A stretch of 64,000 bases of DNA from Beroe forskalii. Its lineage: Eukaryota > Ctenophora > Nuda > Beroida > Beroidae. Below are positions 1 through 64,000 of the stretch, one piece after another (within the stretch, counting starts at the first letter, position 1; every line of letters starts with the position of its first letter). A model generated the notes under the pieces. That model ran no database searches. It was given only the letters and a program-made list of their open reading frames with translations, and had not been told where the DNA came from. The stretch spans positions 558,001-622,000 of the forward strand of contig WFMF01000072.1 in NCBI GenBank assembly GCA_011033025.1. The letters are read 5' to 3'. The translations under genes were made by a program, and so were the position numbers.

Positions 1-1167
1 TGTCGCTCAGAGAAAACCTTAAAATCAGTTAACATAGGTGTCGTGAGTTCGAGAAATGAGAGTCATTCTGAAATTTCTGCGTGGCGTGGCGTTGCGCCAT
101 GTACGTATAGGTTATCCTGTTGAATCAGTATTACGACTAACGTACGTACAAATGGCGGTCGTGTGGAAATTTCAGGAGGCGCAACTTTTATACAATGGAT
201 GATTGTTCCAGAAATCCCTATTAGAGGGATCATTGATTAATATCCTCCAGCTATAATCAGAATAGAATCAATCCATGATATCTTGTGTCATTGTCATCCT
301 CTTCATGCCACTCTTTCATTTTAACATTAAACTTTTGGATTCATTTTCCGCGCCCAAATCAGCATCCGCTTCTTCGAAGCTTTTCGTTTGTAACGATGAA
401 ATTGATTTACATGATCGTCAATCAACTATTAACAAGTAAAAATTCGTTTTTCATTCGAACAAATAATTTATATAACATAGTTTTCCTTTAAAAATAACAA
501 ACATTTCATAATAATTCTTAATACTGGTAGTGTATTCGATTACTCATTGATACCTTCTTGACTTCACAAAGTTATAAATAGTGATTCATCGAACTATCGA
601 AATTACGAACTTTCTTCTAGATTCAAAAGTTATCGAAAGTCATTAATTAATGATTATAATGCAAATGGTGATATCAATATGTTCATCCAAAGAGATTTTC
701 TGTTGTAAGGGTGTGAAACCGTGGTGATACTGATTATTTTGATCTTAATTCTTGTTAAACTACGAAAAGTCATGAACTCTTAAAAAGGTACTCGGCACAC
801 AAATAAAATTATCAGATCAATTATAACTCAATTTTGTAACATTCTCACGCCTCATGAGTTTATGAATTTAAATAAAGTTTGTGGCTCTATGACATCCAAT
901 GTCCATACATGAGTACATGACACGTTTCCATTCTTGGGTAAGATAAAAGAGTTTCAAAACTTTCAGCGTCTTAAGCCAGACGCGAAAATATCTATTTACG
1001 AAAATTTTGGCAACGAAAATATCCTGCTGTCACAATGAAACTATGAAATATTGTAACTGAATTTTAAACTGTGAGGAATCTGGGTTATGGGATCGTGGTT
1101 CATGATAGTCTGCACATATTATTTGCACACGAACATTAGGTTTACAATTTGTATGGTCCATTGATGA
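1..1167. other. intergenic, no gene seen
   Basis: AT-rich sequence. I see no exon with a credible splice context or protein similarity. The only long open frame nearby (from 1149) runs across the palindromic repeat that follows and is not a gene. Confidence 0.5.
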
Positions 1168-1312
1168 CACTTACAGTGGGAGTTCGAACAACAGTTTTGT
1201 GTGCGCGGCGTAAGTTAAAAGTTTGCGCGGCGTACAAACATGTAATTTATGTTTTTACGCCGCGCAAACTTACACCGCGCACACAAAAGTGCGGTTCAAA
1301 CTGTTGCCGTAA
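1168..1312. repeat. palindromic MITE-like element, family C copy 1
   Basis: The two halves are inverted copies of each other: the left half has TTTGTGTGCGCGGCGTAAG and the right half has the matching CGCCGCGCAAACTTACACC. The outer ends also match imperfectly (AGTTCGAAC against GGTTCAAACTG). A second copy lies at 8709-8848, so this is a dispersed family. I see no coding capacity. It is probably a non-autonomous DNA element or a fold-back repeat. Confidence 0.75.
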
Positions 1313-1545
1313 ATCGCCTATAAACGTATTCGGCGTTCGACACACATTAAGCACAGGGGTCACGAGTTTGAAAGCGGTAATCTTTCTGAAATTTCCCAGT
1401 CGTGCGCACCATTTATGTACGTGTTATTTACTGTTTAAACAGTATATCACGTACATTAACATACAAATGGTGTTCATGTGGAAATTTCAGAAGGCGCTTT
1501 CAAAAATCGCGACATCTATGCTACATATGATGGTTGGAGTCAGTC

Positions 1546-3072
1546 CTACTGCTGGTTCTGCATCATCTTGGTAAACTCGTCGAAGTCGATTTTACCGTCT
1601 CCGTTGGCATCAGCCTCCCTAATCATGTCCTCGATGTCTGCCTCAGCCAGATCGTTGTCAACATTGCTCATAATCTGCCTCAGTTCGGATCTGAGAATAT
1701 GGAGGTTATTAAATTGGTGTCAGTTTAAAAGTTTTGAAATTTTGCTCCCAATTATCACAATAATTGATTATTAATATTTTTAGAAGTTGCCCTCCCTCTG
1801 ATTTTATCGTATTAGATCAATTTACTTTACCTTGAAATGTATCCATCGCCATCTTTATCGAAGAACTTGAAAGCGTCAATGAAGTCCTCAGGAGGCTTCT
1901 CCTTTTGGAAGTGGGGCCCTATCAGCACCTTGAATTCTGAAATAGATCTGGGATTATAACCAAATGTCTATCCTGTTGCAATCTATTGGCTGAATGTAAG
2001 ATCTGTAATATCATGTTATTTGCTTGTGATTTGCTAAACATCCTACAGATCAACTAAGCCTTTTGTACTGTTTATATGATATCTTGACAATTGGCATTGC
2101 TGAGATAAGTGAAATCTCATCGGATGAGTTAAACATCGAGCATTCCTCCAAAGAAAGTTGACAAACATACCCTCAAACTCAATGGTTCCCGAGTTGTCCA
2201 CATCTGCCTCAGCTATCATATCATTCAGATCCTCCTTCGAGGCGACAATCCCTGAGGAATGCCATTGTGTGGTTAGTCAGCGCTCATTGACCGGAAGTCT
2301 GGAATGCTTCTAATTTTAAAATTTCTTACTTACGATCGTGTAACATTTCAATGATAAGCATAAAGCTAAGAGCAGAATCGCCGACTCGGCGCTGATCCTC
2401 TGACCAGTGCCGATGACCGCCGATCAACGCTGGTTCGGCGATTTGACAAAGTGGTCGTTTGCCAAGAGAAGCCTCCGTTCTAGGAGTTCCATCCCACTCA
2501 CCTAAAGAAGACACCATCGCCTCCAGCTCCGTCACATCAATGCTCCCACTGTTGTCCTTGTCAAACATCCGGAAGATGTCCTTCAGCTCAGCCATCTCCG
2601 ATGCTGACAACTTCACGTCAGCGCGCGGCTCCACTTCCTCTGAAAATGGAAGATTTGTAAGTTGGTGAGTGAACTGAAGTCTGACACTAATCGGAAGCTT
2701 CCTTGATTATGCACAAACTCTGAAAATTAACGTCACTAACAAATTCTTACATTGGATGAGTTAACTTCATGATTTATCATAATTTCTACCTTGATGATAA
2801 TTTCTGACTGCGTAATTATCATTTTGCTGATAATTGATATTTTGCCGATAATTTTCCTGGTGCTGATAATTGTTGGGTAGTTTATTGATAATGGGGAGTT
2901 GTCGTGACACTTGTTGGACTGGGGGGTGTTTGGCAGCGGGTAGGGTCCGGGTTGTTTGCAACTTCATTCCGTAGTTGTTGCTTATCTGTCTGTTGCTTGT
3001 TACCCGCTTGGTAGTACAGGGAAGTTGCTTTGGGTTGTTAATCCCGTAGGAGTGTGATCGTTGCTTTGACAT
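1546..3072 (-). CDS. four-EF-hand calcium-binding protein (calmodulin/troponin C superfamily) with N/Q-rich N-terminal extension
   Basis: Five exons: 2790-3072, 2502-2639, 2171-2251, 1831-1936 and 1546-1690. All junctions are GT-AG, with intron phases 1, 1, 1, 2, giving one frame of 250 residues. Four complete calcium loops are visible: DKDNSGSIDVTE (about residue 121), DVDNSGTIEFEE (about 158), DKDGDGYISRSE (about 194) and DANGDGKIDFDE (about 231). Each has acidic residues at positions 1, 3 and 12 (N at position 3 of the fourth). The last ~155 residues match the calmodulin/TnC plan. The first ~94 residues are Asn/Gln/Tyr-rich, of low complexity, and absent from calmodulin. I chose the Met at 3072; an in-frame Met at 3108 would add 12 residues. 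The second intron hosts a family D palindrome (2370-2466). The role is probably calcium-dependent regulation, with partner unknown. Troponin C, calmodulin-like and centrin-like assignments cannot be separated here. Confidence 0.9.
2370..2466. repeat. palindromic repeat, family D copy 1, intronic
   Basis: AATCGCCGACTCGGCG near the left end is mirrored by GGTTCGGCGATTT near the right end, with internal GATCAACGC/GCTGATC-type complementarity. It ends with TTTGCCAAGA. A close relative with the same ends is at 14248-14335. It sits inside the second intron of the EF-hand gene. Confidence 0.7.
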
Positions 3073-3452
3073 GGTGATCTGACAGTGATCGGGGATGAGA
3101 TGATTCACTAAATTTGTATGAAAATTTTAAATCTTAATACGACAATTATTGAAGAGCTCGGCAATAATAATATACAACTGAAAACATTTGCATTCCTATG
3201 ACAAATTCTTGTTGAATTATATTCTTTTTGAATAATATGCTTTAAAATTGTACGACTGATGATATCTAACGATCCACGATCCAGGACAACAGCAAACGAG
3301 CAAAACAGCCCGGGGAAATATAAGTTGGAAATAGAGCATTGTTCCCAATCACCTTGAGCCCTACATGAACTGACTCGTATGAAACTGATAATTTCTGACT
3401 AAACCCCGAGATGAGACTAAAGATTGATCACGGACACCAGGCGGCCGGAAGT

Positions 3453-3741
3453 AACGTCATTATCATGATTTAAAATGGTGAGAAGATGAGGTTTGGATGC
3501 CCTTTTTGAAGGCTGAAGATGCGGCTGCGAGTGCTATTAGTCTCACACATACCAGAAGACAGCACGAAGTATGAGCAACATGGTCTGGAGGAGTAAAAAA
3601 CGAAAAACATATACGAGCGATTAAAGTTTTTGGATATGTTATTCTTAATGATGGAACATATATGTTCTGTATTTCGCACGCGGAAAATCGGCGTTGCAAC
3701 GTCATCAGTTCACCATTAAAGCCTGCCATTATTACGTCACT
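3453..3741. repeat. two family B repeats (TGACGTCA-type palindrome)
   Basis: At 3453-3484, AACGTCATTATCATG leads into AAAATGGTGAG. At 3692-3741 the opposite-strand version reads ACGTCATCAGTTCACC and then ATTATTACGTCAC. Similar 45-50 bp units recur at 6404, 10636, 10896, 21868 and 23660. The core consensus runs from ACGTCATCAATTCACC to CATGATAATGACGTCA. Confidence 0.65.
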
Positions 3742-5144
3742 TGGGACCAATTTTTCATTTCGTGAGACCCTTCTAAACACCCGAACACCTTAGTCAAACT
3801 AAGGACCCATATGTTGTAATGTCCTCCATAATATCTCATCTCATTTTCATTAAATATGCTAAACAATAAGCATAACTCCTGGCATCATACGGAGGTCTAA
3901 ATGTGTGAAACTTCCGTCTTTTTTCTCCCTTTTTACGTGCAACAATGATCATGGACTAAAATAAGTAGACTTAAATAAAGACTTGCTCTTTATGCGGTCT
4001 TAAGTATATAGCTTTGTATTTAAACTGGTGTTATTAGTCATGTGTCTTGCTACGATCTGACTCCAGGTAAGGGTAGGAAGTTGTTAAAATAATGTGTGGC
4101 TGCAAAAATGTGGCTGCAAAGATGTTGTTAAAAAAGAATGGATCATATTCAAGTAAGTTTCTCCAACAAAACCATAAAATATGCAAATTGCGATGGGAAA
4201 AACTTGCCAGTTCGATTACTAATGTGAGTATGAATATATGCAGAGGGATGTTGGAAACCGTTAGCTTTAAACTGGTGCCTTTCGGTGAGGTTTGCGAGGA
4301 TTTTATTGCCCGAAATAACTTTCCGGAGCAGCGATTCCGAGCGATTTCAGGGAAATTTCAAGGTATTTTACCGCTGCCAATGCTCAGCACTCATATTTGG
4401 AAAAGTCTGCAAAAGTTTACGGGGAAACAAATTGATTCAAACTTTCTTACATGAATGCGTGCCCGGATTGAAGTTCAAATTTCTCTTGAAGTCTTGAGTT
4501 CAAATTTCTGTTTTTTAACATAACTACTGATCACCCGCCACTAAATAAATTGGTTTATTGCCACTTGTAACATGAATTTGCAATGAAATAGTTGCAATAC
4601 TAAATTTAAGCAGTAATATTGTGATGAAAAAATCACGCGTTTGACTTTGAAATATATGAGCCGTCATCCGGTTATTCTCGAGGATATTTTAGACAAAGGT
4701 CACAATTTCAAGGGTTAATCGGCGTGTGCTAAGAGCCCTTGCAGATTTTGAGATAAATTGAACCTCATTCGATTAACCATTTCGCCATTTCGTACAATCG
4801 AACCGCTAAGTGATAACTGGAATGGACTATCTTCTTGGCCATGTGGCACGGTTTCCGCCTACAAGATGGCCTTATCCTCCAAGAACGCAAACAACAAACT
4901 TTTGCAAGCATATTTTGCTTTTTAACTTCTCTAAAACTTTATGACGTATCTGGCAAAATCTAGAGCATGATGACAAATTTGACTCGATGGCAGATACGGA
5001 TATGCGCCATGATCATTGATCAGGTCATGCAATTCCTCATAGATCAAAACGGTTAATTTGTAAAATGTCTGAAACTATGAGACTTGAGGAATTGCTGCTT
5101 ATTTATTATTGACGCGTATAAGCTAAGCCACCGGCCCATTTGTC

Positions 5145-5197
5145 ATTGACCAATCAGCGCGCGATCTGACCATAAATTTGCGCGCTTATTGGTCAAA
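5145..5197. repeat. family A inverted repeat (CCAAT hairpin), copy 1
   Basis: TTGACCAATCAGCGCGCG is mirrored by TTTGCGCGCTTATTGGTCAA. Five copies occur in the window (this one, 10025, 30781, 34306, 37843), each a 53-58 bp palindrome with variable flanks. It is probably the inner core of a MITE. Confidence 0.75.
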
Positions 5198-6403
5198 AGT
5201 ACCATTTCGGTATCCTACGGGTAATCTGATAAGTACGCTGGCGATATCGTAGTAGAGGAATCTGGGACAAGTTCAATGTTCTGTGTAGGTTTCCGTTATC
5301 TACTCCAAATCTAGATAATCTAGATCATCTTATCTAGATAATATCTAGATGGAAACCCTAGTTCTGTGAAGCATAACATAAACACGCCTACTATGTTATG
5401 GTAAAGCTCAAGATTTAGAAAGTATTAGATCCACAAAAACTCGTCTCTTTACTGTTTATATAATCCTTTCCCTGCCCGTGATTTGACGTCAAGTCATCAG
5501 CATGTATTTCTACATGAATATATATCATCGACGGTAAAGTATGCTCATATAGACATTATTAGGGCATAATTATGTACATAATGTATGTAATATTACTGAT
5601 ATTATATAATTGGAAACAGATATAGTTTTGTTGTCTTACCTGAGAAGTTGATCAAGTATCTCATCTTCAAATCGTTATCTTAAAGCTATAAATACTATCA
5701 TTGTTATTGATGTTAATTTCAAATATTCTGAGGCTTGATTTCCCCAAAAAAGCGGGCTATTGAAACTTATAAGATTTATGTAAATCATTAGTACAGCCCT
5801 GGATTCGCCGCTGCAACCCTTAAAATCAAAGGCTCGCATGATATTTCTTAATATTTCTTATAGCCAAACCGAAATCCGTTACAACTCTTAGAATACAGTA
5901 CGTCAGTAGTAAGGAATTCATTACTACTTCGACATAAAAGCAACAGCAATATTCTCAACAAGGAACTCATGTTTCTACCTCTTGGGCTACCTTTAGCTTT
6001 AGGCTTATACAGTATGAAATAGATATATTGCAACAATAAAAGTTGAAACACCTGACTAACTAAGTGCCGGAAATAAGCCAGCGCACGTTAATAATCCCCT
6101 CTCAGGATCTCTTCTCAACTTATATCATGATGGCTCTCTACGCTGTTTATTTATTAATATTATTTTCTAGCATCTCCCAAGCTGCAGCCAGAATAGTAAA
6201 CTTCGCGCGCGGGGAATCTAGCGTTTTCACATTCTGGTGTCATCAGAAGACCTTCTAAATGCCATAATGGTGATGTCAATCTCAACCTACTAATCTTCGT
6301 ACTAGTCTAACTCGAATGAATCATGCAGCAATGAAGGAAGTCATGCGACAGGTATATGTTTATATCCTGTGTGAAGCTAGCATAGGTGAGCAGGAACAGT
6401 TGG

Positions 6404-6455
6404 CAGTGATACGTCATCAATTCACCATTCTAAACCATGATAATGACGTCATTAT
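6404..6455. repeat. family B repeat
   Basis: This is the best-preserved copy: ACGTCATCAATTCACC is followed by CATGATAATGACGTCA. It contains a full TGACGTCA (CRE-type) octamer. Confidence 0.7.
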
Positions 6456-7591
6456 ATTAGGTTTTAAAGCTTCTGCCTGCCCTCAAACCCCCAGCGTAGA
6501 CAAGTTGATTATATGATTCCAGTAATCATAAACAACGTGCATCTATAATCATGATGATATTTCACTGAAATATAACTCCAGATAATTATAATCAATGCCA
6601 CTACTTTAATTACTAATTATGTAATTATGCTACTCTATATTAAGTTGGCAGGACCTATACTGACAGTGGCTATATTTAGATAATATTTCTATCAGGAAAT
6701 ATGGTGGTTATGCTGTCTTCATTATCCCAACATTCTCATTCAGGAAGCCGCGCGCGTGAGTACGGAACGATAAAACGTTTCCCGTTATAGGTGGTAAGAA
6801 GGTAAGAGCATGCAGACGTTATCATAATTAAGTAATTTCCAACTTTAATCGTGGAAATCGTGTCCATCTCAATTTCAGGGAATCAGGAAATCCTGTGCGG
6901 TGAATATGAAAATGTAACATTAAAGCATTAATAAAGCATATCCAAAGCAATAAAGCATGCGCTACCGTATGATTATGCATCAAGCGGTATCTCTAGCGGT
7001 ATCTCAAGCCATAGCCTTGTCAGAAACAAGGAGACCATCAACTTATGCCGATGCGAAAGGTGGTCGAGACTGTTCGATACTAAGAGAGTAAGAGGAGTGC
7101 GGCACAATTTAGCTAGTGGTTTGACGGCTTCAATCGGCACAATTTAAGCTTTATCGGTGGCACATTTTAAGCTCTATCGGCAGATACTACAAGCCAAATG
7201 GGAAGTGACTTCAATGCACGATTGGAACTGTGGTTTCACGTACTTATTCCGCGAATAACCATTTCACAAAGGGTTGTTCAACCATGAAGTGAGCGGGAAA
7301 CCCAAAGCCCAACCTGTACTTATCATGAATAATCTCCTATCTCCAAGCCCAACCTTCTACGAATCAGAAATTCCTTCTAGAACCTTCGCGTTTACTTGAG
7401 TTATGAATAGCATCCATTGACCAAAGGGTTCTATTGACATGATTGCCATTTGACGCAAATTGTGGCAGCTAGTGACATATTATTAGACTCTACGACCATA
7501 ATGTGGTGATATTCAGTGATATTCAGTAATAAGCTGCCATCAGTCCCAAATATCACTGACATTGACAATTCCAAATTTAGAAATAAGAGTA

Positions 7592-8203
7592 TTATACAGC
7601 TGCCGTTTTGCCTCCACATAAGCAACCATCTGAAGAAAATATTATAAAATGATTGAAAAGACGTAATTTTCAAGCGAATTTGAAAAAATTTTCCCCTTCA
7701 AATTTCAAATTCTTACCTTTTTTGGACTCAGTAGTACTTTCCTCTTCATCGTCATCTTCTATCGAATCACTGCTATCAGATTCAATCCCATCACTTTCTG
7801 ACAAATCAATGCCATTTTCATCAATGCCATTTTCATCAATATCATGTGTATCTATCCCATTATCAATGCCATTTTCATCTATGCCATCTGTATCGATGCC
7901 ATTTTCATCAATGCCATTCGCATCTTCCGTTTCCGGTCCATTTTCTGATAATTGTACGTCAGTAGTCACAGCTACTGTAGGAAATGGTTCTGCCTTCACA
8001 ACCTCGACCTCATGGGGCGGTGGTTCACTGGTGTCTGGAATATTCTGATGCGGTTCCTCCTCTGCAAAGTTATTATCTGATGTCTTCTCTGGGACTAACT
8101 GTTCCTTTTCTTCCGGAACACTTTCGTGGTCCCCATTTGCATTGACGACTGATTCACAGGATTGTGTTTTAGAGGACATGCTACAGCAGAAGAAACTACC
8201 CAT
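7592..8203 (-). CDS. acidic repeat protein with predicted lipidated N-terminus
   Basis: Two exons, 7717-8203 and 7592-7629. The donor AAAG|GTAAGA, the acceptor TTCTTCAG and phase 1 give a 174-residue frame. The N-terminus MGSFFCCSM fits N-myristoylation at Gly2 with neighbouring palmitoylatable Cys, as in many small membrane-tethered proteins (inference). Residues ~20-100 are Glu/Pro-rich. Residues ~95-140 carry degenerate tandem GIDENGID units, and the rest is a Ser/Asp/Glu run. The spliced tail reads DGCLCGGKTAAV. If another acceptor shifted the frame, the second exon could instead encode MVAYVEAKRQLYN and beyond, so the C-terminus is less certain. I do not recognise a family. No neighbouring gene on the same strand is close enough to suggest function. 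Confidence 0.65.
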
Positions 8204-8708
8204 CTTGAGGTTATCTCACTGTCACTTTTTGCTGTCAACTTTTACTATCTCTCGATTAGGATTGATTCTGGTTTCACTTGGGCTCCTTCACACTTTGGTT
8301 GAACGTTTATAATCGCAGCAAATGAGGATTCCTTCCGAAAGGACCAATAATACGAAGTGTCAGCTGATATAGATCTCAGATTCCAGATAAGATCAGATAT
8401 AAGATTAACGAGCTGATGAAGATGGTGGGGTTTGTAGGGTTATTCTGCACATGAACGTTAGAGGGCCTGTTTGATAAAGATTGATTATTTAGGGGATAAT
8501 TTATTATTTCATGAATGATAAATGTTGTTGTCAGCATTATACTGCTTGGATAGATCAAGGGTGACACAAATTAGAATATATGTGCTCGTCAGTTTACTAA
8601 AAAGTTTAAAGTGTGGTAAGATAAGTCGTGCAATTTGATGAATCCTAAAACCGTGCGCTTACAATGTTCACAATAGTTCCGCAGTTTCGCCATGGAACAG
8701 GATTCAAC

Positions 8709-8848
8709 GGAAGTTCGAACTGCAGTTTTGTAATTTGTGTGCGCGGCATAAGTTTGCGCGGCGTACAGACATTTAAAATTTATGTCTTAACACCGCACAA
8801 ATTTGCGCCGCGCACAAAAAAACTACAGTTCTAACTGTCACCGTAACT
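8709..8848. repeat. palindromic MITE-like element, family C copy 2
   Basis: The left half AGTTCGAACTGCAGTTTTG and TTTGTGTGCGCGGC are mirrored by GCGCCGCGCACAAA and ACTACAGTTCTAACTGTCAC. It is homologous to 1168-1312. Confidence 0.75.
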
Positions 8849-10024
8849 CCAAAAACACCTTCCAAAACGTCTTAAAACGGACATATTATATACGAGACAA
8901 AAGCACTATCACATATATTAGTTGAGCCGCCAGCACGGTGTATTTACAAAGTTAAGGTCTTCTTCTTCCGTACAACCGTGCAATACATGCAATCATCAAG
9001 TAACAACTCACAGCATCCATGGTACTCATTACATCATATATATTATAAATTCACAAAACGTTATATAAAAGGAACAGGGAAATATATATTTCAAATTCCC
9101 AAAGCTATTGTCGTTTATCCATAAGATATTTACAGCTACGCACTTCAGAACATTATGGAGCATGCATTGTTTCCTGACGTTTGGAGTGACGCCATTATCT
9201 TAGGTCAAAATGATAAATTATTGACCTTTAACCGCCTAAACATTTTTTGCGTAAAGTTGAACGAAGTTTATATATATATTTTGTGAACGATTATATAAAA
9301 AAAGATTTAAGATATACCAGCAGGGATATATGTCACAAGGGAGAAAATATACTTGCGATAAAATGCCGGAGTCATTACGCCCGTCACGAGGTAAGTGTGC
9401 AATATAATTATCATGGTAAAGGATCTAATTTTACATATATTTATCCCATCAAGTCATTACAAATATATGTGAACTAGGAAATTCAATAATATCACACGGC
9501 AGCACCAAAATGAAATCCGAGGTTTTTCCTGCTGCGTTAATTGGCGAAATGTAAGTTCCAATTTACAGATTTGCCTCATTAATCAGTGTATAACGACGCT
9601 AAGAGTTGACCTGGACCATTTCACCTCTATCAGTATCGGGTCTTCTAACCCACTTCCGAGCCATTTCCACATTGTCACAGATATACCCGTGATAGGCTCC
9701 AATATAATCACCCATTAGCGCGGACTCCAGATGTTTATTCCAAAATACACTTGCTGTAATGGGCTAATGGCTCAAGAAAATTTGTAAAATACCATCGGTT
9801 CTCAAGAAAAATTGGCGATTTGATACCCTAAATTTTTCTCGCTTTCCACCCTGATAATGACGACACTTGCTCCCACGTATCGTGGCAGTGAGACTGGCAT
9901 GTTTTCCTCGGAACATGAATGAACCTCCCCCAGAACAGACAGTAAACACATTGCGTGTGGAGGCAATCAGGTCGTATCTTATCTCATCGGCGGCGTGTTG
10001 GTTTATACCCAGCGGTCCTTTTGA

Positions 10025-10077
10025 CATTGGCCAATCCGCGCGCGAGTTAAATGTAAACTCGCACGCTGATTGGTCAG
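10025..10077. repeat. family A inverted repeat, copy 2
   Basis: CATTGGCCAATCCGCGCGCG is mirrored by CTCGCACGCTGATTGGTCAG. Confidence 0.7.
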
Positions 10078-10635
10078 TTGCAAGGAGATTTTGGGATCGT
10101 ATGGGTAAACTAGTACGCCGCCGCCGCCGATATTAAGCCATTAAATGATTAAATGGTTATGCCATTAAGTTGTGATAATAAGTGCGTACTGTCTAAAATA
10201 TTACCTGCACGAAAATAATATACAAATTACAAATGCTCACATGATATATTATTTCTAATTGGAGAGATCAGCTTTCGGAAAGCATTCGTCCTGTTTACAG
10301 CCTATATTTTCCAAAAATCAAGTTCGAATCTTGACTTAAAAGTGCAACAGCTAGATCACAACCTAAACGCTCAATATGGGGACATCAGCTGATCAACTAC
10401 AACGAAAAAGAGACGTATAGCATACCGCAGTATCCCTTGAACAGCCCATTTTTCCACCAATTGATGATCAACTTTCACCCAAATTCAACGAAACACAACC
10501 CATGCCAAAAACTTAGGGAGGCACGCACACTTAAATCAAGTGATTAGGGAAGAGTAGGACTATAAATAGACAGGACTGGTGCCTGATATAGCAGTGCACG
10601 AATATCTGGACAGATCTACGCCCAGAAAATCGGCG

Positions 10636-10690
10636 GTTTAGCGTCATCGACTTACCACATTGAGCTATGATAATGACGTCATCGTAACCG
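10636..10690. repeat. family B repeat
   Basis: GCGTCATCGACTTACCAC is followed by CTATGATAATGACGTCATC. It contains TGACGTCA. Confidence 0.65.
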
Positions 10691-10895
10691 CCTTTTTCTC
10701 TGACCGGCAAATGAATATCAGGACAAATTTACCTTACAAAAATATATCCTTGAGGGGGAACAATACCATTACATATATATTCGCCAGGTAATTAAAGTGG
10801 GGTAGTCGGAAGAAGGGCTCGGTCCCTCGCTTCATGTAAATATCATGAAGGTCAACAGTCTGCGGACGAAGTATACACTGATTAGGAGGACCTTT

Positions 10896-10932
10896 TGTGA
10901 CGTCATTATCATGTTTCAAAGTGGTCAATTAT
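10896..10932. repeat. family B repeat, half copy
   Basis: TGACGTCATTATCATG followed by TTTCAAAGTGGTCAATT, inverted relative to the copy at 10636. Confidence 0.6.
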
Positions 10933-11445
10933 TGGCGTCAAGAGGGCATATCTTTTGTGCAGCACCTTCGCTGTGTGTTTAGTACACACTGGGTCACGTG
11001 ATAATTATATATTGACACGATTAGTGACGACAGTGTATGTGAGATATCGGAGTCTTTTCGTCCTGTGAATCATTTTGTATAGGATTGATGGATTTTGTGT
11101 GTATATTGATTAATAAGGGTGCGTGTTACTGTTAATTTAAGTCAGTATTATTGACCTATATAGGAGTCCATTATGATTAATTGCAGGAGTCTATCTATAT
11201 GAGCTTATTTATTCATGGACTCGGATGGTAGAGTGCTTGAGTAGATGGGTGCAGCACAGCCAATGGGTTCCAGATTATGCTGATGACAAAGTCAACTGTT
11301 GTCTTATTATGCTAGGATGTAAGACAAAAGTTGTGTCAAACAAAAGTGATTTCAGAGAAAATAATTGGTGACATTGTGCCTTTTACTTTTATAGGTTCGC
11401 AGTGTTAAATCACATTTCTATATTAAACAAAATCTTTATTTGCAG

Positions 11446-11512
11446 GTCAATGCAGTGATCGTTGGAAATTACTCCTTATCGGATAATGGATGCACAGAAT
11501 TTTAAAGAACAA
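11446..11512 (+). CDS. possible first coding exon of an unassigned plus-strand gene
   Basis: A good 3' splice site (TTATTTGCAG) precedes a 67-base segment that contains ATG at 11486. It reads MDAQNFKEQ and ends at the strong donor GTGAGT in phase 0. The pattern fits a short exon holding 5' UTR and start. I could not find the next plus-strand exon: the following 3 kb is occupied by a minus-strand gene, so this gene would have to enclose it. Weak evidence. Confidence 0.2.
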
Positions 11513-11594
11513 GTGAGTAATTCTACATTTTACTGATAATATTTTTCATATCAAAATTTTGACAAAACACATTTACAGTGATCAACATCGTTCA

Positions 11595-14500
11595 TTAAAA
11601 GCAATTTTCGCATTCGAATCCATCGATCACCCCATTTATATCGTTGATAACGTACGCTGTATACGATGCATCCGGCACCGCAAAGCCTCGGGGGACTTTA
11701 AACTTGAAGATATCACTGAGTGAGTAGCAATGTCCACGAACAGTTATCTCTCTGATCTCGTACTTCTTCGAACCCTTCAACATCACCTTTAGGTCCGCTG
11801 CATGCCCTTCCATTTCAACTCTTTCCAACTTCCCGCGTTTCTCCTCCTGTACCTTCCCTTCCACCACTAACTGCACTCTTTGTTTGCCCTGAATCCTGCC
11901 CATCCAATCTATCACCACTTCACTCACCCCGCACAACCCTTCCAAATCAATGTTTATCCACGCATTCTTCACCTTGCTGCTCCAATGAGTATTCTCATCA
12001 CCGTCCACCATGAACTCCCATCCTGATCCGTCCACGGACGTTACAACAGGACGGGAAAGCGAGATGTCCTCCGTTACCGTGTGTTCCTGTCCCATTATCA
12101 CAATCTGCCGGATTCCGTAGTAATACTTCCCGTACCACGGGTCCACTGATCCCTCCCTCATCTCTAACTTAACTTTCGTTGTCTGTCCTTCCCATCCCTC
12201 CACTACTCCCCATGCGTTGTAATAATCGTTATCTCTGAGTTCGTCCTCCCTGGACTTTACCTTGACGTACTTACCATCGATTTCAGCGAGAATATCGTAG
12301 TCGTTGCTGTACGATGTGCCCCACCAGTGTATCTTCAGTTCGTTGACAGAACAAGGAGCTCCCAGGTCTATTTCCACCCATGCTCCATCCTCATCTGCTG
12401 CGGCCCATTCCCCACCCTCGTAGGATATAACCTGTGCTCCACCCTCGTCTTCACTGGCTCGTACGGGCCTTTTCCACGCTACATTCCTCTCCTTTCCAGC
12501 TTCAGTTTCGTGCTCCTCCAATTGGGGCAACATTCTTTTCTGTAGCAGGTTTTCATCAACCTTCTGTGCCAAGAAGAGATCGTCCAAGTCATACCAGAGG
12601 TCATAGTTCTGAGGACATAGAGATGTCGCATCATCCAGCAGCAGGAATTTCAAGTCCGCGTCTTCAACGAAAGATGCTGCTAAAATCCGTTGTTTTTCTG
12701 AAGTTCGGTATGCTTCAGGGTTGAGCTGGGCTTCTGTCATCATGGTAAAGAACGGTGCAGCCACTTTCCAACTGTACTGAATACCAGTGTGAGTAGTACT
12801 TTTCTCCCACCCACTGATATCGTTGTCGAGGTACCAATCTGTGCCGTTTTTCTGCCAGATAAACGCACAGTGTCCGGGCTGACCAACCGGAAGGGCCGGA
12901 ATACCGAATGCCTGAGCCATTCCCGACCCAAACTTTGAGATAGCCCCACACACCCCTCCAACAGTATGGATCCATTCCAAAGTAACTGGCTTCCCGTAGT
13001 AATACCCGGAAGTGTGAACACTGATCCCGTCATCGTTATACGAGCTTATATTCCACCATGCTGTGCGTTACAGAGCCTATCTTGTTAGGATCTCTGAACT
13101 CTTCCAACGCATTAGCCCGCGCCCAAACCAGCTCCTCGTCCTTTGCCCAGGATCCGACAACGTAACGCATCTGCCAGGCACTCAGGCGGTAGAAAGCATC
13201 GAATAGCAGTCCTTCATCTCCCCACTTAGCATAGCTGTGGTACCGAGCTAACCCATCAATCTCACTCCCGTCAGCCATGGATATGACAGGAGTTGAGAAT
13301 GTCAAACCGATGGCGATCGCTAGTTTCAGTTTCCAGTCCTGTTTGGCTTTGCTGTCTTGTTCTAAGATCTGGGCTACGATTCTTACAGCATCACCCCATC
13401 TATCATTCTCAACATCCCCCGACGTTAGCAGTGTTTCTAGGGCGTTTCTGTTGCTCAAAATCCACGCGACGTATGGATTCGTCAAATCAATGCTTTGTCC
13501 TGCGGTTCTAATGTTGTTTAGCAGCTCCCATTTAAGAAGTTTCACTGAGTTCTTATGATTTTCCTATGTATTTCTTGAAATCGTTCAGGGTAGTGAAGCC
13601 CTCAATGTCGTCCTGGATTGTCTGATGTAATTCATCCACTGTTTCAGTGAGTCGTTCTGAAAAATAGGTGCCTTGATTTGAAAATTAAAATTTGTTAATT
13701 TCACTCAAATGGATTAAGACTATTGTAATTGGAATGCATCCTGTTTTGAAAGGAATCATAAGAATGGTGTATCTCGGATCGGAAAGTGATTTTAAATGAT
13801 TGTTGACGTCGCACTGACAACAGTTCATTGTTGTTCAGCTTTTCGCCGACATTATGTCAGCTCCATGTCGTCACCCAGAACAACTCACCATTAACGACAG
13901 GTTTTGAATCCATGAGTAAATCACTGTGAGATCTGGCTATACTCATCATCAATACGTTCGTCCATGAGTCGTCGTAGCTCTCCTGATGTTTTAGGTTGAT
14001 TAGCGAGTATTTTGTATTTAATTTTCACTAATAAAGATACTTCGGTTGATTGGAATTTCATAGGACACCGAAAATTATCAAAACAGCTTTTGAAACTACA
14101 AAAGTACAAAGGGCGACTTAAGAAACGGTACATTATTCTATCACAAAGAAAAAACAAAATAACTAAAACAGAAAAAAGTAAAATCTTCTAAAATAAAGAT
14201 AAAAAATAAGTGAAAATAATAAGAAAAAGGCATATGTCCATATTGTAAAATCGCCGACTCGGCGGTATCGCCGATCAGCGCCTGGTCAGCGCCGAGTCCG
14301 CAATTTTGCAATATGGCCATTTGCCAAGAAAAATAAGTCGTATGAAAGTACACCAATGACCCCAAGCTGGTCAGTAAAGGGTTACCAGGGTCATTGTTAC
14401 ACTTCCATACAACCAAAATATATACAGGGTGGGTAAAAAGTCTGGGCTCGGGACCCCCATCTCCAGCCAAAAACAGTATACTTACCGGGATCCGTGCTCC

Positions 14501-14599
14501 TTCATCATAATTCCTGGCTGCACCGAGGTTTACGAGCAGAACCAGACATATCCAGTGTACCAATGTCATCTTCCTTGCTAGCTGGGTCATCTTCTCCAA
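11595..14599 (-). CDS. secreted transglutaminase-like (TGc) protein with two F5/8 type C domains; frame broken
   Basis: Segments: signal-peptide exon 14486-14599 (hydrophobic VHWICLVLLVNLGAA), 13889-13982, 13562-13656, then an almost continuous block 11595-13561. The TGc-like core shows GGVCGAISKFG (candidate nucleophile Cys) and GQPGHCAF (candidate His), followed by the block around WYLDNDISGWE. Two jelly-roll F5/8C (discoidin-like) repeats follow, marked by WVEIDLGAPCSV and WINIDLEGLCGV. The last codons read ENCF. The domain order signal-TGc-F5/8C-F5/8C fits the 'coagulation factor 5/8 C-terminal type' proteins of plants and marine invertebrates (family knowledge). Two -1-type breaks interrupt the frame: near 13050, between EYK and SYNDDG, and near 13550, between KKYIG and the WELLNNIR block. 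This could be a pseudogene, assembly indels or unusual decoding. A protein on the cell surface or in secretions is likely. Confidence 0.8.
14248..14335. repeat. palindromic repeat, family D copy 2, intronic
   Basis: AAAATCGCCGACTCGGCG is mirrored by GCGCCGAGTCCGCAATTTTG, followed by TTTGCCAAGAAAA as in copy 1. It sits in the first intron of the TGc/F5-8C gene. Confidence 0.75.
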
Positions 14600-16515
14600 A
14601 TAAATACAGTGTCAACAAAATGTATTGCAGGTGGTCAGTTGGAGCAGAAATTATACCTTTTCGAAAATATAACTGTAATATCTATGGTTGGGTTATGATC
14701 AGTTGTCAATTTCACTCAAGCAAAAAAACTGATGAGATATAAAGTATTATTCTGAAATGTCTTTAGATAGAGATAATACTGATGAGATTAATCACTGCTA
14801 TTTTGTTAATTTGATTTGCCTCAGGTCAAATTTCATCAGTAATTTAAGTATTTTCCTAAACTGATTTTGCTGATAGTCGGTTTACGTTTCAGAAAAAGAA
14901 ATTAATTATGAATTCCAACTGAATTTTAACTGAAATCACGGTCACCTTTTTTGCAACAAATTTTGCGTGATGTCTGCATTTTTTGCAGCTCTGAAATCAA
15001 TTTTCCGGGTTCACATAATTTTATAATCGGAGCCGTTTCCATTTACTTCTTGGCACCTTACGGTCTTGATTCAAACTTAATTAAATATTAACCACCTCAC
15101 AGTTGCAATCTTATCGGACAGTTTCGTAACTTTTACAAAATAATGCTGTAAAAATCATGGTAATGATTGAAGCTTGCCTTTCACATTAAACAGATAGGAG
15201 CTTCACAGAACTAGGGGCTTCCGTAAAACAAGGAAAACGTTGGGAAGAGTCTCTGTAGGAATCGCATGCTAATGTCGAAAATTCCGTTATTTTATAAGAT
15301 TTAGGAAACAATTGTTTGTGAAACTCTGAGACATCCCATGCGGCATGGAAAGTTTACCAATACCAAATACAATGCCGGGAACAATTGACGGCCTTTTGTC
15401 GAAATGACAGTTTTCTGTATTTCTATTGAATGTACTAATGTAATGAAACAATGAGACAATGTCCTCAGTATTGGTGCTTTTGTCACATGTGACATTTTAT
15501 TGCAGGGTATAAAACATAAATTTATTCTTCATTTTAAGGCAAGGTGATTCATATTGTAAAATTCATAATTTTCGAATAATTTTGTAGGGAAAATTTCGAG
15601 AGATTAAAATAGAAATAATAACCACCTCACAACAGCTTAAAAGACATGGTTCTTGTAGCTTTCCTCTGCTCAATCATCTCTTTTCGTCACTCCAGGAAAG
15701 AAATCCTGTGCTCACAACTCCAATAGTATTTCTGACTGAATACTGAGTAATGAGAGCTCATAAAACAGTTGATAAAATCCATATAGCCCTATTCACCAGG
15801 GGGTCGGCAGTGAGTCAGTAGAGGGTTAGTAGGGGGTCAGCAGAGATTCATCGGTAGGTATATTTTCAATTTTCATGCTACCCATATTTCACCACCAAAT
15901 ATGATAATTATCCGAGTGTATTCCTATCCGAGTGTATACCTAATCCAGCACTGTCCTGCTGCCCAAGCAGCTCGTTTACATATTCTAATACGACGTTTAA
16001 ATTACTGCGGGGTTTATTTCACCGCTAATGAGAACAGGCTCCAGGATCTGAGAGTAAAATTGAGATCAGCCCCCAGTTAATATATAGTTTAACAATGTAT
16101 GTTAAGGAATATAATTAATAGAATTAACTTACAGAATCACCGGTCGTCTAGCGAGCTCCCTATAACTGCGAGCTCCCTATAACTCTGTCCCATTCTGCTC
16201 ACCATAATAATAAAGCCCTCTTCTCCTTCTTCTTCTTCTTCTTCTCCCTCCGCCCATATATTTCAAGATCACTCTTCTTCTCACAGAATATCACATGTAA
16301 GGGGCATGCTTCTTTTCAAATTACATGCTCTGAACGTGCAATAAGTTGAATATTCCGCAAGGAGCGCATGTGATCGAATCACTCAATCACTTACTGTATG
16401 GAATAGTTGTCGCCGATGAGGTAAGCTGAGTCTAGATGAGTTATTAGTATTCTCAAATTATTCTATGAGGAACTTATCACACTCGGCTCCACCTCGTGCA
16501 ATAAGGTTACTCACT
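14600..16515. other. intergenic stretch
   Basis: No exon recognised. 15790-15850 has short GGGGTCAG/TAGGGGGTC-type repeats like the intronic minisatellite at 28.7 kb. 16220-16255 is a TTC/CTT microsatellite. Confidence 0.45.
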
Positions 16516-16528
16516 GTACCTCTATTGG
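16516..16528. repeat. target-site duplication, left copy
   Basis: GTACCTCTATTGG, exactly repeated at 21814-21826, immediately flanks the non-LTR element. Confidence 0.85.
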
Positions 16529-16549
16529 GGGGCGAGGAGTAATAACCTC

Positions 16550-17503
16550 ATGCTGGAGCGGTGTCAGGCAAGTGGTGTCAGGGACGGCCCGCTACTCCAA
16601 TATGTGGGAATATCTCCAGAGTCTTTTAGACTAAGACCTGCATACGTGGATTGGAGCCACAAGCCTTCAAGAGGTGCCCCTGTCATGCTGAAAATGCAGG
16701 ATCGACCCAGGACCAGGATATCAGGTCCTTCCCTTGTCTGGACTCCAACCAGCAAGGGACCCTTCTTACAGTTCGGCGCCACGGTCCGGACGGGCATCAT
16801 CGTCATGCCTACGAGTGGCACATCTCTTTCTCTCGGCTTATGCCTGCTGCTTTCCCGTGTTTTATGGATTTGCTTTTATTTAACATCTTTCGCGGAAACA
16901 GTTAGAAGTTGTCTCTACACTCTTTATGAGGATGAAGGCAGCGCTAACTGCGTACGCACCCTGCTTTACACCAGGACTCTGGGCAGCGCATGGCTCTACC
17001 ATCGCGAGCCGGGAGACTGTGTGTCACTGTCCGGATTAGCAACGACCCTTCCACGTGTAGGACCTGATCTGACTGAACTGAACCCCACCACAGTGCGATA
17101 TCCTTTCAAAGGAGAATCAAACAGGGTGGGGGGAGGGACGGAAAGAACGGGGATCCATACGGGAGGGGCACCGAGCGACGTCGGACCCACTCCCACCAGA
17201 ACGTGGAGACCTTTCAAGGTAGCTCTGCGAATGGCTGGGGAAACTCCCACCAAAACATGGCCTCCCCTCAAAGGAGTGCCTAGCATGGCTGGGGAATCTC
17301 TCACCACAGCATGGCCTCCCCTCAAAGGAGTGCCTAACGTGGATGGGAAAACGGTACGTGTGCATTATTCTGATAAGAAGTTGCATAGGCGCTGGTACGT
17401 TATCTATACTTTAATGACGGAAGGCGCGATGACATTTCTATTGATGATTTTGCGCATATATCCAATTATCAGGCGGTGCGCGCGGAAAACCCGCGCATAC
17501 TGA
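16550..17503 (+). pseudogene. gag-like ORF1 remnant of the non-LTR element
   Basis: An open frame of 317 codons with no recognised fold. From about 17190 to 17345 an 18-residue (54-bp) unit ending in WPPLKGVP or similar repeats about three times, including MAGETPTKTWPPLKG and MAGESLTTAWPPLKG. The downstream continuation in other frames (17537-17700) has the CxxC...H cluster CCNCGLEDH expected of a gag zinc knuckle, although spacing is imperfect. Position immediately upstream of the endonuclease supports gag identity. Confidence 0.55.
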
Positions 17504-17748
17504 TAACACTCTTCATCAAACGGGCGAAGTCGGTGCGTGGTCTTCTTACACCGTAAACATACGCTGCATGTGTCCCCGGATTCAGTGCTGTGTTGTAATT
17601 GCGGGCTGGAAGACCACTCGTTGGAAAGCAGGGGACTTTCTGTCCCCTGCACTTGGAGGGAGCTTCACGCCCTAACGGGAAGTGAGACCCTCCCAAAACG
17701 AATCGGAATCATGACTAAAATGGTTCCGTCACCGGCCGACACCCCAAG

Positions 17749-18600
17749 ATGAAGAAACGCGAGTTCAATGACAGTCTTGGCTTTGTCCAGATCAATTTGA
17801 ACAAGCAACGGCAGGCCACCAAAGATCTGGGAACCTATATCCGCGATATAGATAAACCAATGATATTGGTACAAGAGCCACATGTCAACGGAAAAGGTGT
17901 TATCTCTAAGGGGTCATACTGTCTTCGGGCTGCGGCCTGTAAGTCTCGGGAGACACCAATTAGAGCAAGCATCTTTTTCCACTCATGCATGGAACGACAA
18001 GTTTGGTTTAAAGAGTCCATTACAACCGCGGACTGTGCAGTCGTGCAGACTAAGGTGGATGGAGTCGAAACACTAATTGCGTCATGTTACATGGATGGAA
18101 CCGATACACAATGCCCATCGCCAGACTTCATGAAAGTCGTTGAGTACGCGAAGAAGCATAGTATCGCACTGATCATCGGAACTGACTCAACGCTCATAAC
18201 ACGGCATGGAATAGCAGGATAGGTGATCAAAAGCGCAAGGAACGAGGGAACAAACTTCTCAGTACATCCTTGCCAATGACCTGTTTATTGAGAATGCGGG
18301 GTCAACGCCCACCTTTGACAACGGCCGCTGGAGTAATTCTATTGACCTCACGATCACGAACAAGGCCGGGCACAGTCTCGTAGCCGGCTGGTTTGTGGAC
18401 GTGAAGGATCGGGTAGAGCACTCCTCGGACCACCGCTTCATCGCATTCAAATCAACAGGGTCAACCCTTCTCGCCAGACAGAACTTCAGAGATATCTCAA
18501 AACCAATTGGGAACACTTTGAGTCTGATCTGAACCTCCGGATGTCTTCCAAAGCCGAGATGTTCAGGAATATCGACTCTGTCGAGAAAATGGACACCGCG
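17749..18600 (+). pseudogene. APE-type endonuclease domain of the non-LTR element
   Basis: Starts with MKKREFNDSLGFVQINLNK. QINLNK and VQEPHVNGKG match the N-terminal endonuclease motifs of non-LTR retrotransposons. GTDS near 18180 corresponds to the GD(F/S)NA region. After a stop at 18220 the homology continues in another frame with FDNGRWSNSIDLTITN and DHRFIAF (the SDH motif region). At least one frameshift and one stop lie inside. Confidence 0.75.
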
Positions 18601-19058
18601 CATCTGAACTCTCTTCGTCCATTCTTAGTGCCTTCAACTCGGCGACTGAACTGACATACGTGTCAGCGAAGATCAAACCACTTCCGTGGGATACGCCAGA
18701 GGTGAGGGAAGCTAGGAGGGATATGAGGGCAAAGATAAGGAGAAGACAGCGGAAAATACCTCGGGACTCGGAACTTGATACTATCAGGAAAGAGGCCCGT
18801 AAGAGGTATGAAAAACTGCAGGGGACAATACTTGGACCATGAAATACAAGGAATTCTGTGCGAATTTGGAATCCAAATCCGAATCCAAAAGGATATCCTG
18901 TCTCATAAAAGGACAACAAGGACACTAAGTTATGTGCGGTTAAGAAAAGGATGGTCTCCCTCACGGAGAGCCATCCGAAACTTTGGACCGCATGACTGAA
19001 GTGCACTTTTGATGTCCCTTCACCGGCCGACCCCAACCCTCCGGGCACTGCTGCGGGA

Positions 19059-20307
19059 GTGGACATCGAAGATCGGTGGAGTCTGGATCACATATTCTCT
19101 GAGAATAGAGTGAAACGGGCACTACAAGAATTCGATCCACTCTCAGCGGCGGGACCGGATGGGGTACGCCCAATCATGCTTCAAAAAGGATGGGGGAGCA
19201 TTGGAGGTGCTTTCACGAGCATCGCCAAGGCTAGCTACCGGATGGGGTATATACTCCTGCAATATGGAGGGACTCCTCTAGTATCTTTCTCCCGAAACCT
19301 GGGAAGGATGATTACACCAATCCTAAGTCATTTAGGACAATCACACTGTCACCTGTCATCCTGAAATGGATGGAGAGGGTGATTCTGTGGCACATGGAAG
19401 CAGATCTGAAAAGTGTACGAGCGCCTAAGCAAGAAACAATTTGGATTCAAGCGAGGAAGCTCAACAACAGCTGCGATCCATAAACTAGTCAGGAAACTCG
19501 AGATGGCCATCCTAAACAAGGGGATGGCGCTCGGGACTTTCCTTGACATAGAAGGAGCGTTCGATAATGTGTCGTTCGACTCAATCGATAAGGCCCCTAA
19601 CCAAGAACTGCAAATCGCCTGGCGTGAATAGATGGATCATGTCAATGATCCGGTCTAGGCACACCATGGTGGAGCTGCAGGGCAAGGAGAAGGTCATATC
19701 CATTTTACGAGGATGCCCGCAGGGGATTCTATCCCCATTCCTATGGAACCTTGTAATAAAACGATCTACTTGAGTTCACCAGGGACAAAAATACCGTGCG
19801 ACCTCCAGGGGTTTGCTGACGATATATCCCTGGTCTCAGTAGTGACAACGCCTAAACCACCAACTGGCAGCAACCGTCAAGGCTTTGACTCGGATACCCT
19901 TCGGGAGGTAACCCAAAGAAGCCTAAACAGTATCAACCAGTGGTGGTAGGGCAAATGGTCTGAAGCTATCTCAGCTGAAGACCCACTGCGTCATGTTTAC
20001 GAATAGGAGGAACTGGTCATTCAGTAAGCCCCTGAAAGTAGACGGCGTCGAAATCGAAGTGAGAACTTCCACTAAGTTTCTAGGAATCACCCTAGACTCA
20101 AAGCTGACGTGGAACAATCACATCGAAACTGTGTGCAAGAAGGCCAAATCTATCTTAATGCAGTGCAGGAAAGCGGTTGGTCCCACCTGGGGCCTGAAAC
20201 CGATCACCATGCGCTGGATTTACGAGGTAATGGTTCGACCAATACTCACGTATGGTTCAACGATATGGATTGCTGGCACACAAAAACGCACAACCAGCAG
20301 CTGCTAA
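19059..20307 (+). pseudogene. reverse transcriptase domain of the non-LTR element
   Basis: RT landmarks occur in order but across several frames: AAGPDGVRP, QFGFKRGSSTTAAIH, FLDIEGAFDNV (first catalytic Asp), RGCPQGILSPFLWNLV and QGFADDISLV (the ADD catalytic pair). These are followed by the thumb FLGITLDSKLTWNNHI and RPILTYGSTIWI. At least three frameshifts separate them, so no functional polymerase is encoded. Confidence 0.85.
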
Positions 20308-20644
20308 AGGGAGTTCAGAGGTTGGCAAACGTACTTATTACGGGAGCCTTACCTTCGACCCCAACTACAGCGCTGGATGTCGTCACGGGGATTATCCCAA
20401 TCACGCTGTGGACTAGGAGGTCGCTGCGAAGGAAACCATGCGTCTGAAGTGCCAAGGTCATTGGTGCTTCCCTCCTGGAAAGCCTTCAGCGCGCATCACC
20501 AGCCACATCAGTGAGAATGAGAAGTTTATCAGGGCCCTGCCCAAGGATTTAACTTCCAAAGAACAAGATCCGATGAAACCGATTCTCAGTATAAACCAAC
20601 GGTTCACTGTGCTAGTCCCGTCTCGGGAGGAGTACAAAGGAGCC

Positions 20645-21220
20645 GAAGGGTGAGGACTTTGATGTCGTGTGCTATACGGACGGTTCTAAAATCAACGACC
20701 ACACGGGAGCAGGAGTTGTGATCAAGGTGGACCATCCTGGAGCCACTTGGACCACTGCGAATCCTTCCATCTTGGGCTACACAGGTACGGTGTTCCAAGC
20801 AGAAGTCTTTGCTGTTGCTAAAACGGCAGAATACTGCAGGAACATGCACTGAGTAACACCAAAATCTTGATAAATTGTGATAGCAAATCGGCTATTCAGG
20901 CGATAAATGCTACGATTATCAAGAGCAAGGTGCCACTTCGGGCATCAAACTCCCTCAACTCACTTGGAAACACCAACAAGGTCACACTTAGTTGGATTCC
21001 AGCTCACAGTGGGTACAGGGGAACGAGCTGGCGGACCAGACAGCGAAAGCTGGGGCGACCAACTCAAACGACAGCGCATCCAGGGGTCTTACTCCCCATA
21101 CCGCGTGGGGTATGTTTCGCTGACAATGAGGAGGAAGACAAAGAGGGACTGGATAAGCTCCTACAAAAGCTAGTCCTCCCAGAATGTTCAACATGATGTG
21201 GAGGGACAAATTTGCAAAGG
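20645..21220 (+). pseudogene. RNase H domain of the non-LTR element
   Basis: YTDGSKINDHTGAGVV carries the first catalytic Asp. FQAEVFAV has the Glu, NCDSKSAIQAI the second Asp, and SWIPAHSGYRG plus ELADQ-type residues in a shifted frame the last region. It is split by a stop at 20850 and later frameshifts. Confidence 0.8.
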
Positions 21221-21813
21221 CTATCCAGTATGGGTAGGAAGGATCTGAGGTGGCTACTCAACTCCTGACAGGCCACACAGTCCTAAACTACCACCTCAAG
21301 AAACTGGAATCCCGCTGTCACTGCAACCTGTCCTCTCTGCAAGCGAAGATGAAACAGTATCGCACTTCCTGGGGAAATGCCCCTCCCTAGGCAGTATTAG
21401 GGCCGAGTACTTCGACACCTACTACTGTGCAGGTACCGACATCGTGGACAGGGTTCAAACTCAACAGGATCGTCAGCTACGCCCACAGGACTGGTCGCCT
21501 GGTACCTAAGAGTATGCGACGATTCTGCAACTACTTGAGGCTCTGTCCTCACCGGACTGAGCCTTCAGTCAGGGATACCTCAAGCCGTCCCCAGAGGATG
21601 TCGCGGAGGTAGCCCTCGCTCCGGCCACAGAAGGAGGGCTCGAGCCCCGCCGCTGGGTCAGGAACGCCGTCCTGTTCCGACAGGATGGCAACGGGAGAAC
21701 AGGACTCCCGTCCCATCCGGGCACATGGGGCTCAGGCGCGCTTGTCTCGGCCAGTTGCTTCCTCTCCTGGGCGCCGCCTGGGCCCTCGCTGGCCCATCCC
21801 CCTTCTAGTAGTA

Positions 21814-21826
21814 GTACCTCTATTGG
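21814..21826. repeat. target-site duplication, right copy
   Basis: GTACCTCTATTGG directly after the TAGTAGTA tail, identical to 16516-16528. Confidence 0.85.
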
Positions 21827-23659
21827 TAACCTGTCATTCCGAAGTAGTCACCCTCATTTTCAAAAAAAATGATGAATTGATGATGTCAAACTGCACTTTT
21901 TTTCTCGCTTACGCGACCGTTTACCTTTTTCAGGATCGTGAAATGTTTTAAATCATTGAATTGCGCGCTAGTTAAATATTTGGTTACGATGAAGCCGTTA
22001 TTAATGCTCAAATTACCTCATTACAGTAAATGACGCTTACATGAAAATGAGCCTACATGTCATTTAACTTCATGAAATTGGGCCCTTTTTGGGCTGTATA
22101 ACTTAATCATAATTTGGCCATCTTAGTTTCATAAAGATACATGAAATTTATTGGCCCTTTTCGAGGCATTGGGCTTATAATTATATTAATCAATTAATGT
22201 AAACTTAATTTCCTGTGATAAGGTATCTCACAAATGTGCGGCTATGATAACAAAAGGGTAATGCCTTCCCACCATGTTCCTTGAGAGCTGAGGAAACCCC
22301 CTCCCACCGCTCGAGCGGGATTAGCAAAGCTCTCAAAGTGGTATTTATTATTTCTATGAATGTTGGTTGTGTTGTTGAGACAAGGTTGAGTATTTTTATG
22401 ATAATATTTTCCTGACTGTTATAGGAGGGTGCCATGTGAGAGAAACTATAAAAAGAGTTTTACAGTAAGATCTTCGTTCTTTGCTTTTTTAGCCTTTTTT
22501 AGTGCAATATATTTTGATTTAATTGACCACTTTGTGAGATTGCCTCTTGATCGATTATGATATCATAAGACTATATTACCGTTTATGTCCATTCATTGAA
22601 ATGAGTGGTTGAGATCCTTGAATAACATGCGTTGTGTAAGGTGCCAAGGTGGGTTAGATTTTGAGATCCTAAGATTCTAAGATTCTGTGATCATATAAAT
22701 GATCTAAGTTAAGATCATGAGATCATGTGATCTAAGTAAGCTCCGATTCTGTGATCAATGATCTTGTGAAAACGCCATCTCGCTGGTCACATGATGACCA
22801 TTTCAAGAGGGTTAAACATGACAAAGAAACACGTGCAAAGACTCAAGGAACACGTGCACAATATTCTCCTTGTTCCAGCAAATCCAGAGCACCCCATTTT
22901 AATTAAATATTCCTCCGCGAGCTGAATAAATAACTAATTATATCAATAGATTCATTTAAAGCTGCTCCCGCCGACATTCGTCTGTCTCGAGCACACTCAC
23001 CCATGTTGCTTGCCTATTATCGGGCGGATATGAATATTAATTAAATTTAGCTCCCCCTCCAAATCGTTAATTTCCTTTACCGAGCTATCGGTATAAATCA
23101 AATCTCAGTTCTCATCGAATCCATTTTAATTTCGTTGCGAATCTTTGAGCTTGGGGAGCTGTGCGCCTTAGCAGTTTTGAAAATTAAACTATTGTATGTA
23201 TGAGCAAGAAATAAATTTTGGGCAAACATACCTATAGATCTCCAGTAATCCAGACCAACTTTTACTTTTTAATTAATTGCACAGTAATTTAATTTGTAAA
23301 AAAAAATTCAAGAATGACCTCGAGTGGACCCGGTACAGGCACTTATCGGTGTAACTAGAATATGACAGATGTCATCATACTGATAACACAGACTGATAAC
23401 ACAGACTGATAACACAGACAACTGATTCGTATTACCCGCATCAGTGGATCGAGTTGTTCGGGGAATGATGGAGATCCGCCGTGTATCCTTTTGAATAGCG
23501 AAATGATTTTTTCATTCCGCGCCAAAAAATCGATGCCTCTTGATCACTCATTGGGATTCCTTTTTTTGGAAAAGTTACAAAAATCGAAAAATGAAAATCA
23601 ATTCGCGCGCAATCCAATTTGAAACTCAACCAAGTTTCTTGCGCAGCACAGAAACTAAT

Positions 23660-23706
23660 GCAGCTTGACATCATCAATTCACCAACCACTTTCAAGACGT
23701 CACATT
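23660..23706. repeat. family B repeat
   Basis: TTGACATCATCAATTCACC followed by CACTTTCAAGACGTCAC. It is a diverged palindromic copy. Confidence 0.55.
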
Positions 23707-24100
23707 CTTGACTTTTCACTCACTTGAGAAACAGGTTATTGAGGTAGTATAAAGTAAGGTCCGGATCAAAATCATTGACCAATAACTCAACAACGAAATC
23801 ATTGATCAACTATTCGTAACTACAAATTGATCAATATGATTTCAAATATTTATCAATCATAAAAACTATGAATAACCAAAATTTGAAAACCCGCGGGTCA
23901 GCCACTGATTATGATGTCTGAATCTGTGAGTGGGTGTCTGCAACGAACGAGATTTACCTCGCGTTGTTATTCGTACCACGAGGATATTATGCTGAAGCCA
24001 TCATGTGACTACATAGCGCTGTCAGTTTCTGTGCGTCCAACTCAGGACATATATCTGAGATTTTCTATAAATTCATCTTTATGATTTTATAGTTTTATTG

Positions 24101-24137
24101 TATTACGATATTTAGAAAGTTTCTAAATATCGTAATA
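24101..24137. repeat. perfect hairpin, 18-bp arms, 1-base spacer
   Basis: The left arm TATTACGATATTTAGAAA and its exact reverse complement are separated by a single G at 24119. About 20 bases downstream is the GC palindrome GGGGGCGCCCCC. Confidence 0.85.
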
Positions 24138-24511
24138 AATAAAAATATAAAACCCTCTGGGGGGCGCCCCCGGGCGTTTTAATAACACTCACTAAAAGTG
24201 GACGGAGGACATAGGTGAGTCCCGGGAAGAATTTTTAATGTGAGTATAGTAATTATTGGTTTATCGACAAAATCGAGCGCCGAAGGTGCGAGATTTGGTC
24301 ATGATCAACCAATAACTACTCCTATTTTTCACTCTATTCCATTTTTCACGGACACCCACGTGGTAGTCACGTGGAAAAGAGTGAAAAATAAAGGCGGATA
24401 TCGCACAAGGTAGGTTAAATAAATCAATAGTTTCCACAATAGACTTTTCCACGATACACTTTTCAGATGATATTGCAACCTTCGGCTTACTCACGATCTC
24501 AATGATTTCAG

Positions 24512-27500
24512 AACTGAACGGTTTCAAGAATTTAGCTGACGGCCAATCCTTGACAGTTCCGGTATTGCAAATTACCACCGGCGAGATGGTTCATTCGTCT
24601 TCATGTAATGACCAGTGGCAGATAGAAGAAACTCGACTCACTGACGGTAATCTGGATACCACCGGAGGGTGTACTTCAGACCGGTCTCAGAATTGTGGCT
24701 GTGAGATCAGGTTCACTGTACCTGATGGAATGTCTGAGTTCGTTGGCGTTTCATCAGTATATCTCTACTACGGTGAATCTAATAGTCAACATTACGGATC
24801 CGGCTGGGAGGTAGGTAATAGATAAAACGCTCGAATTTTTGGAGCATTTCCTGGCAGGTTTTATATCTGTTTTCAGTTTCCACCAGAGTCACATGTAACG
24901 TAGGTCGGGATAACTGATAAAGTTGTGAGGGTCATTAAGTTATTAGGGTTACCAGGGTTTATGGCATGTAGCATAATATGCTCCTTCGTCACAGCGGCAG
25001 GTGGTGGAGTTAAAATGACGTGTGCTTTTTTCCTTTCTCTATTTCATTTAAAAGTGAAATATATAATTAAAATTATGATGGCTTATATGAGTGTTAGATT
25101 TCACTTAAATTGCACTTTTTAATTTCAATTTATTCATTAATTGTTTGATCGACCAAATGTCAGGTAGAATTACTGTTAGAGGAAGCTTCCAATTCCATCC
25201 CCTGCCAACTTGACCTTGACGACAGTGTGTCTTCTGATGAATCGGGAAAATTTGTTGTACCTAAATCAGGTCCGTTGTATTGTAGAAATTTGATTTGAGA
25301 CATACCTATTGCCACGGCTCGCTAATATGAAATGATGATTTTTGAGAATTGCTACTTCCAATTTGGATTACTCAATTAATTTTCACAAGTAATCTATCAT
25401 TTTCAGGTAACCCGAAAGCTTCTGAAATCATCATCAGAACTAGAGAGCCTTACTCCAGCCGCAGGCCTCTCTCGGAAATAGTCATCATTGGTGATGATTG
25501 GAGTAAGTTTTAATCAGTACTGATTTTAATTAATTGATCTGTGACTTATCTCGTTTATAATATGCGTTCTCTCATCTCTGGAAAATTAAATGGACATCAG
25601 CTCAGCTTTCTTTCGAAAGTATAGTATATTTAAATCCGAAGAGAATCCGAGGATTATGAGAATGTGATAACAAGAATATACTGAATTGATTACGTTAAAT
25701 GGCTCGAGCCATTTAACGTAATCAATCAATCTCACAACCCTCGGGACTTGGTGGCTATTATAATATAGAGTAAGCGCTATACAGAGGGAACGGACATTTC
25801 TCCTTCATCATTTCACCTCAGGACATTTCACCTCATGACACTTTATGCCATCATATTTCACCTCTAACGTTAGGGTTAGAAGCTCGCCGTCAGGTGATTT
25901 GTCGTTGGTGAAATGTCGGGCCCTCCTCTATACAGTTTACACAGATGTCAAGTTCTAGAAGTGAAAGTTGAAACTCGTTCCGAAATTTCCGTGTCGCCAA
26001 GTACACACGTGGCTATCCTGTTTATTATCAGCATCACGCACTCACAATTATTATTATTAATGCCAGTCATGCTAATATTTCAGGTAATTTCCCGTGTCTT
26101 CCCGGATCTTACAGTTCCAGTGGTAAAGGTTCCTGCACGCATTGTGAGATAGGTGAATTTGCAAAACTTCTTTTGAATAATGATATCTGCAGGGCGTTTA
26201 TACCTCTTTTATTGTGCTTTCAACAAACTACACAAGATCCGTCGATTACGCTGTGCATTTAAAAGCCGCGCACGTGCAATGTTTAACATGCAGAGAAAAT
26301 AAAACTCTGTTCTCGAGATATTGTTTATTATAATTGTATAATTATGGTTTATTATTAATTGTAACTAATTAATTTCTACAGGAAAATACCAGGATCTCTA
26401 CGATCAGACGTTCTGCAGGCCTGCTAAGTGTGAGCTTTTTATAGGAGTTTTCTAAACCATAGGTCTGTTCTTTCCAGTTTCCATAACATGAACAAGAAAA
26501 TGAATGATTGATTTGCCCCACCTAACTTATAGCCATACATCTTGTCAAGTCGAAATTTATTTCTTCAGTTATCGCAATGAAGAGTATCATTGCTTCTAAC
26601 GTCGTGGAAACAACAGCCTCCATTGGGGATGGACTACTAATTAGTGACATTGCTATAATCAACATAAACGAGGAGAATGAGGAGTTGATCCAGCAGAACG
26701 GATGTACTGACAGGTAATGAACTGATAGATATTTCTACATGTTATGACAGGTTACTTCAACTTAATTTCTTATCTTAACTCGGGAGGTTTTCAAATTTAC
26801 GATTTTTAACAATGGTTCTTTATCATACCTTCAGCTGCAGAGTAATACAATTTATTAAGAATTACTAAGAATTAAGAAAGATTTATATCAGCGATAACCG
26901 TTCAGCGATAGTACAGGAAAATCAAAGGATATCATTGTTCAGATTATCGAGTGACTACTGCGGTGGCAAAATTGATGACGTAACGGTATTAATAGAGTAC
27001 GAAACGCAGTCCTCGACCTCTAAGACTTTACGATTCAATAAAAACGGGCTAAGCAAGCGACTGCAGACGTACACGATGCAACTTGATCAGACTCGCGTGG
27101 TACAGCGTATAACGTTCAGTAAACCTTTCTTACTGTCGGAACTGTGGCTTTATGCCGGTAGGTCAAGTTCGTTCTTTTAAAGAATTCACCTTTTATTTTC
27201 CATGGAATCTCTTGGTGTAAACGTGCGATAGAATATACTTCTTGATTTCTGCTTTTCCGCTTCTTATATAATTCTCGCTTTTATATGATTCTCGCTTTAC
27301 GCATGATTTGATTGAAAGTAAGCTGGGCGAAAAAGATTTTATATCATCTGCATCATTGTATTGCCTATCACATCATGCGTGTTTTTCTCTCCTGCCTGGA
27401 AGGTGCATAACAAAGCTACTCCCCTCAGCCAAGCCATCTGAATACTACATGCAGTATGTGGACGAGGCGGGAAGCATCGCCCCTAACAACTGCAGTGATG

Positions 27501-30500
27501 AAATGGTTGCTAATGAGGACGGTACTGATTGCCAAGACTGCCCTCAGACCGTATGTATTAGTGTTTCGATGATAGTTCTTGTTTTATAGAGCCCTTTGAC
27601 GTTTTCATCCGTGTCTATTATAAATAGACACTTGCCTGATCAAGTCCATTTTCTCATATTGATTTTGACGCTCGCCCTTTGAGTTGCAGGTCAAAACCGG
27701 ATACATCACTGCGCCCTCAGGGAGTATCCCAAAATGGAGCCGATATCTGAGTGTCTATCTATTTTATTATAGCTTTCCCTTGGACCTTGGTCCCAGCCGT
27801 TACTTGAATACTCACGATTTTGATATCTAATGTAAAGAAATGAAAGAATGTGTAGCTGTAACGGTTGTTTGTTACAACTTTTCGATTCGAATTACATCAC
27901 GAATTACATCACGTGTTATATTAGAGTTACATCACGAGTTAATCATGAATAACATCAGGAGTTTCGTTGTATCACTATGTAACTGAAATTCTCTTCCAGG
28001 GCTTCACACCCAACACCGAGAATGGAGTCACAGAATGTACTTTACAATGTTCGGCTGTGAAGCCAGGGACGTTTCGACGGAAAAGTGTTAGGCCGTGTAG
28101 AGAGGTTTTAACCAAGGGTGCAACGGAATGTCTAAAATGTGGACAGGTACGTTTTTTAAAGACAAGGGTGCAACGAAATGTCTAAAATGTAGAGAGGTTT
28201 GTTTTTAAGGACAAGGGTGCGACGGAATATCAAATATTTTGAGAGGTAAATTTTTAAGGTCAACTATAATTTTCTTTTTATTTGTACGAAACAGAGTTTA
28301 TTGTAACTGATTTTAAATAACCGTTCAGCTATATTTTAATACCCTACACAGGCCTACGAGCCGAAGCAGGAGTCTGGTGCTACTAAATGTACTCCGTGCC
28401 CTACTGGAAAATACAGACCAAATCCTGATGATTCAAACCCAGGAGAAGATGATGGTTTCTGTAAAGAGTGTGATCGCAACCGTTATTCAGGTTAGAAACG
28501 AGAGCATGTATAATTCCTGTGTGTTTATGTTCACAAATTCGCTGTCGAGGGGGTGCATAGTGCATATCCTGACTGGTTATTTCGATTTTCGACGAGACAT
28601 TGGATTTCACGATAAGAAATAAAATAAAACCTAAGAGCTTTTGTGAAATATATAATTCTATTGAATTGAAATTTTGGAATAAAAGTGGGTCATAATATGA
28701 AAATATACCACTGACCCCCTACTGACCCCCTGCTGACCCCCTACTGACCCCCTGCTGACCCCCTACTGACCCCCTGCTGACCCCCTACTGACCCCCTGCT
28801 GACCCCCTACTGACCCCCTGGCGAACCCCTACTGACCCCCTGGTGAACCCCTACTGACCACTTTGTGATATTAACATTAACTTTTTTGCTCAGTATCATA
28901 ACCCCAAAACCTCACCTTGCAAGCAGCAAACGTGTAAAACATGATTATTAAGATAAGAAATTTCAAGTAAAACTCGTCTAAAATGAATTAGAATATTTGA
29001 CAGTCTCGGAAGTTTCAATTTCGTCCAAACACCCACATATTTTCTGTACGCCCATATTATACTATTATATTCCCGACAAAATTATGGCCCAATTGTACAA
29101 ATACAAATGTAAAAGAGAAATTATGGCCCATATAAGGTAAGCTAATCAGCCCACTTTAAGACTATAATACCACTTCAGGGGAAGGTAGTGTTGTCTGTTC
29201 AACGTGTGGCACGCAGGAGTACGCGCCTATGGGTTCCGGCAAGTGCTACAACTGCCCCTCCTGCACTGAAACCGATAATTTTCCGAGCTGTTTGCTGTCG
29301 GGTCTCCAGATCCTAATGTCTCCCGATGAACAGGAATTAGTTATTGAGCGATGTGCAGGTTAAAGTTAAGATCTTTGTGTTACAATTTTCATGACATGAC
29401 AAACAGCGACTGGAAATTCTTCGATTTGAGCAGATTTTCACTATAGCACAGAGCACTATGCTAATTTATTCTACTACCTTTCTACCCCCTTTTAAACTGT
29501 TGAAGTAGCGTTTATTCTCCAATATTACAAGGATATCTATCAATTTTACAATCCCCATCTTTATATTCAGTGGCTGCTGGTGCGGTCTTGGAGTGTGAAC
29601 ATCAAACCTTCGACAACGAATACGGGACGTACACTGTTCCTAAGCTCCCGAGGGGTGAGATCGATAGACAGCCGTGTGCCTACGATACGGACACTCTGCT
29701 GCAGGCAACTTTCACTTGCCTGGCTGATATCAGTGGGATGAACTCCGTGATAAACGAAGTTTACTCTTGTGTGACAACGAAGAAGATGCACGAGTTGGAA
29801 TCGCTTGTTTTTGACGCGGTGGGTTATCAATTTTTAATATAATTGCGTTTGAAGGTACCCTAATCAACCGATTAACTAAATTTTGATATATCACGGGGTG
29901 AAATTGTATTTTTCTGTGGATTTAAGAGAGAACAGAGCGATAAAATGTAGCTAGGAGCAAATAACCACGAAACTTCTCTTGAACTAACTTTAGTCAACCT
30001 ACCAATGGCAATTTCAGGTTAAAAGATCTGAAAAACTCAGAACTAATTATAATCTGCCCTCTTCAGGATGACGACTTTGACCCTGAGGAAGTTGCTGGTC
30101 TCCTTGAGGAGTTAACGAGTGAGAAGATGGGGGTGCCGGCTGTTAGTCTGGCGCTCGATGTGGTGGATGTGTTGCTCGAGGAGTCCACGGATAGCTGTAA
30201 GTCCACGATATTCCACAGAAATTTGTTAGTCCATAGATAGTCCACGGATAGCTGTGAGTCCACAGATAGCTGTAAGTTTTCTGGTAACAGCAAGGATTTA
30301 CGTTCAAGTTCGCGTTAATATCAAGTTGCAGTGTCACGGGACCACGGGTGACAGTATCACGGTTCACACTTATACGAGAGTGGTTTCACTGATTGTGGTG
30401 TCATGATGATCCTGTATGACATTTCAGTGAGTGACAACATGGCGCAGAGTCTTTTGGATTCACTGAGCAACGTCGCTGATGCCGTTGCGGATCAAAGTGA

Positions 30501-33500
30501 CCAGGATATCGGGATGCATGAACTGGTTCATATGTCAGAAACGTAAGAGATAGTCTCTTATGAACTGATTTTGTTCGTCTTATTCAATTGAATGAAGAGA
30601 TAATCTTCTCTTAGCTATGATAAACAACGTCAACTTTGTCAGTGTCAAGTTGAAATTGACAAACACAATTGTTTTCGTTTGAACGGATATTTTTCAATAT
30701 TTTGAATGTTTGCTGCTAGTCATTCGTGTGATATGCAAATGTTAATCACCTTTAAATCCCTAAATCCGAACTCGTCTTGCCATTGACCAATCAACGCGCG
30801 AGTTAACCTGGAACTTGCACTTCGATTGGTCAATCTCAACTAGAGCATGTTCATTAATTTGATCCAGTATCTCACAACCCTCTTTCCTCCCGCAGTGTCA
30901 TCGCGCAGCTGAAAACCATAGCTCAATCAAAGACCACTCCCAGCCTTATCACTTCACAAAACTTCGGGGCGATGAGGAAAGTGGCTGATTCTGAGAGGAG
31001 TACGGTGGTTTTAGAGATTCCGTCCTACGGCTCATTGGACGGCATGGAGGACGGTAGATTGGACGGTAAAGGGGGTCCTTCACTGGCGGTATAGTATGAT
31101 CCAAGCAATCTTCGTGTCTGTCGCTGATTAAAGTTCCATGATTACATTTATGTTATGAAATAGGAAATTTTTGAAAGGAGAATTTTGCCGACCACTGTCT
31201 TAATTTATGGATCTTGATGACAATATTGATTAATCAATATTGTAATTACCTACCTGATCTTCAGATAGAATCAACAGCTAAAGATTTCAGTATCGTTATC
31301 CTGAAGAACGACACCTTCACCCCAGCTCGGGGCACCACCACCCTTCCTGTCGGAAACAACGCCTCGGACATCTACCAGAAGCTCTGGAAGACTTTAATTC
31401 CGCCAGATGGGGGTGGAGATAAGCATTCCCAGCTGGTCCTGACTTCTCCAGTGCTAGAGATCGATGCAGGGCCGCAGCCTCCAGGGTTCAAACTCGATCT
31501 CCTGATTAAACCTATCTTTGAAATCGTGAGTTCTGTGTTGGTAGGGGAATATATGGTTTATTCTGTCTCTTGAGCCCCGCACACAAGGATATTGCTGAAC
31601 ATTGTTTATAGTTCGTAAATTTTTGATGAATCTGAAGTTAATTTAAGGTAATTATGGTTAATCAATACAGGGCGATGTCTCTCAAAGCATCCAAAAGGAG
31701 GAGAATTCCTATAGGAAGTTCCAGATGGTCTACAAGTGTGGGGTATACCGCCCCAAAAAGGTAGTTTGTCACCATTGCGCATTGACATCATTTTCAGAAT
31801 GACTGCAATTCACACTGGCACCAGTAATGATTACATACCAACAGTAGCTCAGACTGAAGTCTTTAATTCAAGCTGTCACCAATTCATCTAATAATAATAC
31901 CAGTTGATTTTTACACCAGTTCACCCTGACGTCACTTAACCCTGACACCACTTAACTGTAACACTGACACCACTTCACCCTGACACCACTTCACCCTGAC
32001 ACCACTTCAAACTGACACCACTTCTCCCTGACACAACTTTTCCCTGACAGTGACACCATTCACCCTGACACCACTTCACCCTACCACTAGTAACACCCTG
32101 ACACCTCTTCACCTTGACACCACTTCACCCTGACATCACTTCCCCCTGACATCTCTCCACCCTGACACCAGTTTGTTGATTCCTATCTCCATACATTTTT
32201 TCCCTTTCCAGGCTACATGGGATTATGAGGGATGTGACACCATGTACGAGTCAGGATCCACTGGGAGCAGTGTTATTTGCAGCTGCAATCACAACTCTAG
32301 CTTTGCTGTTCTCATGGTAATGATCCTTACCTACGGATAGTATTCTTCGGAGCTTGGAATGGAACAAATCCCGAAATTCCACGATAATTTTCAAAACTAA
32401 GATCGATTCTAAGCATCTTTTTCTTAGTTTTCTTTTATAACGAAGCGCATATTTTCTTTATAAAGAATTAAATCAAAATGCAATATGTACCTGTCTCCCA
32501 ACACTAAGTATTGAGCATTGAGTAACTGAGTATTGAGTAACTGAGTATTGAGTAACTGCTCACCCCTCAGTCTGCCGAGGAAATAGACCCCGGATATATC
32601 GAGACACAGACCCTCCTATCCCAGATCCTACTAACTGGGTCCATAGTGGGGCTCTTCTTTACCATCGCTCTTATAGTACCAGGTAATATTGCTCTTCATT
32701 ACCATCGTTCTCATAGTGCCAGGTATTATTGCTTTTAGAATTCTGTGCGGATGCAGTAGATGGATTTGATAATTATCATAATCCTGAATATCCAAATAAT
32801 CCAAAAATGTAGTAGGTGAAGACAATGAATCAATGACGGATCTTGAATCATATAAAACTTTCAATCTTCCAGCTCGACCGATAATCAAGACACGATCAGC
32901 TAAAGTGAACATTTGCTTCTCCTTCTCTCTTCTCCTGGCGTCCCTTGCCTTCATTCTGCAAGATTTCCTTGTGAAACCTGACAACAACGGCTTCATTAAA
33001 CTGGTGAGAGTTAGTTTCCATTTGATTATATCACTTCAAAAAGTCATTTCTTTATTGAAGGGTTATTTCTATCAGAAGGCCACAAATTTCATCTGATGAA
33101 TTTTGAGTGAGATGGTTATTACAGCATAGCATTGATCTCGCAGTACTTATTTGCATCTGATGGCCAATTCATGTGTCACTGTCATAATCGTTCAGAGTGA
33201 CATTGTCACCACTGTACCCCACTTCAACCCCCGAAACCCCCAGTGAAATTGTCACCACTGAACCCTCTTCAACCCCCAAACTCCCCATCCCAGATGAGTT
33301 TGGAGTGTGCTGTGTACACCATGGTTCAGCACTACTTGTGGCTGGTTGTCTTTGTCTGGACAGCCATTGAGGGAGTCCTAATGTACCTTTCCCTGGTCAG
33401 AGTCTTCGGTTCCCACATCTCTAAGTACATGATCAAGTTCAACGTTATTGCATGGGGTAGGTATTCACTATTTGTTATCTGTTGATGATGCAATTTGAAA

Positions 33501-35037
33501 ATTCAAAAAATTCATTATCTAATTACTGAATGAAGTGTATGAGATGTCTTGGTATCTAACATCTGAAGATTTTCCCTCCCGCATATTTTCACGCATTCTC
33601 CTTTGCAGGACTTCCCCTCGGCTTTCCGTTCATTGGTTACTTCCTCTGCAAGAAAGAGAAGACTGTGGCAGGAGTGAAAGTGGTGGAATCCACCTACTTG
33701 GCAGATACCATGTGAGATTTTATAAATCGCTGAATCAAATTTTTCCACTCATTTTTGGTGGTCGCGCTACGAATTAGTAACTTGATTCTGTTCTTCCCGC
33801 AGAAACGTTCAACTGAGTATTTTCTATGAGTATTACACCTTCAATTGGTTACTTCAATCAATGACATCCCGAGGCCATTTTGAATATTTCCCATCTTAGG
33901 GGTTTTCATATAATATTATCTCAATTTGTTCACGGAGGGGGTTTAAATTTAAATTCTACCAAACAATGATGACGTAATGTCTGAACGGCCCTCTATTCCC
34001 CAGGTGTTTCCTGCGTTCAGGGTCCCCCTGCTTCTACGCCCTCTTCCTGGCGCCCATTTGTCTGGTAATCCTCTCGAACTGTGTTATCTTCCTCCTCGTG
34101 CTGAACGTCATCAGGAAGTCAACAAACGAGAATCTAACTGAAAAAGAGCAGATACAGGTAAATTCGGCAAGATTCCCTTGCATGTGAACAGATTCACCAT
34201 TTTGGACGGACATGAGGCCTGTATGAAGATCTATGGATTTATGGATTAAAACGATAGACGTGCGTATTAGACTTAGAGTATTAGCTTACCCACAGATCCA
34301 TTTGACATCGACCAATCAGCGGGCGAGTTGACCGCAAACTTGCGTCTTGATTGGTCCATGACAAATAGAGCTCTGGGATAATAGACCACCTATACATTAG
34401 TACTATTATGCTATTATACTGAGTAATCGGCCGTGTTTTCAGAGGCAGCTGAAAGCAGCAGTTGGAGTGATGGTGCTGCTTGGCACAGGCTGGATTCTGG
34501 GCATCTTCATGAACATTCCAGCGCCGGAACTCCAGATAACGCTCCAGTACGTCTTCATCATCCTCAACGCTAGCCAGGTAATGTGAACCTGCTCTTCATT
34601 TCTTCATGACTTGATCTTGGGGAAGGGGCATTTCATCTCACATCTCATCTCACGACATCTCATATAGTCATATCGTGATATTTCATCAATAAAGTTCATT
34701 ACTCCATTATTTACTTCATTATTAAATTGATAATCATAAATTCTTTTTGCGATCGATTTTAAGACTGATTATCTGACAAGTGAACAATAGGCAAAATGCT
34801 AAGAAAGTAAGATTATGGCCACCAATTGTATCTCCAGTTTTAGGTAACAATTTCTCGATTTCGACTAAGTTTGACTGCACTCCGCAGGGAATATTCGTGT
34901 TCGTTTTCTACGTGCTCCTCAACGAACAGCTAAAGGAATTCTGGTGTTCTAAGTTCGGGCTCTCGACCCTCAAGGGCGGGAGTCGGACTGATTCAACGGC
35001 CACTTTCCCGGCGAAAAAGGACGACAACAACCTTTAG
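24512..35037 (+). CDS. adhesion G-protein-coupled receptor (25 exons traced; first exon missing)
   Basis: Exons: 24512-24810, 25164-25269, 25407-25502, 26084-26152, 26382-26429, 26569-26713, 26943-27157, 27429-27550, 28000-28146, 28352-28490, 29179-29358, 29571-29818, 30067-30196, 30428-30542, 30896-31088, 31265-31525, 31671-31760, 32212-32316, 32571-32682, 32873-33003, 33294-33456, 33609-33711, 34004-34157, 34443-34577, 34888-35037. All junctions are GT-AG and the phases agree, giving 1,218 residues to the stop. The order is: a jelly-roll, F5/8C or fucolectin-like domain (LTDGNLDT and VSSVYLYYGES); a second beta-rich region; a Cys-rich block of ephrin-receptor/GCC2-GCC3-like repeats (CTPCPTGKY, CSTCGTQEYAP); a GAIN-like helical/beta region; the GPS; then 7TM. 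It probably couples extracellular ligand or mechanical cues to G proteins at the plasma membrane. The ectodomain ligand is unknown. Confidence 0.9.
25685..25726. repeat. perfect 42-bp palindrome
   Basis: Each 21-base half is the exact reverse complement of the other, with no spacer. The centre CTCGAG lies at 25703-25708 and the ends read ATTGATTACG / CGTAATCAAT. It lies in the third traced intron of the GPCR gene. Confidence 0.95.
28712..28860. repeat. intronic minisatellite, ~22-bp unit
   Basis: Tandem copies of CTACTGACCCCCTGCTGACC, becoming CTGGTGAACC at the right edge, in the intron after exon 28352-28490 of the GPCR gene. Confidence 0.9.
29571..32316 (+). CDS. GAIN/GPS portion of the adhesion GPCR
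   Basis: Seven exons between the Cys-rich block and the first helix. The last exon (32212-32316) with the preceding one holds the GPS: a Cys in VYKCGVY, then TWDYEGCD and CSCNHNSSFAVLM. This matches the conserved GPS pattern (two outer Cys, Trp, CxCxH, FAVLM). The cleavage triplet, usually His-Leu-Thr/Ser, reads His-Asn-Ser here: the general-base His and nucleophile Ser are kept and the middle residue differs. Autoproteolysis is therefore possible but not assured. The stalk after the cut would begin SSFAVLM. Confidence 0.85.
30781..30833. repeat. family A inverted repeat, copy 3, intronic
   Basis: CATTGACCAATCAACGCGCG is mirrored by CTTGCACTTCGATTGGTCAA. Confidence 0.7.
31915..32170. repeat. 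intronic minisatellite with CCCTGACACCACTTCA units
   Basis: Degenerate 16-bp tandem repeats fill the intron just before the GPS exon. The TGACACCA motif is shared, on the opposite strand, with the 40-bp minisatellite at 43.5-44.3 kb. Confidence 0.85.
32571..35037 (+). CDS. seven-transmembrane portion of the adhesion GPCR
   Basis: Seven exons encode the 7TM core. TM1 is ILLTGSIVGLFFTIALIVP, TM2 is around FSFSLLLASLAFILQ, and TM3 is YLWLVVFVWTAIEGVLMYL. TM4 is around LPLGFPFIGYFLC, TM5 is LAPICLVILSNCVIFLLVL, TM6 is GVMVLLGTGWILGIF, and TM7 is split across an intron (LQYVFIILNASQ then GIFVFVFYVLL). The TM3 Cys (SLECAVY) and an extracellular-loop-2 Cys (GSPCFYA) are present for the usual disulphide. 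The cytoplasmic tail is short (about 35 residues), Ser/Thr/Lys-rich, ends KKDDNNL and has no PDZ-type ending. Confidence 0.9.
34306..34358. repeat. family A inverted repeat, copy 4, intronic
   Basis: CATCGACCAATCAGCGGGCG is mirrored by CTTGCGTCTTGATTGGTCCA, in the intron before exon 34443-34577. Confidence 0.7.
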
Positions 35038-35040
35038 GAA

Positions 35041-35105
35041 GGACACTTTCCATGGAAACTTTCCATGGTGATGGACACTTTCCATGGACACTTTCCATGG
35101 ACACA
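35041..35105 (+). repeat. short tandem repeat in the GPCR 3' UTR
   Basis: Four to five copies of GGACACTTTCCATGG begin three bases after the stop codon. Each contains the CCATGG palindrome. Confidence 0.9.
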
Positions 35106-36479
35106 TGATATTATGTGCTGATATTGTGTAAAATCACATCTTCCTCGAGCTTCATAGCGATGGACAATAGTTAAAGAATTAAAGAAATGCGATGCCAATT
35201 TAAGAATTTAGATAATACGAAAATGCCTTGGGCCTTGATTGATAGGTACCTTTTCCAGCAGCAGCTGATTGATTATCTATAAAGAAGCCTGTTGCTTACA
35301 AAGTGGGTTACAAAGTGGGTTAATGATAGTCGTAATCACGATGTAATTTAGCGATGTTGATTTCCAATTCCATAGCGATTTAATACTCCCATGTGGGAAT
35401 CCATACTTGCTGGTCTAGGATTGAACTAATGTCCAATGAAAGTTTATGCTGTGGTGAACTGCTGACTGCATTAGTCCCATTCGAATATTTATTTCGCTAT
35501 TAAGTGTTGGTTAAGTTATACTTTCCTAAGTATCAACGAACAATGATAAGCCCGAGTATAAGCCAATAAAAAACTGAAGCTAATAGGATAATATCTGATC
35601 ATAGGAAAGTTTTTGAGTTTTAGTATGATTGGAATTTCATTGATGAAGTTTTTGGACAGGTTTGGGGCCATCCATAAAAGACGTCCGCAAAATTTCGGCC
35701 ATTAGACCTCTCCCTCCCCATGCCCAAAAGCGCAAACGTCCGGTCGTCCGAATTCCAGAAACCCCTCTCCTCCCCTGAACGTCCGCATTTGTCTTGAAAA
35801 TCTTTTTGGCTGAAATTTCACGATTTCTTAGTGAAATACCCGTCTCGAATCGATCAGATTTCCATATACTGCGGACGTCCGCATTTGGCCAATCATTCGG
35901 TATGTGTCCCATATAACTCTGGCTGAGTGTCGTCACAGATCTAAACGTTCACATAAACCCAACCGGCCAAACCTCCCTTACCCCCCTAACAAATTGACCC
36001 TAATCCTCCTTCATCATTTAATGGATGTCCCCTTAGGAATATGATGAGATAATTCAATAATATAGCAATAGCATGATCCAGTTATCAATAAACTTAAAGA
36101 AACTAAATCGTCAATAGTTCAATGAGCTTCTGTTAGAATTAGTTTTCTCCAGGGTCTCAGGGATATAATATTTCCCTCGTTGTTAGAATATATTGTTGCT
36201 TTTGGAAATACTTTTGGGAATTTCATAGTTTACGTCTTCTAAAACCGCATATTTTAAATCATAAGTGGCAAGGGCCAGGCAACGTAGCTGGAAAAGTTTT
36301 GGACGTCACATGAATTGCTAAGAAAGGAAGGGACATCATGATCAACCGTCTTACCGCATGTTCATGTTATTGTTACTTGTGTCCCTTTTTTGCGCTCGCG
36401 CGCGCTTTTCGCAGGATGGTCATTTTCTCTCTGAAGAGGTGAGCTCGCGCGCGCAAAATTAAAATAAGGAACCGTAACA
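35106..36479. other. intergenic with DNA-transposon-like remnant
   Basis: 35655-35900 has three occurrences of ACGTCCGCA(A)TTT, including the palindrome GCGGACGTCCGC near 35873. It begins GGGGCCATCCATAAAAGACG, the look of a degraded terminal inverted repeat. 36395-36450 has two runs of CTCGCGCGCGC. No exon seen. Confidence 0.4.
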
Positions 36480-36960
36480 ATAAGTGCACGTGTGCACCCA
36501 AAATGCGCACTCAAAAAGTGCATGTGCGCACTCAAGATTTGCACGCACGTACTCAAGAAGTGCACGCGCGCACTCAAGAAGTGTGCGCGCACTCAAGAAG
36601 TACATGCGCGCACTCAAGTGCACGCGCGCACTCAAGAAGTGCACGCGCGCACTCAAGAAGTGCACGCGCGCACTCAAGAAGTGCACGCGCGCACTCAAGA
36701 AGTGCACGCGCGCACTCAAGAAGTGCACGCGCACACTCAAGAAGTGCACGCGCACGCGCACACTCAAGAAGTGCACGCGCGCACTCAAGAAGTGCACGCG
36801 CACACTCAAGAAGTCCACGCGCGCACTCAAGAAGTGCACGCGCGCACTCAACGCGCACACTCAAAGCATGAGCGCACTAAAAAGTGCACGCGCGTACGCT
36901 CGAACTCTGAAAAAGTGCACGCACTGCGCACGCGCGCACTTGCACTCAAGAATTGCACGC
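36480..36960. repeat. GC-rich 21-bp minisatellite
   Basis: About 20 copies of GCACGCGCGCACTCAAGAAGT. Because 21 is a multiple of three and the unit lacks stops in several frames, long open frames appear on both strands (up to 195 codons). These are by-products of the repeat. CpG density is very high compared with the surroundings. Confidence 0.95.
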
Positions 36961-38330
36961 AGTACCCAATATCCATGCGCGGTGTCGTACTAAATACACT
37001 GCGCTTGAAAAAGTCAAGCCTCAGCAAGGTGACACTGATTCTGATACAAATAGAACGAGCTTCTACTTCCGGAAGATAATCAATAATTCATCAAATTATA
37101 AGTTGTTCAGCTTATAAACAATGACAGACAATTATAAATAATCAATGAGACAGAGACAATTCACTATTTCGTCAAGTGACACGTTAGTCGTTTATCGTAA
37201 TTGTATTCGTAATCGATTGAAATGTTACTTACTCATCAGTCATCACCCAAAAGATATGTACCTTAAATTCTTTTTACACAAAATCAACACGAATAAGACA
37301 CGCAATTCAAATTTTAAAAGACGTCTTTCGATAGTGCCGCTGATTAATCTGAGTTGAACTTGAAGCACGTTGGACTTGACTTTACTTTCACTTTTCAAAC
37401 TTGACCACGTGTACTTTATCTGCGGTGGCGGTTGCCATGAGAACACTGTCCGGATACGTCATTGTTATTAAGGACGATTTATTTCTTAAGAAACAGATTA
37501 TATGAGCCTAAAACAAGGCACACACACTCAGCTAATTAGGAACAAGAGAGTAGGTACGAGAAACAGAAAAATGTGTGCTTTGGATACCAACAAGAATTAC
37601 GGAAGATATATTCATACTCATAGCTGACAATCACAACACGAACTGCAGATTCAGGGCATGAAGATCATTGACTGAGAGTGAAAAATATGAATAAACAAGT
37701 TTATTTCAATTTTATTCATTATTCCTTTCCATACAACAAAGGAGTAACAAAATACATGTATCAACACGATGACATTATCTCGAAGACGCTAATAAGCTTA
37801 CACTTACAGTTACAGCTACCCGTAGATTCCCAAATCGTCGTGACATTGACCAATCAGCGTGAGAATTCACAGTCGTCTTGCGCGCTGATTGGCCAATGTC
37901 AATAGGACCTGTCGGTAAACTTATACGCCACTGGTAATAAAGTAATAAATATTGAAAATGAAATATTTTTAAGCCGGATTTAACCTTAATAAAAACTTTC
38001 CTGCTATATCTCTGTAAGAACCATAAAATATCTCTGCTATGGCAATAAAACTTAAAAGGGACTAAAAATCATCAAATTTTCGAAAGTATATCTATCAACA
38101 AGGAATATGGCCACCGTTGTCCTTAAAAATCTTTAGAAATTCTGAACTATTAACCCTCCGCAAGTTAAATAACAGCCACCTCAAAAGGTCTCAATACGCA
38201 AAATGTATTTCAAAGGATAAAGCATCGCAAAGATCTGGTTTAAATGGCAGCATCACGATTAATTTAATAAAAATAGGAGTTAAAGTGATCAAGGTGAAAC
38301 ACATCAGTCACTTGAAATGTCCCTTCTTTG
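36961..38330. other. intergenic stretch
   Basis: AT-rich, with family A copy 5 at 37843-37900. No supported exon. Confidence 0.45.
37843..37900. repeat. family A inverted repeat, copy 5
   Basis: TGACATTGACCAATCAGCG is mirrored by CGCGCTGATTGGCCAATGTCA. It has the longest perfect arms of the five. Confidence 0.8.
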
Positions 38331-39993
38331 TCACAAAGCAGCAAGTTGCGACTCTATCTCTTTCCTTCTTCCCAGTTTTTCAATTTGTTCCTTATCTGGG
38401 ACAACTTCACCCGCATCAACCTGAGAAATTAAAGTTTCGAGATGGCAAAAGTTTTAAAAAAATTGAAAAAACAAAAACAAAAAGTGAAGAGATTATTATA
38501 TGTTTTGATTCTGTGAGTGTGAAATATGCTCTCAAGTATGGGACAGGAATTGCAAAGCCATAAACTGAACATAAGGTTATTTTATTCTGAAAGGAGATGA
38601 CCCTTACCTTAGCCTGAAGATCATCAATCGCTCTCAATTTCTTCATCAGATTCTTCTTTTTCTTCTCCACATCAGATGTGGTGGAGGTGGGATTGGTTTG
38701 GGCACCAGAGGCAGAAGGTGCATCATTCAGTGACATCTCTGATACTTTAGCTGTCACGTTATCTGATGGCTGAGGGAGGAAGCTTGAAAATGATAGGAAT
38801 CAGCAATCTATAATCGTGTTGCGAACAACATTTCAGGCCAAAAACGTTGCTTCATCTTCGGAATAACAAACCTAAATTGCATAGCAACAAGATTTACCTC
38901 TTCATATTCATCGCATACTTTCTTAGATTCCCTCTTCTTTTGTCTTTTCTTTTGGTTTTTGGATAGTTTGGGAGTCAGGTCGGCCTGCGATTAAATCGTT
39001 AAGATAAGATAAATTGTAGACTAGAATTTAAAATTGCCAGTGCAAACTGAATATTCAACGATAAGAATAACAATTTCATTGCTATTGCATGTGATGAACA
39101 AACTTTGAGTCAGTTGCTCTGATTAGAAGGCACCTTAGCACTTTAATTGAAGATCTCATCAAAAATTAAAAACATTTCCTTGTGTTTATGACTCACATTG
39201 GTTGGCCGTTCCTCTTTCTTCTTGGCCGGTCCGCTGTATCCAGGTACCCCCACGGACTCCACACCTTCTGCCCAGATCTTTCCTTTGCTGCGGTATGCGT
39301 CCTGTTCGTCTTGCGGCACGTAACCCTGCCAACGTGGAATGGTTGAAGGTAACAGTGGTAACGGTGGCGTGTCGAACTCTTACGCATGAGGCAATTCCAT
39401 GCGCGGCTAAATGGATGTTAATAACACTAACAGGCAGTGAGCAGCGAACGATAACGCCGCACAAACGTTAAAGTTCGACATGAGATATGTCCCTTTTAAA
39501 CTATAGAAAGTGGTGTCCTTGAACTTTTTTAATAAGGCAAAGGTTAAAATATACTTTAAAAACATAAGGGGGCAGTACTCACTCCCAGTAGGTGACAGTA
39601 AAACAGGTGTCACAATTGCAATGAATTAAAATAGTAACAGAGGTGCCCGACCTACTTGACACCACGTAACGCTCAGGTTTGACGCTACGAAAACATACTA
39701 AAACTAGCTCGGGACACCACGGTATGGTAGTTTCATCGTTCCGCGTCGATCGAATGGAGTGATCAAATGAAAAACGCGCATAACAGCAAGCGGGTGCAAT
39801 TGTTTGAGTATTTCATTTGATGAATTCATTCGATCGACGCGGAACGATGCAGGTGCCTAAAGTTAAACTGAAACTTTGCTACCCATACCTCCTTGACATA
39901 TTTCACTGGTCTCCAGGATCCGTCGGGGCGCTGTGTGGATGGGATGAAGAGACGCCCCTGAGCGTCTCGCTGCAGATTACTCTCAAAGTTCAT
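38331..39993 (-). CDS. PYM1: PYM homologue (partner of Y14 and Mago), complete
   Basis: Five exons: 39889-39993, 39197-39325, 38898-38984, 38608-38769 and 38331-38420. All introns are phase 0 and GT-AG, giving 190 residues (the usual size is about 200). The N-terminal Mago-Y14-binding domain is clear: FIPSTQRPDGSWR, VKYVKE, then GYVPQDEQDAY in exon 2. The middle is Lys-rich (KKRQKKRESKK). The C-terminal helix has NLMKKLRAIDDLQAK and AGEVVPDKEQIEKL as in animal PYM. PYM dissociates exon-junction complexes in the cytoplasm and contacts the 40S ribosome (family knowledge). Start chosen at the first in-frame ATG; a pyrimidine-rich AG lies 12 bases upstream. A small same-strand gene ends about 110 bases upstream. 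Intron 1 carries a large inverted repeat at 39737-39848. Confidence 0.95.
39737..39848. repeat. inverted repeat in PYM intron 1
   Basis: The left arm ATCGTTCCGCGTCGATCGAAT and the right arm ATTCGATCGACGCGGAACGAT are exact reverse complements. A second, inner pair is ATCAAATGA/TCATTTGAT. The ~55-base centre is unique. It is a probable fold-back element. Confidence 0.85.
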
Positions 39994-40100
39994 GGTACAT
40001 GCGCGCTAACGAGAGTAGGTCGGTTAATGGGGGCGGGATATATCGGCAGGAGATTGTAGAGAAAATCAGTGAAAATAGACCTGTTTGGCGCATTGCCAAG

Positions 40101-40695
40101 TTACAACAGCTCACTTGTTATCTTGTTGAAGTGCGAGGTCCCCCCGAGAGCGTTAGTGAGAGCAGGGATGCAGGACAGCATAGTGTACAGGGTGTTTCCC
40201 ACCTTCTCGTCGTTCTGAAGCGTTCCTCCGCTATGGACAATGAGCGATTTCAAACACAATGAAATGATTTCTGGGAAAATGATTTCACGAGGACTAGGCA
40301 GAATTAGTCTCAGAATTTGATAAAAGGGGTTGGGATTCTAAGTGATTGCAAAAAATTGATGGATTGGAAGGATCCAATCTTCGGGAGCACAACTTACCTA
40401 CCTACCTAATAATGGACTGAAAAGTGGAAAGAAACAAAGAGAAGACTGTTTATTGAAAAGATGAAATAAGTGAACACTCACATGGACGATGTTTCCTTCA
40501 ATATCCGTGCTCAGGTTGCCTGTTATCGTCATCCCTTGAATAACCGACTGAAATAAGACAATTCAAACACAAGGAAATGTTTACGATGAAAAATAACACG
40601 TAACAAATTTAACAATGGAGGCATCTTTTAGTACAGCATACTATAAATGTCTAAAAGACTTGAGACTTTAACCTACTTGATAAACTTACCGCCAT
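40101..40695 (-). CDS. possible LAMTOR4-like (Ragulator subunit) gene, incomplete
   Basis: Exon 1 (40690-40695) encodes MA before GTAAGT. Exon 2 (40482-40547) gives SVIQGMTITGN and beyond, ending in NIVH before GTGAGT. Exon 3 (about 40101-40232) gives SGGTLQNDEKVGNTLYTML followed by FNKIT. The pattern aligns with LAMTOR4 (xSxxxQG, SGxLxNDE, a helix, then FKRL/FNKI), a lysosomal Ragulator component. The C-terminal strand of LAMTOR4 is not found, and the exon 2/3 junction needs a non-canonical splice (see findings). The gene may be real with a missed exon, or decayed. It lies head-to-tail with PYM at very short spacing. Confidence 0.4.
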
Positions 40696-41425
40696 TCTCA
40701 GAGCTGATGGTCTTGTCCCCTTGCTACAACCTCAAAGAAATAGTTCTGGTTGTAGAGGTCTTCAAAATACATCCCAGACAAAAATACTAAATGCAACCTA
40801 CTATAAAATATGATCTTCCAGGAAAATTTGGACAGAAATCATTGATCATGACATCTTATTGTGATTCGTGGTTTGGTTATAACAAAATTACCATCTGCAA
40901 TAAACTCAAAATAAAGCAAAGAGATGACATAAAACAAATTTGTAAAACTTCAAAACAAAAATGTCACGACCCTCATAGTGTAGTGGGTGCTGCAGGAATG
41001 TGATCTTATAAATAAATTATATTTACAAATATCCTTCCGATCCTTCAGAAATATTATCTTGTGTTTAAGTTGAGATCATTTACCACGGGGTCAAACAATA
41101 TCAACGCGAGTCCATCACAACTCTTATCTAGACAAAATTAGTTGCCCAGGCAGAGACTTGTTTTCACTGAGCTTATGGGGATATATTCAGAAAAGCTGCG
41201 AATGGAATGTGGCCCGGGCGTGATTGTTAGTCGAGACCGTGAATTAATATCCACTCATTCAAAATATAAGAATGAATAAAACTGCGTTCAATAAAAATGC
41301 GAAAAGCTCTACTGTTATCTTTCATATAAGATAACTTTTATGCAGTCAACTTAAACTGATATTAATTCCTACTACTGTAGCAAATATGGCGTCAAAGGAA
41401 TAAAAAAGTGGGGGATGGGAGAATT
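40696..41425. other. intergenic between NKAPD1 and the LAMTOR4-like gene
   Basis: AT-rich, no exon seen. The 3' UTR and polyadenylation region of NKAPD1 is expected at its right edge. Confidence 0.45.
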
Positions 41426-44400
41426 CTATTCAATTTCACCCAATGAATCGAAGGCTAAAACTGAATCGCACAACCCAAAATTATCACTGACTTCCAGAGA
41501 GAATTCGTTAGATCTTCGTTTGCCTTCCTTAGATTTTGAATTACGGTGCTTATCTTTCTTCTTTTTCTTTTTTTCTTTCTTCTTTTTACTCTTCTTGGAT
41601 TTTTTCTCCTTTTTAGGTAACAACTCACCTTCCGATCCTTCGTCAGAAGCGCTTTGAGGAAAGTCTTCCATAGGGTCTCTTACGTCATCAAGGGCACTAC
41701 TGAGGGCAAGGTTTGGTTTGGAAGCAACGGGCACGCTGACATTCTCAACAGAGTTACGATTATCAGGGTCATCCGAAGCTGAGGAAGTGGGTTTCTGTCG
41801 GATGCTTTCTTTGAATTTCAACCGCGTGTGACCTGTTTTACCATCGCTGCTAGTGTTCTTGTCTTCCGCTGATTTTTCGGGTGTTTTTAGGGAACCGTTT
41901 ATTTCTGTGTCAACAGTATCAGCCTGCTCTTCAGATTTTCTTGACGGGCGATGTGAACGTTTTGAATGCTTTTTCTTGACAGAATTGCCTTTTTGGCTTG
42001 ATTTATTATGAAACATTAATGATTCATCAACAGCGTCGTTGTCAACGTGAAGATCTTCGCTCTTTGTCTTACCTGATTTATCTGCATTCAAATCAGATTC
42101 AGAACTTTTTGTCTTTTTTTCTTTTCTAATGTGATCAGATTTATTCTCGGAGGCATTTGGTTTCTTATCTCGATTTCCTGAACACTTATTCGATTTTGTC
42201 TTTTGATTCCGACCTCTCTTTTTGAGTTCTCTCACGTTTTACTTTGTTATCATCCACTTTTGCACTTGATTTCACGTCTTTATCAAGAATCTCATCGTCT
42301 TGACCAGATTTGGATTTGGAACCAACAGACTTTTTCAGTGTTTCGATCCTGGATAACTTCCTATCTTCGCATTGATCATTTTCTCGCACATCAGATTTCT
42401 TATCAGATGACACCCTTTTCTTGTTTTCGATGTTCTTGTTGTCAGTAGACGAGTCTTCAGCAGGCTTTTGATCTCGGGAAGTTCCAGATTTTTCTGTCAA
42501 AAGTGGTTCTTCCTCAGAACATTCCGCATTTCCGCTCTTCTTCTTTTTGTGCTTTTTGGGCTTGTTACTTCTGTGTTTCTTCGATCCAGATTTAGGTGAA
42601 ACGATTTTCTTCTCGGAATTATCTCGCTCTGATCCGGAACCACTCATTGATTTTCGTGATTGGTGCTGTGATTTTCTCTCATCGACCGTGTGAGTCAGCT
42701 TCTTGATCTGTTCACGGATTTCTGCAGCACGACTGACGAGCGTTTCGTTGCTGTCACTTTCTGAAGATGGATCGTGGATGGATTTAACTTTTTCATCAAT
42801 TTTTGGAGGTGATTTTTTGACAGGTTCAGCATTTCGATCCTTCTTCGACGATTCATCTTTACTCCGGTCTCTTTCCTTTTTAGATGATCCTTCCTGAGAT
42901 GATTCAACTCGTTTATTGTTCTCTGATTGCGATTCGTGCCTCGTTTTCAATTTCTTACTATCAACTTTTTCTTCGGTCTCACCGCTAAGCTTAATCCTTC
43001 GTTTACCAGAAGGTTCTTTTGAATGTTTTTCTTTCCGTATAGGGGACTTTTCACGCGATTTGGAAGATTTTTCAGGTGCTACAGATCGCGTTTTGTCTGA
43101 TGTGGAATCTAGTCTTTGGTATTTATCACCACCTGATCGATCATTTTCCCGTTTAGATGAAATTTTGAGGCTATCCTCCTTTTTCTCAGTTCTTTTCGGG
43201 GAATTGTCACACTTTGAACGTTCACGACTGCTTTTGGTCTCGTCCCTGTGACGAGACTTCTTGTGGCTGCTGAGAGTTTCTGAATAACTTGCTTTCCTGG
43301 GTGGTTTACTTGGTTCAGATTTAAGGACTTCTGATTCCAACAAGGACGATTCACTTATTTTCCGCTTCTTGAGCGATGTTTCATCTGTAAATTCTTCAGG
43401 ATATAGCTCTTTGTATCCACTGTGACCCCACCTGAGATACGAAAATAATTGGAAATAAGAAATAGAGCGAATTCATTTCAAGACACGGTGAAACTAAGTG
43501 CTGAAATAGATTGAAAACTGGTGTCAGTGCGTTAGCTGGTGGCAGTGCAGACTGTAGTGTCAGTGAAAGCTGGTGTCAGGGTAAAACTGAGGTCAGCACA
43601 TAGTGTCAGTGCAAACTGGTGTCAATTCTTTAATGTAAACTGATGTTAGTGCAAACTGGTGTCAATGATTCAATGTAAACTGATGTCAGTACCAAACTGG
43701 TGTCAATGCTTCAATGTAAACTGATGTCAGTGCAAACTGGTGTCAATGATTCAATGTAAACTGATGTCAGTACAAACTGGTGTCAATGCTTCAATGTAAA
43801 GTGATGTCAGTGCAAACTGGTGTCAATGCTTCAATGTAAAGTGACGTCAGTGCAAACTGGTGTCAATGCTTCAATGTAAACTGATGTCAGCGCAAACTGG
43901 TGTCAATGATTCAATGTAAACTGATGTCAGTACAAACTGGTGCCAATGCTTCAATGTAAAGTGACGTCAGTGCAAACTGGTGTCAATGCTTCAATGAACA
44001 CTGGTGTCAATACTTAAATGTAAACTAATGTCAGTGCAAACTGGTGTCAATGATTCAATGTAAACTGATGTCAGTAAAAACTGGTGTCAATGCTTCAATG
44101 TAAACTGATGTCAATGCAAACTGGTGTCAATGATTCAATGTAAACTGATGTCAGTACAAACTGGTGTCAATGCTTCAATGTAAAGTGATGTCAGTGCAAA
44201 CTGGTGTCAATGCTTCAATGTAAAGTGACGTCAGTGCAAACTGGTGTCAATGCTTCAATAAAAACTGGTGTCAATGCTTTAATATAAACTAAAGTCAGTG
44301 CAAACTGGTGTCAGCCCAAAGAATCACCTGTACCTCTGTACATCTAATTCTAAAGTAACACATATACCTGGTTGGGTCCTTTTCCTTCAGCTCTATCAGT

Positions 44401-45028
44401 TTCTTGTTCCAATATCCGGGTTTTCCTGGCTCTTTCTCCCGATTTGGGGATGCCTCCTTGCGCCTCTTATCTGAGGGCTTATCATCAGATCGTCTGTCTG
44501 TTTGTTTATCGCAGTATCGATCTGAGTGGGCTCGGGAATGTTTATCCTCACGCTTCTCAGAGTGCCTGTCAGTCCGTCTGTCGTTGTGCTTGTCTGATTG
44601 CCGAGGTTCTGTTTCTAACTTTCGCTGTTTCCACATCTCACTTTCTTCCCATACCTGAAAGTTTTGTCATTTTTAATCAAATCGCAAAAATACACGATAA
44701 AAACGTCCGTGCGCGCTAAATGTCCTTTACGGGTAACAGAGAAAATGCATTCGGCTTCGCGCGTTACAGATAATTTGAATACGGTACGCATCAGAGATTA
44801 TAGCGAATATCGGACCCCGATAAAAGCTATCGAATGGCCAGGATAGATCAGTCAATACACTGGAAGTTCCAAGTACATGCATGTTATCAGGATTCAATAC
44901 TTTCATTAGGAGACTACAAGAAGTTCCATAAGAAACAAAAGCTTCCGGATTTCGCAACTCACCCGATTTTGGCTGTCCGTATGTTTTATCCAGTTCTTAA
45001 GCACTTGTTTATCAATAGATTTCTTCAT
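41426..45028 (-). CDS. NKAPD1: NKAPD1 homologue (NKAP-domain-containing protein), strongly expanded basic/acidic tail
   Basis: Exons: 44963-45028, 44368-44654 and 41426-43431, with GT-AG junctions and phases 0 and 2. The conserved core is clear: VLKNWIKHTDSQNR, VWEESEMWKQRKLE, a WNKK segment and then RWGHSGYKELYPEEF, as in vertebrate NKAPD1 (C11orf57). The remaining ~660 residues are Lys/Glu/Ser/Arg-rich with KKKEKKKKKKDKHR-type runs, more than twice the vertebrate length. Nuclear, splicing-associated roles are expected from the RS/K-rich composition (inference). The third exon changes frame near 42190-42235: one frame stops at 42186 just after the other has opened. This implies a one-base indel in a purine-rich run or a very small intron. 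The second intron holds a 40-bp minisatellite. Confidence 0.85.
43560..44310. repeat. 40-bp minisatellite in NKAPD1 intron 2
   Basis: About 18 copies of a 40-bp unit built of two related 20-mers (AAACTGGTGTCAATGCTTCA and a version with AAACTGATGTCAGTG). It fills most of the intron between 43432 and 44367. Confidence 0.95.
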
Positions 45029-45876
45029 AAAACATGCAGAGCTCAATGTAATATTGATTAGAGAATGGAATGAAGTATATAGAAGTAATATATCAGTATT
45101 CAAATTGCTATATCTCGCTTTGATTTCTTGGATATGGTCAAAAGGTTGATCGAAGTAACATTGCCATAAACTATGATCAAACTGCGAAGACACTGTATAA
45201 ATTGAAATAAGAATCAACAAGATGAAAATGATGTTTCATTATTTGTACAAGTAAATATAATAAGTGTGACACAAAATCGATGTATGGATCAAAATTTGTG
45301 GCGAAATAATGTACACAAAATATAATATGAGGTGTAACACTACAATTAACTCAAAAATACTGAATTACTTGAAAATCATGCTCAAAATCATGTCCGTAGC
45401 TATCACAGAAAATTTATAAACGAAAGAAAAAGTTGAGTTTAAGAAAAATAATACCAGAAAGTTTTTATTACTGCGAAACAACCATGGCTGATGAAGGAGA
45501 AAACTTACTTCATTTGTAGACATATTATTATTCTACACAGTTTTCCAGTTTAAAAAACTGCACCGAAATGTAATTTAAATTTAGAATTGAGATAACAGGG
45601 ATTTTTGCTTTTGGCCAAATACCTCTTACAATTAATATTTCTAAAACACCAATCTTTAATCTCTCAAAAACAGTACCCAAATCTTTAGATGATTTCAATG
45701 ATGTATCACTCCAAGCCACGAAAACAATCTCACTCCCAATTACTAATGGATGGTGGGAAGTTGTTCAGAATCAGAAGATTTCAAACTACTATGTGATTAT
45801 CGATGCCAGCCCAAATTCTAGGCGGTTGAGATATTACATAACTATCAATTATTTGAAAATATTTCCGATGACAACG

Positions 45877-47152
45877 TTAAAACGCCCCGGTCAACATACG
45901 GCGAGGATTGAACGGACCCTCCGGAGAATGAACCTGCGCGGTAATCTGCTGACCACTGTTAGGGTAATGTTAGAGAAATGGCTAGCTTAGTAGTTAGGAT
46001 AACGATTAGAGTAGGGTAATGGCCAGGCTATAAGAGTATAAACAGTCAGGGTAAAGATTAAAGTGTTATATAGGTTAGGGTAACGGGGATGGCGTTAAGA
46101 ATAAGCTAAGAATCATTAGGGGTCGTTCACATATTACGTAATCAACTAGAGGGGGAGGGGGTTTCCGAATGATAACGTTGCATGTTATTGTAACAAATAC
46201 AACTACTGTAAACTTGATTACGAGGGGGAGGGGGGTTGAAATCGGCCAAAAATTGATTACGTAATATGTGAACGATCCCTTAGTAGCGGATCCCTTCTCT
46301 AGAGGCACCATTCTCCCCTCACCGCACACCATTGTTAAGAATCTCTTCTTCCGTGCTGAAGTCGTAGTTAAAGCGCTGCAGGATCTCCTCCCGGTTCAGA
46401 ACTGGGATCACCAGAGCGTTTAGGAGTTCTCCTGACATTTCACCACACTCCTCCATCTTAAACGGCATGTCCGTCACCTAACACGTTGGGAGATGAGAGT
46501 TAATTAGTATATGTGGGAGATAAGAGCACGTTGGGAGGAGATGTATAGAGTTAACACGCGGGAGATAGTATATGTGTCCGTCACCTAACACGTTGGGAGA
46601 TGAGAGTTAATTAGTATATGTGTCCGTCACCTGACACGTTGGGGATGAGAGTTAATTAGTATATGTGTCCGTCACCTGACACGCGGGGAGATGAGAGTTA
46701 ATTAGTATATGTGTCTGTCACCTAACACGCGGGGAGATGAGAGTTAATTAGTATACGTGTCCGTCACCTAAAACGTACATGGAGATGAGAGTTTTTAGTA
46801 TGTGTGTCCGTCACCTGACATGTTGGGGGTGAGTCAGAAAGAGGGGGATGAAAATGGGACTAGATTAAATAAATAAGAAGAATATTGTAGTTAATATTAA
46901 ATTGTAATTAACATTGTAAGATATTATAATATATTGTACAATATCATGGATATTGTAATATATTATAAATATTTCAAAGTAAATATCGTGATTATTACAC
47001 ACCTTGAGCTCCTTGCTCTTATCCACCTCAATGCCATTATTCGCACTCAAACTCCGCGCTAGAGCCGCGTTGCTCTGCTTCTGTTCGCTCGGCATAGCGT
47101 AGTTCGACTGTACACCAACAGACACCGAGCGGAAGATGATCGTTCCTTGTCG
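45877..47152 (-). CDS. unrecognised gene, three 3' exons
   Basis: Exons: 47003 to about 47152 (left as open-ended), 46323-46477 and 45877-45955. The joins are AAG|GTGTGT to TTAG|GTGACG (phase 0), then CG|GTGAGG to CTAACAG|TGG (phase 2), leading to a stop. The visible peptide includes FRSVSVGVQSNYAMPSEQK, ARSLSANNGIEVDKSKELK, MEECGEMSGELLNALVIP, LQRFNYDFSTEEEILNNG and SPEGPFNPRRMLTGAF. The first in-frame Met is at 47095 (108 residues to the stop), but the frame is open further upstream, so an earlier exon is likely. The SVGVQSNY start loosely recalls ciliary CFAP91-type proteins, which is not enough for a call. A DNA element (46119-46279) sits in the second intron and an unusual minisatellite in the first. 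Confidence 0.6.
46119..46279. mobile_element. 161-bp MITE with terminal inverted repeats and TTA duplication (PIF/Harbinger-like)
   Basis: The left end GGGGTCGTTCACATATTACG matches the inverted right end GGGATCGTTCACATATTACG with one mismatch. A TTA lies directly outside each end (46116-46118, 46280-46282). A 3-bp TWA duplication fits PIF/Harbinger elements (family knowledge). It has no coding capacity. Confidence 0.85.
46469..46830. repeat. minisatellite built from a 3' splice junction
   Basis: Seven units start at 46469, 46576, 46622, 46667, 46713, 46759 and 46806 (period 46-47 except the first gap). Each holds, on the minus strand, the acceptor (G/A)TTAG or (G/A)TCAG followed by GTGACGGACA, the same bases that open exon 46323-46477. 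Confidence 0.85.
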
Positions 47153-48075
47153 TAACCTTACACGGTAGTAGTATCATTTTATGTTTTTAAGATAAATCTT
47201 TGTAAGACCACGTTAAGTAAATTTGCTTGTTGAAGATAAAATTAGTGTTCGATGTTTAATAATGGTTATGGATGACGAAGAGGTTTATATATTTTTACAG
47301 CTGAAATATCAGAACAGAAGAATTGAAACATTGTGAAGAGGTTCTCACCACTCGTAACGGCCGACTTGAGGGCTGGTCCTAACGAAGATGTGGTCGTGGT
47401 TGTTGATACCCCACGTTATTTCCTGGTCACACATACTTGGGTGGGGAATCACAAGATCAAGATACTTATTTTATTCATTGTATTGTATTGTATTGTAGGT
47501 TCCCCAAACTCGGAAGTAAGGGGGACAGTACCCTTAAGGGCACTACCAGCACTTTGGGGCCACGGGACACCACTTATAGCGACGGCAAGTTGCCACTGGT
47601 ACCCCACTGGGTGCTCTGGCTTTATTGGGAACAGCATTTCAGTGACATTGGCTTGGTGAACTTCACTGAGCAATGGGGGTCCGGGTGTTAGGCCAGACAA
47701 GCCGCCTTTACTGCTGCACTACAGTTTGAGTCAACTATATCTGTCCAAAGCACAGAAAAATAGATTTACTCTCTCTGTCCACATTGCCATGGGTCGGTCA
47801 AAAAGTCATAAAGGTAAGTGTAGTTTTGAAGGCGTGAGCTGGGTTGCCTTCGGTAACATAAGTGTATTTAAAAAGTGGTACGGATTTCATTTTGAGTGGT
47901 GATTATCGAAATGTCAGGACCCTCCTGCTCTCCTTCCATTATTTTCTTGAATCAGCTGGTGTATTGTCGTCTTTCATTATTATTACCTTGTGTAGGTGTG
48001 CTTCTACGTTTGTTAGTTTTGTGAGATAGTGTTCTGTTGGGGGAAAGGCTTCTTTTTGTTATTTGTGGCTTCCTT
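47153..48075. other. intergenic, no gene assigned
   Basis: A less AT-rich block (47320-47700) has open frames in several phases but no recognisable motif. A TATTG microsatellite lies at 47480-47496. The missing 5' exon of the upstream minus-strand gene may be here. Confidence 0.4.
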
Positions 48076-49480
48076 TCAAAAATATTGGTGTTGTTGAAAA
48101 ATTTTTATCATTTTGTTGATTAGATGACTACTTTGCAGATCGTCAATGCTATCAAATTGGTATTTGTTGAATATTTCTTTTCTTTTATTGCTGAAATAAG
48201 AGCATTTACACAGTATATGATGCGCTGTTTCTAGGCAATTCTCTTCCCAGTTGTAGTCAACGTATTTCATTACTTCTGTACAGTATTCACAGTGTTCATT
48301 ATAACTCTGTTTTGTTTTGTCATGTGATAGTTTAGGTTGTTATGATTGGATAATATTTTAATTAAAGTACTTATTTTCTGGATTTAGTGTTAAGATTTTA
48401 AAGTATTTTATTTTCTCATAGTTTTAGTGTTAAGATTTTGTTTGTCATTTTATTTGTCCTGTATTTATAAGCTTTAACTAAAATAGATGTTGTAAATATC
48501 TTTATCTAGCGGATATATACTATTTATAAATCTGTTTTTCTATTGATCTATTTCATTTCCTTCATGATATTTAATAAATGTGGTGAAGGTGCTTTATTAT
48601 ATTAATGATTCTCCCAGCTCATTGAGTGAGTTATGGCACATTTTGTTAATTCATTTTTTGTATGTTTGTTCATTAGAGACTTAAGTACTGCTTGTGAATC
48701 TGAGTAGAATTCTTCATGACCTTCCTTTATTATCCTTTTGTTTTAAACCTTTATTGTTTTAGGAACCTTGTTGCTTCACATTTTATTATTAAAATGCTGT
48801 TTGTGTGTTATTAAGTCTGCTACCTCATTTATTTCTTCTTCACTTAGATATTATACCGATTCCTGTGTTGATTTTAGCATTTTCCATATTGTGGTGGAAA
48901 TTATGGTGATTCACATTTTTTATTAATTCATTTTTTGTCTTCTTCACTGAATGTTGATTTGTGTTGTTTGTTTGGGAATTCTTGATATTGAAATTACTTT
49001 AATTTTGTCTAGACTTTTGCTAGTTTTTTCCATGTTTTTTTTCACATTTTCCATTCAATTATTTCAAATTGTGTGTGTGTATTTTTCCATTTTCTCCATT
49101 CAATTATTTCATGTTTGATTGTCTTTTTCTTTTTAGTTAATTTTCTTTTTATAGTTGTTTTTTCCAGTCTTTTCAGTCTTAATGCTCATATTAAAGCTGT
49201 AAATTTAATTTTTTAACTCAATTGGTGCCATATTAAGGCTAGTTTTACACCTTGTTATCATATGTTGGGCCATAGTTTGTATAGGAGTTATTTTAGCTAT
49301 TTGTGATTTTGTTAGGTTCATTGCCCAAACAATAGATCCATAACTTATAATCGGTATGATTATAAACCTAGCCCAAGAATCGGAAAAGTAGGGTGGGGCT
49401 TGGTTTTTCTGGGCTTCATCCCCCCCATATAGACATATGCATACATGCAAACGTATGTATAGGTCTATACTCTTATGCAT
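48076..49480 (-). mobile_element. decayed non-LTR retrotransposon fragment
   Basis: On the minus strand, in 5' to 3' order: the reverse-transcriptase thumb (PIISYGSIVWAMNLTKSQIA at 49205-49400); an RNase H piece (EFYSDSQAVLKSL near 48690 and EEINEVADLI near 48820); and a C-terminal zinc-binding tail (ETAHHILCKCSYFSNKRKEIF, abbreviated around HHILCKC, at 48150-48230). Frames are broken and the region is extremely A-rich on the coding strand. It differs in composition from the element at 16.5-21.8 kb, so it is a separate family. Confidence 0.75.
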
Positions 49481-49794
49481 ATTTGTACTAAATATTTGTA
49501 TATTTCTGTGTTTAACTTGACAAGACTGTATTATATAATCAAATTTTTAAGCTATAATGGTCCATAGAGGATTGCACAGATTCAATTAATTCTATGTTTT
49601 TTGAAGTGAAATTTAAAATTTTGGCAGAGCTTCCGCAGGGCAAAGAAGCCCTACTTCAAACTGCTGAACAAAATTCCCCAATATCACTTGATTTTAGTGT
49701 GACAGATTGGGACCTCACTGGTAGATCTGGAGGATTTTTAGTTCTCATCCGGCTAAAAGCACAAAGAACTATTAACTGTAAGAGGAAAGACTAA

Positions 49795-50020
49795 TGGCTG
49801 ATACAGCGCTAGTCTGTTAGGTTGCACATTGTTCTTATACTCCAAGAGCATAAGAAAGTTGGCAGCCTACTTGTTGCTTCTTAGTCTTAACGCACCATCG
49901 CTGTAGTATTAGCAAGCTAATCTACAGACTACGGCCTCGGGAGCAGCAACGAAGCTCCGTTCCAGGGAATCTCACCGATGTTCTGATTTAACGGTATGGT
50001 GCCCGAATCATCAGAACCTG
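49795..50020. ncRNA. candidate structured RNA (cluster of stem-loops)
   Basis: Consecutive complementary arms: TAGGTTGC 49818-49825 with GCAGCCTA 49862-49869; TTCTTAT 49832-49838 with ATAAGAA 49850-49856 (11-base loop); CTGTAG and ATTAGC 49901-49913 with GCTAAT and CTACAG 49916-49927 (2-base loop, one bulge); GGAGC 49940-49944 with GCTCC 49954-49958; GTTCTGAT 49980-49987 with ATCAGAAC 50010-50017. A closing pair TACAGCG/CGCTGTA (49802-49808, 49899-49905) competes with the third stem. Base composition is more balanced than the flanks. No known RNA family was recognised and the strand is undetermined. Confidence 0.35.
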
Positions 50021-50160
50021 GTTATTTTATTCAATTTAAGATACTTATCTTATTAAATTATTAGGATGATTATTTTATTTATTAAGACATTTATTTTATT
50101 TATTAAAGTAGATCATGAGAAATTGTAGAACTATATAAATAAGTGAATAATATTGAAAAG

Positions 50161-52691
50161 TTAAAAGAACCTTGGACAGACGTAAGTCATCTTCTGTCCT
50201 GGGATTCGTTGCCAGGAGTTCTCTGTAATAACACCCCCGTACGGAGCCCTCCATACCTCCTGACTGAAAACATATTATCAAGGTTTGTGTTGTGAAACAC
50301 AATTCGTATAAATCAAAATAATAGTTCGGTCTGACAATATTTGTGAGATGAGAAGTATCAGCTAAGTAGGCTAACTCAAAAAGATAATGCACTCGATGAA
50401 ATATTATAATGTAAGGTTCTGAAATCTCAATTGAATTGGATCTAAATTTTACAGCGCAATTACAGTACACATTTTCTAAATAATCTATAAAAAAGGGCTT
50501 CTCGGTTGTGCTGAGGGAGAGCACACTAAGTCATGTCAAGTCTCACCTGTCAGTAACAGCCCACAAGAACTGTAATCCCCCTGCTATCCGTACTACTTGG
50601 TGTGTAGCTCTCAGTCCAAGAAACCCACCACCTCCTACAAGGATGAATTTCAGATGGAAATAGGAAATGAGTGCTGCTTTTTTATGAGAAATCTGTATAA
50701 AATTAATACGAACTGTACCTCCGTGATCTATCTTACTCAAATTAGTTTTTAAGGTCGATGCTGTGGTATACCTAAGTCCAGTTAATGAATAGAAATATTA
50801 ACAAGAAATATCTACAATGTCAAATTGCAATTATAATTCATATCTTAATGTCAGACATAAAATCATCGAATAATCGTAAACAAAATATTTCTAGTTACAA
50901 GGCTACTCGATCAGGAAACTAACCAAGTCGAGGCTGTGCAACTTTGCTCCAGTTGACCCCCTCTGGACAGCTCTGGGTGCAGCCGTCCCTCTTGAACAAC
51001 TTGTTGTCATCCGTCAGGACAAAGAGGTCGTCTTGTGCCGTGAGGGCCATGTCCGTTATACCGGAGGAGGGGCAGGTAACTTCCGCCCAGTCCTCGCCTG
51101 GGAAGATATTTGTGAGATAAGGAGTTGTGAAATTAAATGAGAGTTGTGGTATTAAGATAAATGGGATGTTTTACTTTCGGCTGTTTTGAGGAGATAAGAA
51201 GTCGTGAAATTGATAGGAATGGCCAATTGGATGTTTTACTTTCAGTTTTTTTGTGGAGATGAGAAGAATTATAAATGGGATGTTCTACTTTCGGCTGTTT
51301 TGAGGAGATAAGAAGTTGTGAAATTCATAAAAATCGGGTGCTTTATAGAAATGTTTTATAGAGGTAGAAATTGTTAATAAGTATGTCTAAGCTGTTTAAC
51401 GGGGCATCTGTATTCTGTAACTTGCAGATATCAGATTAATGCTTGAAGGGGAGCGCCAAGCAGCCAACTCGAGCTATAATATGATGATGGTACCATCTCA
51501 AATCAATTGGAAATTTATAGCAAGAGTTTTGATGACTGAATCGTCAATGAACATTCAGGAACCTAATAAAATGATAGCTTCATCACTTTCTTCTCGCCGA
51601 TTCTAGCAGTGATGTTTGAGGACTGTTGTCCGTGTGTCATTCCCGTTCTGACGTGGAGTGTGTTGTTCCTGGAGCACGCCCAAACACACCCACCTCCAGC
51701 TTCCAGCAGAGCTGTGTGGGTTTACCGTTTAGGAAGAATTTATCATAGACGTGTCATGACTTAAATAAAAATGTGATAAATTCCGATTTTTCTCTAATTT
51801 GCGACAAAATGAGAAGCAGCTTCTAATTTCTAAATATGACGTACGGCTCCATATCTCATATTCTTACACGATTTTGATTTTTTTGAATTCAGGAATTAAA
51901 CTAAAAAAACGCCCCCTTTCATGCAAAAAAAGATATTTATTGGCAGGCATTGCCTGACTTTATTTTTGACCCAACGCCTTGTGTGCAGGCGTCAGAAAAC
52001 GTTTGGCATGATGTTTCATCCACGTAACATATTATCTTATAAGCTCTAGGTTACATTACCAACACTGAAATCATGTTGTATGGGATTCCAGGAGGAGCCG
52101 AGCTCATTGTTAGGCGTTACACCGCCACGGTAGTAAATCTGTTGGGGTAGTCAGAGAGTATTGAACAAGAAGAATGGTGGGCAAGTACTGTTGAAGTGGC
52201 TGTAAAGCATCATACGACTTTCAAGAGTACAAGTATCATGTGATAACGATAAAAGAGAAACTTAAATAGAAATTTGGGATGTTTCAAATAGAAATTTGGG
52301 ATGTTTACATTAGTAGAGGACATGTATATATTCACCTTATCATGCATAACAGCCCATACTGTCCCGGCTATTGAGACACTGACATGATCAAGCATCCCAT
52401 CCACCTGAACCCATTTACTTCCTTCTTCCTTCCCTGAAATGGTACAATATTGTCAAGTAAGTTAATTTAAATTACATGAATTGAAGCATGAACGAATCAA
52501 ACATTGATCATTATTCAATGACAAATGGAATACAAATTTGTATTCAATAAAGATACCTAAGCCCTCAGGTTGTATGTTAAAATGTCTACACTCTACAGCA
52601 GTTTTGTACCTGATGCAATCCCATCTCTGTAGAATGGGATACTTGCTGCACTGATTGCCCAGACACTTTCCCTTGTATTTTGGGGCATTCT
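50161..52691 (-). CDS. tectonin beta-propeller repeat protein (lectin-like)
   Basis: Seven exons: 52610-52691, 52336-52433, 52060-52138, 51598-51711, 50924-51097, 50547-50634 and 50161-50263. Phases agree throughout and give 245 residues from the first seen exon to the stop. Five tectonin-type blades are visible by their repeated core: ESVWAISAASIPFYRDG, GTVWAVMHDKIYYRGG, GCVWACSRNNTLHVRTG, DDLFVLTDDNKLFKRDG and LQFLWAVTDSQEVWRAP. Between them lie W-x-V/I-x-G segments such as KWVQVDGML and SWQRIPGQK. Tectonin repeats occur in secreted lectins (fish-egg lectin, tachylectin-1) and in TECPR proteins; with no DysF or PH part seen, the small lectin type is likelier. The intron 51098-51597 works only with a GC donor. 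A Met lies at residue 2 of the first seen exon, but its upstream AG suggests an earlier exon. Confidence 0.85.
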
Positions 52692-53262
52692 CTGATAAGA
52701 TTACTCACATGAGACTTTTCCTATGCTGTGGTTGAAATAATTATAGAGCAAACGGAGCAATACGACAAAAGGAGCAATACGAAAAAACTCATTTAACCAT
52801 AATTAGAGTTCAAAAAGTGTGTTAGAATTATAATAACATGTCCATGATGAGCATACTTAAGCATGTCTTGGATGTAAGAAGGATTTGTTCCAATAATTGC
52901 AATGAATTTCAAGTTTCAGTGGTGCAATTTTTAAAAGTATTCTTTTTCTGATATCAAGCCAGTTCAAAGTAATAAGGTCTTTGCCAAGATGGTCATATTT
53001 GTATTTAAAATGGGTGAATAGAAATAGTAATAACAGCGCAATTGAAACACAGAAAATTCTATAAGCAAAATAATGCTATAAAAATCTTATCAATAACATA
53101 AGCTTAGGTATGTTGTAATTGATTGTTATAATTTTGAAATGAAAAGATTTTAAAACATGTACCCAGATTATATAATTAGAATGATGGGTATCAGCCAACA
53201 GCAGGTCAACATCAAATTCAAGACAAGTTTGACTTGATCAGACTTAAATTTCTTAACATGAA
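52692..53262. other. no gene seen
   Basis: AT-rich. It could contain the 5' end of the tectonin gene but no exon is supported. Confidence 0.35.
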
Positions 53263-53775
53263 TCAAACAGGGACTTTGTGATACCATTCAAATCGCTTTT
53301 TGGTAGGATATTCCATGTCAACAATTTCACCTTTTTCTTCTTTGATGGCCGTTTCAGTTCCAAGTGTGGCACTGAATTTTGGAGCCTGTTCACCTTCGTG
53401 CAAAAGGTCTTCAATTTTTGCTTGAGCATCAGCAAATATTCCATGAATAAGACAAGCAACACTCAAATCACATTCATTATAGAGAGCTGATTCAGTAGCT
53501 GAATTTGAACAAGACTCCACAGGATTGAATGTAATCCAATTTTTAACATCCACATTGTTCCATACTTTTGCTCTCTTGACACTTTCTTCCTGTTCAAAAG
53601 TATGTTTATAAACCGAAACATGATCACTGGTCTTTTGTTTCTTATGATTTTGTTGCACTTTCCTCTTCCTATTGGGTCTTCTGAATTTCTTATCCAAAGG
53701 TATATAGCCATCATTCTGACCATTGGGATCAGGTTGTGTCACCTGACTGTGCTGCAATATAATCGTCCTTTCCAT
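53263..53775 (-). CDS. unrecognised 170-residue open frame, single exon
   Basis: Starts MERTIILQHSQ. A basic stretch (KKFRRPNRKRKVQQNHKK, nuclear-signal-like, residues ~28-47) follows, then an acidic C-terminal half with GEIVDMEYPTKKRFEWY. No intron signals are needed. Its length stands out in this AT-rich region, and amino-acid use looks protein-like (balanced, with Trp and Cys present), but I know no family for it. It may be a small nuclear protein, a retrocopy or a chance frame. A palindromic repeat lies 32 bases upstream of its start. Confidence 0.4.
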   Translation of the reverse strand: MERTIILQHSQVTQPDPNGQNDGYIPLDKKFRRPNRKRKVQQNHKKQKTSDHVSVYKHTFEQEESVKRAKVWNNVDVKNWITFNPVESCSNSATESALYNECDLSVACLIHGIFADAQAKIEDLLHEGEQAPKFSATLGTETAIKEEKGEIVDMEYPTKKRFEWYHKVPV

Positions 53776-55917
53776 ACCAGGGCCTCAATTTGAGATTGAG
53801 TTAAGGGGCCTGTACAACACATTAGTCAATTGAATAGAATTATTAATCAATTCCATCTGGTTGCACTGATGTGTTTTACAGGCCTCAAATGACTAAGTCA
53901 TGTTGTTGGTAAAAGACTTTTTGGGTAAAACTTGCCTAGTGATACTAGGCCCGCTGATGCAGCCAAGAAGCCCAAGCATCCATCATCAATAGACAATGTG
54001 ACACCTATTGTTCAGCCGAATAAATGAAAAAATGAATAAAAAATCGAATAAATGAATAAATACAAAGAAAAATTTTAACTTTAGTGTTCAAGAAGTTGCC
54101 CAACATTATCATTGTTTAGTAAATTACAACTTGATTGATGACCAATTCCATTTAATAAAATGATGACACATGATGTGCTATAAATTTCCCTTTGGTATTA
54201 TGTGCTTACAAAAAATCAATTTATATCTACTTCCAAGTGGAAGAGGCAAAGAACAATATGAATAATGTGTAATTGCAATGAGCATAGCTCTAAATGGTTC
54301 ATCATTGATAGACAACACAAAATTCCTGTTTACTCTAACCAGACCCCTCTTTTGCCTGAAGCGCAAATCTGTGTTAGCATCTGGTTAGGTGAACATTCCT
54401 GTGATCAACATTGATCACTAGATAAGTTTTCAGCCAATTAAGTGTGTGCACTTGCACTGATAAAACTATTTATGAGAATCAAATTAATACCAAAATTTTC
54501 ATAGATACAGGCTAGGTTATTACAAGCATGTATAGTCATTGGTTGATCGAGTGTAATTGGTCGATCAATAACATAACATAACATAAGGATAATGGTATTT
54601 ACCCATCACTCTTCACATAGACAATAATCAAGAAAAATAGATAACACTAATATGCACCATTTAACTCAGGTGCCCATTACTCATTGATAACATTCATAAA
54701 TATTAAATAAACTTTGATAATAAGTTAAAAGTGTGAAATCACTGTGATAATGAAAGACAGCAATTTTATTAAATATAAATAACTCCATTGAAAGTATATA
54801 AAGTATAAAACTTTTTGCTTTACAGCAACACAGTTCCACAACAAACTCTTCACAAAACTACATCGTTCATTTTAACACATGTTACAATGTGTTCATGGTT
54901 TCATTACTAAAATGCAACATAAAATACTTCAATATCAATTAACACCCCTATCTAGGTGCTTGGAGTCATCATTAAACCAAAATTTACAAATAAATAAATT
55001 GCGGTACAAGCTTGAAATACTTAGAAGTACATGCTTAATAGTAGGGAACGACTGATGTGTTTTAATGGTTCCAAATGACTTGAATCGTGGTTGAATAAGC
55101 AATGTTATAGTTGTTTCCCTACTAGCTAAAAGATTTTCTGTGTAATAAACATCTCAGTAGATCAAATAAAGTTGATCGATTTCATTTGATCGACCAATGT
55201 ACTATAAAATACAAAATTTGCCAGATGGTGTCTGCCCCCGACTCGGCGACTCTGCGAGTCAGGGCGCGCGCGCAGTGCAGCTAGGGGGCCGGGGGCCAGA
55301 CAAAGAAAAGATAAGAGATCAGTGAAATTTGCGAAGCAGATGCTTCATATTTGTATATGGTGGAATGGAGTCAGTTTCGCATTGAAATTTGCGATTTTTA
55401 CCGCGTTATTTTTTGAAGGCAAGAAAAATGGTCCGAATGTTGACCGACGTTGTTAACCCATCAACTTGTGATTACACTATCTCGCATCAGTTTATTTAGT
55501 AGGATGTTACCCAACGGGGCGCGCGCAACATGACAGCGCGCGCGTGGGAAATTTCGAAAGAAAGCTATAATTGCGACAAAGGTAACGTACGTGCGCGCGC
55601 GGCTCAAATAATATTCACTACAAATTTAGATAGCCACTAAAATGTTTTCGCGCCTTACAAAAACATTCGATTTAATTTGGCTGTCACAAATTTGCAGTAG
55701 GACTTTCGACCAAAAGTGAACCAAATCGTGCGCGGAAATCTGCGTTTTTACGGAATAACTTGGAAATATTTCAACACTTATTTTTTCAAAATCATGAAAT
55801 AAGAAAGTTACCCACCGACTGATTATAACTAATGAGAATTTGCTGCATTCGAGAGTGATAATACTCGAAAGTTGGCGGTCCATATGAGTAATTTTCGAGA
55901 TTCCTATCAGGTCAAAT
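53776..55917. other. intergenic
   Basis: AT-rich, with a fold-back repeat at 53807-53884. A sharp composition change at 55,240-55,610 has several runs of CGCGCGCG, including CGACTCGGCGACTC like family D. Open frames near 54178 and 55626 have no recognised motifs. Confidence 0.4.
53807..53884. repeat. 78-bp fold-back repeat
   Basis: GGCCTGTACAACACATTAGT at the left is mirrored by ACTGATGTGTTTTACAGGCC at the right (two mismatches over 20), with inner CAATTGAAT/ATCAATTCC. It is MITE-like. Confidence 0.75.
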
Positions 55918-58900
55918 GGTTCAAAAATGGCAAAAATTCAAAAAGTCGATTTTGAGGATGTTCCCACCAACAGATTTTCCTGAAATTTTGCAGGGATTTT
56001 CATTTCATCATTGTCTTTCAGAAACTGTTAAGAAAATTGGGGGTCTATGTGCTTATTTTTGAGATATAAGGTCAAACGCAAGGAAATACCGACGAAAATG
56101 GTTCAAAAATGGCAAAAAGTCGATTTTGAGGATGTTCCCACCAACAGATTTTCCTGAAATTTCGCAGGGATGTTCATTTCATCATTGTCTTTCAGAAACC
56201 ATAAAGAAAATTGGGGGTCTATGTGCTTATTTTCGAGATATAAGGTCAAACGCAAGGAAATACCGACGAAAATGGTTCAAAAATGGCAAAAAGTCGATTT
56301 TGAGGATGTTCCCACCAACAGATTTTCTTGAAATTTTGCAGGGATGTTCATTTCATCATTGTCTTTCAGAAACCATAAAGAAAATTGGGGGTCTATGTGC
56401 TTATTTTCGAGATATAAGGTCAAACGCAAGGAAATACCGACGAAAATGGTTCAAAAATGGCAAAAGTCGATTTTGAGGATGTTCCCACCAACAGATTTTC
56501 TTGAAATTTTGCAGGGATGTTCATTTCATCATTGTCTTTCAGAAACCATAAAGAAAATTGGGGGTCTATATGCTCATTTTCGAGATATAAGGTCAAACGC
56601 AAGGAAATACCGACGAAAATGGTTCAAAAAGGGCAAAAAGGCGATTTTGAGGGTGTTCCCACCAACAGATTTTCCTGAAATTTTGCAGGGATGTTCATTT
56701 CATCACTGTCTTTCAGAAACCATAAAGAAAATTGGGGGTCTATGTGCTAATTTTCGAGATATAAGGTCAAACGCAAGGAAATACCGACGAAAATGGTTCA
56801 AAAATGGCAAAAGTCGATTTTGAGGGTGTTCCCACCAACAGATTTTCCTGAAATTTTGCAGGGATGTTCATTTCATCATTGTCTTTCAGAAACCATAAAG
56901 AAAATTGGGGGTCTATGTGCTAATTTTCGAGATATAAGGTCAAACGCAAGGAAATACCGACGAAAATGGTTCAAAAATGGCAAAAGTCGATTTTGAGGGT
57001 GTTCCCACCAACAGATTTTTCTGAAATTTTGCAGGGATGTTAATTTCATCATTGTCTTTCAGAAAACATAAAGAAAATTGGGGGTCTATGTGCTTATTTT
57101 CGAGATATAAGGTCAAACGCAAGGAAATACCGACGAAAATGGTTCAAAAATGGCAAAAGTCGATTTTGAGGGTGTTCCCACCAACAGATTTTCTTGAAAT
57201 TTTGCAGGGATGTTCATTTCATCATTGTCTTTCAGAAACCATAAAGAAAATTGGGGGTCTATGTGCTTATTTTCGAGATATAAGGTCAAACGCAAGGAAA
57301 TACCGACGAAAATGGTTCAAAATGGCAAAAGTCGATTTTGAGGATGTTCCCACCAACAGATTTTCTTGAAATTTTGCTGGGATGTTCATTTCATCATTGT
57401 CTTTCAGAAACCATAAAGAAAATTGGGGGTCTATGTGCTCATTTTCGAGATATAAGGTCAAACGCAAGGAAATACCGATGAAAATGGTTCAAAAAGGGCA
57501 AAAAGTCGATTTTGAGGGTGTTCCCACCAACAGATTTTCCTGAAATTTTGCAGGGATGTTCATTTCATCACTGTCTTTCAGAAACCATTAAGAAAATTGG
57601 GGGTCTATGTGCTAATTTTCGAGATATAAGGTCAAACGCAAGGAAATACCGACGAAAATGGTTCAAAAATGGCAAAAAGTCGATTTTGAGGGTGTTCCCA
57701 CCAACAGATTTTCCTGAAATTTTGCAGGGATGTTCATTTCATCATTGTCTTTCAGAAACCATAAAGAAAATTGGGGGTCTATGTGCTAATTTTCGAGATA
57801 TAAGGTCAAACCAAACGCAAGGAAATACCGACGAAAATGGTTCAAAAATGGCAAAAAGTCGATTTTGAGGGTGTTCCCACCAACAGATTTTCCTGAAATT
57901 TTGCAGGGATGTTCATTTCATCATTGTCTTTCAGAAACCATAAAGAAAATTGGGGGTCTATGTGCTAATTTTCGAGATATAAGGTCAAACGCAAGGAAAT
58001 ACCGACGAAAATGGTTCAAAAATGGCAAAAAGTCGATTTTGAGGGTGTTCCCACCAACAGATTTTCTTGAAATTTTGCAGGGATGTTCATTTCATCATTG
58101 TCTTTCAGAAACCATAAAGAAAATTGGGGGTCTATGTGCTTATTTTCGAGATATAAGGTCAAACGCAAGGAAATACCGACGAAAATGGTTCAAAAATGGC
58201 AAAAGTCGATTTTGAGGATGTTCCCACCAACAGATTTTCTTGAAATTTTGCAGGGATGTTCATTTCATCATTGTCTTTCAGAAACCATAAAGAAAATTGG
58301 GGGTCTATGTGCTTATTTTCGAGATATAAGGACAAACGCAAGGAAATACCGACGAAAATGGTTCAAAAATGGCAAAAAGTCGATTTTGAGGATGTTCCCA
58401 CCAACAGATTTTCTTGAAATTTTGCAGGGATGTTCATTTCATCATTGTCTTTCAGAAACCATAAAGAAAATTGGGGGTCTATGTGCTAATTTTCGAGATA
58501 TAAGGTCAAACGCAAGGAAATACCGATGAAAATGGTTCAAAAAGGGCAAAAAGTCGATTTTGAGGGTGTTCCCACCAACAGATTTTCCTGAAATTTTGCA
58601 AGGATGTTCATTTCATCACTGTCTTTCAGAAACCATAAAGAAAATTGGGGGTCTATGTGCTAATTTTCGAGATATAAGGTCAAACGCAAGGAAATACCGA
58701 CGAAAATGGTTCAAAAATGGCAAAAAGTCCATTTTGAGGGTGTTCCCACCAACAGATTTTCCTGATATTTTGCAGGGATGTTCATTGCATCATTGTCTTT
58801 CAGAAACCATAAAGAAAATTGGGGGTCTATGTGCTAATTTTCGAGATATAAGGTCAAACGCAAGGAAATACCGACGAAAATGGTTCAAAAATGGCAAAAA

Positions 58901-59015
58901 GTCCATTTTGAGGGTGTTCCCACCAACAGATTTTCCTGATATTTTGCAGGGATGTTCATTGCATCATTGTCTTTCAGAAACCATAAAGAAAATTGGGGGT
59001 CTATGTGCTAAGATA
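55918..59015 (+). repeat. ~174-bp satellite array, plus-oriented arm (18 units)
   Basis: Counting the landmark GTTCCCACCAACAGATTTT gives 18 units spaced 170-179 bases, mostly 173 or 174. Units are nearly identical, and variants (GAGGATG or GAGGGTG; GTGCTTA or GTGCTAA) are clustered, suggesting recent local duplication. One frame stays open across 174-base units (58 codons, with PTDFPEILQGCSFHHC and KKIGGLCANFRDIRSN). 173-base units, which lose one A in the CAAAAAGTCG run, break it. Confidence 0.97.
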
Positions 59016-59647
59016 TAAGGTCACATGCAATATACAAGCTCAAAATCGAATTTTGTGTAATATTTGAACCATTTTTGTGGATATTTCCTTACGCTTGACC
59101 AAACTTTTTTCTTCTTTTAAGCCGCAAACTAGCAGAAATACTCAAATATTGTACTTCCACTGCATTAAAGTTATAAAATTCAGTGTATATTGATTGGTAT
59201 ATTGTATATCTTGTATAATATGTATGTGGCACCTTGTATATAATTATCTTGGAGGGTCATGATAGTTGATAGGGCTGTCAAACTCTTGGTAATGAAGTTG
59301 TCTAGCTGCGTTTTCTTACCTCATTACCCTAAGGGCTATTACCTTATCCTGTTAGCGTGATAGTTTATCCTCAAGATGGCCAATATTGAGTGATAATCTT
59401 TCCCTAATTGGTTTAGTCAAGTGAGTGACATGACCGTGATGGGAAACGTATGCTCGTGTGGCTAGCTTAAACTTTTATGGGAACAACTTCAGCCGTCTCA
59501 TGGTAGCCTTTCTCCTGAGTTTCTCAGTATCAATTGACCTTGGGTGATATCGATCGGAGTATATTTTTGTATATTAGTAGGTATATTGGTAAGCTATGAT
59601 GAAAGACTGTATATTTTGAACCATTACCTATATGCTATAGTTTCGTG
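59016..59647. other. unique spacer between the two satellite arms
   Basis: About 630 bases of non-satellite sequence, with only short degenerate echoes of the unit at its edges (59055-59100 and 59635-59660). It separates arrays of opposite orientation. No gene seen. Confidence 0.7.
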
Positions 59648-61395
59648 CATATTCGTGTAATTTCCTTGCCTTTGACCTTATACCTCGAAAATTAGCACAT
59701 AGACCCCCAATTTTCTTTATGGTTTCTGAAAGACAATGATGAAATGAACATCCCTGCAAAATTTCAGGATTCAAATCTGTTGGTGGGAACACCCTCAAAA
59801 TCGACTTTTTGCCATTTAATCGACTTTTTGCCATTTTTGAACCATTTTCGTCGGTATTTCCTTGCGTTTGACCTTATATCTCGAAAATTAGCACATAGAC
59901 CCCCAATTTTCTTTATGGTTTCTGAAAGACAATGATGAAATGAACATCCCTGCAAAATTTCAGGAAAATCTGTTGGCGGGAACATCCTCAAAATGGACTT
60001 TTTGCCATTTTTGAACCATTTTCGTCGGTATTTCCTTGCGTTTGACCTTATATCTCGAAAATTAGCACATAGACCCCCAATTTTCTTTATGGTTTCTGAA
60101 AGACAATGATGAAATGAACATCCCTGCAAAATTTCAGGAAAATCTGTTGGTGGGAACATCCTCAAAATCGACTTTTGCCATTTTTGAACCATTTTCGTCG
60201 GTATTTCCTTGCGTTTGACCTTATATCTCGAAAATTAGCACATAGACCCCCAATTTTCTTTTATGGTTTCTGAAAGACAATGATGAAATGAACATCCCTG
60301 CAAAATTTCAGGAAAATCTGTTGGTGGGAACACCCTCAAAATCGACTTTTTGCCATTTTTGAACCATTTTCGTCGGTATTTCCTTGCGTTTGACCTTATA
60401 TCTCGAAAATTAGCACATAGACCTCAATTTTCTTTATGGTTTCTGAAATAAAATGATGAAATGAACATCCCTACAAAATTTCAGGAAAATCTGTTGGTGG
60501 GAACACCCTCAAAATTGACTTTTGCCATTTTGAACCATTTTCGTCGGTATTTCCTTGCGTTTGACCATATATCTCGAAAATTAGCACATAGACTTCAATT
60601 TTCTTTATGGTTTCTGAAAGACAATGATGAAATGAACATCCCTGCAAAATTTCAGGAAAATCTGTTGGTGGGAACATCCTCAAAATCGACTTTTTGCCAT
60701 TTTTGAACCATTTTTCGTCGGTATTTCCTTGCGTTTGACCTTATATCTCGAAAATAAGCACATAGACCCCCAATTTTCTTTTATGGTTTTGAAAGACAAT
60801 GATGAAATGAACATCCCTGCAAAATTTCAGGAAAATCTGTTGGTGGGAACATCCTCAAAATCGACTTTTGCCATTTTTGAACCATTTTCGTCGGTATTTC
60901 CTTGCGTTTGACCTTATATCTCGAAAATTAGCACATAGACCCCCAATTTTCTTTATGGTTTCTGAAAGACAATGATGAAATGAACATCCCTGCAAAATTT
61001 CAGGAAAATCTGTTGGTGGGAACACCCTCAAAATCGACTTTTTGCCATTTTTGAACCATTTTCGTCGGTATTTCCTTGCGTTTGACCTTATATCTCGAAA
61101 ATTAGCACATAGACCCCCAATTTTCTTTTTATGCTCTGAAATAAAATGAAATGAACATCCCTGCAAAAATTTCAGGAAATTTCGTGTTGGTGGGATATAT
61201 CAAAATGGATTTTTTTGCCATTTTTGAACCATTTTCGTCGGTATTTCCGCGTTTGACCTTATATCTCTCGAAAATAAGCACATTATGGACCCCAATTTAA
61301 TTTTCTTTATGGTTTCTGAAAGACAATGATGAAATGAACATCCCTGCAAAATTTCAGGAAAATCTGTTGGTGGAACATCCTCAAAATCGACTTTG
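59648..61395 (-). repeat. ~174-bp satellite array, minus-oriented arm (10 units)
   Basis: Ten inverted units, by the landmark AATCTGTTGGTGGGAAC and variants. They are less regular than the left arm: at 61130-61395 the units carry insertions and deletions, as expected at an array edge. Together with the left arm it makes a large, imperfect inverted repeat. Confidence 0.97.
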
Positions 61396-62650
61396 TCATT
61401 TTTGAACCATGGGTTCACTTTTGTCTCGAAAATAAATTTGGCAATTTTCACAGTTTTGACAACCATGGAAAATCACTTGGTCATTTTTGAAAGTCCAACT
61501 CCAAATTTGGCTGTCACAAAGTGATACAGCATCATCAGAATGCGGAACATCAATAGTAAGATGTAATAATGATGACAATCAGATAGATTCGATTCATTGT
61601 TTCCCTGATATCAAATAATTAATAACTGATTGGAATGCAAACCTTTTCAGGAACGCTTTTAATAAATTACGCGAAATGCAATAGAAAAAATTGACTTGGA
61701 AAATAAACCAGGTATATCACAGCAGTGAACAGCTATGTACTTTTGGTCAGCACTCAGCTGACTAGATGTTGCGGAAACGAATTCACTTTAATATAAAAGT
61801 TGATTCTCCAAATGCTTTTATCTCACAATAAACCCTTATCATTAACAAAATCAAAAGTATATGAATTCCAAAAGTGTTTCGCATATTGATTGTTACAAAT
61901 TACAATGGCGAAATTGCTAAAATCTGCAAAAAATATAATAAATATCAATTATCAACTCAGAGTGTCATGGATGTAGTAGCTGAGGTTCTGAAACCCATTG
62001 TCAATGAAATAATGAACATATCACAGCATTTCAATTCCCACTGATCTGACTAACTATTTACTTCTCTACAGTATAAAATGTACTCGATGTTGCAATAAGT
62101 TGTATTGTTAGCGATTGTATTGTAATAAGATTTCGCATCGAGGTGGATACGATTATGATTGTTAAAATCGGTACCGGATACCAATCACCATTGAAGATAC
62201 CTGATCTTTAAAATAAATAACCCAAATCATTCATATTCCAGACATATCGACAAATCTTCACGATTCAGTCACCACCCAGTCCATCGTGAATAGATTGTTA
62301 TCATCGTTCATCAATATTATAAAGATACATCAGTATTAAGTGCTAATAAACATCAAGACCGAGACGTTCGATTTGGAATGGAAGTATTAAGTCACAGTTC
62401 GTTATTCACAGAACAAATCCAATCTCATCTGCAGAATGGAATTGCACTGAATAAAAGTAAAATCGAGCACTTCAGTGCTCCTGGCTTTTGCACCTAACAG
62501 TGCGCATATCAACTACAAATTCAAAGCGATGAAATTCAACAAATCAATCTGACCGCAGTTCAATCAGACAAAGCCATTCACCATGTCTAAAACCATTTCA
62601 CAGCAAGATGTATCTCCTACAAGAAGAATAGTTAAATCTCCCCAAGTCTC
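61396..62650. other. intergenic / 3' side of the Piwi gene
   Basis: AT-rich; no exon seen. The Piwi 3' UTR should occupy the right end. Confidence 0.45.
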
Positions 62651-63724
62651 CTACAAGTAGAACAATCTCCTGTTCAGTTCCGCAGAAGCAGGGCGGTGTA
62701 AGTGTTGCCCGTGCATGTAGGCTATCTTGTGGGCGTAGAGGCAGACTGAAGGAACGCGCACAGTACCAGGCCAGTTCCAATACATGTGTGTTAGTTTGTA
62801 GGCAAGTTTCTGAAACAAATACGAATTATAAATATGAATCTTGTCGGTTGCTTTGTCGCATGATATGCAATAACATCACCATGTATAGTGTATACCCTTC
62901 AAATCCTATAACAAATACGCATCTTATCACCCTGTTAAAGTGTTAACCCCGATAACATGTATGCCTCCATCGTGTGTAAAACTTTGCGTGTATAAAACCG
63001 TTCAAAAGTTATGCCACGTTATTATTGCCTGCTATTATACAACAGCGCAATCGGCAATCCAGAGGACGTCACACTTGAACAGTTAGAACATTGTACAATT
63101 CACAGTGTACAAGGTACAATGCTGTACATTATACAGTGTGTATAGTAACTAAAGTGTACATTGTTCATTGTACAGTATACAATACACATTGTTCAGTGTA
63201 CATTTTACAGTGTACAGTGTACATTCTACAGAGTGTACAGTGTACATTGTACACACAATAATTACCTGGATGTGATCTGGTTGTAGTGTGGTACTGTTGT
63301 GTACTACAATGTAGTGCGAAGGTGTCACTGTTCCTGTAAACACGGATGATATTAATACTTTAATACAACTGAAAATGATCTCCGACCGTATTTCCCCAAT
63401 TTCAGTTATCTGCAGTAACTTGATAGCCTGCTGAGAGTGGTAATAATATCACGCCTGAAAATGATGAATTCAAGAAGTAAAACTGCATAGCAAAATATGT
63501 ACATGCTTTTGAACATTTTCTTCTTAGCGAAAGACAACCAAAATATCTCATAATAATAAATAAATAATATTTCATTTTGCTGAGCCTAGAAGAGAGTTTT
63601 CAGACTTACCTTTTCCCACGTGTTGGGATACGAGGAAGAAGTCGTAGAGAGAGTCGCTTGTCACAGTGTGGTCAAGCACTGTGCCCGGGGGAGCGTTACT
63701 GATCCGACCCCTGTGCTGGTCACC
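62651..63724 (-). CDS. Piwi-clade Argonaute, last three exons (5' part outside the window)
   Basis: Exons: 63610-63724, 63266-63333 and 62651-62809, with GT-AG introns and consistent phases (1 and 0). The translation runs NAPPGTVLDHTVTSDS, YDFFLVSQHVGKG, then GTVTPSHYIVVHNS, LQPDHIQ, then KLAYKLTHMYWNWPGT, RVPSVCLYAHKIAY and the terminal RLFYL. This is the end of the PIWI (RNase H-like) domain. The His of YAHKIAY is the last member of the Asp-Glu-Asp-His slicer tetrad and is present; the other catalytic residues are upstream of the window. WNWPGT and the C-terminal FYL are typical of Piwi rather than Ago. It binds piRNAs and silences transposons, mainly in germ or stem cells (family knowledge). 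Confidence 0.95.
63080..63260. repeat. GTACA-rich microsatellite in a Piwi intron
   Basis: Degenerate repeats of CAGTGTACATTGTACA between the last two Piwi exons. They are self-complementary because GTAC/TGTACA is palindromic. Confidence 0.85.
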
Positions 63725-63726
63725 CT

Positions 63727-63850
63727 GGGGAGAGGTGGATTTTACAATGAAGACACACATTTCACAGTGCCCTCATTGCCCTGCAATCTGCAGGGAGAGG
63801 ACGATTTTACAATGAAGACACACATTTCACACTCTGCAGGGAGAGGTGCG
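63727..63850. repeat. tandem duplication next to the Piwi exon acceptor
   Basis: GATTTTACAATGAAGACACA followed by CATTTCAC occurs at about 63739 and again at about 63802, each preceded by a GGGAGAGG block, and a third GGGAGAGG is near 63838. The first copy abuts the 3' splice site of exon 63610-63724. Confidence 0.8.
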
Positions 63851-64000
63851 CGCAATCCAATTTTCATAGAACTCCGGTCGAAAGTACAGTCTTTTTCGCG
63901 TTTTGATCGATCGATTCATGTGCATTGTGCACACATATGGGAACATCACACGATATTAAAATAAAATGTGTTATTATGATTTTGGTGGGAGTCATGTCAT

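Follow-up and report, generated by a model that had tools for sequence, protein, structure and literature searches.

Most copies read of a foldback-type transposon in Beroe forskalii lie in one orientation beside a CG-rich host word, as if guided

Opposed arrays at the locus and across the genome

The window, the whole 64,000-nucleotide stretch of Beroe forskalii DNA that was analysed, contains two arrays of units of about 174 bp that face each other across a single-copy spacer. TRF placed the left array at 55924-59011 (period 174, 17.8 copies, 97% matches) and the right array, in which unit orientation is reversed, at 59818-61410 (period 174, 9.2 copies, 93% matches). A sequence-only reading of this stretch had described 18 plus-oriented and ten minus-oriented units opposed about a 630-bp unique spacer; unit matches (55931-59009 and 59653-61407) bore out both counts, and the spacer came to about 640 bp (59012-59650). 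The inverted, hairpin-capable layout that it reported is genuine and characterises foldback elements, a name that reading did not use. The full element (55695-61501, plus an 8-bp duplication on each side) is slightly larger than the object first described. Its parts and the related features of the window are as follows.

17411..17432, minus strand: unoccupied target motif beside LINE-like frames; matrix score 19.6; related sequence flanks two element copies, L022 and L023 (by eye)
55645..55666, plus strand: target motif TTTTCGCGCCTTACAAAAACAT, located in host-flank DNA beyond the A end; matrix score 23.4, the top of both window strands, from a matrix whose training set (30 flanks) included this flank
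55687..55694, no strand: left copy of the 8-bp target-site duplication CAAATTTG; the same 8 bp follow the B end and occur singly in the uninserted paralogue L045
55695..55707, plus strand: A-end terminal inverted repeat CAGTAGGACTTTC, 13 bp; sharp homology edge in other copies
55695..55930, plus strand: A-end subterminal unique region, 236 bp; 100% identical in four other loci, the match covering 232-239 bp in three of them and 229 bp in the other; many further loci at 84-94%
55931..59009, plus strand: left arm, 18 units of about 174 bp head-to-tail; TRF and unit matches
59012..59650, plus strand: central spacer, about 640 bp, single copy in the element; present whole or almost whole in 17 other loci at 93-97%, with further partial or diverged matches
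59653..61407, minus strand: right arm, 10 units, inverted; TRF and unit matches
61489..61501, minus strand: B-end terminal inverted repeat GAGTTGGACTTTC (minus-strand reading), 13 bp; alignment of other copies and genome match count
61502..61509, no strand: right copy of the target-site duplication CAAATTTG, pairing with the left copy and single in L045

Copies of the element with the same arms, spacer and ends are dispersed over the genome at unlinked loci, and because the same layout is found again at many loci it is not a product of chance. Arm size ranged from 3 to 24 units in the fetched loci (a count of 37 at L016 spans two elements), and the two arms were unequal in unit number at most two-arm loci. 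Tandem units are 96-97% alike within the window locus, as they would be in an ordinary local satellite array that had been inverted by chance and is immobile. However, such an array can hardly be credited when arms, spacer and ends are repeated at unlinked loci with matched 8-bp duplications, when an uninserted paralogue exists, and when unit identity between loci (95.6%) equals that within an arm of one locus (95.4%).

The same reading had also drawn attention to an open frame, while allowing that the near identity of the units could itself explain it. Frames of up to about 160 codons do arise (137-163 codons), and a unit length that is a multiple of three holds for 13 of the 25 units cut from the window and, over the fetched loci, for 156 of the 298, leaving the rest outside the rule; units of 171, 172, 173 and 175 bp are common. 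A translated gene or repetitive protein of 58-residue repeats could draw on this frame, which is open through the 174-bp units, and on the whole-protein DUF2158 score of the repeated peptide (29 bits against a cut-off of 22.3, which no individual stretch reaches alone). However, the codon-position comparison proposed in the sequence-only reading itself speaks against coding: distinct changes among 268 units are spread evenly over positions 1, 2 and 3 (85, 82 and 79), and neither non-synonymous changes nor stops are depleted (54 synonymous changes observed versus 56.2 ± 4.1 expected; 14 stops versus 15.6 ± 2.5). Moreover, 142 of the 298 units break the frame, and the arrays occur in both orientations within a mobile element. 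We regard such a protein as extremely improbable, and we expect no part of the element to be translated. Among the outcomes that would count against its proposal, that reading had named the same arrays at many untranscribed loci, and a genome search found the arrays at many loci.

The alternative raised in that reading, that the arms are transcribed into a long hairpin and supply small-RNA silencing, is also unlikely. The long opposed arms of one element are consistent with it, as is the 96% average identity between opposite-arm units of a locus. However, foldback elements in general share the long inverted-arm shape, so that the shape alone shows no role, and at most two-arm loci the arms are of unequal unit number.

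Ends, duplications and an uninserted site

The 13-bp terminal inverted repeats are asymmetric, the A end differing from the B end. Exact matches in the genome numbered 78 for CAGTAGGACTTTC (3 for its reversed control) and 66 for GAGTTGGACTTTC (14 for its reversed control), and A-B pairs within 10 kb were convergent in 39 cases, at least 3 of which span two elements or are composite, versus 1 otherwise arranged. Ten array copies have both exact ends on one contig (the C382 copy being read from L030 plus L039), and nine of these have identical 8-bp duplications; the tenth (L019) has a 7-bp duplication, TAATATT, shifted by one. Duplications are matched within a copy and differ in sequence between copies. 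A 9-bp duplication, GGCTGTCAC, taken at a first reading, and a 6-bp one, AAATTT, were dropped after alignment of other copies. The paralogous locus L045 represents an uninserted site: it has one CAAATTTG, matches the two flanks at 97% and 94% identity, and likewise contains the target motif.

Sister families have the same ends and other arrays. Evidence for such families includes SAGTWGGACTTTC, with 154 matches versus 31 for its reversed control, and units of L043a are 61-64% identical to the window unit (alignment score 76 versus a shuffled maximum of 29). The duplications of the sister elements L043a and L047 match over 8 bp, and those of L046, which is composite, do not. Two long end pairs considered as autonomous candidates were rejected: C179 (L046) is this composite, with unmatched duplications GCATTCAT and AGATAATG, and C310 (L047), a genuine member of 7.87 kb, has no frame of 120 residues.

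Inverted tandem-repeat arms around a middle region, an 8-bp duplication that differs from copy to copy, and dispersal with variable arms are all features of foldback elements. Together with the paired asymmetric termini, the uninserted paralogue, the sister families and the oriented placement of most A ends read, they allow us to identify the opposed arrays with high confidence as the body of a cut-and-paste DNA transposon that is non-autonomous and of the foldback type.

A CG-rich word at a nearly fixed distance from most A ends read

Most A ends read sit in one orientation and at a nearly fixed distance from a CG-rich word, as if guided. The word is an approximately 18-bp motif in host DNA outside the A end, TCnnCGCGC(C/G)TT(A/C)CGnAAA. 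Of the A ends read, 30 have no other repeat end directly adjoining them; among these, CGCG starts at -38 to -33 from the end in 24 cases and at -46 or -47, about one helical turn further, in 2 more; the window copy, with CGCG starting 46 bp before its A end, belongs to this further class. CGCG was found in 0 of 30 in the adjacent bins (-44 to -39 and -32 to -27), and four of the 30 (L049, L051, L054 and L064, of which L054 and L064 have one flank in common) have it in neither place. Outside the discovery set, CGCG was in place at 10 of 15 A ends (binomial P of 2e-5 at about the mean outer-bin rate and 0.004 at the richest-bin rate). With all A ends kept, it was in place at 24 of 36: the six ends beyond the 30, each adjoining another element or a shared repeat end, have no CGCG at that position and all count as misses here. 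Two of the six, L023 and L059, were put in the abutting class only after CGCG was seen to be missing. The 36 A ends read, not all exact-13 matches, compare with the 78 exact matches in the genome, and the counts cover loci other than L011, L015, L016, L017 and L022, which have an A region with no exact A terminus.

At the mirrored place at the B end, CGCG occurred in 1 of 15 flanks, a count drawn from copies other than those of the 17 test ends. Spacing between duplication and motif was 9-12 bp or 20-21 bp, a descriptive figure given that these 30 flanks also served to train the matrix, and the duplicated bases themselves are not conserved. The strict motif is enriched in the genome (136 matches versus 15); among the 100 matches listed, six were seen by eye to be followed by an exact A end at 36, 36, 36, 37, 37 and 47 bp, two of them (C339:109940 and C216:81354) outside the fetched loci. 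Apart from noted shared groups, the flanks are mutually unrelated beyond motif-length matches, which together with the 8-bp duplications fits poorly with Dada-type insertion inside multicopy small-RNA genes. To the eye, B-side flanks gave a palindromic or TTGTGNCAAA-like impression. Profile matches to CFAP65 and F5/8-type C suggest a flagellated animal. Long frames in the flanks were mostly uninformative as signs of neighbouring genes.

The elements might instead land in open CpG-rich DNA, for example promoters, with no choice of motif and with CGCG reflecting base composition. At greater distance the A-side flanks are rich in CpG (6-bp bins from -110 to -81 reach 9 of 30) and the motif itself is enriched genome-wide, as this account would have it. 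However, the peak is only 6 bp wide with empty bins on either side, and it is one-sided. Copy L027 sits between two CFAP65-like frames on the same strand, and L022 and L023 adjoin LINE-like sequence; these settings weaken the promoter hypothesis for the target, and promoters are therefore not the whole account. We consider placement by base composition very unlikely.

We favour, at a probability of roughly 65%, a group of animal cut-and-paste DNA transposons that picks its insertion point by a set, helically phased distance (9-12 or about 20 bp) from a separate CG-rich host motif of about 18 bp, in one orientation and at the same site repeatedly. Such logic would be a eukaryotic counterpart of Tn7 targeting, common to several foldback families whose arms differ. 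A transposase provided in trans would recognise the 13-bp termini, and either a second DNA-binding surface of the transposase would read the motif or a motif-bound host protein would tether the complex; the A end would thereby face the motif, and the same spot could be used again by newer elements. The arms would grow and shrink by unequal exchange and may carry extra transposase-binding sites, as proposed for Galileo (PMC3573991). If this is true, the transposase or its host partner would constitute a naturally occurring animal system for integration at a programmed distance, of both basic and tool interest, and would explain the seeding of satellite-like arrays at predictable places and their tandem stacking.

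Superfamily and comparison with known systems

Transposase searches returned genome matches for MULE (46), hAT (23) and Merlin/IS1595-type (35) proteins, none between exact paired ends, a measure by which elements with inexact ends could be missed; the nearest MULE match lay 4.2 kb outside a copy, the nearest hAT match 26 kb from an exact end and the nearest Merlin-type match 138 kb away. The KDZ (Zisupton and kin) model PF18758 and the P-type model PF21787 had 0 matches each, and the control of each likewise matched nowhere. MULE duplications are about 8-11 bp; the 8-bp duplication here fits MULE and hAT and is diagnostic of neither. A Mutator-superfamily (MULE) foldback specifically is possible given the 46 matches in this genome, although we hold it at somewhat under even odds, with none of those matches between exact paired ends, with a duplication length that also fits hAT and P (about 8 bp; PMC3706591), and with Galileo, foldback in form, described within the P superfamily (PMC3573991). 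KolobokP (PMC9587614) was ruled out by its TTAA-type or 3-5-bp duplications.

Foldback transposons with satellite-like arms are already known, and the arrays themselves are ordinary; the offset-motif geometry is unusual for a eukaryotic DNA transposon. The listings of a literature search included no case of an offset target motif in a eukaryotic DNA transposon, which is not proof of absence. The geometry recalls attTn7, where Tn7 inserts once, in a defined orientation, at a set distance past the recognised sequence. Tn7 is bacterial, however, with a 5-bp duplication and one or few sites per genome.

Among foldback elements, Tetris of Drosophila virilis (PMC4079207) is likewise non-autonomous, with no autonomous copy found according to its description, and has long inverted arms in which tandem repeats of about 220 bp, variable in number, lie between flanking and inner/middle domains. 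Its duplications are 8-9 bp (8-10 over all copies) compared with 8 bp here, and it shares ends with DAIBAM much as the ends here are common to sister families. Tetris differs in unit, termini and host, and the available text of that report mentions no target motif (PMC4079207), whereas here the two ends are unlike and placement is motif-oriented. Galileo, of the P superfamily in Drosophila, is described as having long inverted arms that are internally repetitive, each varying in its tandem repeats independently of the other, and chimeric copies with unmatched flanks; unlike the present element, with its 8-bp duplications, it has 7-bp duplications and a known P-type transposase (PMC3573991).

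With respect to targeting, Dada is also a eukaryotic cut-and-paste DNA transposon that targets sequence, with one side of the target more conserved. However, it is reported to insert inside U6, U1 or tRNA genes with 6-7-bp duplications (8 bp here), and its conserved word overlaps the duplication, whereas the word here lies 9-12 (or 20-21) bp outside it (PMC3706591). The MuTAnT MULEs of Medicago are likewise eukaryotic DNA transposons with a specific target, which is described as the TA microsatellite itself rather than a word at a distance (PMC4486113). Finally, the TRE5-A and Tf1 retrotransposons resemble the present case in being targeted from a distance, by way of DNA-binding proteins of the host; they differ in being retrotransposons and, as summarised in PMC3706591, in having no specific insertion position, whereas here the CGCG start varies over 6 bp in most copies.

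Architecture and coding potential of the arrays

The sequence-only reading had described opposed satellite arrays with units of about 174 bp, a length taken to be a multiple of three. The opposed layout was borne out by TRF, which returned 17.8 copies at 55924-59011 and 9.2 copies at 59818-61410, and by unit-by-unit BLAST, which placed the parts as follows:

55931-59009, + strand: plus units (n = 18)
59012-59650, between both arrays: single-copy spacer
59653-61407, - strand: minus units (n = 10)

The multiple of three held only in part: unit length was divisible by three in just 13 of 25 cut units in the window and 156 of 298 across all loci read. Further tandem arrays at 36505-36851 and 43604-44314, with 21-bp and 40-bp units, are apparently unrelated to the element.

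An open 58-codon frame had also been noted, with the near identity of units as a possible cause and a comparison of codon positions as the check. Among the 268 units of 168-178 bp (30 of the 298 units, including 2 of 25 in the window, lay outside these limits), distinct changes from the consensus were spread evenly over codon positions 1, 2 and 3 (85/82/79). Synonymous changes (54 observed, 56.2 ± 4.1 expected) and new stops (14 observed, 15.6 ± 2.5 expected) were near expectation, based on 2000 randomisations that kept the change spectrum. Window units alone (n = 23) yielded 23/12/20 changes and 15 synonymous changes (13.1 ± 2.8 expected). The arrays are not coding, and the repeated peptide is most reasonably seen as a chance product of the sequence.

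Dispersal, ends and related families

The genome containing the window (216 Mb, 1134 contigs) held at least 276 matches to a 401-bp array probe. All or nearly all of the spacer was present at 17 loci besides the window (93-97% identity), along with a part at 100% identity on contig C656; a small number of other matches, partial or diverged, were 75-93% identical. We read 20 array loci by place (loci are labelled L, contigs C). Where two arms were present at the loci read, they were opposed around the spacer, with units per arm ranging from 3/4 (L027) up to 22/6 (L014), 24/13 (L015) and 23/9 (L010). In L016, the count of 37 plus units takes in a second array beyond its right arm. Only a single arm was found in L009, L011, L018 and L013, the last of which stops at a contig end. 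Units were on average 95.4% identical within an arm (somewhat more in the window, 97.2%), 96.2% across the two arms of a locus and 95.6% from locus to locus; they behave as one pool, overall without locus-specific homogenisation. Over 229-239 bp from the A terminus inward, four other loci were identical to the window, suggesting that the element spread recently.

The element spans 55695-61501 and is bounded by asymmetric 13-bp terminal inverted repeats, the A end and B end. Copies, oriented on the 236-bp A-side region, start with CAGTAGGACTTTC, in a few cases altered at one base, and finish with GAAAGTCCAACTC. At the B end of the window copy, about 60 extra bases separate array and terminal repeat (61408-61501) relative to the other B ends compared. 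Ten array copies had two clean ends on a single contig, and 9 of these were flanked by identical 8-bp repeats: CAAATTTG in the window; CGTAACTC, TGTAGAAA, GGCAAATC, GCAAAACT, AAAAAGAG, GAAGATAA and CGCTTTTA in others; and AGTGGCCC in the C382 copy (read from L030 and L039). The tenth, L019, had a 7-bp duplication, TAATATT. A paralogue of the window flanks (L045 on C568; 97% and 94% identity) carries a single CAAATTTG and lacks the element; it is an uninserted or precisely restored site.

Two pairs of half-elements share an 8-bp duplication, namely L022 (C580) and L023 (C346), with CGTACCGT, and L013 (at a contig end, C656) and L018 (on C122), with GCTTGAGT; assembly splits, haplotypes or rearrangement through the element are candidate readings. 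In L024, about 100 bp of A-side flank including the target motif is repeated in direct orientation past a truncated B end, and this insertion is therefore bounded by a long duplication rather than 8 bp.

The ends are shared more widely, with genome matches exceeding those of reversed controls for SAGTWGGACTTTC (154 versus 31), CAGTAGGACTTTC (78 versus 3) and GAGTTGGACTTTC (66 versus 14). A and B ends no more than 10 kb apart formed 39 convergent pairs versus 1 in another arrangement, with sizes of 569 bp to about 8 kb; at least three long pairs span two elements or are composite (C275 4717, C892 9019 and C179). A 1081-bp member (L043a, duplication CTGAAATA) has a pair of arrays, facing each other, whose unit is related (61-64% identity to the window-element unit; alignment score 76, shuffled maximum 29). 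The arrays of a 7.87-kb member (L047, duplication TGCGTCAG) are of a different kind, their unit having no clear similarity to that of the window element (score 20, shuffled maximum 23). The element belongs to a group of families.

Target motif beside the A end

Outward from the A end, a word containing CGCG, first noticed by eye, occupies a set place. In a discovery set of 17 A ends, two of which (L043b and L023) adjoin another element, CGCG started at -38 to -33 in 14 of the remaining 15, and at -46 in the window. The test set comprised 17 further A ends from A-B pairs, chosen for this test, plus L046 and L047; four (L048, L058, L059 and L062) directly follow a repeat end, and 10 of the remaining 15 had CGCG at -38 to -33, with L061 at -47. 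It was missing from both places in L049 (which has TGCGCC in register), L051, L054 and L064. The adjoining bins (-44 to -39 and -32 to -27) contained CGCG in 0 of 30 A ends. L023 and L059 were set aside as abutting only after the absence of CGCG was noticed, because their flank is common to both (98% over 103 bp) and, for L023, because roughly 1.1 kb upstream there is an A-like end (CAGTAGGACATAAATC) of another element, and this end in turn sits 19 bp (11 plus 8) past a motif. Counting all six abutting ends as misses, CGCG was in place in 24 of 36 A ends; these counts cover exact termini (L011, L015, L016, L017 and L022 have the A region but lack one). At the mirrored place beside the B end, CGCG occurred in 1 of 15 flanks, and placement is therefore oriented.

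A 22-bp matrix trained on the same 30 A-end flanks had the consensus TCnnCGCGC(C/G)TT(A/C)CGnAAA. Searched against the inner 60 bp of the flanks (with low scores for L054 and L064), it ended 9-12 bp from the 8-bp duplication in 27 cases and 20-21 bp in three (window, L054 and L061). The genome contained 136 matches to CGCGNNTKACGCAA versus 15 to its reverse; 6 of the 100 places listed precede an exact A end, by 36, 36, 36, 37, 37 and 47 bp, two of them (C339:109940, 36 bp; C216:81354, 47 bp) outside the set of flanks read. This makes the motif a feature of the genome in its own right, mostly unoccupied by exact ends among the matches listed. It is also present in the uninserted L045 and, unoccupied, on the minus strand at window 17411-17432. 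The latter lies in a stretch with LINE-like frames (16505-18222, + strand; endonuclease-like by eye at 17719-18222; no Pfam match), which the L022 B flank and DNA upstream in L023 resemble by eye. GC-rich palindromic hairpins at window 1222-1270 and 8753-8820 have target-matrix scores and by eye look like another small repeat.

All-against-all comparison of A-side flanks gave matches of 16-29 bp, mostly over the motif, except in three groups (L023/L059, L048/L058/L062 and L054/L064); L049 and L063 have 18 bp in common away from it. B-side flanks (n = 15) gave one 21-bp match. Motif and named groups apart, the flanks are otherwise unrelated. In L043, CTGAAATA stands ahead of the first element and again between it and the array element behind, as expected if a newer element re-used the same spot. 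A minus-strand frame of 221 residues in the L010 B-side flank matches a ribonuclease 2-5A (RNase L/IRE1-type) domain (E 1.3e-8).

Mobilising enzyme and classification

Published foldback elements usually have their home in Mutator. In intron-blind searches considering exact ends only, none of the genome matches to MULE (46, nearest 4.2 kb), hAT (23, nearest 26 kb) or Merlin-type (35, nearest 138 kb) transposases lay between exact paired ends, and KDZ and P models gave no matches, neither having a working control. The MULE match at C247:1109765-1109971 has a 500-residue open frame; it is situated 4.2 kb beyond an element copy and is probably unrelated. The window element is a foldback-type non-autonomous DNA transposon with arms of a known kind; its targeting is offset, oriented and possibly helically phased.
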